The notes under the pieces are model-generated. The model saw only the letters and a program-made list of their open reading frames with translations, had not been told where the DNA came from and made no database searches. A program made the translations under genes and the position numbers. From the NCBI GenBank assembly GCA_027045875.1, contig JALUAG010000074.1:1-64000 (forward strand): a stretch of DNA of 64,000 bases, given 5' to 3'. Each line of letters begins with the position of its first letter. Position 1 is the first letter of the stretch. Source of the stretch: Alphaproteobacteria bacterium (lineage in GTDB: Bacteria > Pseudomonadota > Alphaproteobacteria > Geminicoccales > Geminicoccaceae). Positions 1 to 64,000 of this stretch are shown in pieces.

Positions 1-1
1 C

Positions 2-1168
2 GAGCGCTACGAGGGACGCCGCTACGCCGCCGTCAACGCCTACGGCTTTCAGGGCCTGCGCGAGACCGACGATCAGGGAACGATCCCCTTCGCCCTGCCG
101 CTCGCCGAGTATCACCGGACGAGCGGCCCCCTGGTCTGGGGGTCCTACTGGACCGTGGATGCCGGTGCGCTGGCCCTCACCCGCACCGAAGGCCTCGACA
201 CCCAGCGACTTACCGCCGAACTCGGCTGGGAGCTGCCCTACCTGGGCCCCATCGGCGATCTGTGGCGGCTGCGGCTCGCGGTGCGCGGCGACCTCTACCG
301 CACCGACGGCGATCCCCGGGACTACGGCGGCGGTGGCGACCGGGTGACCGGGCGCATCCTGCCGCGGGCCTATCTCGGCTGGAGCCTGCCGCTGGTGGGC
401 CGGAGCGGCGCCTGGCAGCAGCTCGTGGAGCCGGTGGCGGCGTTGATGATCGATCGCAGCGACGGCAACGATTCCGACATTCCCAACGAGGACAGCCAGT
501 CCTTCGAGTTCGACGAGACCAACCTCTTCGAGCCCAGCCGTTTCACCGGCATCGACCTGGTGGAGGAAGGCGTGCGGTTGGCTTACGGCGTGCGGGCGGC
601 GGCGATCGGTCCGGCGGCCTTCCGGGTGAGCGGGGTACTGGGACAGATCGTCGATCTCGCCGGTGGCGACGAGACCCCCGACAACAGCGGCCTCGAGGGC
701 CGCTTCTCGGATTTCGTCGGTCGCCTCGATCTGCGCCCCGGCCCCTATCTCGATCTCAGCTACCGGTTCCGCTTCGCCGCCGATGATCTGGTGTTCCGCC
801 GCAACGACGTGATCGCCTCCTTCGGCCCGCCCCGGCTGCGCTTCCGCATTTCCTATCTCGAGCTCTCCGACGAGCCGCTGCCCGACATCGACCGCAACCG
901 CAAGGAAGTGGTGGCGGCGGTGCGCATCGGCCTCACCGACGAGCTCAGCGTCGGCGCCCAGACCCGCCGCGATCTCACCGAGAACGAGACCGTCGCCACC
1001 AGCGGCGCGCTCGTTTACCGCAACCCCTGCTTCGTCTTGACGGCGGGGATCGAACGCCGATTTACCACCAAGGGTGAGCTCGACGACGAAACCACCTTCA
1101 CCCTGCGCATCGGATTCGCCGGTCTCGGCGACATCGGCACCTCGACCTCGCTCGAGGAGGTGCGGTAA
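2..1168 (+). CDS. lptD: LPS-assembly protein LptD, C-terminal part (5' truncated)
   Basis: The frame is open from base 2, so the gene starts upstream of the window; about 388 residues of the C-terminal beta-barrel half are present. LptD is the outer-membrane translocon that, plugged by the lipoprotein LptE, inserts lipopolysaccharide into the outer leaflet. The sequence has alternating polar and aromatic strands typical of a barrel, asymmetric long loops rich in Asp/Gly/Asn, and a late NPC segment where the family carries its C-terminal cysteine(s); I see only one cysteine there. surA follows after about 33 bases on the same strand, the usual alphaproteobacterial lptD-surA order, so it is probably co-transcribed. 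The assignment depends on this order plus the barrel-like composition; the N-terminal jellyroll lies outside the window. Confidence 0.85.
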   Translation, partial: ERYEGRRYAAVNAYGFQGLRETDDQGTIPFALPLAEYHRTSGPLVWGSYWTVDAGALALTRTEGLDTQRLTAELGWELPYLGPIGDLWRLRLAVRGDLYRTDGDPRDYGGGGDRVTGRILPRAYLGWSLPLVGRSGAWQQLVEPVAALMIDRSDGNDSDIPNEDSQSFEFDETNLFEPSRFTGIDLVEEGVRLAYGVRAAAIGPAAFRVSGVLGQIVDLAGGDETPDNSGLEGRFSDFVGRLDLRPGPYLDLSYRFRFAADDLVFRRNDVIASFGPPRLRFRISYLELSDEPLPDIDRNRKEVVAAVRIGLTDELSVGAQTRRDLTENETVATSGALVYRNPCFVLTAGIERRFTTKGELDDETTFTLRIGFAGLGDIGTSTSLEEVR

Positions 1169-1201
1169 CCACGGTTGGCGGTAACCGAAGAAGGGCCCGG
1201 A

Positions 1202-2467
1202 ATGTTCCACCGTCTGTGCCGTAGACTGCTGCTGGCGGCGATGCTGGCGACCTGGGCGACGCTCCTCGCCGGGCAGACCCACGCCCAGACGACGCTGCGC
1301 ATCGCGGCGATCGTCAATAGGGACGTGATCACCGTCCAGGACCTCTTCCAGCGCCTCAATCTGGTGCTGCTGGCGACCGGCGCCGAGAACGACCAAGAGA
1401 CCCGCGCCCGGCTCGGCCCCCAGGTGCTGCGGACCTACATCGACGAGACCCTCAAGCTGCAGGAGGCGCGCCGCCTGGGCATCACCGTCACCGCAGGCGA
1501 GGTGCGGCAGGCCCTGGTCGGTGTCGCCGCCCGCAACGGCATGAGCGTCGAGGAGCTGCTCGCGCTCCTGCGCCAGCGAGGCATCGGTATCGACACGCTC
1601 GAACGCCAGATCCGCGCGGAGCTCGCCTGGGCGCGGGTGGTCAACCGCCAGATCCGGCCCGAGGTGGTGGTTTCCGAGGAGCAGATCGACCTCGCGCTGG
1701 CCACCCGCAAGGAGGCGGACGCCGAGGAGGTGCTGCTGTCGGAGATCCTGCTGCCGATCTACCGCCCCGAACAGGAAGCCCAGGTGCTCGAGGACGCCCG
1801 CCGCATCATCGAGGCGGTGAAGAGCGGAGCCGATTTCGGGGCCCTCGCCCGCCAGGTCTCGGTCGCCGCCAGCGCCGCCGATCAGGGCAATCTCGGCTGG
1901 GTCGCGCTCGCCAACCTGAACGAGGTCGTTCGACCGGTCATCGAGAGACTCGAGATCGGCGTGCCTTCGGAACCGGTGCGTACCGCCAACGGCATCCGGA
2001 TCTTCCTGGTGCGCGACCGTCGCAGCGGCGGCAGCGGCGCCTCGGAAGAGCTCGTCGAGCTCGCCCAGCTCGTGATCCCCCTGTCCACCGACGCCACCGA
2101 GGAGGAGGTGCGGCGGGCCCTGCGCGAAGCCGAGGCGGTGCGGCCGCGGCTTCGCGACTGCGCCCGGGTCGCCGGGGTGGCGCGGGAGCTCGACGCGCCC
2201 GCTTCGGGGCCCCTCGGATGGATGCCCCTCGGCGAACTGCCGACCGATTTCGCGGCCGCGGTGGCACGGCTTCGGGTGGGCGAAGTCACCCCGCCGCTGC
2301 GCGGCCCCCTGGGCATCCATCTGCTGACGCTGTGCAGCCGCGGCGGCGCCGAGGGCGAGCGGCAGCGCATCCGCCTCGAGCTCGAGCGCGAGCAGGTGCA
2401 GCGGCTCGCCAATCGCTATCTCCGTGACCTGCGCAAATCGGCCTACATCGAAATCCGCCTGCGCTGA
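1202..2467 (+). CDS. surA: Periplasmic chaperone / peptidyl-prolyl isomerase SurA
   Basis: About 421 residues, close to the 428 of E. coli SurA. SurA escorts outer-membrane proteins such as LptD through the periplasm to the BAM complex. An ATG at 1202 preceded by GAAGAAGGG is preferred over an in-frame TTG at 1175 because it gives a clean Sec signal peptide: basic MFHRLCRR, hydrophobic core, then THA about residue 28. The SurA N-domain (residues 30-165) is followed by two parvulin-type modules, roughly 170-270 and 280-380; each has a degenerate GxLGW signature (NLGWV, PLGWM). It lies between lptD and rsmA. In many relatives pdxA sits between surA and rsmA, but here the surA stop runs straight into rsmA. 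Confidence 0.9.
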   Translation: MFHRLCRRLLLAAMLATWATLLAGQTHAQTTLRIAAIVNRDVITVQDLFQRLNLVLLATGAENDQETRARLGPQVLRTYIDETLKLQEARRLGITVTAGEVRQALVGVAARNGMSVEELLALLRQRGIGIDTLERQIRAELAWARVVNRQIRPEVVVSEEQIDLALATRKEADAEEVLLSEILLPIYRPEQEAQVLEDARRIIEAVKSGADFGALARQVSVAASAADQGNLGWVALANLNEVVRPVIERLEIGVPSEPVRTANGIRIFLVRDRRSGGSGASEELVELAQLVIPLSTDATEEEVRRALREAEAVRPRLRDCARVAGVARELDAPASGPLGWMPLGELPTDFAAAVARLRVGEVTPPLRGPLGIHLLTLCSRGGAEGERQRIRLELEREQVQRLANRYLRDLRKSAYIEIRLR

Positions 2468-2477
2468 CGGCGCCGCG

Positions 2478-3347
2478 GTGGAGCTCGCCGAGGCACCGCG
2501 GCCGCAGGATCTCGCCCGGCGTCACCGTCTCGTCGCCGACAAGCGGCTCGGACAGCATTTCCTGTTCGATCCCGCGATCCTGGACCGCATCGCGGCCGCC
2601 GCCGGGCCCTTCGGCGCCGATCCGGTGCTGGAGGTCGGCCCCGGCCCCGGCGGCCTCACCCGCGCCCTTCTCGAGCGCGGCGCTGCCGAACTCCTGGCCG
2701 TGGAGCGGGATCCACGCTGCCTCGCCGCGCTCACGGAACTCGAGGTGGCGGCGGGCGGACGCCTGCGGCTGATCGCCGCCGACGCGCGGCAGCTCGACAT
2801 CGCCGGCATCGCCGCCGGCCGTCGGCTGGTGATCGTCGCCAACCTGCCCTTCAACATCGGCACCGAGCTGCTGCTGGGCTGGCTCCACGCCCTCGATCCC
2901 GTGCGCCGCATGGTGCTGATGTTCCAGAAGGAGGTGGCCGCGCGCCTGGTGGCCCCGCCCGGAAGCGCCGCCTACGGACGCCTGTCCGTGCTGGCCGGCA
3001 GGCTCTGCCGGGTCGAGCGTCTCTTCGACCTCCCGCCCGGCGCCTTCACCCCGCCGCCCCGGGTGCACGCCACGGTGGTGCGCCTGACCCCGCGCGAGGA
3101 TCGCCCTCCGGCCGCCCTGCTGGCCGCCATCGAGCGGGTGACACGGGCCGCCTTCGGTCGGCGGCGGAAGATGCTGCGATCGAGTCTCCGCACCCTCGGG
3201 GTCGATCCGGTGACGCTGTGCGAGGCGGCCGGCGTCGATCCGGGCCGACGGGCGGAGGAACTGCCGATCGAAGCGTTCGAAAGGCTGGCGCGCCTCGTCA
3301 CGAACGACGGCGGGCGTCCCGCCGCAACCCCTCGACGAAGGCGGTGA
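2478..3347 (+). CDS. rsmA: 16S rRNA dimethyladenosine transferase RsmA (KsgA)
   Basis: This S-adenosylmethionine enzyme dimethylates two adjacent adenines in the 3' helix of 16S rRNA late in 30S assembly. Starting at GTG 2478 (about 289 residues), KRLGQHFL lies at 22-29, the SAM motif EVGPGPGG at 52-59 and the catalytic-type motif NLPFN at 122-126 (family NLPY/FN). A GTG at 2424 would add 18 residues but overlap surA by 44 bases, so 2478 is preferred; no strong ribosome binding site decides it. The 3' end overlaps the convergent gmk gene by 50 bases, and the last dozen residues are a basic tail (TPRRRR) encoded inside that overlap. Confidence 0.92.
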   Translation: MELAEAPRPQDLARRHRLVADKRLGQHFLFDPAILDRIAAAAGPFGADPVLEVGPGPGGLTRALLERGAAELLAVERDPRCLAALTELEVAAGGRLRLIAADARQLDIAGIAAGRRLVIVANLPFNIGTELLLGWLHALDPVRRMVLMFQKEVAARLVAPPGSAAYGRLSVLAGRLCRVERLFDLPPGAFTPPPRVHATVVRLTPREDRPPAALLAAIERVTRAAFGRRRKMLRSSLRTLGVDPVTLCEAAGVDPGRRAEELPIEAFERLARLVTNDGGRPAATPRRRR

Positions 3348-4011
3348 GCCCCGGCTGGCGCTGCCGCCGCAGCCGTTCGCCGTTGAGCACCGCCTGCAGC
3401 CCGCGGACGCTGGTCTCGAAGTCGCGGTTGACGATCACGTAGTCGTACTCGGGCCAGTGGGTGACGTCGGAGGCCACCTGCGCCAGCCGGTAGCGTACCG
3501 TCTCCTCGCTGTCCTGCGCCCGCGACCGCAGCCGCCGCTCGAGCTCCGCCACCGAGGGCGGCAGGATGAATACCGCCACCATGTCCTCGCCGGCGGTGGC
3601 GCGGAGCTGCTGCACCCCCTGCCAGTCGATGTCGAACAGCACGTCGCGGCCGGCCGCCAGCGCTTCCTCGACCGGCCGCCGCGGCGTGCCGTAGCGATGA
3701 CCGTAGACCTCGGCGTGCTCCAGGAGCTCGCCGCCCTCCACCATCGCCGCGAAGCGTGCGGCATCGACGAAACGGTAGTCGACCCCGTCCACTTCCCCCG
3801 GCCTCGGCGGCCGGGTGGTGACGGACACCGACAGGGTGAGTTCCGGCTCGCAGGCGAGGAGCGCCCGCGACAGCGAAGTCTTGCCCGCCCCAGAGGGCGA
3901 GGAGACCACCAGCATCAGACCGCGACGCCGACCGCCCACCAGCCTGCCGACCTCGATCCAGGGCCCGCCGGCGCCGGCCGCAGCCCCCCCCGTCGCTTCA
4001 TCTCGCGCCAT
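3298..4011 (-). CDS. gmk: Guanylate kinase
   Basis: Phosphorylates GMP to GDP with ATP, needed for recycling GMP into GTP, dGTP and cyclic-di-GMP. From ATG 4011 the product is about 237 residues with the P-loop SPSGAGKTS at 38-46, followed by the guanylate kinase core ([25 protein letters not shown] and the lid-region [11 protein letters not shown]). This start gives a roughly 30-residue extension before the P-loop, longer than the shortest homologues; an ATG at 3915 would start right at the beta strand before the P-loop. The start overlaps the mltG stop by 14 bases, so it is translationally coupled as the last gene of the fabD-fabG-acpP-fabF-mltG-gmk chain. Its 3' end overlaps rsmA by 50 bases. 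Confidence 0.93.
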
Positions 4012-5077
4012 CCGGCTCCACCCTCCCTTCCTCCGTGCCGCCCACCGGCTGGCCGCCGGCAGCCGGCCGCGGCACCGGCAGCGGCACCCTCCCCCCGGCG
4101 CGGTCACGGATGCGGCGCCAGGCGCGGACCTTGCGGTTGTGCTCGGCCAGGGTCCGTGAGAAGGCGTGGCCGCCGGTGCCGTCGGCGACGAAATAGAGAT
4201 AGTCCACGTCCGCCGGGCGGACCGCGGCCATCAGCGCGCGCCGTCCGGGATTGGCGATCGGTGTCGGCGGCAGTCCCGCCCGCCGGTAGGTGTTGTAGGG
4301 GCTGTCGACGGCGAGATCGGCGCGTGTGAGCCGCCGCCCGAGCCGGGTCTTGCCGCCGGTCAGCGCGTAGATCACCGTCGGGTCGGACTGCAGGCGCATG
4401 CCCTTGCGCAGCCGGTTGACGAAGACCGCGGCGACGATCGGATACTCCTCCGGCAGCGAGGTCTCCTTCTCGATCAGGGAGGCCAGGACCAGCGCCTCCT
4501 CCGGGCTCGCGAGCGGCAGGTCGGGCGCCCGCTGCGCCCAGGCCTCGGCCAGCGCTTCCTCGAGCGCCTCCCGCATGCGCCGCACCACCTGCCGCCGCGA
4601 CGCATCGCGCGGGAAGAGATAGGTCTCGGGCAGCAGCCGTCCCTCGGGCGGGGGCGGCTCCGGCAGCTCGCCGGTCAGGAACGGCACCTCGGCCAGCAGC
4701 GCGTACACTTCGGCCACCGTGAGCCCCTCCGGGACCGTGATCCGCCGCAGCAGGACCTCGCCACGCTGCATCATGTCGAGGATCTGGGCGGGGGTCATGC
4801 GGGCGGTGAGCCGGTATTCGCCCGCCTGCAGGCGCCGGTCGCGGCCGCTGAGGCGCAGGGCGATGCGGAACAGCCACGGGCGGTCGATGGCTCCCGCCTC
4901 GGCCAGCCGCCGGGTGATCGCCTCGACGCCGCTGCCCCGGGGGATGTAGACGACGGTCTCCTCGGCCAGCGGACCGGGGGTATCGAGATAGCGGACGACC
5001 ACCCACCAGCCGATGCCACCCGCTACCGTCAGGACGGCGAGCAGGCCCAGGACCAGGAGCAGGCGCCCGCGGGTCAC
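3998..5077 (-). CDS. mltG: Endolytic murein transglycosylase MltG
   Basis: A membrane-anchored YceG/MltG-family lytic transglycosylase thought to cut nascent glycan strands and so end peptidoglycan chain elongation. The 359-residue protein starts with GTG at 5077, 10 bases after the fabF stop. One N-terminal transmembrane helix spans about residues 5-29. A LysM-like region follows, then the catalytic core with LPETYLFP at 149-156 and the signature IEKET at 202-206, which contains the catalytic glutamate, and SDPTVIYAL from 231. The family signatures [20 protein letters not shown] and [16 protein letters not shown] follow. The C-terminal Pro/Gly-rich tail runs into the start of gmk. It is in its standard place downstream of fabF. 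Confidence 0.93.
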
Positions 5078-5087
5078 GCCGCCGCCG

Positions 5088-6356
<1,269 letters not shown>

Positions 6357-6376
6357 CACCCGTGCTCCTCGATCAG

Positions 6377-6401
6377 GCGGGCCGCAGCGGCCCCGGCCCG
6401 C
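6377..6401 (-). terminator. Hairpin between acpP and fabF (possible attenuator)
   Basis: Read on the minus strand, GCGGGCC and GGCCCGC form a 7-bp stem around an 11-base loop just after the acpP stop. There is no T-run, so it is more likely a partial terminator or RNA-end stabiliser than a full stop. Such an element would fit the usual excess of acpP transcript over fabF; that function is inferred. Confidence 0.35.
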
Positions 6402-6637
6402 TATCCGGAATGTTCCTGGATGTAGGCGATCGCGTCCTTGACGGTCACGATCTTCTCGGCGGCGTCGTCGGGAATCTCGATGCCGAATTCCTCCTCGAAC
6501 GCCATCACGAGTTCGACCGTGTCGAGACTGTCGGCTCCGAGATCGTCGACGAAGCTGGCATCCTCCGTGACCTTCCCTTCGTCGACACCGAGATGCTCGA
6601 CGACGATCTTCTTCACTCGTTCGGCGATATCGCTCAT
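6401..6637 (-). CDS. acpP: Acyl carrier protein
   Basis: A 78-residue acidic acyl carrier protein that holds growing acyl chains on a phosphopantetheine arm. The attachment serine is Ser37 in [19 protein letters not shown]; the length and four-helix pattern (NSDIAERV-type start, [15 protein letters not shown] end) are those of fatty-acid AcpP, not of a specialised carrier. About 140 bases separate it from fabG, enough to hold its own promoter, while fabF follows after a hairpin. It acts in the cytoplasm with the FabD, FabG and FabF enzymes encoded next to it. Confidence 0.97.
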
Positions 6638-6777
6638 CGTCCTCTCACTCCGCCCCAGTCATGCCGCGCGACTTCCGCTCGGGAGACGGAACCCCCGCTC
6701 GAATGCGGCGGCTTTTACACAATCGCACGAGACTTGCCTAGGTCTCCACGGCCACAGCGCACCGTCCCGCCGGCGGC

Positions 6778-7512
6778 TCAGAACATGGCCATCCCGCCGT
6801 TGACGTGCAGGGTGTGGCCGGTGACGTAGGCGGCCTCCTCGCTGGCCAGGAAGGTCACCGCGGCCGCCACGTCGGCGGGCTCGCCGAGACGGCCCGCCGG
6901 GATGCGTCCGGCGAGCGCCTGCCGCTGCCCGTCGTCGAGCTTCTCGGTCATCGCCGTGGCGATGAAGCCGGGGGCCACGCAGTTGACGGTGATGCCGCGG
7001 GCCGCCACCTCGGCCGCCAGTGCCTTGGTGAGCCCCACGAGGCCGGCCTTGGCGGCAGCATAGTTGGCCTGCCCCGGGTTGCCGGTGGCGCCGACGATGG
7101 AGCCGATGTTGACGATGCGGCCGTAGCGCCGGCGCATCATGCCCCGAAGCGCGGCGCGACAGAGCCGGAAGGCGGCGGTGAGGTTGGTGTCGAGCACGAG
7201 CTGCCAGTCCTCGTCCTTCATCCGGAGCGCGAGACCGTCACGGGTGATGCCGGCGTTGTTGACGAGGATGTCGAGCCCGCCAGCGGCCTCCGCGGTCTCG
7301 ACAAGGCGTGCGATGGTAGCCGGCTCGGTAACGTCGCCGACGACGATCTCGGTGCCCTCGCCCAGCTCCTCGGCGAGGGCCGACAGCGGCGCCTCCCGCC
7401 GGCCGGCGATCACGACCGCGGCACCGCGGCGGTGAAGGCTGCGGGCGACGGCGGCGCCAATGCCGCCCGAGGCGCCGGTGACCACCGCCCGCCTGCCGTC
7501 GAGTCGGAACAT
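6778..7512 (-). CDS. fabG: 3-oxoacyl-ACP reductase
   Basis: NADPH-dependent reductase of the fatty-acid cycle, a 244-residue classical short-chain dehydrogenase. The cofactor motif TGASGGIG is at residues 12-19, NNAG at 85-88, and the catalytic residues are Ser138, Tyr151 and Lys155 (YAAAKAG). An Arg pair after the motif (GRRE) fits NADPH preference. The C-terminus GHTLHVNGGMAMF is typical of FabG. The ATG overlaps the fabD stop by one base (TGATG), so translation of the two is coupled. Placement between fabD and acpP makes FabG far more likely than any other SDR. Confidence 0.95.
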   Translation of the reverse strand: MFRLDGRRAVVTGASGGIGAAVARSLHRRGAAVVIAGRREAPLSALAEELGEGTEIVVGDVTEPATIARLVETAEAAGGLDILVNNAGITRDGLALRMKDEDWQLVLDTNLTAAFRLCRAALRGMMRRRYGRIVNIGSIVGATGNPGQANYAAAKAGLVGLTKALAAEVAARGITVNCVAPGFIATAMTEKLDDGQRQALAGRIPAGRLGEPADVAAAVTFLASEEAAYVTGHTLHVNGGMAMF

Positions 7513-8474
7513 CACGGACCTCCTTCCGTCGCCGCCAGCGCCCGCGCCACCGGTGCCACGTCCTCCGGGGCCTGGAGGTTGAACAGGGCGGCGCCCGCAA
7601 CACCCCGCCTCGCCAGCCCCGTGAGCACCCGTCCGGCACCGAACTCGACCACCCGGTCGACACCGAGTGCCGCCATGCGGGCCATGGACTCCCGCCAGCG
7701 CACCCGGGCCGTCACCTGACGGACGAGGAGATCGCCGATCACCCCGGGCTCCTGCTCGGGCGCCGCGGTGACGTTGGCGATCACCGGCACCGCGGGCCGC
7801 TTCAGGGTGATACCGGCCAGCGCCTCCGCCAGCCGCTCCGCGGCCGGTGCCATGAGCGCGCAGTGGAAGGGGGCACTCACGGCCAGCATCATGGCCCGCC
7901 GGGCGCCGCGTTCGCGGGCCTGCGCGACGGCCCGCTCGACCGCCGTCCGATGGCCCGAGACCACCGCCTGACCGTCGGCATTGTCGTTGGCGAGCTCGCA
8001 CACCTCCTCGCCGGCGGCGGCCTCGGCGATCGCCTCCACGGTCGCCGGATCGAGACCCAGGATGGCCGCCATAGCACCCTCGCCCACGGGCACCGCCTCC
8101 TGCATGGCCTCGCCGCGCAGCCGCAGCAGCCGCGCGGCATCCGCGAGCGAGAGGGCGCCGGCGGCGGCGAGGGCCGAATACTCGCCGAGGGAGTGGCCGG
8201 CCACCCAGGAGACGAGCTCGGCGAGGCGGCGGCCGGTGGCCGCCTCGAGGGCGCGCACCGCCGCCAGCGAGGTGGCCATCAGCGCCGGCTGGGCGTTGCG
8301 GGTGAGGGTCAGCTCCTCGGCCGGCCCCTCGAAGATCAGGCGGGAGAGAGGCTCGCCCAGGGCCTCGTCGACCTCGGCGAACACCGCGCGCGCTTCGGCG
8401 AAGCTCTCGGCGAGCGCCCGCCCCATCCCGGGGGCCTGCGCCCCCTGTCCGGGAAACACTGCGATGGTCGGCAT
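7512..8474 (-). CDS. fabD: Malonyl-CoA:ACP transacylase
   Basis: Transfers malonyl groups from CoA to AcpP, supplying the extender unit for FabF. The 320-residue protein has the nucleophile elbow GHSLGEY at 93-99 (Ser95), the family arginine Arg120 and the catalytic His204 in APFHCALM; the start [13 protein letters not shown] is standard. It is the first gene of the minus-strand fatty-acid operon, 45 bases from the predicted transcription start of a promoter with a consensus -35. Its stop shares a base with the fabG start. Confidence 0.96.
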
Positions 8475-8525
8475 GGAGCCTCGATCCGGTGAAGGGAGAC
8501 GCCGACCGGGGCCGGCGGTGCCCGC

Positions 8526-8553
8526 GTGATAGCGCGCCGCCCCGGGCTGTCAA
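8526..8553 (-). promoter_or_regulatory. fabDp: Sigma-70 type promoter of the fabD operon
   Basis: On the minus strand a perfect TTGACA (8553-8548) and TATCAC (8531-8526, 4 of 6 matches) are spaced by 16 bases, placing transcription start near 8519, about 45 bases before the fabD ATG. It lies in the 115-base gap between the preceding flavoenzyme gene and fabD, so it would drive fabD independently of that gene. Confidence 0.6.
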
Positions 8554-8589
8554 GCGATCCCGCCCGGGAAGTCGGCGGCGCGTCGCCGC

Positions 8590-11040
8590 TCAGGCACGCA
8601 GCGCCCGGTTCTCCGGATCGTAGGGGCTCTCGGCGATGATCCGCGCGGGCCGCAGCTGGTCGAGGATGCGCACTTCGCAGGGGCGCCCGATCTCCGCCAC
8701 GTCGGTCCTCACGTAGCCCAGCATCAGCGACTTGCCGACATGGTGGCCGTAGCCGCCGGCGGTGCCGCGTCCCACCACGCGGCCGTCCACGAACACCGGC
8801 TCGTTGCCGAAGGGATCGGCGTCGTCGGCCTCGATCTCGATGGTGCAGAAGCGCCAGGGGATCCCCTCCTCGCGCTGCTTCAGGAGCGCCTCGCGCCCGA
8901 CGAAGGGGCCCTTGTCGAAGCGCACGAAGCGCTCCATGCCGGCCTCGAGGAGGCTGTTCTCGGCATTGAGATCGGTGCCCCACAGCCGGTAGCTCTTCTC
9001 GAGCCGCATCGAATCCATCGCCCGCAACCCGACGAGCCCGATGTCGTAACGCTTTCCCGCCTCCATCAGGGCGTCGAAGAGGTGGATCTGGAACTCGATC
9101 GGGTGGTGGAGCTCCCAGCCCAGGGATCCCACGAAGTTCACCCGGAGCGCCCGCACGTCGCGGCAGAAGCCGACCGGGATCTCGGCGCCGCTCAGCCAGG
9201 GGAAGGCATCGTTGGAGAGATCGGCGTCGGTGAGCTCGGCGAGGACCTTGCGGCTGTCCGGGCCGGCGAGGACGAACACCCCGTAGCGGTTGGTGACGTC
9301 GGTCAGGATCACCGAGCCGTCGCGGGGCAGGCTCTTGGTCAGATGGTCCCAGTCGATGTCGTGGGCCGCACCCGGGCCCACGAGATAGAAGCGCTCGCCG
9401 TAGAGCCCGTCGGGCAGACGCAGGATGGTGAATTCGCTGCGGACCGAGCCCGAGGGGTTGAGGGCGTGGCAGAGGCGGATGGCGCCGACCTTGCGCGGCA
9501 GGGCGTTGGCCACCATGCGATCGAGCCAGGCGCGCGCGCCGGGTCCCTCCACCTCGTACTTGGCGAAGGAGCTGAGCTCCATGAGGCCGACCCGCTCGCG
9601 CATGGTCCGCACCTCCTCGCCCACATGGGGGAACCAGTTGGAGCGGCGGAAGGAATAGACGTCGCGCGGCTCCACCCCCGGCGGCGCGAACCAGTTGGGG
9701 CGCTCCCAGCCGAAGCGCTGGCCGAACACCGCCCCCCGTTCCCGCAGACGGTCGTAGGCGGGCGGCACCCGTGCCGGCCGGCCGGCCGGGCGGTTCTCGT
9801 ATTCCATCGGGTAGTGGTTGAAGAAGACGTGGGCGTAGGCCTCCTCGTTCTTGATCCTGGCAAAGCGCTTGGTGACCACGCCGAAGCGCCGCGGGTCCAC
9901 CCCCAGCATGTCCACCGTGGGCTCACCGTCGATGATCCAGGCGGCGAGCTGCCAGCCGGCGCCGCCGGCGGCGGTGACGCCGAAGCTGTGTCCCTCGCTG
10001 AGCCAGAAGTTGGGCAGGCCGAAGGCGGGTCCCACCATGGGATTGCCGTCGGGCGTGTAGGCGATGGGACCGTTGACGATGTCCTTGATGCCGGCGTTCT
10101 CGAAGGAAGGCACCCGATTGATGCAGGCCTCGACATGCGGCAGCAGGCGGTCGAGATCGCCGGGGAAGAGGTCCTTCTCGAAGCCCGGCGGCACGCCGTC
10201 GACGAAACAGGCCGGCGCCCCCTTCTCGTAGGGGCCGAGGATCCAGCCCATCCGCTCCTCGCGCAGATAGTAGGAGGCGTCGGATTCGCGCAGGATGGGG
10301 AGTTCGGCGTTGCCGGCCTCGCGGTATTCCCGCAACACCGGATCGACGTCGGTGACGATGTACTGGTGTTCGACCGGGATCACCGGGATCTCGAGGCCCA
10401 CCATGCGCGCGGTCTGCCGGGCGCAGTTGCCGGTGGCGCAGACCACGTGCTCGCAGCGGATGTCGCCCTCCTCCGTCCTGACGATCCATTCGAGACTGTC
10501 GCTGCGCTCGATGCCGGTGACGGCGACCCCCTGGTGGATGGTGGCCCCGTACTTGCGCGCCCCCTTGGCGAGCGCCATGGTGACGTCCACCGGCGCGATG
10601 TGCCCGTCCGTGGGATGCCAGAGCGCCCCCACCAGTCCTTCCGGGTTGATCAGCGGCCACAGGCGCTTGATCTCGTCGACGCCGACGACGTGACATTCGA
10701 CACCGATGGTCTCGGCGGTGCACTGGTAGTTGCGGTATTCGTCCATGCGGTCGCGATTGGTGGCGAGCCGGAGGTTACCGGTGGGATGGAAGCCGACCTC
10801 CTGCCCGGTCTCCTCCTCCAGCGTCTTGTAGAGCTCGACCGAATACTTGTGGAGCTGGCCCACCGAATAGCTCATGTTGAAGAGCGGCAGGAGGCCGGCC
10901 GCGTGCCAGGTGGAGCCGGCCGTGAGCTCGCTGCGCTCGAGCAGGACCACGTCCCGCCAGCCGCGCTTGGCCAGATGGTAGAGGGTGCTCACCCCGACGA
11001 CCCCGCCGCCGATCACCACCACGCGCGCGTGCCCCTTCAT
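8590..11040 (-). CDS. FAD-dependent dimethylglycine/sarcosine dehydrogenase-like protein with GcvT domain
   Basis: An 816-residue two-part enzyme. The N-terminal DAO-type flavin domain has GGGVVG at 11-16 and [11 protein letters not shown] around 43-53; His46 in WHAAG is the position that carries covalent FAD in dimethylglycine and sarcosine dehydrogenases. The C-terminal half (about 430-810) is an aminomethyltransferase (GcvT)-like folate domain with a GcvT C-terminal barrel. The expected reaction is oxidative N-demethylation of a methylated glycine or similar amine, passing the one-carbon unit to tetrahydrofolate. The exact substrate cannot be told from sequence. AGGAGGAG stands 5 bases before the ATG. 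It is a single-gene unit upstream of the fabD promoter, and the 222-base gap behind its start is shared with a divergent gene. Confidence 0.82.
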
Positions 11041-11192
11041 TCGCCGCTCCTCCTCCCGCTGCCTTCCGGCCCCGCCAAACTGCCCCAGGCCCCGGTCGCC
11101 GGCAGGCCTTTTCGGGACCTGTTCTTGCCTCTGAGCGCCATGCGTCTGCCCGTCCCCGTCCTCCGCGCCGGCGGCGGACCACCTCCCCGGAC

Positions 11193-11221
11193 TTGGAGCC
11201 GGCAGCCATCGCGCCTATAGT
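11193..11221 (+). promoter_or_regulatory. Putative promoter of the DUF4139 gene
   Basis: TTGGAG (11193-11198) and TATAGT (11216-11221, 5 of 6) are spaced by 17 bases, with start near 11228 and about 35 bases of leader before the ATG at 11263. The -35 is weak, so this is suggestive only. The rest of the 11041-11262 gap shows only the ribosome binding sites of the two divergent genes. Confidence 0.4.
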
Positions 11222-11262
11222 TTTCCGCCGAACGACAGTCCGAGAGAAAGGGGGCGGTAGAC

Positions 11263-12894
11263 ATGGTGGCACTCGGGCGACGCCGGTACGCATTCCCCCT
11301 GCTGTTCGCGGCCCTCGCCCTGGCGGCGGAGGCGGCGGGGGCGGCCGAGGTCCGCGAGCGCGCCCCGGTGGTGGCGGCGACCCTCTATCCCGAGGGTGCC
11401 GAAGTGGTACGCATGCTCCGCCTCGAGCTCGAGCCCGGACGCTACGACGTCGTCATCGAGGGGCTGCCGGAGACCCTCGACCCCGCCGCCATCCGCATCT
11501 CCGTCAAGCCGGGCGATCTCGTCGATCTGCGCGGCTTCACCACCCGCTTGCGGCCGGCCGCCGAATACGTGGGTCCGCGCGAGCGGGAGCTCGAAGCCGA
11601 AATCGAGCGCCTCGCCGACGAGATCCGGCTGCGCGACGACCGCATCCGGGCCGCCCGCATCCAGCTCCGTCTGGTGGAACGCATCGGCGAGGCGGCGGCG
11701 GACCTGGCCACCAAGGAACTGGCCTCGGGGCAGCCCGAGCCCGGCGCCTGGCGCAAGAGCTGGGAAGCGGTGGGCAGCGGTGCCATCGAGATCCTCAAGG
11801 TGATGCGCCAGAACGAGCGCGAGAAGCGGCAGCTCGAAAGGCGGCTCGAGGCCAAGCGACGGGAACTCGAGGAGGCCCGCACCGGCGCCCGGGCGAGCCG
11901 GGAACTGATCCTCGATCTCGAGATCGAGGAGACCGCCACCGTCTCCGTCGAGCTGCGCCACATGCTCGAGCGGGCCGGCTGGTCCACCCTCTACGAGGCG
12001 CGACTGCACAGCCGACGCGGCGAGCTCACCTTCGAGCGGCGGGCACGGGCCTGGCAGAAGACGGGAGAGGACTGGCGCGGCATCGCCCTCAGGCTGGCGA
12101 CCACCCGCCCGCGCCAGAGCGTCTCGCCGCCACGCCTCGATCCCTGGTTCGTCGACATCGTCGAACCGCAGCCGGCGGCCCGCGAGCGCGCCCTCGCCCG
12201 GAAGGTGCCGGAAGGAACCGTCGCCCTCGCGGAGCCGTCCCCGGCGCCGGACATCATGCGCGAGACCGACGAGTTCCATACCGTCTTCACCGTCTCGAAG
12301 CCGGTCGATCTGCTGGCCGACGGCAGCCGGCGGATGGTCACCCTGGCCCGCGACAAGTTCCCGGCCGAGCTGCTGGTGGAGGTGACGCCCAAGATCGACC
12401 CCTCCCCGTATCTGACCGCCAGCTTCCTCTACGACGAACCGGACCCGGTGCTGCCCGGGCCCGTGCGGCTGGTGCGGGACGGCGCCTATGTGGGCGAGAG
12501 CTGGCTCGATTTCGTGGTCCCCGGCGAGAAGGTCCGGCTCGGCTTCGGCCGCGACGACAAGGTGGTGATCGAGCACCGGCTGGTCACCGACTTCAAGTCC
12601 AGCGAGGGGATCGTCGGCCGCTACCGGCGGATCGAGCGGCGCTGGGAAACGGACGTCCGCAACCGCCACAAGCGGGCACTGCCGATCGTGGTCCTCGATC
12701 GGCTGCCGGTGCCCAAGGACGAGCGCATCACGGTGGAGCTCCTCGAGGACGGCACGCCGCCCACCGAACGCGACGTCGACGGTCGCCCCGGCGTGCTGGG
12801 CTGGCGCTACGACTACGAGCCGGGCGAGAAGCGGACCATCCGCTTCGGCTTCGCCGTCACCTTCCCCACCGATCTCGCGGTGGGCGGATTCTAG
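11263..12894 (+). CDS. DUF4139 (MuiA-like) exported protein
   Basis: A 543-residue protein with a signal peptide (basic LGRRR, hydrophobic [13 protein letters not shown], cleavage near residue 28). An N-terminal DUF4140-like beta domain ([14 protein letters not shown]) is followed by charged coiled-coil segments around 105-135 and 180-215. The C-terminal beta-rich DUF4139 domain ends in the family tail [20 protein letters not shown]. The family is named after a mucoidy inhibitor and is otherwise of unknown biochemical function; a periplasmic location is inferred from the signal. AAAGGGGG precedes the ATG. msrA starts 11 bases downstream and may be co-transcribed. Confidence 0.8.
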
Positions 12895-12905
12895 GCGGGA
12901 CGGCG

Positions 12906-13607
12906 GTGTTCGACCCCCTGCGCATACCTTCCGGGCGGCCGCCGGCAGGCGAACCCGTTCCCGGCAGGCCGGATCCCGCTTTCCGCTTGGCCGAGCGGCA
13001 TCGCGTCAGCGGGCGTCCGCTCCTGCCCCCGTTCCCGGAGCACTGCGCGCGGGCGATGTTCGCCATGGGCTGCTTCTGGGGTGCGGAGCGCCTGTTCTGG
13101 AGCCAACCGGGCGTGTGGGTGACGGCGGTGGGCTACGCGGGCGGTACCACGCCTCATCCCCTCTACGAGGAGGTGTGCTCCGGGCGCACGGGCCACGCCG
13201 AAACGGTGCTGGTGGTGTTCGACCCCGTCGAGGTCTCCTACATGCGGCTGCTGGCGCTGTTCTTCTCGGCCCACGACCCCACCCAGGGCATGCGCCAGGG
13301 CAACGATGTCGGCAGCCAGTACCGGAGCGTCGTCTTCACGGTCGACGAGCGCCAGCGTCGCCTGGCGGAGACCGCGGTCGCGCTCTACGAACGGGCGCTC
13401 CGCGACCACGGGCGTCTGCGGCCGATCACCACCGAGATCCGGCCGGCGGATGCATTCTACTACGCCGAACCGGAACACCAGCAGTATCTGGCCGCCAACC
13501 CGCAGGGCTACTGCGGCCTCGCCGGCACCGGCGTCCCCTTCCCGCTGGTGGAACTCGAGGCGAGGGCCGGGGACGGCGCCGACGCGACGGGTCAGAGTTC
13601 GGGATAA
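12906..13607 (+). CDS. msrA: Peptide-methionine (S)-S-oxide reductase MsrA
   Basis: Repairs oxidised methionine (S-sulfoxide). The 233-residue product carries the catalytic motif GCFWG at 55-59 (Cys56) and the resolving cysteine Cys203 in GYCG, with the family segments [31 protein letters not shown] and [11 protein letters not shown]. It resembles the long E. coli-type MsrA, which supports the GTG start at 12906: the extension ([20 protein letters not shown]) parallels the E. coli N-terminus. Eleven bases separate it from the upstream DUF4139 gene. Its last 16 bases overlap a small convergent gene. Confidence 0.93.
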
Positions 13608-13675
13608 TAGAGTTTCGTCACGATCAGCGCCGTGACCACGGCACCGATCACGGCCCATGCCGCCCATCCCCACAT
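13592..13675 (-). CDS. 27-residue single-span membrane protein
   Basis: A very short open frame encoding [19 protein letters not shown] followed by TKLYYPEL: a Trp-rich start, one hydrophobic span of about 17 residues and a short polar tail. GCGGAGG lies 5 bases before the ATG, an almost ideal ribosome binding site, which is the main reason to believe it. It overlaps the 3' end of msrA by 16 bases on the opposite strand. I recognise no family and assign no function. The alternative is a chance frame. Confidence 0.5.
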
Positions 13676-13885
13676 GTCGGCCTCCGCGGATCGCTCGACC
13701 CCTTGCATACCATGGACGACGCCGCCGGGGGAAGCGCGGCAACGCCGGACACCCGAAGGCGCGAGCCGGGCGCAAGGGGGCGAATTGCCGCACTGCGTGC
13801 AAGGAAGGGCTGGCGTTTCACCTCTCACGAGACTACATAATAAATCGCATGCGTCTCGGAGGCGCACGTCTGGGGGGATGTACGA

Positions 13886-14332
13886 ATGCTCACGACCTTG
13901 GAACGGAACCGGGCACGCGAGGGCTTCGAGCTGTTCCCTCACGAAGCCGATATCGGTCTGCGCGGCTGGGGACCGAGCATGGAGAAGGCGTTCGAGGAGA
14001 TCGCGCTGGCCCTCACCTCGGCCATCACCGATCCGCGTCACGTCGAGCCGCGCGAGCCGGTCAGCATCCGCTGCGAGGCGACGGACGACCAGCTCCTTCT
14101 CGTCGACTGGCTGAACGCGTTGATCTACGAGATGGCCACATTGCGCATGCTGTTCAGCCGCTTCACCGTCCACATCGAGGACGGCGTGCTGCAGGCCACC
14201 GCCTGGGGCGAGCCGCTCGATACCGAGCGCCATGCGCCCGCGGTGGAACCCAAAGGTGCCACCTTCACCGGCCTCCGTGTCGAGAAGGAGCGCGACGGCC
14301 GCTGGCTGGCCCAGTGCGTGGTGGACGTCTAG
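13886..14332 (+). CDS. Archease (RtcB cofactor)
   Basis: Archease activates the RNA ligase RtcB by promoting its guanylylation and allowing multiple turnovers. The 148-residue protein has the family's N-terminal acidic motif HEADIGLRGWG (His19-Asp22), a central DWLNALIYE helix and a C-terminus ending in VVDV, where the family has its second acidic site. rtcB follows after 22 bases on the same strand, a strong functional link. GGGGGGA precedes the ATG. The upstream gap 13676-13885 contains an A/T-rich patch, ACATAATAAAT at about 13835-13845, that looks like a -10 region with no convincing -35. Confidence 0.92.
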   Translation: MLTTLERNRAREGFELFPHEADIGLRGWGPSMEKAFEEIALALTSAITDPRHVEPREPVSIRCEATDDQLLLVDWLNALIYEMATLRMLFSRFTVHIEDGVLQATAWGEPLDTERHAPAVEPKGATFTGLRVEKERDGRWLAQCVVDV

Positions 14333-14354
14333 ACCGACCTCCAAAGGCCGGAGC

Positions 14355-15785
14355 ATGGATCCGGAGAGCCTGACGAGGATCGACGACAACTGCTGGAAGA
14401 TCGAGCCTCGGGGGCGGATGCGGGTGCCGGCGATGGTCTTCGCCGACCGCGCGCTGCTGGCGGCGATGGACGAGAAGGTGCGGGAGCAGCTCTGCAACGT
14501 GGCCTGCCTGCCGGGCATCGTCGAAGCCGCCTACGCCATGCCCGACGCGCATTGGGGCTACGGCTTTCCGATCGGCGGTGTCGCCGCCTTCGATCCCGAG
14601 GAGGGCGGCGTGGTCTCCGCGGGCGGCGTCGGGTTCGACATCTCCTGCGGCGTGCGCACGATGCTCACCGGTCTGCGGCGCGAGGACATCGAGCCCGTCA
14701 AGGACCGGCTCGCCGATGCGCTCTTCGCGACCGTCCCCGCGGGCCTCGGACGGCACGGCGAGATCCGCCTCTCCGATCGCGAACTCGAGGCGATGCTGGC
14801 CGGCGGTGCCGTCTGGGCGGTGGCGCGGGGCTGGGGCAGGCCCGAGGATCTTGAGCGGATCGAGGAAGGCGGCCGCGCCGCGGGGGCCGATCCGGAGGCG
14901 GTGTCCTTCCGGGCCCGGGAACGCCAGCGGGCGGAGATGGGCACTCTCGGTTCCGGCAACCACTATCTCGAGGTGCAGGAAGTGGCGGAGATCGCCGACG
15001 AGGAGACGGCGCGCGGCTACGGTCTCCTGCGCGGCGAGGTGGTGGTCACCATCCATTGCGGGTCGCGCGGCCTCGGCCACCAGATCGGCACCGAATTTCT
15101 GCGCGAGATGGTGGTCGCGGCATCTGCTGCGGGCATCGCCCTGCCGGATCGCGAGCTCGCCTGCGCTCCCGTCCGTTCGGCGGTGGGCCAGCGCTATCTC
15201 GGGGCGATGCGGGCCGCGATCAATTGTGCGCTTGCCAATCGCCAGATCATCGGCCATCTCGCCCGGCAGGTGTTCGAACGCTTCTTTCCCGGCAGGCCGC
15301 TGCGGCTGCTCTACGACGTCTCGCACAACACCTGCAAAGAGGAACGCCATCCCGTGGGCGACCGTCGGCTCGATCTCTTCGTGCACCGCAAGGGGGCGAC
15401 GCGCGCCCTGCCACCGGGCGATCCGGCGCTGCCCGAAGCGCTGCGGCCCTTCGGCCAGCCGGTGCTGATCGGCGGCAGCATGGGGACCGGCTCCTGGATC
15501 CTGGCCGGCACCCGCCCCGACGGCCCGCGCGCCTTCGCCTCGGCGATCCACGGCGCCGGCCGGGCACTCAGCCGCCATCAGGCCAGGAAACGCTGGCGGG
15601 GCGAGGAGATCGTCGCCCGGCTGGCCCGCGAAGGGGTGCTCGTGCGCAGCGTGTCGATGCGGGGCGTCGCCGAGGAAGCGCCCGATGCCTACAAGGACAT
15701 CGACGCGGTGGTGAACGCGGCCCACCGGGCCGGACTGGCCCGCAAGGTCGCCCGCCTCAGGCCGCTGATCGTGATCAAGGGATGA
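14355..15785 (+). CDS. rtcB: RNA-splicing ligase RtcB
   Basis: Joins RNA 2',3'-cyclic-phosphate (or 3'-phosphate) ends to 5'-OH ends using GTP and Mn2+. The 476-residue product keeps the full active site: Cys98 in DISCGVR, His203 in GNHYLE, His234 in HCGSRG, His324 in DVSHNTCKEE, and His399 in AIHGAGRALSR, the histidine that is guanylylated. Asp95 completes the metal site. The order archease-rtcB-HPF-CSD with gaps of 22 and 20 bases suggests a single RNA-repair/ribosome-stress operon. The gene appears complete, with no damage to any key residue. Confidence 0.96.
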   Translation: MDPESLTRIDDNCWKIEPRGRMRVPAMVFADRALLAAMDEKVREQLCNVACLPGIVEAAYAMPDAHWGYGFPIGGVAAFDPEEGGVVSAGGVGFDISCGVRTMLTGLRREDIEPVKDRLADALFATVPAGLGRHGEIRLSDRELEAMLAGGAVWAVARGWGRPEDLERIEEGGRAAGADPEAVSFRARERQRAEMGTLGSGNHYLEVQEVAEIADEETARGYGLLRGEVVVTIHCGSRGLGHQIGTEFLREMVVAASAAGIALPDRELACAPVRSAVGQRYLGAMRAAINCALANRQIIGHLARQVFERFFPGRPLRLLYDVSHNTCKEERHPVGDRRLDLFVHRKGATRALPPGDPALPEALRPFGQPVLIGGSMGTGSWILAGTRPDGPRAFASAIHGAGRALSRHQARKRWRGEEIVARLAREGVLVRSVSMRGVAEEAPDAYKDIDAVVNAAHRAGLARKVARLRPLIVIKG

Positions 15786-15805
15786 CTCCAGCGACGGGGA
15801 AGATC

Positions 15806-16360
15806 ATGGACAAGCCTCTCGAGATCCGTTTCCACGACGTTCCGCACTCCGACTTCATCGAGGCACGGATCCGCGAGAAGGTCGACGAGCTCGAGAAATA
15901 CTTCGATCACATTTCCAGCGTACGGGTGGTGGTCGACAAGGAAAGCAAGCGGCACAACAAGGGCAACGCCTACCGCATTCGCCTGTTCATCCACGTCCCG
16001 GGCAAGGAGATCGTGATCAACCACAACCAGCGGGCCGATCCGGCGCGCGAGGACTTCCGCTTCGCCCTGCGCGAGGCCTTCGATGCCGCCTTCCGCGAGC
16101 TCAAGGAACACAAGCAGAAGCTCCGCGGTGAGGTAAAGCAGCACGTCGAACCGCCCCAGGGCCGGGTGATCAAGCTGTTCAAGGACCAGGGCTACGGCTT
16201 CATCGAGCTCAACGACGGGCAGGAGATCTACTTCCATCGCAACGCCGTGGTGAACGGCGATTTCGACAGGCTTGAGGTGGGGGCCAGGGTGCGCGTCCAC
16301 GTGGCCGAGAACGAGAGCCCCTTCGGCCCCCAGGCCAGTACCGTGCACCTGCTGTCCTGA
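15806..16360 (+). CDS. HPF/RaiA ribosome-associated protein fused to a cold-shock domain
   Basis: A 184-residue two-domain protein. Residues 1-105 match the HPF/RaiA ribosome-hibernation fold (MDKPLEIRFHDVPHSD start, basic NHNQRADPAREDFRFALREAF). Residues 118-184 are a cold-shock domain with RNP1-like YGFIEL and RNP2-like IYFHR. HPF proteins bind the 30S A/P site in resting cells; the cold-shock domain, which replaces the dimerising tail of long HPFs, should bind single-stranded RNA. The ATG at 15806 follows GGGGAAG and is preferred over ATG 15782, which overlaps the rtcB stop. The position downstream of rtcB suggests coordinated handling of damaged or idle ribosomes. Confidence 0.88.
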   Translation: MDKPLEIRFHDVPHSDFIEARIREKVDELEKYFDHISSVRVVVDKESKRHNKGNAYRIRLFIHVPGKEIVINHNQRADPAREDFRFALREAFDAAFRELKEHKQKLRGEVKQHVEPPQGRVIKLFKDQGYGFIELNDGQEIYFHRNAVVNGDFDRLEVGARVRVHVAENESPFGPQASTVHLLS

Positions 16361-16382
16361 GGACGGCGTCCGGAGAGGGATC

Positions 16383-18098
16383 TTGGGCCGGGTGACGGCG
16401 GCGGAGCTGCGGCGGCGGGTCGATCAGGCCCTGGGCCGGGAACCCGCGGATCTGGTGATCCGCGACTGCCGTCTTCTGGATACCGCCACGGGCGCGATCC
16501 GCCGCTGCGACATCGCCGTCTGCGGCGAGGTGGTGGTAGCCCTCGGGGAGGGGCTGTCGGGCCGGCGGGTGATCGAGGCCCGGGGCCGGTTCGCGGTGCC
16601 GGGCTTCATCGACACCCATGTCCATGTCGAGAGCTCGATGGTCACCCCCGACGCCTTCGAACGGGGCGTGCTGCCGCGGGGAACCACCACCGCCGTCTGC
16701 GATCCCCACGAGATCGCCAACGTGATCGGCGCTGAGGGCATCCGCTACTTTCAGCGGGCCTCGGAGAGCCTGCACATGCGCCTCCACGTCAACCTCAGCT
16801 CCTGCGTGCCGGCCACCGAGCTCGAGACCGCGGGAGCGCGCCTCGAGGTCGGGGACCTCGTGGAGCTCGCCGAGCACCCTTCGGTGCTGGGGCTCGCCGA
16901 GGTCATGAACTTCCCGGGCCTGCTGGCCGGCGACGAGGCCCTGCTGGCCAAGGTCGCGGCCTTCGCCGACCGCCATCTCGACGGCCACGCCCCGCTGCTG
17001 CGGGGCCGCGCGCTCGACGCCTATCTCGCCACCGGTATCCGCACCGATCACGAGGCGACGGGCCTCGAGGAGGGGCGCGAGAAGCTCGAAAAGGGCATGC
17101 ATCTGCTCCTGCGCGAGGGATCGATCGCCAGGAATGTGCGCGATCTCGCGCCGCTGATCGACGAGCGGACCTGGATGCGGCTCGCCTTCTGCACGGACGA
17201 CCGCAACCCCCTCGAGATCCGCCACGAGGGGCATATCGACCATGCGCTGCGCGTCGCCATCGAGGCGGGCGCGCCGCCGGTGGCCGCCTACCGCGCCGCC
17301 ACCCTCGGCGCCGCCCTCGCCTTCGGCCTGCGCGACCGAGGCGTCGTCGCTCCGGGCTATCGGGCCGACATCCTGCTGCTCGAGGATCTCGAGACGGTAG
17401 CCGTCTCCGACGTGCTGTGCGGCGGCCTGCCGGTGGCCGATCTCCTCTCGGCGACGCGCGCGCATCCCGACCCCGTGGGCTACGGCTCGGTGCACCGACA
17501 GCCGGTGACGGCGGCCGACTTCGAGATCCCCACCGACGGGCCGACGATGCCGGTGATCGGCGCTCTGCCCTTCTCCCTGCTGACCGAGCACCGGACCATG
17601 GAGCTGCCGCTCGTGAACGGGCGTCTGCACGCCGATCCCGAGTGCGGCGTGCACAAGCTCTGCGTGCTCGAGCGGCACGGCCGCAACGGCAACATCGGTC
17701 GCGGCTTCGTCCACGGCTTCGGCCCCCTGCGGGGCGCCATCGCCAGCAGCATCGGCCACGACAGCCACAACCTCATCGTGCTGGGCTCCGACGACGCCGA
17801 CATGGCCCTCGCGGTCAACCGGCTCATCGAGCTGCAGGGGGGTGCCGCCGTGGTCGCCGACGGGCGGGTCCTGGCCGAGCTGCCGCTGCCGGTGGCCGGG
17901 CTCATGTCGGACCGCGGGCTCGACTTCGTGGCGGCGCGGCTCACCGAACTGCGGACGGCGGCGAAGGCGATCGGCTGCACCCTCGAAGAGCCGCTCCTGC
18001 AGCTCGCCTTCCTGCCGCTTCCCGTGATCCCCCACCTCAAGCTCACCGACATGGGCTACGTGGCGGCCGGTCCCGACGGGCTGCGGCTGCTCGCCTGA
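16383..18098 (+). CDS. ade: Adenine deaminase
   Basis: An amidohydrolase converting adenine to hypoxanthine and ammonia for purine salvage. The 571-residue product (E. coli Ade is 588) has the metal-binding entry GFIDTHVHVESSM (His79, His81), the family signatures LPRGTTTAVCDPHEIANV and DDRNPLEI, the SSIGHDSHNL segment and the C-terminal IPHLKLTDMGYV. The start is taken at TTG 16383, 3 bases after GAGAGGGA; a GTG at 16392 is the alternative. It lies 22 bases after the HPF-CSD gene and may be in that transcript, although purine salvage has no obvious tie to RNA ligation. Confidence 0.9.
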   Translation: MGRVTAAELRRRVDQALGREPADLVIRDCRLLDTATGAIRRCDIAVCGEVVVALGEGLSGRRVIEARGRFAVPGFIDTHVHVESSMVTPDAFERGVLPRGTTTAVCDPHEIANVIGAEGIRYFQRASESLHMRLHVNLSSCVPATELETAGARLEVGDLVELAEHPSVLGLAEVMNFPGLLAGDEALLAKVAAFADRHLDGHAPLLRGRALDAYLATGIRTDHEATGLEEGREKLEKGMHLLLREGSIARNVRDLAPLIDERTWMRLAFCTDDRNPLEIRHEGHIDHALRVAIEAGAPPVAAYRAATLGAALAFGLRDRGVVAPGYRADILLLEDLETVAVSDVLCGGLPVADLLSATRAHPDPVGYGSVHRQPVTAADFEIPTDGPTMPVIGALPFSLLTEHRTMELPLVNGRLHADPECGVHKLCVLERHGRNGNIGRGFVHGFGPLRGAIASSIGHDSHNLIVLGSDDADMALAVNRLIELQGGAAVVADGRVLAELPLPVAGLMSDRGLDFVAARLTELRTAAKAIGCTLEEPLLQLAFLPLPVIPHLKLTDMGYVAAGPDGLRLLA

Positions 18099-18178
18099 CC
18101 GGCGGGGGACGCGGCCCGTGACAGGGCCGTGAGCGATCGGCTATCACCCTGCCGCGACCGACCGGCGAGGATGCGGAG

Positions 18179-19189
18179 ATGAGCGGCTGGCATTTCACCA
18201 CCGGGACGGGGCAGATCGGGCCCCTCGCCACCGAGGATGCGCGGCGCTTCGCGCGCAGCCATCCGGAGGCCCTCTGCTGGCGTCCGGGGTTCTCGGAGTG
18301 GCAGCCGGTGGCCGAGGTGCCCGAGCTGCTGCAGAGCCGGGCGCCGGACATCTGGACCGCCCCGCCACCGCCACGCGCGCGGGTCCGCCGCGCTCGCGGC
18401 GCCGACGAGATCGACTACAGGCTCTACGGCACCGACATGCAGTTCGTGGAGATCGAGCTCGATCCGGGCGAGAGCGCGGTCGCCGAGGCGGGAGCCATGA
18501 TGTACAAGGACGCGGTGGTGGAGATGCACACCGTGTTCGGCGACGGCTCGGCGCAGGAAGCGGGCTTCCTCGACCGGCTGGTGGGTGCCGGCAAGCGGCT
18601 GATCACCGGCGAGAGCCTGTTCACCACCGTGTTCACCCATGCGGGCTCGAGCGGCAAGGCCCATGTCGCCTTCGGCGCTCCCTATCCGGGCACCATCCTG
18701 CCCATCAAGCTCGCCGACTTCGGCGGCCGGCTGATCTGTCAGAAGGACAGCTTCCTCTGCGCCGCCAAGGGGGTGTCCATCGGCATCCACTTCCAGCGCC
18801 GCATCCTCACCGGCCTGTTCGGCGGCGAGGGCTTCATCATGCAGAAGCTCGAGGGGGACGGCTGGGTGTTCGTCCACGCCGGCGGCACCCTCTACGAGCG
18901 GGAGCTCGCAGACGGCGAGGTACTGCACGTCGACACCGGCTGCCTCGCCGCGCTCACCGAGACCGTCGACTACGACATCGAGCAGGTGGGCGGCATCAAG
19001 AGCATGCTGTTCGGGGGCGAGGGGCTGTTCCTCGCCCGGCTGCGGGGGCCCGGTCACGTCTGGCTGCAGAGCCTTCCCTTCTCGCGGCTCGCCGGCCGGA
19101 TGCTGAGCGCCGCCGTCAGACCCGGCGGCAAGGGCGAGGGTTCGGTGCTGGGCTCTCTCGGCGATCTGTTCGGCGACAGTCGACGGTGA
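18179..19189 (+). CDS. GYF_2-AIM24 (TIGR00266 family) protein
   Basis: A 336-residue protein with two parts. Residues about 3-55 (WHFTTGTGQIGPLATEDARR) form a GYF_2-type domain, usually a peptide-binding module in bacterial proteins. Residues about 80-320 are an AIM24/TIGR00266 beta-helix-like domain (Gly-rich, GESLFTTVFTHAGSSGKAHVAFGAPYPG). AIM24 relatives are of unclear biochemical function; the mitochondrial member is linked to cristae organisation. No signal peptide is seen. It opens a run of overlapping genes: its stop overlaps the GTG of the next gene (GTGA). Eighty bases separate it from ade, enough for a promoter, though I could not define one. Confidence 0.8.
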   Translation: MSGWHFTTGTGQIGPLATEDARRFARSHPEALCWRPGFSEWQPVAEVPELLQSRAPDIWTAPPPPRARVRRARGADEIDYRLYGTDMQFVEIELDPGESAVAEAGAMMYKDAVVEMHTVFGDGSAQEAGFLDRLVGAGKRLITGESLFTTVFTHAGSSGKAHVAFGAPYPGTILPIKLADFGGRLICQKDSFLCAAKGVSIGIHFQRRILTGLFGGEGFIMQKLEGDGWVFVHAGGTLYERELADGEVLHVDTGCLAALTETVDYDIEQVGGIKSMLFGGEGLFLARLRGPGHVWLQSLPFSRLAGRMLSAAVRPGGKGEGSVLGSLGDLFGDSRR

Positions 19190-19701
19190 GCGGGCGACGG
19201 CCGGTACGCGTGCGGGAGGCCGCCCCCGAGGACGAGGAGGCGCTCACCGCCATGGTCGCGGCTCTCCAGGAACACGAACGGCGCCTCGCGCCCTGGCTGC
19301 GTCCCGGCCGCGAGATGGCGGAGCGGCATCTCGCCCATCTGCGGCGGCGGGCCGAGGAACGGGAGGGGCGGATCTTCGTCGCCACCGCCGAGGACCCCGC
19401 TCTCGGCACCACGCTCCTGGGGTTCGTCGCCTGCCATGTCGAGGAGGAGGTCCAGACCGAGGTCGAGCCCGGGTCCCGCCGCTACGGCTGGATCGCCGAG
19501 CTCTACGTGGTGCCGGAGGCGCGTCGCCGCGGCATCGCCCGCATCCTCGTGGAACGCGCCTGTACCCATTTCGCCCGCCGCGGCATCGCCCGCGTCGACG
19601 TCGCCTATCTCGACGCCAACCGCGAGGCCCACGAGACCTACCTGCAGCTCGGTTTCACCCCCCACTACCGCATCGTCAGCCGGAGGCTCGAACGGCGGTG
19701 A
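19186..19701 (+). CDS. GNAT-family N-acetyltransferase
   Basis: A 171-residue single-domain GNAT protein. The acetyl-CoA motif A is IAELYVVPEARRRGIARILVE, with R-R-R-G-I-A matching the Q/RxxGxG/A loop, followed by motif B around DVAYLDANREAHETYLQLGF. It has no further domain that would reveal the acceptor. It starts at GTG 19186, overlapping the stop of the AIM24-like gene, and its own stop overlaps the GTG of the CoA-transferase gene, so it is translationally coupled on both sides. Confidence 0.85.
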   Translation: MSGRRPVRVREAAPEDEEALTAMVAALQEHERRLAPWLRPGREMAERHLAHLRRRAEEREGRIFVATAEDPALGTTLLGFVACHVEEEVQTEVEPGSRRYGWIAELYVVPEARRRGIARILVERACTHFARRGIARVDVAYLDANREAHETYLQLGFTPHYRIVSRRLERR

Positions 19702-20855
19702 CGGGGCGCGATCTCGAGGGGCTCCTGGTGGTCTCCGTGGAACAGGCGGTGGCGGCACCCCTCGCCTCCCGGCTGCTGGCCGACGCCGGCGCCCGGGTCG
19801 TCAAGGTGGAGCGCCCCGAAGGCGATTTCGCCCGCACCTACGATCGCTACGTCGAGGGCGAGAGCGCCCATTTCGTCTGGCTCAACCGCGGCAAGGAGTC
19901 GATCGCCCTCGATCTCAAGACGCGGGCGGACCGTGCCCTCCTCTTCCGGATGCTGGAACGGGCCGACGTCTTCATCCAGAACCTCGCCCCCGGGGTGGCG
20001 GAACGGCTCGGCTTCGGCGCGGAAGAGTTGCACCGCCGTTTCCCCCGCCTCGTCGTCTGCGGCATCTCCGGCTACGGCAGCCGCGGCCCCTACCGCGAGA
20101 TGAAGGCCTACGATCTCCTCGTACAGGCGGAAAGCGGCCTCGCCCACGTGACCGGCATCGGCGACCGCTGCACCCGGGTCGGGGTCTCGGTCTGCGACAT
20201 CGCCGCCGGCACCAACGCCTACGCGGCGATCCTGCGGGCACTCCTCGGACGGGCGACCAGCGGGCGCGGGCGGATCGTCGAGGTGTCGCTGTTCCACAGC
20301 ATGGGGGAGTGGATGAACGTCCCCTATCTGACCTACGTCTTCGGTGGCGTCGAACCGCCCAGGCTCGGCCTTCACCATCCGAGCATCGCCCCCTACGGGG
20401 CCTATCCCTGCGGCGACGGCGGCAGCATCCTGCTCGGCATCCAGAACGATCGCGAGTGGCACCGCTTCTGCGCCGAGGTGCTGGGCGATGCGGCGCTCGC
20501 CCGCGACCCGCGCTTTCGCACCAACCCCGACCGGGTCGCCAACCGGCGCGCGCTCGACCGCCTGGTGGCGGCGCGCTTCGCCAGCCTGTCGCGGGACGAG
20601 GCGGCGGATCTGCTGCAGGCCGCCGGCATCGCCTGGAGCCGTCTTTCCACGCTCGAGGATCTGCGCGATCATCCGCAGAACCGCCGCGTCGCGGTGCGCC
20701 TCGAAGGGGGTTCGACGGTCGAGCTCCTGGCACCGGCGGCGCTGTTCGACGGCGCGGCCGATCCCGGCGGATCGGTGCCGCGTCTCGACGAGCACGGCGC
20801 CGCCATCCGCGCCGAGTTCGGCACGGGCGGCGCGGATCGAGGGGAGGAAGGATGA
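19698..20855 (+). CDS. Class III (CaiB/BaiF-type) CoA-transferase
   Basis: A 385-residue member of the family III CoA-transferases, which move CoA between carboxylic acids through a mixed anhydride on an active-site aspartate. The likely nucleophile is Asp139 in KAYDLLVQAESGL; the family start (VSVEQAVAAPLASRLLADAGARVVKVE) and GISGYGSRGPY are clear. The substrate is unknown; relatives act on oxalate, malate, mesaconate, itaconate and carnitine. The gene overlaps GNAT upstream (GTGA) and the SDR gene downstream. The following SDR and class I fumarase suggest handling of a dicarboxylic or hydroxy acid, which is inference from context. Confidence 0.86.
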   Translation: MTGRDLEGLLVVSVEQAVAAPLASRLLADAGARVVKVERPEGDFARTYDRYVEGESAHFVWLNRGKESIALDLKTRADRALLFRMLERADVFIQNLAPGVAERLGFGAEELHRRFPRLVVCGISGYGSRGPYREMKAYDLLVQAESGLAHVTGIGDRCTRVGVSVCDIAAGTNAYAAILRALLGRATSGRGRIVEVSLFHSMGEWMNVPYLTYVFGGVEPPRLGLHHPSIAPYGAYPCGDGGSILLGIQNDREWHRFCAEVLGDAALARDPRFRTNPDRVANRRALDRLVAARFASLSRDEAADLLQAAGIAWSRLSTLEDLRDHPQNRRVAVRLEGGSTVELLAPAALFDGAADPGGSVPRLDEHGAAIRAEFGTGGADRGEEG

Positions 20856-21601
20856 TGCGTCTCGCGGGAAGGATCGCCATCGTGACCGGCGGCGGCTCGG
20901 GCTTCGGCCGCGGCATCTGTGAACGGTTCGTGGCCGAAGGCGCCTCGGTGGGGGTGCTGGACGTCAACGGCGCGGCCGCCCGGGAGGTGGCGGATGCCCT
21001 CGGCGAACGCGCGCTCGCCGTCACCTGCGACGTGAGCCGTGCGGCCGAGGTGGAGGCGGCGGTGGAGGCCGTCGTCGCGCGCTTCGGGGGCCTCGACATC
21101 CTGGTCAACAATGCCGGCATCAGCCACCGCAACCGGCCCATGCTGGAGGTTTCCGAGGAGGAGTTCGACCGCCTCTTCGCCGTCAACGTCAAGTCGATCT
21201 ACCTCACCGCCCGGGCGGCGGTGCCGCGGCTGCGCCAACGGGGCGGCGGGGTGATCGTCAACATCGGCTCCACCGCCGGCATCCGGCCGCGGCCGGGCCT
21301 CACCTGGTACAACGGCAGCAAGGGAGCGGTGAACACCCTCTCGAAATCGATGGCGGTGGAGCTCGCGCCCGACCGCATCCGCGTCTGCTGCATCGCCCCG
21401 GTGGCCGGCGACACGCCGCTGCTGGCCACCTTCCTCGGCGAGGACACCCCCGAACGGCGGGCGCAGTTCGTGGCGACCATTCCCTGGGGGCGGCTGAGCA
21501 CGCCGCGGGACATCGCCGCCGCCGCCGTGTTCCTCGCCTCCGACGAGGCCGAGATGCTCACCGGAACGGTACTGGAGGTGGATGGTGGACGCTGCATCTG
21601 A
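20852..21601 (+). CDS. Short-chain dehydrogenase/reductase
   Basis: A 249-residue classical SDR with TGGGSGFG at 12-19, NNAG around 86-89 and the catalytic set Ser140, Tyr153 and Lys157. Asp37 after the second strand (VLDVN) indicates NAD(H) preference. The C-terminus [13 protein letters not shown] is standard. The start has two adjacent ATGs behind GGGGAGGAAGG; the first overlaps the CoA-transferase stop by 4 bases. The 3' end overlaps the fumarase gene by 20 bases. The substrate is probably a hydroxy acid or alcohol, but cannot be named. Confidence 0.88.
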
Positions 21602-23228
21602 GCCCACGGGTCTCGCACCCCTGTTCCAGCTCGGACCCGACACCACCGAATACCGGCGGCTCGCGATCGAGGGGGTGCGCCGGCAACGGCTCGGCGATCG
21701 GGATTTCCTGATGGTGGCCCCGGAGGTGCTCGAGGCCCTGGCCGCCGAGGCCTTCTTCGACGTCCACCATCTCTTCCGCCCCTCGCATCTCCAGCAGCTC
21801 CGCAACATCCTGGCCGATCCGGAGGCGGCGCCGAGTGATCGCTTCGTGGCCCTCGAGCTCCTCAAGAACGCGGTGATTTCCGCCGCCCGGGAGTTCCCGA
21901 GCTGCCAGGACACCGGCACCGCCATCGTCGTCGCCAAGAAGGGCCAGCGGGTGCTGACGGACACCGACGACGCGCGGGCGCTGGCCCGCGGCATCGCCCG
22001 CACCTACCGCGAGCGCAACCTGCGCTATTCGCAGCTCGCACCCCTTTCCATGTTCGAGGAGAAGAACACCGGCACCAACCTGCCGGCGCAGATCGAGATC
22101 GAGGCGGTGCCGGGCGAGGAATACAAGTTCCTGTTCATCGCCAAGGGGGGCGGCTCGGCCAACAAGACCTTCCTCCATCAGCAGACGCCGCGGCTGCTCG
22201 ATCCCGAGCGGCTGATGGCGTTCCTCAAGGAGGAGGTGGCGAAGATCGGCACCACCGCCTGCCCGCCCTACCATCTGGCGATCGTGATCGGCGGGCTGTC
22301 GGCGGAGCAGACCCTGAAGACGGTCAAGCTCGCGAGCTGCCGCTGGCTCGACGATCTGCCCACCACGGGCAGCCCCGACGGCCGCGCCTTCCGCGATCCC
22401 GCGCTCGAGGAGAAGGTGCTGGAGATGACCCGCACCCTCGGCATCGGCGCCCAGTTCGGCGGCAAGTACTACTGCCACGACGTGCGGGTCGTGCGGCTGC
22501 CGCGCCACGGCGCCTCGCTGCCCATCGGCATCGGCGTCTCCTGCTCGGCCGACCGCCAGATCAAGGCCCGGATCACCGCCGAGGGGGTGTTCCTCGAACG
22601 GCTGGAAACCGATCCCGCGCGTTACCTGCCCGAGGTGGAGGTGGACATCGGCGAGGCCACCCGCATCGACCTCTCGCGGCCGATGGACGAGATCCGTGCC
22701 GCGCTGTCGAAGCTGCCGGTGGGCGCGCCGGTGCTGCTCTCCGGGCCGATGATCGTGGCCCGCGATCTCGCCCACAAGCGGATCGCCGAGACGATCGCCG
22801 CCGGCGGCGAGATGCCCCGCTACTTCAAGGACCACCCGATCTACTACGCCGGTCCGGCCAAGACGCCCGAGGGCCGTGCCTCGGGCTCCTTCGGGCCGAC
22901 CACGGCGGCGCGCATGGACCCCTACGTGCCCGAGTTCCAGGCCCGCGGCGGCTCGCTCGTGACCCTCGCCAAGGGCAACCGCACCCGCCAGGTGCTGGAG
23001 GCCTGCAAAAAATACGGTGGCTTCTACCTCGCCACCATCGGCGGCGCCGCGGCCCGGGTCGGCCGCGACATGATCACCCGGGTCGAGGTGGTCGATTTCC
23101 CCGAGTTCGGCATGGAGGCGGTCTGGCGCATCGAGGTCCGGGACATGCCGGCCTTCGTGGTCTTCGACGACAAGGGCAACGACTTCTGGAGCACGCGGGT
23201 CAGGAAGCGTCCGGTACGCCAGGGCTGA
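21582..23228 (+). CDS. Class I (iron-sulfur) fumarate hydratase
   Basis: A 548-residue homologue of E. coli FumA/FumB, the oxygen-sensitive [4Fe-4S] fumarases that interconvert fumarate and malate. Three cysteines align in spacing with the cluster ligands of FumA: Cys108 (PSCQDTGT), Cys227 (TTACPPYH) and Cys321 ([11 protein letters not shown]). The alpha domain is followed by the beta domain ([34 protein letters not shown]). It may also take mesaconate or tartrate, as some relatives do. It ends a coupled five-gene run and its last 29 bases overlap the convergent aminotransferase gene. Confidence 0.92.
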
Positions 23229-24408
23229 GCTCCCGGTCCGCGACGAGGCTCGCGATCGCCGCCTCCACCCCGCCCGGCGCGTGGGGCACGCCGAAACGGA
23301 CGAAGGCGAGCTCGAGCGCCGCCAGCGCGCCCAGGATCATGGGCTCGTTGAGATCGCCGAGATGGCCGATGCGGATCATCCGCCCCTCGAAGGGGGGCAG
23401 CCCGCCGCCGAAGGCCACCGACAGGCGGTCCCGGCAGAAGGCGCGGATCTCGTCGGCGCGGGCCTCCGGCGGCAGCCGGAGGGCGGTCACCGCATCGCAG
23501 CGTTCCCCCGGTTCGAGGGCGTGGAAGGCGACGGTTCCCGCCTCGCTCCAGCGGGCGACCGCCGCCCGTACCGCCGCCGCCAGCCGGCGATGGCGGGCAT
23601 GGACCCGTTCGAGCCCCTCCTCGAATAGCATGTCGAGGGCCTCCCTGAGCCCGTACATCGCCTGTACGGGGGGTGTGCCGTAGAACCATTCGTAGCTGTC
23701 GGGTCCGCGCCGGATGCGCCAGTCCCAGTAGCGGCGCGGCGCCCCGCCGGTCTCGGCCCGTGCGGCGGCGCGCGGGCCGACGGCGACGAAGCCGAGGCCG
23801 GGCGGCATCATGAGCCCCTTCTGGGAGGCGGCGAGGGCGAGATCCACTCCCCAGCGGTCCATCGGCAGCTCGCAGACGGCGAGCGAGGCCACCGCGTCCA
23901 CCAGCAGCAGGGCCGGATGACCCACCTCGTCGATGGCCCGGCGGATGGCGGGGATGTCGTTGACGATCCCGGTCGAGGTCTCGATGTGGACCACCAGCAC
24001 GGCGCGGATGCGCCGCTCGCGGTCGGCCGCCAGCGCCTCGGCCACGGCAGAGGGATCGACCGCCCGCCGGAGATCGCCCTCGACCCGCACCACCTCGGCA
24101 CCGACCGCCTCGGCGACGATCCGCCAGCCGCGGGCGAAGCGCCCCGCCTCGGCGACGAGAACCGCCTCACCCGGCGCGACGAGATTGGCGAGGGCCGCTT
24201 CCCAGACACCGTGGCCCAGGGAGACGAAGGCGAACACTTCGCCCTCGGTGGCGAAGACGCGGCGCAGATCGTCGATCGCCGAGCGGGCGAGGGCCACGAA
24301 ATCCGGGGCCGCGAAGTCGGTGGCCGGCCGGCTCATCGCCCGCAGCACCCGTTCGGGTATGTTGGTCGGCCCCGGCAGCTGCACGAACGCGCGTCCGCGT
24401 CGGATCAT
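23200..24408 (-). CDS. Class V aminotransferase, serine-glyoxylate type
   Basis: A 402-residue PLP enzyme of the serine-glyoxylate/alanine-glyoxylate aminotransferase group. The start [20 protein letters not shown] is typical of serine-glyoxylate aminotransferases; HIETSTG at 141-147 and the cofactor lysine Lys197 in [14 protein letters not shown] are intact. Such enzymes turn glyoxylate into glycine at the expense of serine, giving hydroxypyruvate, as in the serine cycle or photorespiration-like salvage. ATG 24408 is chosen because GGGGGAG lies 5 bases upstream. The gene is convergent with fumarase and divergent from hsp20. Confidence 0.85.
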
Positions 24409-24472
24409 GTCCGCTCCCCCGTGATGTTCCCCCGCCCGGCCGACGGTCCGTCCCGGCAATCTCGACCGGGGG

Positions 24473-24501
24473 GTTGAATCCGTCAACTACGCCCCCCACC
24501 T
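24473..24501 (+). promoter_or_regulatory. Sigma-32-like heat-shock promoter of hsp20
   Basis: GTTGAA (24473-24478), 13 bases, then CCCCCCACCT (24492-24501) match the RpoH consensus CTTGAA-N11-16-CCCCATNT well in spacing and in the C-run. It reads towards the small heat-shock gene at 24604, leaving about 95 bases of leader. No comparable sigma-70 promoter is seen in this gap. Confidence 0.55.
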
Positions 24502-24508
24502 GTGCAAT

Positions 24509-24603
24509 GTCGGGTGCCACAGTGGCCCGACATCCGGAAATCCGTTCATCGCCATCGGGTCGCCGACAGGTGGTGATGATCGTCGCTCAATGGAGGACAG
24601 AGG
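24509..24603 (+). promoter_or_regulatory. Candidate ROSE-type RNA thermometer in the hsp20 leader
   Basis: The leader contains a strong stem (GTCGG..GCCAC pairing with GTGGC.CCGAC, 24509-24531). Near the start codon, TCGCT (24583-24587) can fold back through a short CAAT loop on the ribosome binding site GGAGGA (24592-24597). ROSE elements, widespread before alphaproteobacterial small heat-shock genes, use the anti-SD motif U(U/C)GCU with a G-G mismatch opposite the SD; the same mismatch appears here. The fold is drawn by eye. Confidence 0.42.
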
Positions 24604-25032
24604 ATGCGCAATTTCGATCTGACGCCGCTCATGCGTTCGACCATCGGCTTCGACCAGCTCGACAAGCTGTTCGACGCCGCCTTCCGCGAGACCACGCGGG
24701 ACACCTCCTATCCGCCCTACAACATCGTCAAGCTGGACCAGGACAAGTACCGCATCACGATGGCGGTGGCCGGCTTCGGCGAGGAGGATCTGGACATCAC
24801 CGTCCAGGACAACGTGCTGATCGTCAAAGGCCAGATGAAGAACCGCGAGGAAGGGGTGGAATATCTCCACCGCGGCATCGCGCAGCGCGCCTTCGAGCAC
24901 CGCTTCCAGCTCGCCGATCACGTGCGGGTGGTGGGGGCCAACCTCGAGAACGGGCTCCTGAACATCGACCTCGAGCGGGTGGTGCCCGAACAGTCGCGCC
25001 CCCGCAAGATCGCCATCAAGACGAACGCCTGA
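24604..25032 (+). CDS. Small heat-shock protein (Hsp20/IbpA family)
   Basis: A 142-residue ATP-independent holdase that binds unfolding proteins and hands them to DnaK. An N-terminal arm (MRNFDLTPLMRSTIGFDQLDKLF) leads into the alpha-crystallin domain at about 36-130, with the AGFGEEDLDITV strand region and the LENGLLNIDL motif. The C-terminal tail has the IxI-type anchor KIAIK. GGAGG lies 7 bases before the ATG. It has a heat-shock-type promoter, a possible RNA thermometer and a strong downstream hairpin, so it looks like a monocistronic heat-shock unit. Confidence 0.94.
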   Translation: MRNFDLTPLMRSTIGFDQLDKLFDAAFRETTRDTSYPPYNIVKLDQDKYRITMAVAGFGEEDLDITVQDNVLIVKGQMKNREEGVEYLHRGIAQRAFEHRFQLADHVRVVGANLENGLLNIDLERVVPEQSRPRKIAIKTNA

Positions 25033-25036
25033 CGGG

Positions 25037-25065
25037 GGAAGGGCCGGCCGCGCGCCGGCCCTTCC
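25037..25065 (+). terminator. Transcription terminator hairpin after hsp20
   Basis: A perfect 12-bp stem GGAAGGGCCGGC / GCCGGCCCTTCC with a 5-base loop lies 5 bases after the hsp20 stop. It is followed by GCTTCGCC, not a T-run, so termination may be partial. It separates hsp20 from the polyamine genes. Confidence 0.6.
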
Positions 25066-25116
25066 GCTTCGCCGGACGGCTTGCCCTCGCTCCGGCCACG
25101 CGATAGACCCGGGCCC

Positions 25117-25920
25117 ATGAGTTCCGACCCCGTCACGCCCCTCGTCGGCGTCACCTGCTGCCGCCGACCGGCTGAGTTCGGCACCGTTCACCAGGTGGGC
25201 GACAAATACGTGGATTCGGTGGTGCTCGGTGCCGAGGCCGTGCCGGTCCTGATCCCGGCCCTCGGCGAGGCGCTGGCGCTCGATCCCCTGCTCGAGCGTC
25301 TCGACGGCGTGCTCGTCACCGGCAGCCCGTCCAACGTCGAGCCGCATCACTACGGCGGGCCGCCGCCGCGCGAGGGCAATCTCGCCGATCCGGCGCGCGA
25401 TGCCACCACCCTGCCGCTCATCCGCCGCGCCCTCGAGCTGGGCGTGCCGCTGTTCGCCATCTGCCGGGGCATCCAGGAGCTCAACGTCGCCCTCGGCGGC
25501 ACCCTGCACCAGCACGTTCACGAGCTTCCCGGCCGCCGCGACCATCGTTCCGACAAGAGCAGGCCGCATCCCGAGCGCTACGAGCCGGTGCACGAGATCC
25601 ACCTCACGCCCGGCGGCTATCTGCAGGAGCTGTTCGACGGCGCCGCGACCATTCCGGTGAATTCGCTGCACGCCCAGGGCATCGACCGGCTGGCCGAGGG
25701 TCTGGTCGTGGAGGCGGTGGCCGAGGACGGCACCATCGAGGCGGTACGGGTGCGCGATGCCCGGGCCTTCGCGTTGGGCGTGCAGTGGCATCCCGAATGG
25801 CGGGTGCTGGACAATCCCTGGTCGCGCCGGCTCTACGCCGCCTTCGGCGCGGCCGCGCGCGAGCGCGCAGCAGCGAGGTCGAGGCATGGAAGCGCTGCAC
25901 CGCTTCGAACGCTGGCTTGA
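25117..25920 (+). CDS. puuD: Gamma-glutamyl-amine hydrolase (PuuD-like class I glutamine amidotransferase)
   Basis: A 267-residue peptidase C26 family protein. The nucleophile is Cys116 in FAICRGIQELN, and the catalytic His225/Glu227 lie in QWHPEW; VTGSPSNVEPHHYG fits the gamma-glutamyl-GABA hydrolase branch. It would release glutamate from a gamma-glutamylated amine in the route begun by the glutamine-synthetase-like enzyme encoded next, whose start lies inside its 3' end (35-base overlap). ATG 25117 is preferred to an upstream GTG-type extension of 12 residues. Confidence 0.87.
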   Translation: MSSDPVTPLVGVTCCRRPAEFGTVHQVGDKYVDSVVLGAEAVPVLIPALGEALALDPLLERLDGVLVTGSPSNVEPHHYGGPPPREGNLADPARDATTLPLIRRALELGVPLFAICRGIQELNVALGGTLHQHVHELPGRRDHRSDKSRPHPERYEPVHEIHLTPGGYLQELFDGAATIPVNSLHAQGIDRLAEGLVVEAVAEDGTIEAVRVRDARAFALGVQWHPEWRVLDNPWSRRLYAAFGAAARERAAARSRHGSAAPLRTLA

Positions 25921-27232
25921 GGAACGCCGGATCACCGAGGTCGAGTGCATCATCGCCGACATCAACGGCGTGGCGCGCGGCAAGATCCTTCCCGGCTACA
26001 AGTTCCTGACCTCGGTGCGGGACGACACGCTGCGGCTGCCCGAGAGCATCTTCGTGCAGACCATCACCGGCGAGGATCCCGAGGAGGGGATCATCGATCC
26101 CGTCGACCGCGACGTGCGCCTGCGCCCCGATCCCGGCTCGATCCGCCTCGTGCCCTGGTACGAGGAGCCGACGGCGCAGGTGATCGCCGACAGCCACCAT
26201 CACGACGGCAGTCCGGTGACCATCTCGGTACGGCACGTGCTGCGCCGGGTGCTCGCCCTCTACACGGATCGGGGTTGGCGGCCGGTGGTGGCGCCCGAGC
26301 TCGAATTCTTCCTCACCAAGGTCAACACCGATCCCGACTATCCGCTGGAGCCCCCGATCGGCCGCTCGCGGCGGCCGGAGACCGCGCGCCAGAGCTTCGG
26401 CATCGATGCCGTCAACGAGTTCGATCCGGTGTTCGAGGACGTCTACGACTGGTGCGAGGCGCAGAACATCGACATCGACACCCTCAACCACGAGGCCGGC
26501 GCGGCCCAGATGGAGATCAACTTCAACCACGGCGATCCGCTGGAACTCGCCGACCAGGCCTTCCTGTTCAAGCGCACGGTGCGCCAGGCCGCGCTCAAGC
26601 ACGGCATCTACGCCACCTTCATGGCCAAGCCCATCGCCACCGAGCCGGGCAGCGCCATGCACATCCACGTGAGCCTCTACGAGGGCGAGCGCAATCTCTT
26701 CGCCGGCGAGGGCGAGGAGCCCTTCTCGCCCACCTTCCTGCATTTCATCGGCGGCCTGCAGAAGTACCTGCCGGCGGCGATGCTGCTGTTCGCCCCCAAC
26801 GTCAATTCCTACCGCCGCCTGCGCCGCTACTCGACCGCCCCCATCAACGTCCACTGGGGGGTCGAAAACCGCACGGTGGGGCTCCGGGTGCCGGATTCCA
26901 AACCCTCCGCACGGCGGGTCGAGAACCGCGTGGCGGGCGCCGACGCCAACCCCTATCTGGCGATCGCCGCCACCCTCGCCTGCGGCTGGCTCGGGATCGA
27001 GCAGGAGCTGGAGCCCAGCGATCCCATCCGCGGCAGCGCCTACCGCCTCGCCCAGACCCTGCCCCAGCAGATGCCGGAAGCGATGCGCAAGCTCGCCACC
27101 TGCCCGCCCCTCAAGGAAGTGCTGGGCGAGGATTTCGTGGCCGTGCTATTGGCGGTGAAGCAGACCGAACACGACGCCTACCAGCGGGTCATCAGCTCCT
27201 GGGAGCGCGAGCATCTGCTGCTCAACGTCTGA
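25886..27232 (+). CDS. puuA: Gamma-glutamylpolyamine synthetase (PuuA-like glutamine synthetase)
   Basis: A 448-residue type I glutamine-synthetase homologue. The N-terminal barrel strand (VECIIADINGVARGKILPG) and the catalytic domain motifs PELEFFL, GAAQMEINF, AMHIHVSL, NVNSYRRL and NRTVGLRVP are present. The divergent N-terminus, the NINVHWGVENR context and pairing with puuD and an aminotransferase mark it as the amine-glutamylating type (putrescine or other amine plus glutamate plus ATP) and not GlnA. No adenylylation-site tyrosine region typical of GlnA is apparent. It overlaps puuD by 35 bases and is 30 bases before the aminotransferase gene. Confidence 0.88.
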   Translation: MEALHRFERWLEERRITEVECIIADINGVARGKILPGYKFLTSVRDDTLRLPESIFVQTITGEDPEEGIIDPVDRDVRLRPDPGSIRLVPWYEEPTAQVIADSHHHDGSPVTISVRHVLRRVLALYTDRGWRPVVAPELEFFLTKVNTDPDYPLEPPIGRSRRPETARQSFGIDAVNEFDPVFEDVYDWCEAQNIDIDTLNHEAGAAQMEINFNHGDPLELADQAFLFKRTVRQAALKHGIYATFMAKPIATEPGSAMHIHVSLYEGERNLFAGEGEEPFSPTFLHFIGGLQKYLPAAMLLFAPNVNSYRRLRRYSTAPINVHWGVENRTVGLRVPDSKPSARRVENRVAGADANPYLAIAATLACGWLGIEQELEPSDPIRGSAYRLAQTLPQQMPEAMRKLATCPPLKEVLGEDFVAVLLAVKQTEHDAYQRVISSWEREHLLLNV

Positions 27233-27262
27233 GGCGTCGGGCGATCCGGAAAGAGGGGCTTG

Positions 27263-28639
27263 ATGGGACGTCACGAGCCTGTCGATGCGCGCCGACTGCG
27301 CGAACTCGACATCCGTCATCACCTCCACCCCTTCACCACCTTCGCCGAACTGGCGAAGACGGGAAGCCGCATCATCACGCGCGCCGAGGGGTGTCATCTC
27401 TGGGATGCCGAGGGCAACCGCATCCTCGACGGCATGGCCGGCCTGTGGTGCGTCAACGTCGGCTACGGCCGCACGCGCCTCGCCGAGGTGGCCCGCGAGC
27501 AGATGGAGGAGCTGCCCTACTACAACACCTTCTTCCAGACGGCCACGCCGCCCGCCATCGAGCTCGCCGCCGAGCTCGCCGCCCTCCTGCCCGAGGGCAT
27601 CGACCGCATCTTCTACGCGAGCTCGGGCTCGGAGGCCAACGACACCATCGTCAAGACCATCTGGTACTACTGGAACCTGATGGGCCGGCCGGAGAAGAAG
27701 ATCATCGTCTCCCGCACCCTCGCCTATCACGGGGTGGGCCTGGGCTCCGGCAGCCTCACCGGCATGCCCTTCATGCACGAGCCCTTCGATCTGCCGCTGG
27801 CGCGCTTCGTCCACATCGGCAATCCCTACTGGTTCGCCGAGGGCGGCGATCTCGATCCCGAGGCATTCGGCCGCGTCGCCGCCCGCTGGCTGGAGGAGAA
27901 GATCCTAGAGATCGGCCCCGAGAAGGTGGCGGCCTTCGTCGGCGAGCCCGTGCAGGGCGCCGGCGGCGTCATCGTGCCGCCCCCGACCTACTGGCCGGAG
28001 ATCCAGCGCATATGCCGCGAATACGACATCCTGCTGGTGGCCGACGAGGTGATCTGCGGCTTCGGCCGCACGGGCCGGACCTGGGGTTCGGAGACCTTCG
28101 GCATTGCGCCCGACATGGTGGCCATGGCCAAGGGGCTGTCCTCGGGCTACCAGCCCATCGCCGCCGTCGGCATCGGCCGCCGGGTGGGCGACGTGATCTT
28201 CGATTCGCCCAGGGAATACGCCCACGGCGTCACCTACGCCGGCCACCCGGTGGCCTGCCGGGTGGCCCTCGAGAACCTCCGCATCATGCGCGAGGAGGGG
28301 CTGTTCGAACGGGCGGGCGGGCCGGTCGGCCGCTATTTCGCCGAACGCCTCGCCGAGTTCCGGGATCATCCGCTCATCGGCGAGGTGCGCACCTGCGGCT
28401 TCCTCGCCGCCATGGAGATCGTCGAGGACAAGGAGGCCCGCCGCCCCTGGCCTCCCGAGCGCAAGGTGGGTCTCGCCTGCCGCGAGATCAGCATCGCCAA
28501 CGGGCTCGTCATGCGGGCCATCCGTGACGCCATGGTGCTGGCCCCGCCGCTCGTCATCACCGAGGCCGAGATCGACGAGATGGTGGACAAGGCCCGCCGC
28601 AGCTTCGACGCACTCGCCCGCCGCCTCGGGCGGATGTGA
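27263..28639 (+). CDS. Class III aminotransferase (putrescine/omega-amino acid:pyruvate type)
   Basis: A 458-residue PLP enzyme with the class III signatures SSGSEANDT (120-128), LVADEVICGFGRTG (258-271) and the cofactor lysine Lys290 in AMAKGLSSGYQP. It resembles putrescine-pyruvate and omega-amino acid-pyruvate transaminases (SpuC-like). Next to puuD and puuA it would remove the terminal amino group from a polyamine or its glutamylated derivative; GABA or beta-alanine are alternative donors. ATG 27263 is preceded by AAGAGGGG; a TTG one codon earlier is less likely. The full pathway would also need an oxidase or dehydrogenase, not seen in this window. Confidence 0.86.
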   Translation: MGRHEPVDARRLRELDIRHHLHPFTTFAELAKTGSRIITRAEGCHLWDAEGNRILDGMAGLWCVNVGYGRTRLAEVAREQMEELPYYNTFFQTATPPAIELAAELAALLPEGIDRIFYASSGSEANDTIVKTIWYYWNLMGRPEKKIIVSRTLAYHGVGLGSGSLTGMPFMHEPFDLPLARFVHIGNPYWFAEGGDLDPEAFGRVAARWLEEKILEIGPEKVAAFVGEPVQGAGGVIVPPPTYWPEIQRICREYDILLVADEVICGFGRTGRTWGSETFGIAPDMVAMAKGLSSGYQPIAAVGIGRRVGDVIFDSPREYAHGVTYAGHPVACRVALENLRIMREEGLFERAGGPVGRYFAERLAEFRDHPLIGEVRTCGFLAAMEIVEDKEARRPWPPERKVGLACREISIANGLVMRAIRDAMVLAPPLVITEAEIDEMVDKARRSFDALARRLGRM

Positions 28640-28660
28640 GCGGGGCGGGACGGGCCGCCT

Positions 28661-29191
28661 TCACGCGTTCGGAAGCTCGATCCGGAGGCCCGCTCCCCAC
28701 GCGATTCCTGCCGCCTCGCACGCCGCTTTCAGAATCTGCTTTTTCTGGCGGTTGGAGATGACGGTATTGAGGAACCAGCCGGGTGCCACCTCGACGACCC
28801 GGTCGCGAAGATCCGGCCTTGCCGGATGTACCGCCTCCGGGCTCCGGGCGACGTGATTGACCGACCGTCCGGCGGTCAGGCTGCACAGACGCTCGAAGAA
28901 GGACGGATCGCGCCGACCGAGCTCCCGGAGGATCTGCGTTACCGCCTCGATGGCGGAGCCCACGTGCTCCGTGCGTCCAAGCAGCGTATAGGCGATACCG
29001 CGCGAGCCTGACGAAGGCGCCGGATTGCGCTGCTGCCGCGGAACAGTCGTGCCCGTGGTGCCCGACCGTTGCGAGAGCAAAGCCGGCGGCACGGCGATCG
29101 TTACAGTCCGTGTTCCGACCAGCGGTTTCTTCGCGAGCGCAGCGAGGAGAGCAGCCTCGGAAACGGCCACCATTTGCAGGACATGGTTCAT
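28661..29191 (-). CDS. Unknown protein with SeqA-like C-terminal region
   Basis: A 176-residue protein, last gene of a three-gene minus-strand operon. Residues 1-60 are low-complexity and unassigned. Residues 107-172 (GRSVNHVARSPEAV, then PDLRDRVVEV, APGWFLNTVISNRQKKQIL) follow the order of conserved positions in the C-terminal DNA-binding domain of SeqA: GR, aromatic/Ala, Pro, Trp with xTN, Lys-x-x-x-Leu, Gly. SeqA binds hemimethylated GATC. The similarity is a pattern match by eye and modest. The ribosome binding site is near-perfect (AGGAGGTGA, 3 bases before ATG). The gene is 3 bases from its upstream neighbour and convergent with the aminotransferase gene. Base composition is A+T-richer than flanking genes. 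Confidence 0.6.
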   Translation of the reverse strand: MNHVLQMVAVSEAALLAALAKKPLVGTRTVTIAVPPALLSQRSGTTGTTVPRQQRNPAPSSGSRGIAYTLLGRTEHVGSAIEAVTQILRELGRRDPSFFERLCSLTAGRSVNHVARSPEAVHPARPDLRDRVVEVAPGWFLNTVISNRQKKQILKAACEAAGIAWGAGLRIELPNA

Positions 29192-29194
29192 GGT

Positions 29195-29500
29195 TCACCT
29201 CCTCTTTCTAAGACGATGCCGGGGCGCTTTCGGAAGTCTCTTCCCCTTCCGTCGGTCCGGTCGGTAGATGGTGACCAGACGGCCGTTTTGGATGACCAGA
29301 AAAGTGCCCGCGAGGCGCTCGATGCGATCGGCGAGCCTCCGGAATCGGTAGGCGAGTTCGCGCGCTCGCCTGTGTGTCACGAACAGCCCTTCGTGCGTCT
29401 CCTCTCCGATCTCCAGAAGCCATTCGAGATCGTACTCGGCATAACCCCGTTGCCGCATGCGCGCCTCGGCGTGACGTGTCACCGTCAGGCCGTTTGTCAT
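29195..29500 (-). CDS. DUF4258-domain protein
   Basis: A 101-residue basic protein. The opening RHAEARMRQRGYAEYDLEWLL and the closing FLVIQNGRLVTIYRP match the DUF4258 pattern (HxxxRMxQRGI..., a middle Gly-Glu, and a final VTVYR strand), a small RelE/BrnT-like fold often found beside regulators in accessory DNA. The C-terminal tail is strongly basic (RRKGKRLPKAPRHRLRKRR). It starts at ATG 29500, overlapping the stop of the XRE gene (ATGA), so the two are translationally coupled, the arrangement of a toxin-antitoxin pair with the regulator first. Toxicity is not shown by sequence; an RNA- or DNA-binding accessory role is equally possible. Confidence 0.68.
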   Translation of the reverse strand: MTNGLTVTRHAEARMRQRGYAEYDLEWLLEIGEETHEGLFVTHRRARELAYRFRRLADRIERLAGTFLVIQNGRLVTIYRPDRRKGKRLPKAPRHRLRKRR

Positions 29501-30429
29501 TCCTCGCTTCCCTCGGCGCAGGCGGAGGATCCCGGATCTTCCTCGGGAAGATCCAGCAGCTTGAGAAACCGCCGTCGGTATTCTTCGAGGCGACGGTGAA
29601 GCTCGGCAACGCGTTCTTCGGTTTTCTCGTCGCCGAGCGACTGACGTAGGCCCGCTACGGAAAAAAAGCCCTGTAAGATGGCGTCCGCGAGGTCTTTGTC
29701 TCCGGCAGCGAGCCTCAACGCCTGCTCGGGGTTGATCAGGTACATGACCCGATCCTTTCCCGCTTCCACAATACTGCACCCCGACAAGCCCGACGCCAGG
29801 CGCTCAATCTCCGCCTGGAAAGGATTGGGAGCGTCAGGATAGTAGGTCTCCGGCGCATACTTTTCGGCGAAGATATCCTCGGCTTCTATCGATTCTTCCT
29901 CGACGCAATACGCGTCCTCCACGAAACTTCCTTGTATGCTGGGCTTGGGCAAATGAGCCGCTTCCGTTTCGCCGAGTTTTTCGAGTTCTTCGAGAGCCGA
30001 ATAGATCTTTGCGAGCGCTTCCCGCCGGTGCCGCAGGCTGCGCTGCGCGACGATGTGAAACAGAAGCGCTGCCAATTCCACCTGCGTTTTCGGCGCTACA
30101 CCATAGCGAAGTTCGTTGAGAATGAGAGCGTTGTATGCTGCAGCGCCGATCTTCACGTTTAGGCGAACACTCTCACCGCCATCGTGGGGATCCCGTTCCG
30201 CATCCTCCGGCATCGGTTCTTCTCCGGTGAGTACGCCGGGCTCCACGTCAAGCACGCTTGCGAGTCGATCCACCCTCAAGGCTCGGGCGTTGACCGAGAG
30301 CTCGCCTCTGAGAAGGCGGCGAACGGTCCGCTCGCTCCCACCCAGTTTCTCGGCCAGCTTCCTCGCGCTGCGAATGCCCTTCCGCTCCATCAGCGTGCGA
30401 ACGCGAGACGGGTCTATGCGCGCTTCCAT
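29497..30429 (-). CDS. XRE-family helix-turn-helix regulator with large C-terminal region
   Basis: A 310-residue protein. The N-terminal HTH (about 9-58) contains GIRSARKLAEKLGGSERTVRRLLRGE, a standard Xre recognition unit. The remaining 250 residues are unlike a simple phage repressor: a helical segment at 90-150 (VRLNVKIGAAAYNALILNEL) that may dimerise, an acidic stretch at 170-200, and a charged helical end (RVAELHRRLEEYRRRFLKLLDL). It is the first gene of the operon, behind a sigma-70 promoter whose -10 begins about 36 bases before the ATG, so autoregulation is likely. Codon use and base composition are less GC-biased than in neighbours, suggesting horizontal acquisition. Confidence 0.78.
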   Translation of the reverse strand: MEARIDPSRVRTLMERKGIRSARKLAEKLGGSERTVRRLLRGELSVNARALRVDRLASVLDVEPGVLTGEEPMPEDAERDPHDGGESVRLNVKIGAAAYNALILNELRYGVAPKTQVELAALLFHIVAQRSLRHRREALAKIYSALEELEKLGETEAAHLPKPSIQGSFVEDAYCVEEESIEAEDIFAEKYAPETYYPDAPNPFQAEIERLASGLSGCSIVEAGKDRVMYLINPEQALRLAAGDKDLADAILQGFFSVAGLRQSLGDEKTEERVAELHRRLEEYRRRFLKLLDLPEEDPGSSACAEGSEE

Positions 30430-30464
30430 GCTGCGGCCCTCCGGTGTCTCTATCGTTGCTGACC

Positions 30465-30493
30465 AACATATGCCCTATTACTGTGCACGTCAA
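30465..30493 (-). promoter_or_regulatory. Sigma-70 promoter of the XRE-DUF4258-SeqA-like operon
   Basis: On the minus strand TTGACG (30493-30488) and TATGTT (30470-30465) are separated by exactly 17 bases; start would be near 30458, leaving a leader of about 29 bases to the XRE ATG. Upstream, 30505-30545 carries several TTTGAC/TTGACC-like words (ATTTTGACCATTTGATC, ACTTTGACG) that could be operator half-sites. The remainder of the 30430-30706 gap shows nothing else I can name. Confidence 0.6.
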
Positions 30494-30706
30494 TGAGGCA
30501 AACCGGACATTTTGACCATTTGATCAGCCTCCATCTCGGCCACTTTGACGCACCATGGCCGACTTTTCCCTCACGCGCTGCACTTTCACGGCCCTTTCCG
30601 GCTCGCTCGTGGCCGCATTGCGGACACATCGGGAGCGGCCGCAACATGGACACCGCTGACGCCTTCCGGCAGACCGGTGATGCCAGCCGCCCGGGAGAGC
30701 TGCCGC

Positions 30707-32476
30707 TTGACCACCGACCAGATCCTGCTGTTCGCCATCCTGGGGGCGGTGTTCGCCCTTTTGGTGTGGGGACGCTGGCGCTACGATCTGGTGGCCTTCG
30801 CGGCGCTCATTGCGGCCGTGCTGACAGGCGTCGTGCCCACCGATCGCGCCTTTTCCGGCTTCGGCCATCCCGCCACCGTGGTGGTGGCGCTGGTGCTGGT
30901 GGTGAGCCGCGGCCTCGTCCAGTCCGGGGTGGTCGAGCTCATTGCCCGCCACCTCCTCGATCCCGAACGGCCGCCGGGGCGCCACATCGCCATCATGGCC
31001 GGCCTCGCCGCCATTCTATCGGCGGTGATGAACAACGTGGCGGCCCTCGCCCTCCTGATGCCCCTCGATCTCGAGGCCGCACGCCGCGCCGGCCGGCCTC
31101 CCGGCACCACCCTGATGCCGCTCGCCTTCGCCTCCATCCTGGGCGGCATGATCACCCTCATCGGCACGCCCCCCAACATCGTCGTCGCGAGCTACCGCGA
31201 GACCGCCCTCGGCGCCCCCTTCGGCATGTTCGCCTTCACCCCGGTGGGGCTCGCCGTGACGGTGGTCGGCCTCGCCTTCGTGGCGCTTCTGGGCTGGCGT
31301 CTGCTGCCCACCTCCGGGCGCGGGCAGGCCGCGGCCGAGGGCGGCTTCGAGATCGGCGACTATGTGGCCGAACTCCGGCTCAAGGAGGATTCGCCGGCCG
31401 TCGGCCGCACGCTCGCCGAACTCGGCGAGGCCTTCGAGGAGGCGGATGCCGAGCCATTGGGCGTGCTGCGGCGCGGGCGGCACCTGTCGTCACGGATGCG
31501 GCTGGAGGCCGGCGACCTGCTGCTTCTGCAGGCCGGCCCCGAGGCGCTGGAACGGCTGATCGGCACCCTCGGCCTCGAATATGCGGGCACCGGCGAGAAG
31601 GAGAAGCTGGCCGGGATGGAGGATCTCACGCTGGTCGAGGCGGTGGTGCCGGAGGGGGCGCGGATCGTCGGCCGCACCGCCCGCAGCCTGCGCCTCCTGA
31701 CCCGTCACGGAGTGGCCCTCGTGGGCGTGTCCCGCCAGGGGCGGAGGCTGCGCCAGCATGTGCGCAACCTGCCGATCCGGGCCGGCGACGTGCTGCTCCT
31801 CCTGGGGCCGGAAGAGCGGCTGGCCGAGGTCGCCGGCTGGCTCGGCTGCCTGCCGCTGGCCGACCGCGGCCTCACGGTGATCCGACGCGAGCGCGCGGGC
31901 CTCGCGGTGCTGCTGTTCGGCGGCGCGATCCTGCTGGCCGGGCTCGGTCTCGTCCATCTGCCGGTGGCGCTGGCCGCCACCGCGGTGCTCATGACCCTCT
32001 CGGGCATCCTGCCGCTGCGCAGCGTCTACGAATCCATCGAATGGCCGGTGATCGTGCTGCTGGGCTCGATGATCCCCATCGGCGAGGCGCTGCAGAGCTC
32101 GGGCGGCACCGCCCTTCTCGCCGCCTCGCTCGTGGATCTGACCGCCGGCTGGCCGCCGCTCCTCGTGCTGGCGATCCTGATGATCGTCACCATGACCCTC
32201 TCCGACGTCATGAACAACACGGCCACCGCGGTGATCGCCGCACCGGTGGCGATCGAGGTCGCCGACCGCCTGGGCAGCAGCCCCGATCCGTTCCTGATGG
32301 CCGTCGCGGTGGGTGCCTCCTGCGCCTTCCTCACCCCCATCGGCCACAAGAACAACACCCTGATCATGGGACCGGGCGGCTACCGCTTCGGCGACTACTG
32401 GCGGATGGGGCTGCCGCTCGAGATCCTGGTGCTGGCGACGGCGGTGCCGGCGATCGCCCTCGTCTGGCCCTTCTGA
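30707..32476 (+). CDS. SLC13/DASS-type anion permease with two RCK_C (TrkA-C) domains
   Basis: A 589-residue integral membrane protein in two halves of 5-6 spans, each with the family signature (SAVMNNVAALALLMPL with TLIGTPPNIVVASY; SDVMNNTATAVIAAP with TPIGHKNNTLIMGPGGY). Two TrkA-C regulatory domains lie in the central cytoplasmic loop, about residues 215-290 and 305-385. Such proteins carry sulfate, di-/tricarboxylates or related anions with sodium; the substrate is not decidable here. The TTG at 30707 (MTTDQILLFAILG) follows GGGAGAG and matches the usual family start; ATG 30680 would add nine residues. Its stop abuts the stop of the convergent gene, the two forming the palindrome TGATCA. 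Confidence 0.85.
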   Translation: MTTDQILLFAILGAVFALLVWGRWRYDLVAFAALIAAVLTGVVPTDRAFSGFGHPATVVVALVLVVSRGLVQSGVVELIARHLLDPERPPGRHIAIMAGLAAILSAVMNNVAALALLMPLDLEAARRAGRPPGTTLMPLAFASILGGMITLIGTPPNIVVASYRETALGAPFGMFAFTPVGLAVTVVGLAFVALLGWRLLPTSGRGQAAAEGGFEIGDYVAELRLKEDSPAVGRTLAELGEAFEEADAEPLGVLRRGRHLSSRMRLEAGDLLLLQAGPEALERLIGTLGLEYAGTGEKEKLAGMEDLTLVEAVVPEGARIVGRTARSLRLLTRHGVALVGVSRQGRRLRQHVRNLPIRAGDVLLLLGPEERLAEVAGWLGCLPLADRGLTVIRRERAGLAVLLFGGAILLAGLGLVHLPVALAATAVLMTLSGILPLRSVYESIEWPVIVLLGSMIPIGEALQSSGGTALLAASLVDLTAGWPPLLVLAILMIVTMTLSDVMNNTATAVIAAPVAIEVADRLGSSPDPFLMAVAVGASCAFLTPIGHKNNTLIMGPGGYRFGDYWRMGLPLEILVLATAVPAIALVWPF

Positions 32477-34519
32477 TCAGCCCCGGGCGGCCGGGGGACG
32501 GCCGCGGGCGACGGCCGTGATGCGGGCCTCCACCACCATCGTCCCGCCTTCCGCCGCCGCCCGCTCGAACGTCCGCTCGACGGTCACCGCCGCCTCCTCG
32601 ACCCCTTCCTCCTCGAGCAGGGTGCGGGCACGGCGCGCGGCCTCCTCCTCGGCCGCCGCCAGCGCCGTCTCGAACCCCTCGAACCGCCGCGGCGGCTCGC
32701 CCGGGAGGAGGAGATGGCTCCCCCCGGGGCCGCGGGCCACCACCACCGTCGCCCGCCGGACCACCCCGCCCAGGACGGCGCCGACCGCACCGCAGACCGC
32801 ATGCGCCTCGGGGATCAGCAGCGCGGTGTCGAGATGGACCGCCGGCCGCGGGAAAAACAAGGGCGCCGGCGCACCCACCGCCACGAGCGGCCGCATGAGG
32901 CGGAAGCGCAGCTCCAGCAGATTGCGCTCCGGCGGCGGTGCCGCAGGGTTGAGCGCGCGGGCGAGGGTGCCGCCCGTGCCGGCGCCGGCGAGCCAGGAAG
33001 GCTCCTCCCCCATGCCGCGGAGCGCGGCGGCGGCGAGCGCTTTCGCGACCGCCTGTTCGCAGGCCTCGAACACCTGCCGGGCGAACAGTTCGACCGGCTG
33101 GTCCGCGGCCGCCTCGCCGCCCACCGGCCGCCGTGCCTCGAGGGCCGCCCCGAGCCGGGCCGCCGCCACCGAACCCGTCCGCTGACGCCCCAGCACATGG
33201 GCGGCATCGGTGGGGGTGAAGCCCGCCACCCGCAACAGCCCGCGCCGCAGCAGCCCCTCGAAGCGGTCGTCGCCGGCATCCGCGAAGACTTCCGCCAGCG
33301 GCACCGGCCCCCGTTCCAGCATCGCGAGGACGCGCGCCTCGTCCCTCCCCTGCGCCCGTCCCTGCCCGGCGCGCAGAGCGAACAGGGCGTCGAACGGCCG
33401 CGGCGGTGCCGCCAGCTGGCGCTCGAGCACGGCAACGATCGCGGGATGGCGCGCGCCCAGCCGGGCGAGCGGCATCCGTCGCCCCGGACCGATCGCGAGC
33501 CTTCCTGTGGCATCGCGGCGGACCTCGCTGTCGCCGCCGAGCGCCACGGTCTCGAGGTCGATCGCCCGCACCATGGTCCGCAAGCCCGCGACCCGCGCGC
33601 CCTCGGGCGACAGCCGCGGGCGGCCGTCCTCCAGCACCGCGATGTCGGTGGTCGCGCCTCCCATGTCGGCGATCACCGCATTGGGCATGTCGGCGAGCCG
33701 CGCCGCCCCGACGATGGCGGCGGCCGCACCCGAAAGAAGCGTCTGCACCGGTCGTTCGAGGACGGTTTCCGGCCGCATCAGCGCGCCGTCGCCGCGCACC
33801 ACCATCAGCGGCGCCGTGATGCCGCGCGCCTCGAGACAGTCGCGCACCGCATCCAGGAACTTCCGCATCCCGGGCAGGAGACGCGCGTTCAGGAGCGTGA
33901 GCCGTGCCCGGCGGCCGGCATCGAGGCCCGGCGAGAGCTCGTGCGAGCAGGTGACCGGCAGCCCCGACCGCCGGCGCAGGAGATCCGCCACCCGACGTTC
34001 CCGGGCGGGATCGCGGAGGGCGAACCGGCCGACCACCGCCACTGCCTCCACCCCGCCCGCCACGGCCTCCAGCTTCGCGACGGCCTCGGCGAGCGCGGCT
34101 TCCGCTCCGGCCCGGCCGCGGGCGCGGCGGTCGTCCGGCAGCAGCACCAGCGGACCGTCCCCGAGGACCTCGCCCAGGCGGGCCCTCCGCAGGAGCGCCC
34201 GCCCGAGGCCGATCAGCACCAGCGCCGCACGCCCGCCGCGTCCCTCCGCCAGCGCGTCGGTGGCGAGGCTCGTCGACAGGCCGACCAGGCCCACGGCCCC
34301 CTTCCCGGCGCCCGCCGCCAGCACGCGGTCGACGGCCTCGGCGATGCCCGCCGCGGGCTCCCCGTGGGTGGTGGGGACCTTGGCGGCGGCGAGGAGCCGG
34401 TCCTCCGCGTCGAGGAGCACGGCATCCGTGAAGGTGCTCCCGGTGTCGATCCCGAGCCGCAGCCCCCGCCTCCCGTCGTCGCCCGTCACGCCGTCGATCC
34501 CGCCCGTCGTCCCGATCAT
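32477..34519 (-). CDS. Hydantoinase/oxoprolinase-family protein
   Basis: A protein of about 680 residues of the hydantoinase A/5-oxoprolinase group, ATP-dependent enzymes that open cyclic amides or related carboxylases. The ASKHA-type phosphate motif LGIDTGSTFTDAVLLD is at the N-terminus, and GDGALMRPE, LSGAAAAIVGAARL and NAVIADMGGATTDIAVLEDG form the core. There is no adjacent HyuB-type subunit, which classical hydantoinases need, so this may belong to a stand-alone subgroup. ATG 34519 is chosen over GTG 34552 because homologues begin shortly before RLGIDTGST; neither has a clear ribosome binding site. It is divergent from the MFS gene and convergent with the SLC13 gene. Confidence 0.8.
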   Translation of the reverse strand: MIGTTGGIDGVTGDDGRRGLRLGIDTGSTFTDAVLLDAEDRLLAAAKVPTTHGEPAAGIAEAVDRVLAAGAGKGAVGLVGLSTSLATDALAEGRGGRAALVLIGLGRALLRRARLGEVLGDGPLVLLPDDRRARGRAGAEAALAEAVAKLEAVAGGVEAVAVVGRFALRDPARERRVADLLRRRSGLPVTCSHELSPGLDAGRRARLTLLNARLLPGMRKFLDAVRDCLEARGITAPLMVVRGDGALMRPETVLERPVQTLLSGAAAAIVGAARLADMPNAVIADMGGATTDIAVLEDGRPRLSPEGARVAGLRTMVRAIDLETVALGGDSEVRRDATGRLAIGPGRRMPLARLGARHPAIVAVLERQLAAPPRPFDALFALRAGQGRAQGRDEARVLAMLERGPVPLAEVFADAGDDRFEGLLRRGLLRVAGFTPTDAAHVLGRQRTGSVAAARLGAALEARRPVGGEAAADQPVELFARQVFEACEQAVAKALAAAALRGMGEEPSWLAGAGTGGTLARALNPAAPPPERNLLELRFRLMRPLVAVGAPAPLFFPRPAVHLDTALLIPEAHAVCGAVGAVLGGVVRRATVVVARGPGGSHLLLPGEPPRRFEGFETALAAAEEEAARRARTLLEEEGVEEAAVTVERTFERAAAEGGTMVVEARITAVARGRPPAARG

Positions 34520-34624
34520 GTCGCAGTCACGAGGGCGGTGCCGCTTCGTCACAGGAAAGGCAAGGGAATTCTGCTAGGCGGGGCCCGGGAAGCCCCTCGC
34601 CACCCCCGGCCCGGAGCGTCGTCC

Positions 34625-35908
34625 ATGCTGGCGCTGCTGCGATCCAATCTCGCCCTCCTGTTCGGCATCGCGCTCCTCATGACCGGCCATGGGCTGCAGG
34701 GCACGCTGCTCGGCCTCAGAACCGCCATCGAACAGTTCTCGACCATGACTTCGGGCCTCGTGCTGGCCGGCTACTTCCTCGGCCTCCTGCTGGGCTCCCT
34801 CGAGGCCCCGAGGCTGGTCCTGCGGGTCGGCCATGTGCGGGTGTTCGCGGCCATGGCGGCCATCGCCTCCACCACCATCCTGTTCCATCTGCTGCTGATC
34901 GAGCCGGTGAGCTGGTTCCTCTTCCGCTTCGTCACCGGCTTCTGCCTCGCCGGCGTCTACGTGGTGGCGGAAAGCTGGCTCAACGCGGGCAGCCCCAACG
35001 CCCTGCGCGGCCGCCTGCTGTCCGTCTATCTGGTGCTCCAGTATGCGGGTCTGGCGGCGGGACCGCTCTTGCTCAATCTCGCCGCACCCGAGGACTTCCG
35101 CCCCTTCGTTCTGGTCTCGGTGCTGCTGTCGCTCGCGGTGGTGCCGATGCTGCTCTCGGCGGTGCCGGTCCCGCCGATCGCCGCCGGCCGGCGCTTCGGC
35201 CTGCGCGATCTCTGGCGGGTCTCCCCGCTCGGCTCGGTCGGCATCTGCGGCATCGGCGTCGTCCAGGGCGCCCTCTGGAGCCTCGGCCCCATCTTCGGCC
35301 GTCTCATCGGCCTCGATCTCGCCGGAGTCACCGGCCTCATGGCGGTGGTGGCGGTGGGCGGCCTCGCGCTTCAGTGGCCCTTCGGCCGTCTTTCCGACCA
35401 GTTCGACCGCCGGCACGTGCTGATCTTCGCCGGTCTCGCGGCCGCCGCCGTGCTCCTTCCCCTGCCGCTGCTGGCCGGCGCCGGCACCGTCGCCGTCTTC
35501 GCCTTCTTCTTCCTGTTCGCCGGCCTCGCCCTGCCGGTCTATTCGATCTGCGTCGCACACATGAACGACTTCCTCGACACCGAGGAGATGGTGGCGGCGA
35601 GCGGCGCACTGCTGCTCGCCAACGGCATCGGCGCGGTGGCCGGCCCGCTCCTCGCCGCGGCGACGATGAGCCTCTTCGGTCCCTGGGGGTTCACCCTTCT
35701 GCTCGCGCTCGTGATGCTCGGCGTCGGCGGCTTCGCCCTCTACCGGCTGACCGTGCGGCCGCCGGTGCCGAGAGAGGAACGGACGCCCTTCGTGGCCCTG
35801 CCCCAGCTTTCCCCGGTGGCCCTCGAACTCGCCCAGGAGCAGACCTCGGAGCAGGGCGCCGGCGAGGAGAGCGGGGATTCCAAGGCGCCCGCCGGGAGTG
35901 GCGCGTGA
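34625..35908 (+). CDS. MFS transporter (YcaD-like)
   Basis: A 427-residue permease with about 12 transmembrane helices and an inter-helix signature WPFGRLSDQFDRRHVLIFAG, the typical G-x-L-x-D-R-x-R loop of the major facilitator superfamily. The opening (LLFGIALLMTGHGLQGTLLGLRTAIEQFSTMTSGLVLAGYFLG) resembles the YcaD-type group of unassigned substrate. A hydrophilic C-terminal tail (QTSEQGAGEESGDSKAPAGSGA) is cytoplasmic. Divergent from the hydantoinase-like gene with a 105-base gap, it may import that enzyme's substrate; this is only inferred from neighbourhood. Confidence 0.85.
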   Translation: MLALLRSNLALLFGIALLMTGHGLQGTLLGLRTAIEQFSTMTSGLVLAGYFLGLLLGSLEAPRLVLRVGHVRVFAAMAAIASTTILFHLLLIEPVSWFLFRFVTGFCLAGVYVVAESWLNAGSPNALRGRLLSVYLVLQYAGLAAGPLLLNLAAPEDFRPFVLVSVLLSLAVVPMLLSAVPVPPIAAGRRFGLRDLWRVSPLGSVGICGIGVVQGALWSLGPIFGRLIGLDLAGVTGLMAVVAVGGLALQWPFGRLSDQFDRRHVLIFAGLAAAAVLLPLPLLAGAGTVAVFAFFFLFAGLALPVYSICVAHMNDFLDTEEMVAASGALLLANGIGAVAGPLLAAATMSLFGPWGFTLLLALVMLGVGGFALYRLTVRPPVPREERTPFVALPQLSPVALELAQEQTSEQGAGEESGDSKAPAGSGA

Positions 35909-36190
35909 AGGCACGAAACCGATTTTTTTCTCGCCCCCCCTGCGGCCGCGCCCTATAGTCGCCGACGGTCGTCATCGTGGGGGTTCGGCGTCAGGGCTTG
36001 TCCGTCGTGTCGGAGTTGGGAAATCTCCAGCCGACTTCTCGTTGGTTCCCTCTGTGTGAAGCAGCCGGCGTCGATCTCCGTGTCGCGCGCGCCGCGTTTT
36101 CGATGCAGCCAGGGCCGAAACGGGCGGGTTTCGTCGTTCCTCCGGGAGGAACGGCCTCTTGGTGATCCGCTTGTCCCCTGGAGTCTTCTC
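35909..36190 (+). promoter_or_regulatory. Long leader region of the RRM gene
   Basis: This 282-base stretch between the MFS stop and the RRM gene has no gene. It contains a run of seven T's (35923-35929), a TATAGT -10-like box at 35954-35959 without a clear -35, and a perfect hairpin with 8-bp arms CGTTCCTC/GAGGAACG at 36135-36153 that buries a GGAGG. If transcription starts after the TATAGT box, the leader is about 225 bases, as in cold-inducible mRNAs. Function is inferred. Confidence 0.4.
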
Positions 36191-36517
36191 ATGACGCGCA
36201 AGATCTTCGTCGCCAACTTCCCCTACCAGACCACGGTGGAGGAGCTGTCGACCCTGTTCGAGGAACACGGCGAGGTGGTCTCGGCCAAGATCGCCACCGA
36301 CCGCGACACGGGCCGTTCCCGCGGGTTCGGCTTCGTCGAGATGGGCAGCGAGGAGCAGGCGGCCGAGGCCATCCGCAGCCTCAACGGCTACGAGCTGGGC
36401 GGCCGGCCGCTCGCGGTCCGGGAGGCGGAGGAACGCGGCCCGCGCCGCAGCGGGCCTGGCGGTTACCGTGGCGGCGGACGGCGCTATCCGGGCGGCGGGG
36501 GCGGCCCCCGCTACTGA
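36191..36517 (+). CDS. Glycine-rich RRM RNA-binding protein
   Basis: A 108-residue protein with one RNA recognition motif: RNP2 IFVANF at 5-10 and RNP1 RGFGFVEM at 44-51, then a Gly/Arg-rich tail (SGPGGYRGGGRRYPGGGGG) from 87. It resembles the cyanobacterial Rbp and plant glycine-rich RNA-binding proteins, which are cold- or stress-induced and act as RNA chaperones. The long leader with a stable hairpin would suit temperature control. It is monocistronic, closed by a strong terminator. Confidence 0.93.
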   Translation: MTRKIFVANFPYQTTVEELSTLFEEHGEVVSAKIATDRDTGRSRGFGFVEMGSEEQAAEAIRSLNGYELGGRPLAVREAEERGPRRSGPGGYRGGGRRYPGGGGGPRY

Positions 36518-36534
36518 GCGGGACCGACGCCAGC

Positions 36535-36570
36535 GGGGCCGCGGCGGCCGGGGCCGTCGCGGCCCCTTTT
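36535..36570 (+). terminator. Rho-independent terminator of the RRM gene
   Basis: GGGGCCGCG (36535-36543) pairs perfectly with CGCGGCCCC (36558-36566), with a further CGGCC/GGCCG stem inside the loop, followed by TTTT. It is 17 bases after the RRM stop and is the clearest intrinsic terminator in the window. Confidence 0.8.
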
Positions 36571-36599
36571 CGCCTCCGGGGCGGGTTCCCGGGCTCGCG

Positions 36600-36628
36600 T
36601 TGACGCGGCAGGCACGGGTCCCTACATC
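36600..36628 (+). promoter_or_regulatory. Putative hrcA-grpE promoter
   Basis: TTGACG (36600-36605) and TACATC (36623-36628) are spaced 17 bases, with start near 36635 and about 29 bases of leader before the hrcA ATG. The -35 is good and the -10 weak. No CIRCE inverted repeat is visible here. Confidence 0.4.
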
Positions 36629-36663
36629 AGGCCTGCGCCATCGTCGCAGTGCAGCACGGGTGA

Positions 36664-37740
36664 ATGATCGTCGAACTCAACGCGCGTTCCCGGGAAATCT
36701 TCCGTCAGATCGTCGACGCCTACGTGGCGACGGGTGAGCCGGTGGGCTCGCGCACCGTCGCGCGCAAGCTCGAAGAACGTCTCTCGCCCGCCACCGTGCG
36801 CAACGTGATGGCCGATCTCGAGGAGCTGGGGCTCCTGTTCGCGCCCCACACCTCGGCCGGCCGCATCCCCACCGAGGCCGGGCTGCGTCTCTATGTCGAC
36901 GGGCTCCTCGAGATCGGCGGGCTGAGCGAGGAGGAGCAGCGCGAGATCGAGGCCCACTGCGTGGCCAGCGGGCGCAGCATCGAGGCGGTGCTCGCGGACG
37001 CCTCGGAGGCCCTCTCCGGCCTCTCCCAGCATGCCGGGATCGTGGTCGCCCCGACCCACGAGCGCCCCTTCAAGCACATCGAATTCGTGCCCCTGAGTCC
37101 CGGCCGGGCCCTGGTCGTGGTGGTCGCCGACAACGGGCTGGTCGAGAACCGGGTGATCGACATCCCGCTCGGCATGTCACCCTCGATCCTGATCGAGGCC
37201 GGCAACTATCTGACCACCCGCCTCGCCGGCAGGAACTTCGACGAGGCGCTGGAGCAGATCCGCAGCGAGATCGAGCAGCAGAAGGTGGAGCTCGACACCC
37301 TCGCCCGCCAGGTGGTGGAGGCGGGACTGGCGACATGGGCCCAGGACCAGGACCGCGACGGCGGCTTCCTGATCGTGCGCGGCCACGCCAAGCTCCTCGA
37401 GGACGTCACCAATCTCGCCCAGCTCGAACGCATCCGGGCGCTATTCGAACTCCTCGAGCGGCGCAAGAGCCTGCTCAAGCTCCTCGAGCTCACCCGCAGC
37501 GCCGAAGGCGTGCAGATCTTCATCGGCGCCGAAAACGAGCTGTTCGGCCTGTCCGGCTGCTCGATGATCGTCGCCCCCTACCGGGCCGCGGGGGATGGTG
37601 GCGGAACCCGGGTGGTGGGCGCCATCGGCGTCATCGGCCCGACGCGCATGAACTACGCCCGCATCATTCCCATGGTCGACTACACGGCCCGCGTCGTCAG
37701 TCGCATCCTCGGAGCATCGGACACAGAGAGCGAAGCATGA
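36664..37740 (+). CDS. hrcA: Heat-inducible transcription repressor HrcA
   Basis: HrcA binds CIRCE operators and represses heat-shock operons, usually groESL in alphaproteobacteria, with its activity tuned by GroEL. The 358-residue protein has a winged helix N-terminus ([70 protein letters not shown]), a GAF-like centre and the C-terminal signature [25 protein letters not shown]. grpE overlaps its stop (ATGA). The upstream ribosome binding site is weak. Its targets are outside the window. Confidence 0.96.
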
Positions 37741-38366
37741 CCAAGGACACCGAGAAGCAGCAGGAAGCCCCCTCGCCGGCCGAAGAGGAAGCGAGGCAGC
37801 CGGCCAACGACACCGAGCAGCCGACGCCGGAGAGCGAGCTGGCGGAGCTCAAGGAGCGCCATCTGCGCACCTTGGCGGAGCTCGAGAACCTGCACCGGCG
37901 CCATGCCCGCGAACTCGAGGAGATGCGCAAGTACGCGATGACCGGCTTCGCCCGGGACCTCCTCGAGGTGGCCGACAATCTGCGCCGCGCGCTCGAGAGC
38001 GTGCCGCGGGAGGCCCTCGAGACGGACGAGCTGCTGCGCAATCTGGTGACCGGGGTCGAGATGACCGAGCGCCAGCTCCTGACCGTGTTCGAGAAATACG
38101 ACATCCGGAGGATCGAGCCCGAGCTCGGCGAGCCCTTCAGCCACGAGCTCCATCACGCCATGTACGAGGTGGAGACCGCCGACCACCGTCCCGGCGCCGT
38201 TGCCGAGGTGATGCAGGTGGGATATCGGATGGGCGAGCGGCTGCTGCGGCCGGCCCGGGTGGGCATCGCCAAGCTGCCCGTTCCGGTCCCGGAACAGCCG
38301 GCGGCCGGCGGCCCGGCCGAAGCCTCCGAGGAGGCCCGCGGCCGCCGCATCGACACCAAGGCGTAA
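37737..38366 (+). CDS. grpE: Nucleotide exchange factor GrpE
   Basis: Releases ADP from DnaK in the chaperone cycle. The 209-residue protein has a disordered acidic N-terminus, a long coiled coil (about 35-90, [23 protein letters not shown]) and a C-terminal beta wing with the conserved [42 protein letters not shown] Pro/Ala-rich tail follows. It is translationally coupled to hrcA (4-base overlap) and far from its partners dnaK and dnaJ at the right end of the window. Confidence 0.96.
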
Positions 38367-38437
38367 ATCGCGACCGGCCGCGCTCTTCCGGCCCGCCGGG
38401 CGGAAGGAACCGGCGCGGGCCGGCAGACGGGGCGAAC

Positions 38438-39664
<1,227 letters not shown>

Positions 39665-39677
39665 GGCCCCCGGTTTC

Positions 39678-40382
39678 CTGCTGGAGCGGCTCCTTTACCG
39701 CGACGGGCTGATCCTGGTCCTCGACAAGCCGGCCGGCCTGCCGGTGCACGCGGGTCCCGGGGGCGGTCCCAACCTCGAGGACTATCTCGACGAGCTGCGC
39801 TTCGGCCTGCCGAAGCCGCCCGCCCTCGCCCACCGCCTCGACCGCGACACCAGCGGCTGCCTGATCCTCGGCCGCCACCGCAAGGCCCTCGCCCGCCTCG
39901 GACGGCTCTTTGCCGGCGGGCGGATCGCCAAGACCTACTGGGCGGTGGTGCGCGGCCGGCCGCCGCGGCCGGCCGGGCGGATCGATCTCCCCCTCGCCAA
40001 GATCACCGCCGACCGGCGGAGCTGGCGGATGCGGGTCGAGGCGGGCGGCCGGCCGGCGGTGACCGACTACCGGGTGCTGGGGGACACGGGCGAGGTCAGC
40101 TGGCTCGAGCTCCGCCCGCAAACGGGGCGCACCCATCAGCTCCGGGTTCATCTCGCGGCCCTGGGCTGCCCCATCGTCGGCGATGTGATCTACGGCCGGC
40201 CGGAGGAGGACGGGCTGCTGCCGCTCCATCTCCACGCCCGGGCGGTCCGCATCCCGCTCTATGCCGGCCGCGAACCGATCCACGTCGAGGCGCCGCCGCC
40301 CGGCCATCTGCTGGACTTGCTCGGGGCCTGCGGCTACGCTCCCCCGAACGAGCCATCCCAATCGAGGAGCCCCGTCACATGA
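39678..40382 (+). CDS. RluA-family RNA pseudouridine synthase (start uncertain)
   Basis: Converts uridine to pseudouridine in rRNA or tRNA; the target cannot be named. The catalytic aspartate is in HRLDRDTSGCLILGR, preceded by LVLDKPAGLPVHAGPGG and followed by LRPQTGRTHQLRVHLAALGCPIVGD. The product is about 234 residues, lacking an S4 domain. No ATG, GTG or TTG occurs in frame close to the conserved start: the nearest is ATG 39543, inside argG, whose extra 45 residues look like out-of-frame argG. CTG 39678 (LLERLLYRDGL) is used here provisionally. The 3' end overlaps the bacterioferritin start (ATGA). Confidence 0.8.
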   Translation: MLERLLYRDGLILVLDKPAGLPVHAGPGGGPNLEDYLDELRFGLPKPPALAHRLDRDTSGCLILGRHRKALARLGRLFAGGRIAKTYWAVVRGRPPRPAGRIDLPLAKITADRRSWRMRVEAGGRPAVTDYRVLGDTGEVSWLELRPQTGRTHQLRVHLAALGCPIVGDVIYGRPEEDGLLPLHLHARAVRIPLYAGREPIHVEAPPPGHLLDLLGACGYAPPNEPSQSRSPVT

Positions 40383-40870
40383 AGGGTGACCCCGCGGTCA
40401 TCGACGCCCTCAATGGCGCACTCGCCATCGAGATCGCCGCATCCAACCAGTTCGTGCTGCACGCCCGGATGATGGAGCACTGGGGCTTTCCCAAGCGCGG
40501 CCGCCACGAGATGAAGGAAGCGCTGGAGGAGATGAAGCACGCCGATCTGCTGATCCGGCGGATCCTGCTCCTCGCCGGCACGCCGCGGCTGGACCGGCCC
40601 GGAGCGATGCGGATCGGCAGCGATCTCAGGAGCGCCATCGAGGGCGATCTCGCGCTCGAGCGGGAAGCCATGGCCTTCTATCGCGAGGTGGTGGCGGTCT
40701 GCGAGAAGGCCGGGGATCACGTCAGCCGGGACATGATGGTCCGGCTGCTGGCGGACGAGGAGGAGCACGAGCACCATCTCGAGACCGAGCTCGAGCTCAT
40801 CGACCGGATCGGCATCGAGCGCTACGCGCTGGCGATGATGGGTGACTGGCCCGGGGACGGCGAGGGCTGA
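40379..40870 (+). CDS. bfr: Bacterioferritin
   Basis: Iron-storage protein that forms a 24-mer with heme between subunits and oxidises Fe2+ at a di-iron site. All di-iron ligands align without gaps with the E. coli numbering: Glu18, Glu51, His54, Glu94, Glu127 and His130; Met52, the axial heme ligand, is present, marking bacterioferritin and not plain ferritin. The length is 163 residues, typical. No bacterioferritin-associated ferredoxin gene is adjacent. Its ATG overlaps the preceding stop. Confidence 0.96.
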   Translation: MKGDPAVIDALNGALAIEIAASNQFVLHARMMEHWGFPKRGRHEMKEALEEMKHADLLIRRILLLAGTPRLDRPGAMRIGSDLRSAIEGDLALEREAMAFYREVVAVCEKAGDHVSRDMMVRLLADEEEHEHHLETELELIDRIGIERYALAMMGDWPGDGEG

Positions 40871-40881
40871 GCGGAGGGGCG

Positions 40882-42177
40882 ATGGCCGGGGATCTCGGAG
40901 CGGCGATCACCCTTCTCCTGCTCGGGGTCGCGCTCGGCGGGCTCCTGGTCTGGTGGTGGCTCGCGCGGCCGCTGCGGGCCGAGCTCGCGGGCGTCCGGGA
41001 GGAACGGGAGCGCCTCGCCCTCGAGGGAGCCGAGCTCCGCACCCGGCTCGAAGCCGAGCAGCGCAGCCATCAGGAAAGGCTCCGGGAGCTGGAGACCCGT
41101 TTCCGGTCCCTCGCGAGCGACGTCCTCGAGCACAACAGCCGGACATTCCTGCGGCTGGTCTCCGAACGCTTCGACGCCCATCGCAACGAGGCCGAGAAGA
41201 GCCTCGAGGCGCGCAAGAAGGAAATCGAGGGCCTGGTCAAGCCGATCGCCGAGAGCCTCACCAAGTTCGAGCGGGCGGTGGGGGAGATCGAGAAGAGCCG
41301 GGAAGGCGCCTACAAGGCGCTGCTCGAGCAGGTCCGGATGCTCGCCGACAGCCAGCAGCATCTGCGGCAGGAGACCGCGAAGCTGGTGCAGGCGCTGCGC
41401 CAGCCCAAGACCCGCGGGCGCTGGGGCGAGATGCAGCTCAAGCGGGTCTTCGAGCTCGCCGGCATGAGCGAGCACGTGGACTTCGTCACCGAGGCGACGG
41501 TCAGCGGCGAGGAGGGCCGGCTGCGGCCCGACGCCATCGTCCGCCTGCCCGGCGGCAAATCGGTGGTGGTGGACGCCAAGACGCCGCTCGAGGCCTATCT
41601 CGATGCGGTGGAGGCGACGGACGAGGCGACGCGCGCCGTTCATCTCGAACGGCACGCGCGCCAGCTCCGCGAGCACGTGCGCAAGCTCGGCAGCAAGGAA
41701 TACTGGAACGCCCTTCCCGAGGCGCCCGATTTCGTCGTCATGTTCGTGCCCGGCGAGGCGTTCTACGCCGCGGCGCTCGAGGCCGAGCCCGACCTCTTCG
41801 AGAACGCGCTGCGGCAGAAGGTGCTGATCACCACCCCGGCCACCCTGATCGCGCTCGTCAAGGCCATCGCCTACGGCTGGCAGCAGGAGAAGATCGCCGA
41901 AAACGCCCAGCGCATCGCCGATCTCGCGCGCGAGCTCTACGACCGTCTGCGGACCTTCGGTGAGCACATGGAAAAGGTCGGCAGGGGTCTCCGCCAAGCG
42001 GTCGAGCGCTACAACGACGCGGTGGGCTCGCTGGAATCGCGGGTGCTGCCGGCGGCCCGCCGCTTCGAGGAGCTCGAGGTGGTGTCGCCGGGAAAGCGGA
42101 TCCCGTCGATCCCTCCCGTGGACAGTACGCCGCGCGGCCTGCAGGCGCCCGAGCTCGCATCCGACCGGGAGCGCTAG
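40882..42177 (+). CDS. rmuC: DNA recombination protein RmuC
   Basis: RmuC proteins are membrane-anchored, nuclease-fold proteins that limit inversion between short repeats. The 431-residue product has an N-terminal transmembrane helix (about 8-27), a long coiled coil (about 33-150), and the conserved core KTRGRWGEMQLKRVFELAGM, RPDAIVRLPGGKSVVVDAKTPLEAYLDAV, DFVVMFVPGEAFYAAAL and LITTPATLIALVKAIAYGW. The acidic and lysine residues of the PD-(D/E)XK-like core (DAI, DAK) are present. GGAGGGG precedes the ATG. It is convergent with the FG-GAP gene, 10 bases apart. Confidence 0.93.
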   Translation: MAGDLGAAITLLLLGVALGGLLVWWWLARPLRAELAGVREERERLALEGAELRTRLEAEQRSHQERLRELETRFRSLASDVLEHNSRTFLRLVSERFDAHRNEAEKSLEARKKEIEGLVKPIAESLTKFERAVGEIEKSREGAYKALLEQVRMLADSQQHLRQETAKLVQALRQPKTRGRWGEMQLKRVFELAGMSEHVDFVTEATVSGEEGRLRPDAIVRLPGGKSVVVDAKTPLEAYLDAVEATDEATRAVHLERHARQLREHVRKLGSKEYWNALPEAPDFVVMFVPGEAFYAAALEAEPDLFENALRQKVLITTPATLIALVKAIAYGWQQEKIAENAQRIADLARELYDRLRTFGEHMEKVGRGLRQAVERYNDAVGSLESRVLPAARRFEELEVVSPGKRIPSIPPVDSTPRGLQAPELASDRER

Positions 42178-42187
42178 GCGAGCGTCC

Positions 42188-44446
42188 TCAGACCACCGGT
42201 GCCGAATCCTCGACCAGCGCGGCGAGGTCGGGCGCGAAGCGGCTGCCGCCGAACACGGCGAAGGTGGTGCCGGCGGACGTCCCGTCGGGCGTGGCGGGGG
42301 CGCCGATGACGAGGTCGTCGAAGCCGTCGCCGTCGATGTCGCCGGGACCGCCGAAGCTGAAACCCGCGTAGGCCTCGCCCTCCGTCCCGGTCAGCAGGCA
42401 CCCCTCCTCGCCGTCGAGGGAGGAGAGATCGAGCGTCGCATCGAAGGGGCCTTCCCGACCGTAGATCAGATAGACCTCACCGGCCCCGCCGACACCCTCG
42501 GGATCGGCGTAGCGGGCACCGACCACGAAATCGTCGAAGCCGTCCCCGTTGACGTCGCCCGCCGCCGCCACTGCCCGCCCGGTGCCGGCCATCGGCGACA
42601 GACCGAACATGGCGAAGCCGTTGCTGCCGTCGAGATCGCCGAGATCGAGCCCGCCCGGATGGCCGTCGGCGCTGCCGAAGACGAGATAGGCGGCCCCGGC
42701 CGCCTCACCGCCCGCGGTGTCACGGGCATAGGCGCCGATCAGGATGTCGTCGAAACCGTCGCCGTTGACGTCGCCGGCGCCGGAAACCGCGAACCCAGCG
42801 AAATCGAAGGGATCGGCCCCCTCGATCCGAAAGCCCCGGTCGGCGTCCATGGCGGCGGGATCGAGACTGGCCGGAAAGCCGTCGGCATCGCCGTAGAGCA
42901 CGTAGACCTCGCCCGCGTTCTCGCGTCCGCCCGGATCGGCGTCCGGCGCCCCCACCGCCAGATCGTCGAAACCGTCGCCGTCGATGTCGCCCAGCACGGC
43001 CACCGCCCGGCCGGACTGGTCGAAACGGTCGACGCCGGTGATCCGCATGCCGTCGCTGCCGTCGAGGGCGGCGAGATCGGCGGTCGGCCCGTCCGGCCCG
43101 CCCAGGAGGAGGTAGGAGACCCCGGCGCTGTAGCGTGCGTAGTCGGCCTCGGCGAGCCGCGCGCCGATCAGGATGTCGTCGAAGCCGTCGCCGTCGATGT
43201 CGCCGCCTCCGGCGACCGCGATGCCGGTCTCGTCGCCGGCCGCCAGCCCGTCGATGCGCAGCAGCCGGTCGGCGTCGAGATCCTCGATGGAGGTCTGCGA
43301 GCCCGGTCGCGGCCCGCCGAACAGCAGGTAGGCACCGCCACTGTCCGGCGCGCCGCCGTCGAGGCCGGTGGCGCCGATCAGCAGATCGTCGTAGCCGTCC
43401 CCGTCGACGTCGCCGGCCGCCGCCAGGGCGCTCCCCAGGAAGTCGCCCGCCGCCGCGCCGTAGAGCGTCGTCATGGAGCTTCCGCCTTCGCCCCGGAGCT
43501 GGACCGTGTCCGGGATGTCCTCACCGCGCCCGAAGAGGATGTAGACGGCCCCCTGTCCGTCGACACCGGCCAGCGGCGCGCCGATCGCCACATCGCCGAA
43601 GCCGTCGCCGTCGAAATCACCGATCAGCGCCACCGCCTGCCCCGCGCGGTCGCCCGCATCCTCGCCCCGGACGACGACGCCGTGGCCATCTCCGAGCCCC
43701 TCCTCGTCGAGGCGTACCGGGCACGGACAGAGCGGATCGGGATCGGTGTCGATCAGCAGCTTGAGATCGTTGTAATCGCCCCGACGCCAGAGCAGATCCT
43801 CGAAGTAAAGTTCGGTCCGGCCGTCGCCGTCCCCGGGCCGGGAAAGCACGTGTTCCCGTCCGTCGCGATTGAGGGGATTGCGCCAGCCACCGTCGTCCCG
43901 CGGATCGGTGGTGAAGAGGAGTCCGCCGCGGAGGACGGTGGCCTCGTCGCCCTCGCCGTGGACGAGGCGGATGCGCCGGGCGGGGGTGTCGAGATCGACC
44001 TCCCCGCCGCTTCGGCGATCGATGAGCCGGAACCCCTCGGCATCGGCGAACAGCCCGTGGGGATTGCGGTTGTACCCGTTCTGCAGCAGCAGGAGGCCGA
44101 ATTCCTGCCCCGGCTGGATCTGGTCCGGGCCGTAGAGCTCGCTCAGCCGTATGCTGTCGCCGACGTCGAGCGGGCCGTCGCGCTGCGGCCCCTTCGACCA
44201 GCCGCGATCGCTCACCCGGTCGCTCGTATCGGCCCAGACGAGACGCAGATCGACGAGCGAGCCGTCGTCCTCGACCCGGTAGACGAAGAGACTGTTGCGG
44301 TAGCCCGCCTCCTCCCCCAGGAAGGTGATCTCGACGTCACCGGCCTCCCCCACCTCCAGCCGCTCGCGGGCCACGCCGTTGACGGCCCGGCGCGGAACCG
44401 TCTTCCAGCTCTGCCAGCCCAGCCACCAGTCCTCGTCGCGATGCAT
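42188..44446 (-). CDS. FG-GAP repeat protein with N-terminal DUF4114-like domain
   Basis: About 752 residues. The N-terminal 230 residues contain a DUF4114-like domain (EITFLGEEAGYRNSLFVYRVEDDG, FGLLLLQNGYN), seen in large secreted adhesins. The rest is seven FG-GAP (integrin alpha/beta-propeller) repeats, each with the calcium loop GDxDGDGxxD followed by ILIGA or a variant, enough for a complete seven-blade propeller. The protein is strongly acidic, as in calcium-binding exoproteins. No signal peptide is seen, so type I secretion by a C-terminal signal, or a cytoplasmic fate, must be considered. ATG 44446 is chosen; a TTG at 44488 is possible. Confidence 0.82.
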   Translation of the reverse strand: MHRDEDWWLGWQSWKTVPRRAVNGVARERLEVGEAGDVEITFLGEEAGYRNSLFVYRVEDDGSLVDLRLVWADTSDRVSDRGWSKGPQRDGPLDVGDSIRLSELYGPDQIQPGQEFGLLLLQNGYNRNPHGLFADAEGFRLIDRRSGGEVDLDTPARRIRLVHGEGDEATVLRGGLLFTTDPRDDGGWRNPLNRDGREHVLSRPGDGDGRTELYFEDLLWRRGDYNDLKLLIDTDPDPLCPCPVRLDEEGLGDGHGVVVRGEDAGDRAGQAVALIGDFDGDGFGDVAIGAPLAGVDGQGAVYILFGRGEDIPDTVQLRGEGGSSMTTLYGAAAGDFLGSALAAAGDVDGDGYDDLLIGATGLDGGAPDSGGAYLLFGGPRPGSQTSIEDLDADRLLRIDGLAAGDETGIAVAGGGDIDGDGFDDILIGARLAEADYARYSAGVSYLLLGGPDGPTADLAALDGSDGMRITGVDRFDQSGRAVAVLGDIDGDGFDDLAVGAPDADPGGRENAGEVYVLYGDADGFPASLDPAAMDADRGFRIEGADPFDFAGFAVSGAGDVNGDGFDDILIGAYARDTAGGEAAGAAYLVFGSADGHPGGLDLGDLDGSNGFAMFGLSPMAGTGRAVAAAGDVNGDGFDDFVVGARYADPEGVGGAGEVYLIYGREGPFDATLDLSSLDGEEGCLLTGTEGEAYAGFSFGGPGDIDGDGFDDLVIGAPATPDGTSAGTTFAVFGGSRFAPDLAALVEDSAPVV

Positions 44447-44564
44447 CCGGCCCCCGCTCGCTGCCGCACGAACGCCGCGAACATACAACCGTCGGTTAAT
44501 GCTGCCAACGGATTGTCCGCGCGCTCCGTGTGTAACGGCAAAGGGTTAACGACCGGTTGATCGT

Positions 44565-45089
44565 TCAGCCGTCGAGCCGGTGCAGACCCTCGCGGTAGCG
44601 TCGCGCGTTGGCGACATAGTTCCGGCTGCCGGCGGCGATCCGCGCGAGCTGTTCGGGACGGACCTCCCCCACCACCTTGCCGGGCATGCCCATCACCAGT
44701 GCGCCGTCGGGGATCTCCCTGCCTTCGGGGACGAGGGCCCGGGCGCCGATCAGGCAGTGGCGGCCGATGCGGGCGCCGTTCAGGATCACCGCCCCGATGC
44801 CGATCAACGACCCCTCGCCGATCGTGCAACCGTGCAGCATGGCCATGTGGCCCACGGTCACATCGGCACCGATGGTCAGCGGAAAACCGGGGTCGGTATG
44901 CAGCACGCATCCGTCCTGGACGTTGCTGCCCTCGCCCACCGTGATGGGTTCGTTGTCGCCGCGCAGCACCGCCCCCCACCAGACGCTGGCGCCCGCTTCG
45001 AGCACCACGCGACCGATCAGCACCGCGGTCGGTGCCACCCAGCAGTCGGCCGCCAGCCGCGGCCGCACGCCGTCGAGCTCGTACAGCAT
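44565..45089 (-). CDS. Gamma-class carbonic anhydrase family protein
   Basis: A 174-residue left-handed beta-helix protein of hexapeptide repeats. The three metal-binding histidines of the gamma carbonic anhydrase family are present: His64 (GCVLH), His81 (VGHMAML) and His86 (LHGC). The [18 protein letters not shown] strand is characteristic. Members hydrate CO2 or, in PaaY/CaiE-like cases, act on acyl-CoA. GAGGGGAGGGG precedes the ATG, 11 bases after the malonyl-CoA synthetase gene, so the two are one operon. A link to CO2 released by malonyl-CoA decarboxylation is speculative. Confidence 0.88.
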
Positions 45090-45100
45090 CGCCCCTCCCC

Positions 45101-46633
45101 TCAGGCGGGTTCCCGGCGCCGGTAGAGATCGGCGAAGCGCTCGCGCAGATCGCGCTTCTGCACCTTGCCCATGCTGTTGCGCGGCAGTGCCTCGACGAAC
45201 AGCACCCGCTTGGGAACCTTGAAACCGGCCAGCACCTCCCGCACCGCGGCGATGACGGCGTCCTCCTCGAGATCGGCGCCGGGCTCCGGCACCACGACCG
45301 CCGTTACCGCCTCGCCGAAGTCCGGATGGGGGAGGCCGACGACCGCGCTCTCGGCGACGCCCGGAAGGGCGTCGAGGACGTCCTCCACCTCCTTCGGGTA
45401 GACGTTGAGGCCGCCGGTGATGATGAGATCCTTGGCCCGCCCGACGAGGGTGAGATAGCCGTCCGCCTCGAGCCGCCCCATGTCGCCGGTGCGGAACCAG
45501 CCGTCGGCGGTGAACTCCTCGCGGTTCCTCTCCGGCATCCGCCAGTAGCCGCGGAAGACGTTGGGCCCCCGGACCTGCACATGGCCGACCTCGCCGGGAC
45601 CGAGCGGGCGGTCGGCGTCGTCGACGATCCTCACCTCCGAGCCCGGGAAGGGCAGTCCGACGGAGCCGGGTCGGCGCTCGCCCACGAGCGGGTTCGAAGT
45701 GTGCATGAGAATCTCGCTCATGCCGTAGCGTTCGAGAATCTCGTGGCCGGTGCGCTCCCGGAAGGCCTTCCAGGCCTCGGGCGAGAGGGGCGCCGAGCCG
45801 GAGACGAAGAGCCGGACGTTGCGGCAGGTCTCGGGACCGAACTCCGGATCCTCGAGCAGTCGGACATAGAAGGTGGGCACGCCCATCATCACCGTCGCCC
45901 GCGGCAGCAGCTCGATCACCCGCCGGCGGTCGAACTTCGCGAGCCACAGCATCGAGGCGCCCGAAAGCAGCACGCAGTGGCAGGCGACGAAGAGCCCGTG
46001 AGCATGGTAGATGGGAAGCGCGTGCAGGAGCACGTCCTCGGCCGTGAAGCCCCAGCTTTCGACGAGGACCCGGGCGTTGCTCGCGAGATTGCCGTGGGTC
46101 AGCGGCGCCCCCTTGGGACGACCGGTGGTTCCCGAGGTGTAGAGCATCGCCGCGTAATCCTCGGCGGCCACCGCCACCGGCGGGAATTCCGCCGGCAGAT
46201 CGCGCGCCCGCTCGACCAGACTGCCGCCGCCCTCACCGTCCAGCGTCAGGAGATGACGGATGCGGGCCCCGGCGGCGATCGCCGAAAGCTCGCCGACGCG
46301 TGCGGGATCGCAGACGAAGAGGGCGGGCTCGGCATCCCGCAGCATGTACGCGACCTCGCCCGTACGATAGGCGGGGTTCATGGGCAGGAAGACGAGGCCG
46401 GCCCTGAGGCAGGCGAGATAGAGGGCCAGCGCCTCGGGCGACTTCGATACCTGCACCGCCACCCGATCGCCCCTGGCGAGAACGAGTTCCGCGGTCAGCC
46501 GGGCGAAACGGGCGCTCATGCGATCGAGATCCGCGTAGCTGAGGGCGGTCCCGCGATCGACATCCTCGAGCACGGTCTTGTCCGCGAACCTCTCGATGGT
46601 GCGCGCGATCGGCGCGAAAAAGGATTCCTCCAT
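45101..46633 (-). CDS. matB: Malonyl-CoA synthetase-like acyl-CoA ligase (MatB)
   Basis: A 510-residue ANL-superfamily adenylating enzyme. The P-loop [11 protein letters not shown] is at 165-175; the core follows rhizobial and Rhodopseudomonas MatB closely as I remember it: [62 protein letters not shown] and the C-terminal lysine in [11 protein letters not shown]. ERYGMxExxMxTSNP with a following Gly-Asp/Glu-Arg is characteristic of malonate activation. It would make malonyl-CoA from free malonate. No malonyl-CoA decarboxylase (MatA) or MatC transporter is adjacent. It shares an 87-base gap with the divergent acyl-CoA dehydrogenase gene. Confidence 0.82.
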
Positions 46634-46720
46634 GCTCTCCCCTTGCGGCGGGCGATCGACGACGCCAAAAGCCTAGCAGCCGCGCCGTGCTTGTCCATCG
46701 CGGCGCGACGGGAGAACGGG

Positions 46721-47905
46721 ATGACCGGCGGGCGGGAAGGGATCACGATCGAGCTCGGGGCCGACTGGCCGGAGCTGCGGGAGGCGGTGGGCCGGCTGTG
46801 CGCGGATTTCGGCCCCGCCTACTGGCAGGCCTGCGACCGGGAACGGCGCTATCCCGAGGCGTTCGTGGCGGCACTCGCCGAGGCCGGCTATCTCGGCATC
46901 CTGGTGCCCGAGGCCTACGGCGGCAGCGGCCTGCCGCTGCGGGCGGCGAGCGTGGTGCTGGAGACCATCCACGCGAGCGGCTGCAACGCCGCCGCCTGCC
47001 ACGCCCAGATGTACATCATGGGCACCCTGCTGCGGCACGGTAGCGAGGACCAGAAACGCCGCTGGCTGCCCGCCATCGCCCGCGGCGAACTGCGCCTCCA
47101 GGCCTTCGGCGTCACCGAGCCCCAGAGCGGCAGCGACACCCTCTCGCTGCGCACACGCGCCCGCCGCAAGGGCGGCGGCTGGGTGGTCGACGGGCAGAAG
47201 ATCTGGACCAGCCGGGCGCTCCATTCGGATCTCATGCTGCTGCTCGCCCGCACCACCCCCCTCGAGGAGGTGGAGAAGCGGACCGACGGTCTGTCCGTCT
47301 TTCTCGTCGATCTGCGCGAGGCGCGGGGGCGGTCGGTCGAGATCCGGCCGGTGCGCACCATGATCAACCATCACACCACCCAGGTCTTCATCGACGGGCT
47401 CGAGCTGCCGGAGGACGCGCTGATCGGCGAGGAGGGCCGGGGGTTCCGCTACATCCTGGACGGCATGAACGCCGAGCGCATCCTGATCGCCTCGGAATGC
47501 ATCGGGGACGCCCGCTGGTTCCTCGACCGCGCCTGCGCCTACGCCCGCGAGCGCGTGGTGTTCGACCGGCCGATCGGCCGCAATCAGGGCATCCAGTTCC
47601 CCCTCGCCCGCGCCTACGCCGAGACGGAGGCGGCCGATCTCGTGGTGCGCGAGGCCTGCGCCCTGTTCGACGCCGGCCGGCCCTGCGGCCCCGAGGCCAA
47701 CACGGCCAAGCTGCTGGCCGCCGACGCCTCCTGGCATGCGGGGGAAGCGGCGATGCAGACCCACGGCGGCTTCGCCTTCGCCTGCGAATACGACATCGAG
47801 CGCAAATGGCGCGAGACCCGCCTCTACCGCATCGCGCCCGTCTCCACCAACCTCGTGCTGGCCTATCTGGCCCACAAGGTCCTGGGTCTGCCCAAGAGCT
47901 ACTGA
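46721..47905 (+). CDS. Acyl-CoA dehydrogenase
   Basis: A 394-residue FAD enzyme that forms alpha-beta double bonds in acyl-CoA thioesters. Family signatures: LGILVPEAYGGSGLPLRAASVVLE, the flavin-contact AFGVTEPQSGSDT, WVVDGQKIWTSRALHSDLMLLLART, ALIGEEGRGFRYILDGMNAERI and MQTHGGFAFACEYDIER near the C-terminus. The chain length or branching of its substrate cannot be inferred; short or branched acyl-CoA is likely. GGGAG lies 6 bases before the ATG. It is divergent from matB, which suggests shared acyl-CoA metabolism. Confidence 0.92.
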   Translation: MTGGREGITIELGADWPELREAVGRLCADFGPAYWQACDRERRYPEAFVAALAEAGYLGILVPEAYGGSGLPLRAASVVLETIHASGCNAAACHAQMYIMGTLLRHGSEDQKRRWLPAIARGELRLQAFGVTEPQSGSDTLSLRTRARRKGGGWVVDGQKIWTSRALHSDLMLLLARTTPLEEVEKRTDGLSVFLVDLREARGRSVEIRPVRTMINHHTTQVFIDGLELPEDALIGEEGRGFRYILDGMNAERILIASECIGDARWFLDRACAYARERVVFDRPIGRNQGIQFPLARAYAETEAADLVVREACALFDAGRPCGPEANTAKLLAADASWHAGEAAMQTHGGFAFACEYDIERKWRETRLYRIAPVSTNLVLAYLAHKVLGLPKSY

Positions 47906-47929
47906 CGCGAACCGCGAGGAGGCGACTGC

Positions 47930-48244
47930 ATGCCGGAACCGAACCCTCCCACCGAAGGACCGGTCGCGCGCATGCTGCGCGCGCGGCTGGAGACCGCCTT
48001 CGCGCCCTCGGAGCTCCGGATCGAGAACCAGTCCGAACGCCACCGCGGCCATGCCGGCTGGGACCCTTCGGGCGAGTCCCATTTCGCCGTCACCATCGTC
48101 AGCCCCGCCTTCGAGGGCATGTCCCGCATCGCCCGCCAGCGCGCCGTCCACGCCGCCCTCGGCGGGCTGTTCGAGGGGCGCATCCACGCCCTCGCCATCC
48201 GCGCCCTCACCCCCGCGGAGGCCGCCTCGCGGGGCGCCGGCTGA
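47930..48244 (+). CDS. BolA family protein
   Basis: A 104-residue BolA-type protein (helix RMLRARLETAFAPSELRIENQSERHRGH, then SHFAVTIVSPAFEGMSRIARQRAVHAAL and IHALAIRALTP). BolA proteins pair with monothiol glutaredoxins and take part in iron-sulfur cluster delivery or iron sensing. The conserved C-terminal His in the IHAL motif is present. GAGGAGG precedes the ATG. It is 24 bases after the acyl-CoA dehydrogenase gene and convergent with the CBS gene (18-base gap). Confidence 0.92.
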   Translation: MPEPNPPTEGPVARMLRARLETAFAPSELRIENQSERHRGHAGWDPSGESHFAVTIVSPAFEGMSRIARQRAVHAALGGLFEGRIHALAIRALTPAEAASRGAG

Positions 48245-48262
48245 GCATCCGTCGGCGGTCGC

Positions 48263-48715
48263 TCAGCCGGAGGTGCCGTAGGTCTCGCCCTGGATGAAGC
48301 TGGCGGCGTTCTGGAGATCCTCTTCGAGGCTGGCCCGCACCGCCTCGTAGAGATCGCGCAGCGACACCATCCCCACGACACGCCCGTTCTCGACCACAGG
48401 CAGATGGCGGAAATGCCCCGCGCGCATCAGCTGCAGGGCCTCGCCGGCGGTATCGTCCGGCGCGATGGTCTTCGGATCGTCGGTCATCACCTCCCGCACG
48501 CGGACTTCGCGTGCATCGCGGTCCTCGGCCGTCACCCGGTAGGTGACGTCGCGTTCGGTAACGATGCCGGCGAGCCGCTCCCCCTCGGTGACCAGCACCG
48601 CCGCCACGTGGCGGGCGCGCATGAGCTTCGCCGCCTCCGCGACGCTGGCGTCGGGAGCGATGCAGCACAGCTCCTGCTTGCCGTCGATCACGCCCGGAAT
48701 GATGCGTCTCTGCAT
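48263..48715 (-). CDS. Tandem CBS-domain protein
   Basis: A 150-residue cytoplasmic protein made of two CBS domains (about 14-65 and 76-130: VTERDVTYRVTAEDRDAREVRVREVM, then RHLPVVENGRVVGMVSLRDLYEAV). The pair would bind an adenine nucleotide and act as an energy-state sensor for an unknown partner. The tail QNAASFIQGETYGTSG is typical of a stand-alone alphaproteobacterial group. GGAGG precedes the ATG. The 165-base gap upstream (48716-48880) holds a TTGACG word and a GC inverted repeat but no promoter I would defend. Confidence 0.88.
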   Translation of the reverse strand: MQRRIIPGVIDGKQELCCIAPDASVAEAAKLMRARHVAAVLVTEGERLAGIVTERDVTYRVTAEDRDAREVRVREVMTDDPKTIAPDDTAGEALQLMRAGHFRHLPVVENGRVVGMVSLRDLYEAVRASLEEDLQNAASFIQGETYGTSG

Positions 48716-48880
48716 GGCCGGCCTCCACCGTTCTCGAAGCCCGTTCTTGTGATGTGACGACGTTCGGGGGCGAGTATGGGGAACCGTGCCCGAGCCCCCC
48801 GCTCACGTCAAGCGGGATCCGGTTTCCGGCTCTTTCAATCGTTCGCAGGCGGCGGCGTGCCGTCCGGGGGCGGCGCCCGC

Positions 48881-49750
48881 TCACGGCCAGGCCACCAGTG
48901 GCGGCAGGGACATGAGCACCGCCTCGGGATTGCCTCCGGTCATCAGGCCGAAGCGGGTGCCGCGGTCGTAGAGCAGGTTGAACTCCACGTAGCGGCCGCG
49001 CCGCACGAGCTGATGGGCCCGTTCCTCTTCGCTCCAGGAACGGTTCATGTGCCTCGCCACGAGCTTCGGGTAGATGTCCAGGAAGGCTTCTCCCACCGCG
49101 CGGGTGAAGGCGAAGCCGCGCTCGAACTCCTCTTCCAGATAGTCGTAGAAGATGCCGCCCACGCCCCGCGGCTCGTTGCGGTGGGGAATGAAGAAATATT
49201 CGTCCGCCCAGGCCCTGAAGCGCGGATACCATTCCGGATCGAAGGCATCACAGGCGGCCTTCAGGCGATCGTGGAAGGCCTTCGTGTCCTCGGCCACCGG
49301 ATAGATGGGATTGAGATCGGCGCCGCCGCCGAACCAGGCCCGGGTGGTGCGGATGTGGCGGGTGTTCATGTGGGCCGGCGGCACGTGCGGCGACCGGGGA
49401 TGGGCGACCAGCGAGATGCCGCTCGCCCAGAAGCGCGGGTCCTCTTCGGCGCCCGGAATCTGCTTCGCGAAATCGGGCGGGAACTCGCCCCAGACGGTGG
49501 AGACGTTGACCCCCACCTTCTCGAACACCCGCCCCCGCATCAGCGCCATCACGCCGCCGCCGCCGCCGGGCCGGTCCCAGGCCTTGCGCTCGAAACGACC
49601 GGGCGGAAGGCGGTCCGCCTGCGGACCGGCGTAGTCCCGTTCGAGGGCCTCGAAGGCATCGCACAGGCGGTTGCGGAGATCCTCGAACCAGGTCCGCGCC
49701 CGCTCGCGCCCGTCCGGAACACCGCCCGCCGCCTCATTCCGCGTCGTCAT
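48881..49750 (-). CDS. hemF: Oxygen-dependent coproporphyrinogen III oxidase
   Basis: Aerobic conversion of coproporphyrinogen III to protoporphyrinogen IX in heme synthesis. The 289-residue product shows all signatures: [87 protein letters not shown] and a C-terminal ESVLMSLPP-like [16 protein letters not shown] precedes the ATG. trmL overlaps its start by 17 bases, so they form one unit, and the cytochrome bc1 operon, a heme consumer, is divergent next door. There is no anaerobic hemN copy in the window. Confidence 0.96.
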
Positions 49751-50216
49751 CGAAGGCTCCCTGCTGTCGCAACGCCTCGCCCAGCACCATCGCCACCGCG
49801 GTCACCAGGTTGAGGGACCGGACGGGCCGCCGCATCGGGATCGCCACCGCGAGATCCGCGCGCCGCCGCACGGTCTCCGGCACGCCGGAGCTCTCCTGGC
49901 CGACCAGCAGGACGTCGCGCGGCCCGTAGCTCACCCGGTGATAGCGCAGCGCCGCGTGCCGGGTGAGCAGCACGAGGCGGCGCCCCTCCGCCTCCAGCCA
50001 GCCGCAGAAGGCGTCCCAGTCGAGATGTCGCCGGTAGCGCACGTGATGGCGATAGTCCATGCCGCTGCGGCGGATGCGGCGGTCGTCGAGGGGGAAGCCG
50101 CAGGGCTCGATGATTTCGAGGTCGGTGCCGAGGCAGGCGCCGAGGCGCAGCATGGCGCCGAAGTTGGCGGCGATGTCGGGTCGGTAGAGCGCGATGCGCA
50201 GATCACTGGTGGACAC
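49734..50216 (-). CDS. trmL: tRNA (cytidine(34)-2'-O)-methyltransferase TrmL
   Basis: A 160-residue SPOUT methyltransferase that 2'-O-methylates the wobble base of certain leucine tRNAs. Signatures in order: [43 protein letters not shown], the SAM-binding knot [10 protein letters not shown] and [22 protein letters not shown]. The length equals that of YibK/TrmL. The start is taken at GTG 50216 ([14 protein letters not shown]); the ribosome binding site is poor and upstream alternatives exist. It overlaps hemF by 17 bases and is divergent from petA. Confidence 0.92.
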
Positions 50217-50291
50217 GGGGCAATCTTTCCCGTCCCTGCCGGAGACCGTGGCAGCAATGCCACGCCCCGGAATTATGCGACCAAAGGTCTC

Positions 50292-50320
50292 TTGCCCAGT
50301 CATAGGGTGCTCCATAAAGT
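50292..50320 (+). promoter_or_regulatory. Putative pet operon promoter
   Basis: TTGCCC (50292-50297) and TAAAGT (50315-50320), each 4 of 6 matches, are spaced by 17 bases; start near 50327 leaves about 40 bases before the petA ATG. It lies in the 150-base gap shared with the divergent trmL-hemF unit. Confidence 0.4.
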
Positions 50321-50366
50321 CCGCGCCGGCTTTGCCGCGCTTCATCTGCAGAGGGGACTGGCATCC

Positions 50367-50915
50367 ATGGCCGATAGTTCGGTCCGGCACGACGAGCCTG
50401 CCGGCGGGCGCAGGCGTGATTTCCTCGAACTCGTCGCCTGGTCGACCTTCGGGGTCGGCACCCTCGCCGCGATCTGGCCCCTGATCGACAGCCTCAACCC
50501 GTCGGCGGCGGTGCTCGCGGTGGCGTCGACGGAGGTCGATCTGGAGCCGATCGAGGTCGGACAGCGGATCACCGTCATGTGGCGGGGCAAGCCGGTATTC
50601 GTCAGCCGGCGGACCGAAGAAGAAATCCAGATGGCGCAGTCGGTGCCGCTCGAGGAGCTGCGTGATCCGGAGCCGGACGAGGCCCGGGTGCAGAATCCCG
50701 AGTGGCTGATCGTGATCGGTATCTGCACCCATCTCGGCTGCGTGCCCCTCGGCAACCGGGCCGGCGAGCCGCGGGGCCAGTGGGCGGGGTGGTTCTGCCC
50801 CTGCCACGGTTCCCACTACGATACCGCCGGCCGCATCCGCAAGGGACCGGCGCCACGCAACCTCGATCTCCCTCCCTACCGGTTCGTGAGCGACACGCAG
50901 GTGTTGATCGGGTGA
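50367..50915 (+). CDS. petA: Ubiquinol-cytochrome c reductase Rieske iron-sulfur subunit
   Basis: The 182-residue Rieske protein of the cytochrome bc1 complex. A twin-arginine region ([22 protein letters not shown]) leads into a single transmembrane anchor about 21-40. The [2Fe-2S] cluster ligands are in CTHLGC (Cys120, His122, Cys125) and CPCHGS (Cys144, Cys146, His147). The domain faces the periplasm and takes electrons from ubiquinol. First gene of petABC with petB 52 bases downstream. Confidence 0.96.
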
Positions 50916-50967
50916 TCCCCGGGGTCCGCCCGAGAGCCACGATACGCGCAGCAGACGGGATCGGCGC

Positions 50968-52236
50968 ATGAGCACGGAAATGCAGAAGCCGCCTTTCAAG
51001 AGCGGGGTCTTGCGGTGGATCGACGAGCGCCTGCCGGTGCTCACCTGGGCCTACAACGAGCTCGTCGTCTATCCGGCACCCAGGAATCTCAACTACTGGT
51101 GGAACTTCGGCTCGCTCGCCGGCATCATGCTGGTCGTGCAGATCATGACCGGCGTCATCCTCGTGATGTTCTACACGCCGCACGCCGATCTGGCCTTCGA
51201 TTCGGTCGAGGGCTACATCATGCGCGACGTCAACTGGGGCTGGCTGCTGCGCTACATCCACGCCAACGGCGCCTCGATGTTCTTCGCCCTCGTCTACATC
51301 CACATCTTCCGCGGCCTCTACTACGGATCCTACAAGAAGCCGCGCGAGTTGCTGTGGATCCTCGGCGTCGTCATCCTGCTGCTGATGATGGCCACCGCCT
51401 TCATGGGCTACGTGCTCCCCTGGGGCAACATGAGCTACTGGGCGGCGACCGTGATCACCAATCTGTTCTCGGCCATCCCCCTCGTCGGCGAGCCGCTGGT
51501 GACCTGGCTGTGGGGCGGATTCACGGTGGACAATCCGACCCTGCAGCGCTTCTTCTCGCTCCATTATCTGCTGCCGTTCGTGATCTTCGCGATGGTGTTC
51601 CTGCACCTGCTGGCACTGCATCAGTTCGGATCGAACAATCCGCTCGGCATCGACCTCTCGAAGAAGGACAAGATTCCCTTCCACCCCTATTACACCGTCA
51701 AGGACGTCTTCGGGTTCTGCGTGTTCCTCCTGGTCTACGGCTACTTCGTCTTCTACGCCCCGACCGCCTTCATCTCGCCCACCAACTTCATTCCCGCCGA
51801 TCCGCTGCAGACGCCGACCCACATCGTGCCGGAATGGTATTTCCTGCCGTTCTACGCGATTCTGCGCGCCATCACCTTCGATTTCCTCTGGATCGTTCCC
51901 GCCAAGCTCGGCGGCGTGATCGCCATGTTCGCCTCCATCTTCGTGCTCTTCTTCCTGCCGTGGCTCGACACCTCCAAGGTACGGAGCGCCCGCTTCCGCC
52001 CCATCTACAAGTGGTTCTTCTGGCTGCTGGTGATCGACGTCCTGGTGCTCGGCTGGGCCGGAGCCAATCCTCCGGAAGGCTGGTACCTGGTCGCCGCACA
52101 GCTCGGCACCCTCTACTATTTCCTGCACTTCCTCGTGATCCTGCCGATGCTGGGCAAGATCGAACGCCCCCTGCCGCTGCCCACCAGTCTCAGCGATCCG
52201 GTGCTGCGCGGCACCCGATCGCAGCCGGCCAGCTGA
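50968..52236 (+). CDS. petB: Cytochrome b subunit of the bc1 complex
   Basis: A 422-residue membrane protein with eight helices holding hemes bL and bH. The axial histidines are His98/His112 and His199/His213, in the 14-residue spacing and almost the numbering of Rhodobacter cytochrome b. The Qo-site motif PEWY ([16 protein letters not shown]) is intact, as is GxxLPWGxMSYW in helix C-cd. It is the core of the Q cycle, which pumps protons during ubiquinol oxidation. petC follows after 12 bases. Confidence 0.97.
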
Positions 52237-52248
52237 GGGAGAAGCGCG

Positions 52249-53010
52249 ATGCGTAGGATGCTGATCGTTTCCCTCGCGGCCTTCGCCCTCGCCGGAACGC
52301 CGGGGGACACGCGCGCGGCCGAAGGCGCTCGTCCGCTAGATCGGGACTGGCCGCAGGAAGGGATTTTCGGGACCTTCGACCGGGCCGCTCTGCAACGGGG
52401 CTTTCAGGTGTTCAAGGAGGTCTGCGCCGCCTGCCACGCGGCGAAGTACCTGCGCTTCCGCGATCTCGCCGGCATCGGTCTCGACCAGCAAACCATCAAG
52501 GCGATCGCCAGCGAGTACACGGTGCTTGACGGGCCCGACGACAGCGGCGAGATGTTCGAGCGGCCGGCCAAGCCCTTCGACGTCTTTCCGTCCCCGTTCC
52601 CGAACCCGCAGGCGGCGCGGGCCGCCAACGGCGGCGCGCTTCCCGTCGATCTCTCCCTGATCGTCAAGGCGCGCGAAGGCGGCGACGACTACATCTACAG
52701 CCTCCTCGTCGGCTACAGCGATCCGCCGGAGGGCGAGGAGGGACTCGAAGGGGCATACTACAACCGCTACTTTCCGGGCGGCTGGATCGCCATGCCGCCG
52801 CCGCTGTCCGACGACATCATCGAATACGCGGACGGTACCCCGGCCACCGTCGAGCAGATGGCCGCCGACGTGACCCAGTTCCTGGCCTGGCTGGCCGAGC
52901 CCGAACTCGAGGAGCGCAAGCAGCTCGGGCTCAAGTTCATGCTGTTCGTGCTGGTGATGACCGGCATCTTCTACGCCTACAAGCGCAGGGTGTGGTCGCG
53001 CCTCCACTGA
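52249..53010 (+). CDS. petC: Cytochrome c1
   Basis: A 253-residue heme protein of the bc1 complex that passes electrons from the Rieske protein to a soluble or membrane cytochrome c. A signal peptide (MRRMLIVSLAAFALAGTPGDTRA) precedes the heme-attachment motif CAACH at 59-63. The methionine ligand is probably in GGWIAMPPPLSDD. A C-terminal transmembrane anchor (LKFMLFVLVMTGIFYAYKRRVW) ends the protein. It is last in the operon, closed by a hairpin. Confidence 0.96.
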   Translation: MRRMLIVSLAAFALAGTPGDTRAAEGARPLDRDWPQEGIFGTFDRAALQRGFQVFKEVCAACHAAKYLRFRDLAGIGLDQQTIKAIASEYTVLDGPDDSGEMFERPAKPFDVFPSPFPNPQAARAANGGALPVDLSLIVKAREGGDDYIYSLLVGYSDPPEGEEGLEGAYYNRYFPGGWIAMPPPLSDDIIEYADGTPATVEQMAADVTQFLAWLAEPELEERKQLGLKFMLFVLVMTGIFYAYKRRVWSRLH

Positions 53011-53036
53011 TCCGGGGCGCCCGTCGCGACGTTCCG

Positions 53037-53063
53037 ACGCCGGCCCCCAGCGGGTCGGCGTTT
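53037..53063 (+). terminator. Terminator hairpin after petC
   Basis: A 10-bp stem ACGCCGGCCC / GGGTCGGCGT (one G-T pair) with loop CCAGC, followed by a short TTT. It separates petABC from glmS. The remaining 100 bases before glmS show no promoter that I can name. Confidence 0.55.
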
Positions 53064-53163
53064 CGCGTCCGGGGCGTGTTCCGGCGACCTTGCGGAGCGC
53101 GCTCGGAATGGGGCACTCTGCCGCATATCACCCGCAGCCAACGGTCGGGGTCGGAGCAGGTTC

Positions 53164-54983
<1,820 letters not shown>

Positions 54984-54987
<4 letters not shown>

Positions 54988-56369
54988 CCCGCATGGCAAG
55001 ACTGCTCGCCGCCCACGCCCTCCTTGCCGACGGATGGGCCGAGAACGTCGCCATCGACATCGCGCCGGACGGCAACATCGCAGAGGTCGCGGTGGGTGTC
55101 ACCGACCCCGATGCCGAACGCCTCTCCGGCCATCTCGTTCCCGGCATGATCGACCTGCACAGCCACGCCTTCCAGCGGGCGATGGCCGGCCTCGCCCAGG
55201 ACCGACCCGCCGGCCGGGCCGATTTCTGGAGCTGGCGGCAGCGCATGTACGGCATCGCCCGCCGCTTCACCCCGGAGGATCTGTGGGCGGTGGCGGCGGC
55301 CCTTTACGTCGATCTCCTCAAGGGCGGCTACACCACCGTCGTCGAGTTCCACTATCTGCACGGGCCACCGGAGGGAGGGACCTACGACGATCCGGCGGTG
55401 ATGTGCTTCGCCCTGCACGAGGCCGCCCAGGAGGCGGGGATCGCCCTCACTCTGGCTCCCGTCTGGTACGCCCGCCCGGGCATCGGCGACGAGGAGCCGA
55501 CCCCAGCGCAGCAGCGCTTCATCCAGCCCCTCGCCGACTTCGCCGACATCGTCGATCGGGTGGACCGCCTGTTCCGTGACGACCGCGATCGCCGCATCGC
55601 CGCCGCCGCCCATTCCCTGCGGGCGGTGCCTCCCGAACGGATGGCCGCCTTCGCGGCCGAAATCGACGCCCGCGACCCGCAGGCCCCGCTCCATATCCAC
55701 GTTGCCGAGCAGCCGCGGGAGGTGGCGGACTGCCTCGCCGCCTACGGCGCCCGGCCGGTGGAGCTCCTCGCCGATCACGTGGCCCTGGGGCCGCGCTGGT
55801 GTCTCGTCCACGCCACCCACATCTCCGACGACGAACGCCGGCGGATGGTCTCCTCGGGAGCCGTGGCCGGTCTCTGTCCGAGCACCGAGGCGGACCTCGG
55901 CGACGGGCTCTTCCCCTTCGCCGACTACTGGCGGGAGGAGGGCGTCTTCGGCGTCGGTTCGGACGCCAATCTGCTCACCGACGCCGCCGGCGAACTGCGG
56001 CTTCTGGAATACGGCCAGCGGCTGCAGCGGGTGCGCCGCCTGATCGCCACCCGCCCCGGCGAGCCGCATTGCGGGGCCGCGCTCTATCGCGCGGCACTGG
56101 CCGGCGGCGCCCGGGCGGCGGGCAGGCCCGTCGGAAGGATCGCCCCCGGCTTTCGGGCCGATCTCGTTCATCTCGACGGCGATCATCCCCTGCTCGCCGG
56201 ACGCCGCGGCGACGCCGTTCTCGACACCCTCGTCTTCGCGGGCGGCTCCGGCGCCTTCGTGCGCGACGTCATGGTGGGCGGCCTGTGGCGCGTCCGGGAC
56301 GGCGTGCACGCGGACGAGGAGCGCGCCCGCCGGGGCCTCGCCGAGACCGTCACCCGACTGCTCGAATGA
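54984..56369 (+). CDS. hutF: Formimidoylglutamate deiminase HutF-like amidohydrolase
   Basis: A 461-residue metal-dependent amidohydrolase. The metal site starts with PGMIDLHSHAFQRAMAG, and later carries HIHVAEQPREV, HATHISDDERRRM and GVGSDANLL. The substrate signature FWSWRQRMY and the GLCPSTEADLGDGLFPF loop fit the HutF group, which removes ammonia from N-formimino-L-glutamate in histidine degradation. No hutH, hutU or hutI gene is nearby. The GTG at 54984 overlaps the glmS stop (GTGA); ATG 54993 (MARLLAAHALL) is an alternative start. Confidence 0.88.
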
Positions 56370-56378
56370 GGCGGTGCG

Positions 56379-56642
56379 ATGCCGGCGCCGGGCACCCCGA
56401 CCGCGGAGCGCTGCCCTTGGTGCGGCCGGCCGTTGCGCCTCGTCTCCGTCCACGGTCACGAGCAATGCGCCCATTGCGGCGCTCCGGTCGTTCCCTGCTG
56501 CGAGGGTACGCCGCTGGGGCCGGGTGAGGTCTGCCCGCTGTCCGCCCCCCCGGCGGGAAGACCGGCGGCCGACGAACCCCGTCCCGCCCGGAAGAGCGGC
56601 AGGGCCGGGCACCGGCGGCGGAGGAAATGCCCGTCGGGTTGA
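56379..56642 (+). CDS. Small zinc-ribbon protein
   Basis: An 87-residue protein. Residues 12-42 contain CPWCGRPL, then QCAHCG and PCCEG: two CxxC pairs that would bind one zinc ion, plus an adjacent CC. The C-terminal half is basic and disordered. Proteins with this CxxC...CxxCG...PCC pattern are common in alphaproteobacteria and of unknown function. It starts 9 bases after hutF, so it is probably in the glmS-hutF unit, and is convergent with the ABC ATPase gene. Confidence 0.75.
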   Translation: MPAPGTPTAERCPWCGRPLRLVSVHGHEQCAHCGAPVVPCCEGTPLGPGEVCPLSAPPAGRPAADEPRPARKSGRAGHRRRRKCPSG

Positions 56643-56660
56643 GAACGCAGGTCTCGGCCG

Positions 56661-57737
<1,077 letters not shown>

Positions 57738-58011
57738 CGCGCTCCCCCCTTCCCTGCTCGGCATCCGGTGCGGTGCGCTGCTTCTCGTGGGTCGTCCGAC
57801 CGCGTTCCGGCGCCTCTCCGTACGATCATGGCGCGGTTCCGGGGCGAGAGCAACCTGCGCGGCGCGCACCCGGGACGGCCGACGGCGCCGCTTTCCCTCT
57901 TTCCATGCGCAGCCCGGTGGGGTTATCTAGGATAGTGGCCGTCGTCCCGGACTCGCGGACCCGTGCGGGTCCCGGAAAGCGGTGGTCGCGAACGAAAAGG
58001 GGAGGCAGAAC

Positions 58012-59361
58012 ATGACGGGATTCCGCCAGACGAGGCGACGTTTTCTGGCGAGCACGGCCGCGACCGGCGCCCTCGCCATCGCCGCGCCCTACGTCCACAC
58101 CGCCCGCGCCGGCGGGCGCGTGACCCTCGGTCTCTGGGATCACTGGGTGCCCGGCGCCAACGACGCGCTGCGCGAGATCGCCGAGGAATGGGGCCGGAAG
58201 AACAAGGTCGAGGTGGTGATCGACTTCATCACCTCCATCGGCGAGAAGGACCTCATCACCGCCGCCGCCGAGGCCCGCGCCGGCACCGGCCACGACATCA
58301 TGGTCCACCGGACCTGGCAGGTGGCGGTCTACGAGAACCAGCTCGAGCCGCTCGACGATCTGGTGGCCGAGATCGAGAAGAACGAGGGGGCGTACAACGA
58401 CATCGCCCGCTATCTGGCGCGTCCCAACGGTACCTGGCGGGCGATCGTGGCCCCCACCGGCTCCCATTCCTATCCGATGGTCTCGCGGCTCGATCTGTGG
58501 AAGGAACATGCCGGCATCGATCTCCTCGAACTGTTCCCGGCCGGCCCGCGCGACCAGGCGCGGATCGATGCCGAATGGACCTACGAGCGCTTCCTCGAAG
58601 GGGCCAGGAAGCTGCACGCGGCGGGCTTCCCGTTCGGCAATCCGATCGGCCAGACGAGCGATTCCCAGGACTGGCTCGGTCCGCTCTTCCTCTCCTTCGG
58701 CTCCCAGCCGATGAGCGCCGAAGGCGACATCACCATCGACTCCGACGGCACCCGGGCGGCCCTCGAGTTCCTGAAGGAACTCACCCGCTACATGCCGGAG
58801 GACGTCTACGCCTGGGACGATGCGGCCAACAACCGGTGGATCATCTCCGGCCGCGGCTCGGCGATCCAGAACCCGCCCAGCGCCTGGGCGGTGGCCAAGC
58901 GCGACGCCCCCGAGGTGGCGGCCCAGCTCTGGCATCACGACACCCCGAGCGGTCCCAACGGCCGCTTCCGTGGCAGCCTGCCCTTCTTCTGGGGGCTGTG
59001 GGACTTCTCCACCAACAAGTCGGCGGCCAAGGAACTGCTCTACCACCTCGCCTCCAAGGAGCAGGTGGCCAAGCTGCTGTGGGCCTCGCAGGGCTACGAC
59101 CTGCCGCTCCAGCAGGACTATTACGACCACGAGGTCTGGCTCAAGGAATCGCCGCCGCCGGGCACCCTCTACAATTACCCGGGCCGGGGCAACGAGCAGG
59201 TCATCGTCACCGGCTTCCCCGCCCCGGCGGCGGTCGGCGCCCGGATCTACAACGAGGGGCTGCTCGCGGTGCTGGTGGCCCGCGTGACCCAGGGCGGGGA
59301 GAGCGTCGAGGACGCCATCGCCTGGGCCGCCGAGGAGCTCGAAGGCTACCGACGCGGCTGA
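58012..59361 (+). CDS. ABC transporter substrate-binding protein (Tat-exported, sugar type)
   Basis: A 449-residue periplasmic protein. The Tat signal TRRRFLASTAATGALAIAA with AxA cleavage at about residue 34 (HTARAG) precedes a family 1 solute-binding domain (VTLGLWDHWVPGANDALREIAEEWGRKNKVEV opening). The ligand is not determinable; a sugar, polyol or glycerol-phosphate is likely given the UgpC/MalK-type ATPase. GGGGAGG lies 6 bases before the ATG. A small hairpin GGACCC-GTGC-GGGTCC (57957-57972) stands in the leader and a strong one follows the stop. Confidence 0.92.
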   Translation: MTGFRQTRRRFLASTAATGALAIAAPYVHTARAGGRVTLGLWDHWVPGANDALREIAEEWGRKNKVEVVIDFITSIGEKDLITAAAEARAGTGHDIMVHRTWQVAVYENQLEPLDDLVAEIEKNEGAYNDIARYLARPNGTWRAIVAPTGSHSYPMVSRLDLWKEHAGIDLLELFPAGPRDQARIDAEWTYERFLEGARKLHAAGFPFGNPIGQTSDSQDWLGPLFLSFGSQPMSAEGDITIDSDGTRAALEFLKELTRYMPEDVYAWDDAANNRWIISGRGSAIQNPPSAWAVAKRDAPEVAAQLWHHDTPSGPNGRFRGSLPFFWGLWDFSTNKSAAKELLYHLASKEQVAKLLWASQGYDLPLQQDYYDHEVWLKESPPPGTLYNYPGRGNEQVIVTGFPAPAAVGARIYNEGLLAVLVARVTQGGESVEDAIAWAAEELEGYRRG

Positions 59362-59369
59362 CGGAACGG

Positions 59370-59395
59370 CGCCCGGAGGGCGTACCCTCCGGGCG
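59370..59395 (+). terminator. Hairpin after the binding-protein gene (attenuator or stabiliser)
   Basis: A perfect 11-bp stem CGCCCGGAGGG / CCCTCCGGGCG with loop CGTA begins 9 bases after the stop. No T-run follows. Such hairpins after binding-protein genes keep the upstream transcript more abundant than the permease part; that role is inferred. Confidence 0.6.
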
Positions 59396-59419
59396 TCCCG
59401 CCGAGCGGGACCGGATCGG

Positions 59420-60364
59420 ATGGCGCGCAGGGAGACGACGGGGCTCGTGACCGCCGGCGCGGCCGGTGGGCAGGGTGGGCTCGGCCGGCGCTGGACGCGG
59501 TTCCGCCAGTCGCGCTCGGCCCTCGCCTTTCTCCTGTGCCTGCCCCTCGTCCTGCTGATCGCGGGGCTCGTCGTCTATCCCTTCTTCTACGCGATCTATC
59601 TGGCGATGCTGAACAGAGCCGAGACCGCCTTCGTGGGTCTCGACAACTTCGCCTTCCTGTTCGGCCGCTCCACCTTCTGGATGGTGGTCCGCCAGTCGAT
59701 CCTGTTCACCCTGACGGCGGTCTTCTTCAAGGCCCTGATCGGCTTCGTCTGCGCCCATCTGATCCACAACCTGCCGCCGCGCGGCCAGCGTGTCTGGCGC
59801 GGCCTGTCGCTGGTGCCCTGGGTCATCCCCCCCGCGCTCAGCACCCTCGGCTGGTGGTGGCTGTTCGATCCCACCTACAGTGCCATCAACTGGCTGCTGA
59901 CCAGTTTCGGAGCCGCCGCCGTGCCCTGGCTCAGCGACGTGTTCTGGGCGCGGTTCTCGGTCATCCTGGTCAACATCTGGTACGGCGCCCCCTTCTTCCT
60001 GATCATGTATCTCGCAGCCCTCAAGTCGATCCCGGAGGAGCTCTACGACGCCGCCAAGGTGGACGGCGCCAGCGCCTGGCAGCGGCTCGTGTACATCACC
60101 CTGCCGATGATGCGGAACATCATCGCCATCACCATGCTGTTCTCCACCATCGTCACTTTCGCCAACTTCGACATCGTCCGCGTCCTCACCCAGGGCGGGC
60201 CGCGCAACACGACGCATCTGTTCGCCACATACGCCTTCAAGCTCGGCATTCAGTCGGGCGACATTCCGCTCGGAGCCGCGGTGTCGCTGTTCATGTTCCC
60301 GATCCTGGCCCTGTTCGCGATGTTCATCCTGCGCGACGTGCGCGAGCGCACGAGGAGGCTGTGA
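59420..60364 (+). CDS. ABC importer permease (MalF/UgpA type)
   Basis: A 314-residue membrane protein with about six helices. The ATPase-coupling EAA loop is EELYDAAKVDGASAWQRLVYITLPMMRNII. A cytoplasmic N-terminus of about 30 residues precedes the first helix. It starts 58 bases after the binding-protein stop, past the hairpin, and its stop overlaps the next ATG by one base (TGATG). It forms the channel with the second permease. Confidence 0.92.
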   Translation: MARRETTGLVTAGAAGGQGGLGRRWTRFRQSRSALAFLLCLPLVLLIAGLVVYPFFYAIYLAMLNRAETAFVGLDNFAFLFGRSTFWMVVRQSILFTLTAVFFKALIGFVCAHLIHNLPPRGQRVWRGLSLVPWVIPPALSTLGWWWLFDPTYSAINWLLTSFGAAAVPWLSDVFWARFSVILVNIWYGAPFFLIMYLAALKSIPEELYDAAKVDGASAWQRLVYITLPMMRNIIAITMLFSTIVTFANFDIVRVLTQGGPRNTTHLFATYAFKLGIQSGDIPLGAAVSLFMFPILALFAMFILRDVRERTRRL

Positions 60365-61257
60365 TGGCCCCGGCGGCGGCTTCCGGCGATCGCGCAGTTC
60401 CTTTCTGGAGCGATGTCTTCGGCCGGCGTCGCTGGGCGCTCTACGCGTCCTATTTCTTTCTCTTCCTCTTCATCGTCTTCTTCCTCTTTCCGCCCTATTA
60501 CATGCTGATCACCTCCTTCAAGACGAACGCCGAGATCTCGAGCCTGGCCGGCAACCCCTGGGTGATCCAGGGCGACGTGACGCTCGAGCACTACCGCAAC
60601 CTGCTGCTGGAGACCTCCTTCCCGGTCTACTTCCGCAATACGGTGGTGGTGACGGTGCTGGTGGTGACGATCTCCATGGTGATCAGCATTCTCGCCGCCT
60701 ATTCCCTCGCCCGCATGCGCTTCTGGGGCTCGGCGACGCTCGCCACCGGCATCTTCCTCACCTATCTCGTGCCGGAGACGCTGCTCTTCATCCCCATGTT
60801 CAAGATCGTCGGCGGGCTCGGGCTGCTCAACTCGTACTGGTCGCTGGTGCTCGTCTATCCGACCCTGGTGGTCCCCTTCTGCACCTGGATCCTGATCGGC
60901 TACTTCAGCTCGATTCCGCGGGAGCTGGACGAGGCGGCGCTGATCGACGGCTGCAACCATTTCCAGATGCTGACCAAGATCTTCATCCCGGTGGCCAAGC
61001 CGGGCATCATCGCCGCCGTCATCTTCGCCTTCACCGTGTCCTGGGCGCAGTTCATCTATCCCCTCGCCTTCCTCTACAGCGAGGATCAGCTGGTGCTGAC
61101 GGTGGGCACGGTGACCACCCTCATCCGCGGCGACGTGTTCGCCTGGGGCGGTCTGATGGCGGGGGCGCTGATGGCCGCCGCGCCGCCGGTGATCCTCTAC
61201 GCCTTCCTGATGGACTACTACATCGCCGGGCTGACCGCCGGCGCCACCAAGACCTGA
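60364..61257 (+). CDS. ABC importer permease (MalG/UgpE type)
   Basis: A 297-residue membrane protein with six helices and the EAA loop RELDEAALIDGCNHFQMLTKIFIPVAKPGI. The opening PFWSDVFGRRRWALYASYFFLFLFIVFFLFPPYYMLITSFK is typical of the second sugar-importer permease. It ends 22 bases before the convergent dnaJ gene; a short GCCCG/CGGGC inverted repeat lies between the two. Confidence 0.92.
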   Translation: MAPAAASGDRAVPFWSDVFGRRRWALYASYFFLFLFIVFFLFPPYYMLITSFKTNAEISSLAGNPWVIQGDVTLEHYRNLLLETSFPVYFRNTVVVTVLVVTISMVISILAAYSLARMRFWGSATLATGIFLTYLVPETLLFIPMFKIVGGLGLLNSYWSLVLVYPTLVVPFCTWILIGYFSSIPRELDEAALIDGCNHFQMLTKIFIPVAKPGIIAAVIFAFTVSWAQFIYPLAFLYSEDQLVLTVGTVTTLIRGDVFAWGGLMAGALMAAAPPVILYAFLMDYYIAGLTAGATKT

Positions 61258-61279
61258 GCCCGGTGCCGGGCGGCCGCGG

Positions 61280-62413
61280 TCACTCGCGGAGCTCGTCCCA
61301 CAGCTCCCTGACCTTGGCGAAGAAGCCCTCGGACTGGGGATGCTGGTTGTCCCCCTTGCCGCTCGCCTTCTCGAACTCCCGCAGCAGCTCCTTTTGGCGC
61401 CGGGTGAGGTTGACCGGAGTCTCGACCACGAGCTCCACCAGCATGTCGCCACGGGCGCCGCCGTGGAGCTCCGTCATGCCCTTGCCCTTGAGCCGGATCT
61501 GACGGCCGGTCTGGGTGCCCTCCGGGATCTGGATCCGCAACCGCTTGCCCTCGATGGTCGGCACCTCGACCTGGCCCCCGAGGGCGGCGGTGGTCATGGG
61601 TATCGGCACCCGGCAGTAGAGGTCGCGCCCCTCGCGGTGGAAGCTCCAGTGGGGGGCGATGGAGACGAAGATGTAGAGGTCGCCCGGCGGCCCGCCGCGC
61701 ACCCCCGCTTCTCCCTCGCCCGAGAGGCGGATGCGGGTGCCGTCCTCGACCCCGGGCGGAATGTTGACCGCCAGCACCTTCTCCTTCTGGACGCGGCCGC
61801 TGCCCCCGCACTCCCGGCAGGGATTGCGGATCACCCGGCCGCTGCCGTGGCAGCTCGGGCAGGTGCGCTCGATGGTGAAGAAGCCCTGCTGGGTTCGCAC
61901 CCGGCCGATGCCGCGGCAGGTGGCGCAGGGTGCCGGCTCGGCGCCGCCCTCGCTGCCCCTGCCCCCGCAGGCCTCGCAGGCGACCGCGGTGGGCACCCGG
62001 ATCTGCGCCCGCTTGCCGGCGAAGGCCTCCTCCAGGGTGATGGTGATGTTGTAGCGGAGATCCGCACCGCGGTTGGAGGCCGAACGCCGCCGTCCGCCCA
62101 TGAAATCGGCGAACAGATCCTCGAAGGCGTCGGCGAAGGAGGAGAAGTCGAAGCCGCCGGCGGCGCCGTGGCCGGACCCGGCGCCGGCCTCGAAGGCCTG
62201 GTGCCCGAACTGGTCGTAGGCCGCCCGTTTCTGAGGGTCGCGCAGCACCTCGTAGGCCTCGTTGATCTCCTTGAAGCGCTGCTCGGCCGCCGGATCGTCG
62301 GGGTTGCGATCGGGATGGTACTGCATCGCCAGCCGCCGGTAGGCGCGCTTGATCTCGACCTCGGTGGCGCTTCGCGACAGGCCCAGGATCTCGTAGTAAT
62401 CGCGCTTCGCCAT
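61280..62413 (-). CDS. dnaJ: Chaperone protein DnaJ
   Basis: Co-chaperone that delivers unfolded proteins to DnaK and stimulates its ATPase. The 377-residue protein is a complete type I DnaJ: J domain 1-70 with HPD at 33-35, a Gly/Phe-rich linker ([16 protein letters not shown]), four CxxCxGxG-type zinc motifs ([32 protein letters not shown]) and the C-terminal peptide-binding domains. It lies 89 bases downstream of dnaK with a perfect hairpin between them. Confidence 0.97.
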
Positions 62414-62451
62414 GTCACCCCTTCGTCATCGGTCGGCCGGGAACGCGCAAA

Positions 62452-62473
62452 GGACCGGGCAGGAGCCCGGTCC
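62452..62473 (-). terminator. Hairpin between dnaK and dnaJ
   Basis: Read on the minus strand, GGACCGGGC-TCCT-GCCCGGTCC is a perfect 9-bp stem followed by TTT, located 29 bases after the dnaK stop. It probably acts as a partial terminator or 3'-end stabiliser keeping DnaK in excess over DnaJ. Confidence 0.6.
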
Positions 62474-62502
62474 CCGGCGGCGTTCCGGTCGGGCGCGCGT
62501 GC

Positions 62503-64000
<1,498 letters not shown>

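What the first reader, a model, noticed from the sequence alone, without database searches (positions are those of the whole stretch)
28661..30493. Three-gene accessory operon: XRE regulator, DUF4258 protein and a SeqA-like C-terminal domain protein
Directly visible: one promoter (TTGACG-N17-TATGTT), an ATGA overlap between the regulator and the DUF4258 gene, a 3-base gap to the third gene, and a textbook AGGAGGTGA ribosome binding site for the third gene. The block is A+T-richer than its surroundings and sits between two unrelated metabolic genes, so it looks acquired. DUF4258 proteins have a RelE/BrnT-like fold and often accompany regulators. The third protein's residues 107-172 follow the SeqA C-terminal pattern. 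SeqA is otherwise known with Dam methylation in gammaproteobacteria; alphaproteobacteria use CcrM (GANTC). A regulator plus small basic protein plus methylation-state reader would be an unusual mobile or defence-like module.
Basis: partly seen in the sequence, partly recalled or inferred. Interest (0 to 1): 0.8.

Follow-up and report, generated by a model that had tools for sequence, protein, structure and literature searches.

The report
Accessory operon with SeqA-fold DNA-binding protein
A small, recently gained or lost three-gene operon in an alphaproteobacterium encodes a regulator, a toxin-like small protein and a DNA-binding protein with the fold of SeqA; relatives of the third protein form the tail of restriction-type nucleases in several phyla, so a fold known from chromosome replication control seems to be used more widely, probably in defence-like DNA recognition.

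Summary
In detail: three minus-strand genes, their overlaps, promoter and ribosome binding site are as described. The third protein (28661-29191) is a distant homologue of the SeqA C-terminal domain: its AlphaFold model matches only SeqA structures in the PDB, a family profile retrieves real SeqA from whole genomes, and one relative hits Pfam SeqA directly. Both congeners carry an empty site: the 2.07 kb holding exactly this operon is missing there. The same three genes in the same order occur in an Acetobacteraceae MAG. The XRE + DUF4258-like pair is the stable core (10 of 10 loci, some beside defence genes); the SeqA-like gene is an optional third gene (2 of 10). In 11 loci from several phyla the same domain is the C-terminus of an HSDR_N (PD-(D/E)XK) nuclease, some in defence islands, and the operon protein groups with these rather than with SeqA. 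It lacks SeqA's GATC-reading asparagines and oligomerisation domain, and no CcrM or true Dam was found in the host. So 'SeqA fold in a defence-like accessory module' is supported; 'methylation reader' is not shown. Most likely: a TA-like accessory operon with a DNA-recognition protein shared with restriction-type nucleases.

The parts
28640..30707 (.). accessory islet: the segment absent from both congeners, holding exactly the three-gene operon
   Evidence: empty-site comparison; no P0001 match anywhere in G001/G002
30465..30493 (-). promoter-like TTGACG-N17-TATGTT
   Evidence: 1 found, 0.3 expected
29497..30429 (-). gene 1, P0003, 310 aa: XRE/Cro-C1 helix-turn-helix regulator with a long C-terminal part (the segment after the HTH looks ribbon-helix-helix-like by eye; not tested)
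   Evidence: Pfam HTH_26 22.5 bits over cut-off 22; PHROG transcriptional regulators; homologues in 9 other loci
29195..29500 (-). gene 2, P0002, 101 aa, pI 11.5: DUF4258-like small basic protein
   Evidence: Pfam DUF4258 E 0.0019, below cut-off; homologues in G064 and G307 above cut-off; always directly downstream of the XRE gene
29195..29203 (-). ribosome binding site AGGAGGTGA of gene 3, overlapping the stop codon of gene 2
   Evidence: sequence
28661..29191 (-). gene 3, P0001, 176 aa, pI 11.0: SeqA-C-fold protein; residues 1-60 unstructured in the model
28676..28999 (-). SeqA C-terminal-like domain (residues 65-172)
   Evidence: AlphaFold pLDDT about 94-98 over residues 71-170; PDB top five all SeqA
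28859..28870 (-). first DNA-contact loop, G-R-S-V (residues 108-111), equivalent to SeqA R116-T117-R118
   Evidence: profile alignment; conservation
28757..28780 (-). second DNA-contact loop, G-W-F-L-N-T-V-I (residues 138-145), equivalent to the SeqA W-V-I-T-N150-T-N152 loop
   Evidence: profile alignment; conservation

Best explanation
The block is a 2.07-kb accessory islet carrying one operon. Gene 1 is an XRE-type DNA-binding autoregulator, and probably the antitoxin-like partner of gene 2, a DUF4258-type small basic protein; this pair is the conserved core. Gene 3 is a stand-alone DNA-binding protein built on the SeqA C-terminal fold. Its nearest relatives are the C-terminal, presumably target-recognition, domains of HSDR_N-type restriction-like nucleases, not replication-control SeqA. 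Most likely it binds a short DNA site (its own operator, or a site or modification on incoming DNA) through the same two loops that SeqA uses, and so tunes or triggers the XRE/DUF4258 pair as an anti-mobile-element, toxin-antitoxin-like module. Shown: fold and homology, operon anatomy, presence/absence polymorphism, co-occurrence, the nuclease fusions. Inferred: DNA binding, the toxin role of gene 2, the defence role and the trigger.
For: Fold: AlphaFold CTD pLDDT 94-98; Foldseek top five hits all SeqA, prob 0.99-1.00, next hit 0.07. Sequence: the family profile retrieves 11 real SeqA proteins at E 4e-4 to 1e-6 from 398 genomes, every other hit being a family member; profile-profile prob 96%, E 2.7e-9; the top five sequence matches in the PDB are all SeqA; the L006 fusion hits Pfam SeqA at the cut-off, E 1.5e-5. 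Nuclease fusions: 11 HSDR_N + SeqA-C proteins with the D...EVK motif in all; neighbours include HsdM, a PRTase/reverse-transcriptase (RT_III-A) defence pair and an OLD/GajA-like ATPase. Tree: operon proteins P0001 and L029 sit beside the alphaproteobacterial fusions (88/88) and far from SeqA. Contact loops are among the most conserved columns of the family (p = 0.00025). Same operon in L029. Empty site in both congeners. XRE + DUF4258 on plasmids beside SIR2/HerA, an MTase-helicase pair and a VapC toxin. DUF4258 is listed as a type II toxin family with antitoxin-first gene order (PMC11980606), as here.
Against: No activity is known for DUF4258 (PMC11980606). The P0002 model matched no RelE-type structure. 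P0001 itself differs from its family at two nearly invariant loop residues (R118 to V, N151 to V), so its DNA binding could be altered or lost. The third gene is found in only 2 of 10 XRE-DUF4258 loci. The tree node joining P0001 with L029 is 90/77, below strong support. No known defence gene was identified next to the islet in the window.
Confidence: 0.5

Rival explanations
1. The SeqA-like protein is only a co-repressor: it binds the operon's own promoter with the XRE protein and sets expression of a toxin-antitoxin pair, with no role in sensing foreign DNA.
For: Third genes often autoregulate TA operons (general knowledge). Relatives in G016 and G026 are also overlapped directly by an XRE/CI-like regulator gene, without DUF4258. 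A small imperfect palindrome (GTTG-N5-CAAC) overlaps the -10 region (sequence).
Against: Eight of ten XRE-DUF4258 pairs do without it. The nearest relatives of its domain sit on nucleases, where it cannot be a mere operon regulator.
Confidence: 0.25
2. It is a true methylation-state reader like SeqA: it recognises hemimethylated or methylated adenine and times or silences replication or transcription of the element.
For: Same fold as SeqA. R116 retained. Relatives keep R118 and an N at 151, and some (L012, L014, L008) have N at 152.
Against: N150 to T, N152 to I and R118 to V in P0001. No SeqA-type N-terminal oligomerisation domain was predicted. No CcrM-family match and no true Dam in the genome. 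The islet is not enriched in GATC (8.7 per kb against 9.9 in the window).
Confidence: 0.12
3. P0001 is a relic: the recognition domain left over from a broken HSDR_N-SeqA nuclease, now drifting without function beside a TA pair.
For: The tree places it next to the nuclease fusions. Its N-terminal 60 residues are unstructured in the model. Two family-invariant loop residues are lost.
Against: Intact ORF with a strong ribosome binding site and tight operon spacing. The same gene order in an Acetobacteraceae MAG with only about 32% identity in the third protein, which argues for selection on a stand-alone gene.
Confidence: 0.13

Closest known systems
SeqA C-terminal domain (PF03925; PDB 1lrr, 3fmt, 1iu3, 3sk7)
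   Same: Fold, order of secondary structure and position of the two DNA-contact loops
   Different: 11-14% identity over the structural match; GATC-contacting N150 and N152 absent in P0001; no SeqA-N domain; not with Dam; accessory instead of core gene
HSDR_N-type restriction-like nucleases with a SeqA-C-like C-terminus (L006, L007, L013, L027, L028, L030-L035)
   Same: C-terminal domain 45-47% identical to P0001 in the closest two
   Different: P0001 has no nuclease domain and is encoded with XRE and DUF4258 genes; these fusions match no PADLOC model above chance in the two tested at E <= 0.001
DUF4258 (PF14076) toxin-antitoxin-like pairs
   Same: Antitoxin-first gene order and a DUF4258-like small basic protein
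   Different: Antitoxin-side protein is a 310-aa XRE protein; extra third gene; toxicity never tested; model shows no RelE-type match
m6A-dependent winged-helix fusion endonucleases (type IV; PMC11037411)
   Same: Concept: a methyl-adenine-sensing DNA-binding domain fused to a nuclease
   Different: Winged helix instead of SeqA fold; HNH or GIY-YIG instead of HSDR_N; methyl sensing is not shown for the SeqA-like fusions

Membership tests
SeqA | C-terminal DNA-binding domain fold | tested here: met
SeqA | Pfam PF03925 above gathering score | tested here: not met
   P0001 11.7 bits against 25.5; only the relative L006 reaches 25.5
SeqA | GATC-contact residues R116, T117, R118, N150, N152 | tested here: not met
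   P0001 has R, S, V, T, I; residue list from PMC6225831
SeqA | N-terminal oligomerisation domain (SeqA-N) | tested here: not met
   P0001 residues 1-60 have pLDDT about 50-62 and no Pfam SeqA N-terminal hit; relatives L029, L002, L003 carry an RHH-like N-terminus by eye only
SeqA | co-occurrence with Dam methylase | tested here: not met
SeqA | preferential binding of hemimethylated GATC | not testable with these tools
   needs a binding assay
DUF4258 toxin family | PF14076 match | tested here: inconclusive
   P0002 18.9 bits against cut-off 25, N-terminal half only; homologues G064 26.1 and G307 29.5 bits pass
DUF4258 toxin family | BECR (RelE-like) fold | tested here: inconclusive
   model pLDDT 82 from six sequences; no confident PDB match at all
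DUF4258 toxin family | toxicity neutralised by the upstream gene | not testable with these tools
   needs expression tests
XRE regulator | Cro/C1-type helix-turn-helix | tested here: met
   HTH_26 22.5 bits, cut-off 22
Restriction-like nuclease fusion (HSDR_N + SeqA-C) | nuclease domain with PD-(D/E)XK motif | tested here: not met
   absent from P0001; D...EVK present in all 11 fusion relatives

The most novel reading that the evidence does not exclude
A methylation- or replication-state-sensing toxin-antitoxin-type defence module: a SeqA-fold protein recognises the modification pattern of incoming DNA (the host has no detectable Dam or CcrM) and releases a DUF4258 toxin from its XRE partner; the sister HSDR_N-SeqA fusions would be a new class of modification-dependent restriction enzyme using the SeqA fold.
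Probability: 0.12. Interest if true: 0.85.

Novelty: new variant of a known kind. Interest (0 to 1): 0.62.

Why it matters
SeqA's DNA-binding fold is known as a reader of hemimethylated GATC in gammaproteobacterial replication control. Here the fold is found, in highly divergent form, as a stand-alone protein of an accessory operon and as the C-terminal domain of restriction-type nucleases in several phyla, with its two DNA-contact loops as the most conserved parts. If it recognises modified DNA there, this would be a new adenine-methyl-sensing class of restriction or TA-linked defence, and it would suggest that SeqA was recruited from such a pool or the reverse. It gives a directly testable set of 11 nuclease genes. 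No paper in the searched library describes it.

Tried and rejected
Direct Pfam, NCBIfam, PHROG, PADLOC and single-sequence PDB searches with P0001 gave only sub-threshold hits; TetR_C_31, MCE and Cgl2664 hits were treated as chance. Plasmid, phage and viral-contig searches with the SeqA-like domain found nothing, so no phage or plasmid carriage is shown for gene 3. Structure search of P0002 was uninformative, so 'RelE/BrnT-like fold' was not adopted. The weak A4 or A2 hits in G087, G257 and G316 lie in other long frames and were not counted. GATC or GANTC enrichment of the islet was checked as a methylation clue: GATC is not enriched; five GANTC sites are too few to interpret. Whole-genome download was not available.

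Full report
Observation. The three genes are real and exactly as described: P0003 (30429-29497), P0002 (29500-29195) and P0001 (29191-28661), all on the minus strand, with an ATGA overlap, a 3-base gap, and an AGGAGGTGA ribosome binding site whose TGA is the stop of gene 2. The promoter TTGACG-N17-TATGTT is the only sigma-70-like site in the region; 0.3 are expected by chance. G+C falls to 0.58-0.65 inside the block.

Accessory islet. In the two congeneric genomes G001 and G002 the sequence on both sides of the block matches at about 80-90% identity and is nearly contiguous. The aminotransferase (Aminotran_3) and the CitMHS/TrkA-C transporter are separated by only 15-32 bp, and window positions about 28640-30707 are missing. 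The rest of those genomes has no P0001 match. The block is therefore gained or lost as a unit, and it holds exactly the operon.

Third protein: homology. P0001 alone hits Pfam SeqA at only 11.7 bits (E 0.28). Two relatives in the same family of genomes (L002, L003) hit it in the same register (E 0.17, 0.05), the Acetobacteraceae homologue hits at 0.0023, and the related protein in L006 hits at 1.5e-5, exactly at the curated cut-off. A profile of six members, searched in 398 Pseudomonadota genomes, found only family members and 11 proteins with the SeqA N-terminus (MKTIEVDE.LYR.IA..T..IGESAS.ILRRLL) in the right register. Profile-profile comparison with those 11 gives 96% and E 2.7e-9. The top five matches of the family profile in PDB sequences are SeqA.

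Third protein: structure. AlphaFold2 with 19 homologues gives a C-terminal domain with pLDDT about 94-98. Foldseek against the PDB returns five SeqA chains at probability 0.99-1.00 (rmsd 2.2-3.0, 11-14% identity), then nothing above 0.20. The fold is settled to the extent that a prediction can settle it.

What the relatives are. In L006, L007, L013, L026 (the same gene as L006), L027, L028 and L030-L035 the domain is the C-terminus of a 360-500-residue protein whose N-terminus is of the HSDR_N type (Pfam HSDR_N E 1.3e-9 and 7.8e-7 for the two tested). All 11 distinct fusions keep a V-D-(F/Y)-A-L ... E-V-K motif (L030 read from the printed sequence). L031 has two copies of the domain. They come from Alphaproteobacteria, Thermodesulfobacteriota, Desulfurellaceae, Chloroflexota, Acidobacteriota, Halobacteroidaceae and Hydrogenedentota records, many of them MAGs. 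Neighbours include HsdM (L033), a PRTase plus RT_III-A defence pair (L027), an OLD/GajA-like ATPase (L026), a HEPN protein (L028) and an HNH protein (L034). A tree puts the two operon proteins beside the alphaproteobacterial fusions (88/88), with SeqA on a long separate branch. Several of these supports are moderate.

DNA contacts. SeqA contacts GATC with R116, T117, R118, N150 and N152 (PMC6225831). The equivalent columns, with T151, are among the most conserved of this family (permutation p = 0.00025), so the family very probably binds DNA with the same loops. But the family consensus there is R-K/S-R and T-N-(I/Y/N), and P0001 has R-S-V and T-V-I. It therefore cannot be assumed to read GATC or its methylation. 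The host has no N6_N4_Mtase (CcrM-family) match, and its only MethyltransfD12 match is a short stretch inside a DUF1156 protein on another contig.

Genes 1 and 2. Class-wide search with the XRE profile found four further full-length homologues; with L029, the window and four plasmids there are ten loci. All ten have a small gene directly downstream; seven match the DUF4258-like profile strongly, and L081, L083 and L080 weakly (E 2e-6, 3e-4 and 9e-4 in a small ORF set). DUF4258 is listed as a type II toxin family with antitoxin-first order and no studied member (PMC11980606). On plasmids the pair lies beside SIR2/HerA anti-phage genes (Rhodovastum), an MTase/helicase pair and VapC (Blastomonas), and a cysteine desulfurase, DUF4007 and PAPS-reductase-like cluster that recalls DNA phosphorothioation (Sphingopyxis). 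The third position varies: SeqA-like in the window and L029, unknown proteins in L040 and L041, none evident in the others. A RelE-type fold could not be confirmed.

Mechanism. Best reading: an autoregulated TA-like pair with an added DNA-recognition protein from the SeqA-fold family that also serves restriction-type nucleases. Shown: anatomy, fold, mobility, co-occurrence and nuclease fusions. Inferred: DNA binding, toxicity, target and trigger.

Judgement. The larger result is the family itself: SeqA-fold domains outside SeqA, attached to restriction-type nucleases, not found described in the paper library searched (that library misses most subscription papers).

Noticed in passing
L006, L007, L013, L027, L028, L030-L035: A family of HSDR_N nucleases with one or two C-terminal SeqA-like domains in several phyla; candidate type IV or modification-dependent restriction enzymes.
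   Followed up: partly
L012, L014, L008: A third architecture of about 190-220 aa proteins: unknown N-terminus plus SeqA-like domain with a TNN loop closest to that of SeqA (W-x-x-x-T-N-N); their operon partners were not examined.
   Followed up: no
L002:521-1932 and L003:1552-2891: Two genomes of the same family carry a CI-like XRE gene followed by a SeqA-like gene with an RHH-like N-terminus; in L003 the frame has an in-frame TAG near the C-terminus.
   Followed up: partly
L040 about 505-1070 (minus) and L041:513-1052 (minus): Third genes of other XRE-DUF4258 operons are unknown proteins without any Pfam hit; the third position may be a variable recognition or effector slot.
   Followed up: partly
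L038 (G000 contig 56): The window's genome encodes a DUF1156 methylase-like protein beside a ParA/MinD-like AAA_31 ATPase gene, possibly a separate defence system.
   Followed up: no
L080 and L084 (NZ_CP009431.1 101-111 kb): XRE-DUF4258-like pair beside a DndA-like cysteine desulfurase, DUF4007 protein and PAPS-reductase-family protein: possible DNA phosphorothioation cluster on a Sphingopyxis plasmid.
   Followed up: no
window 25081-28639: Glutamine amidotransferase-like, glutamine synthetase family and class-III aminotransferase genes in a row, resembling a polyamine (Puu-type) degradation cluster that flanks the islet.
   Followed up: no
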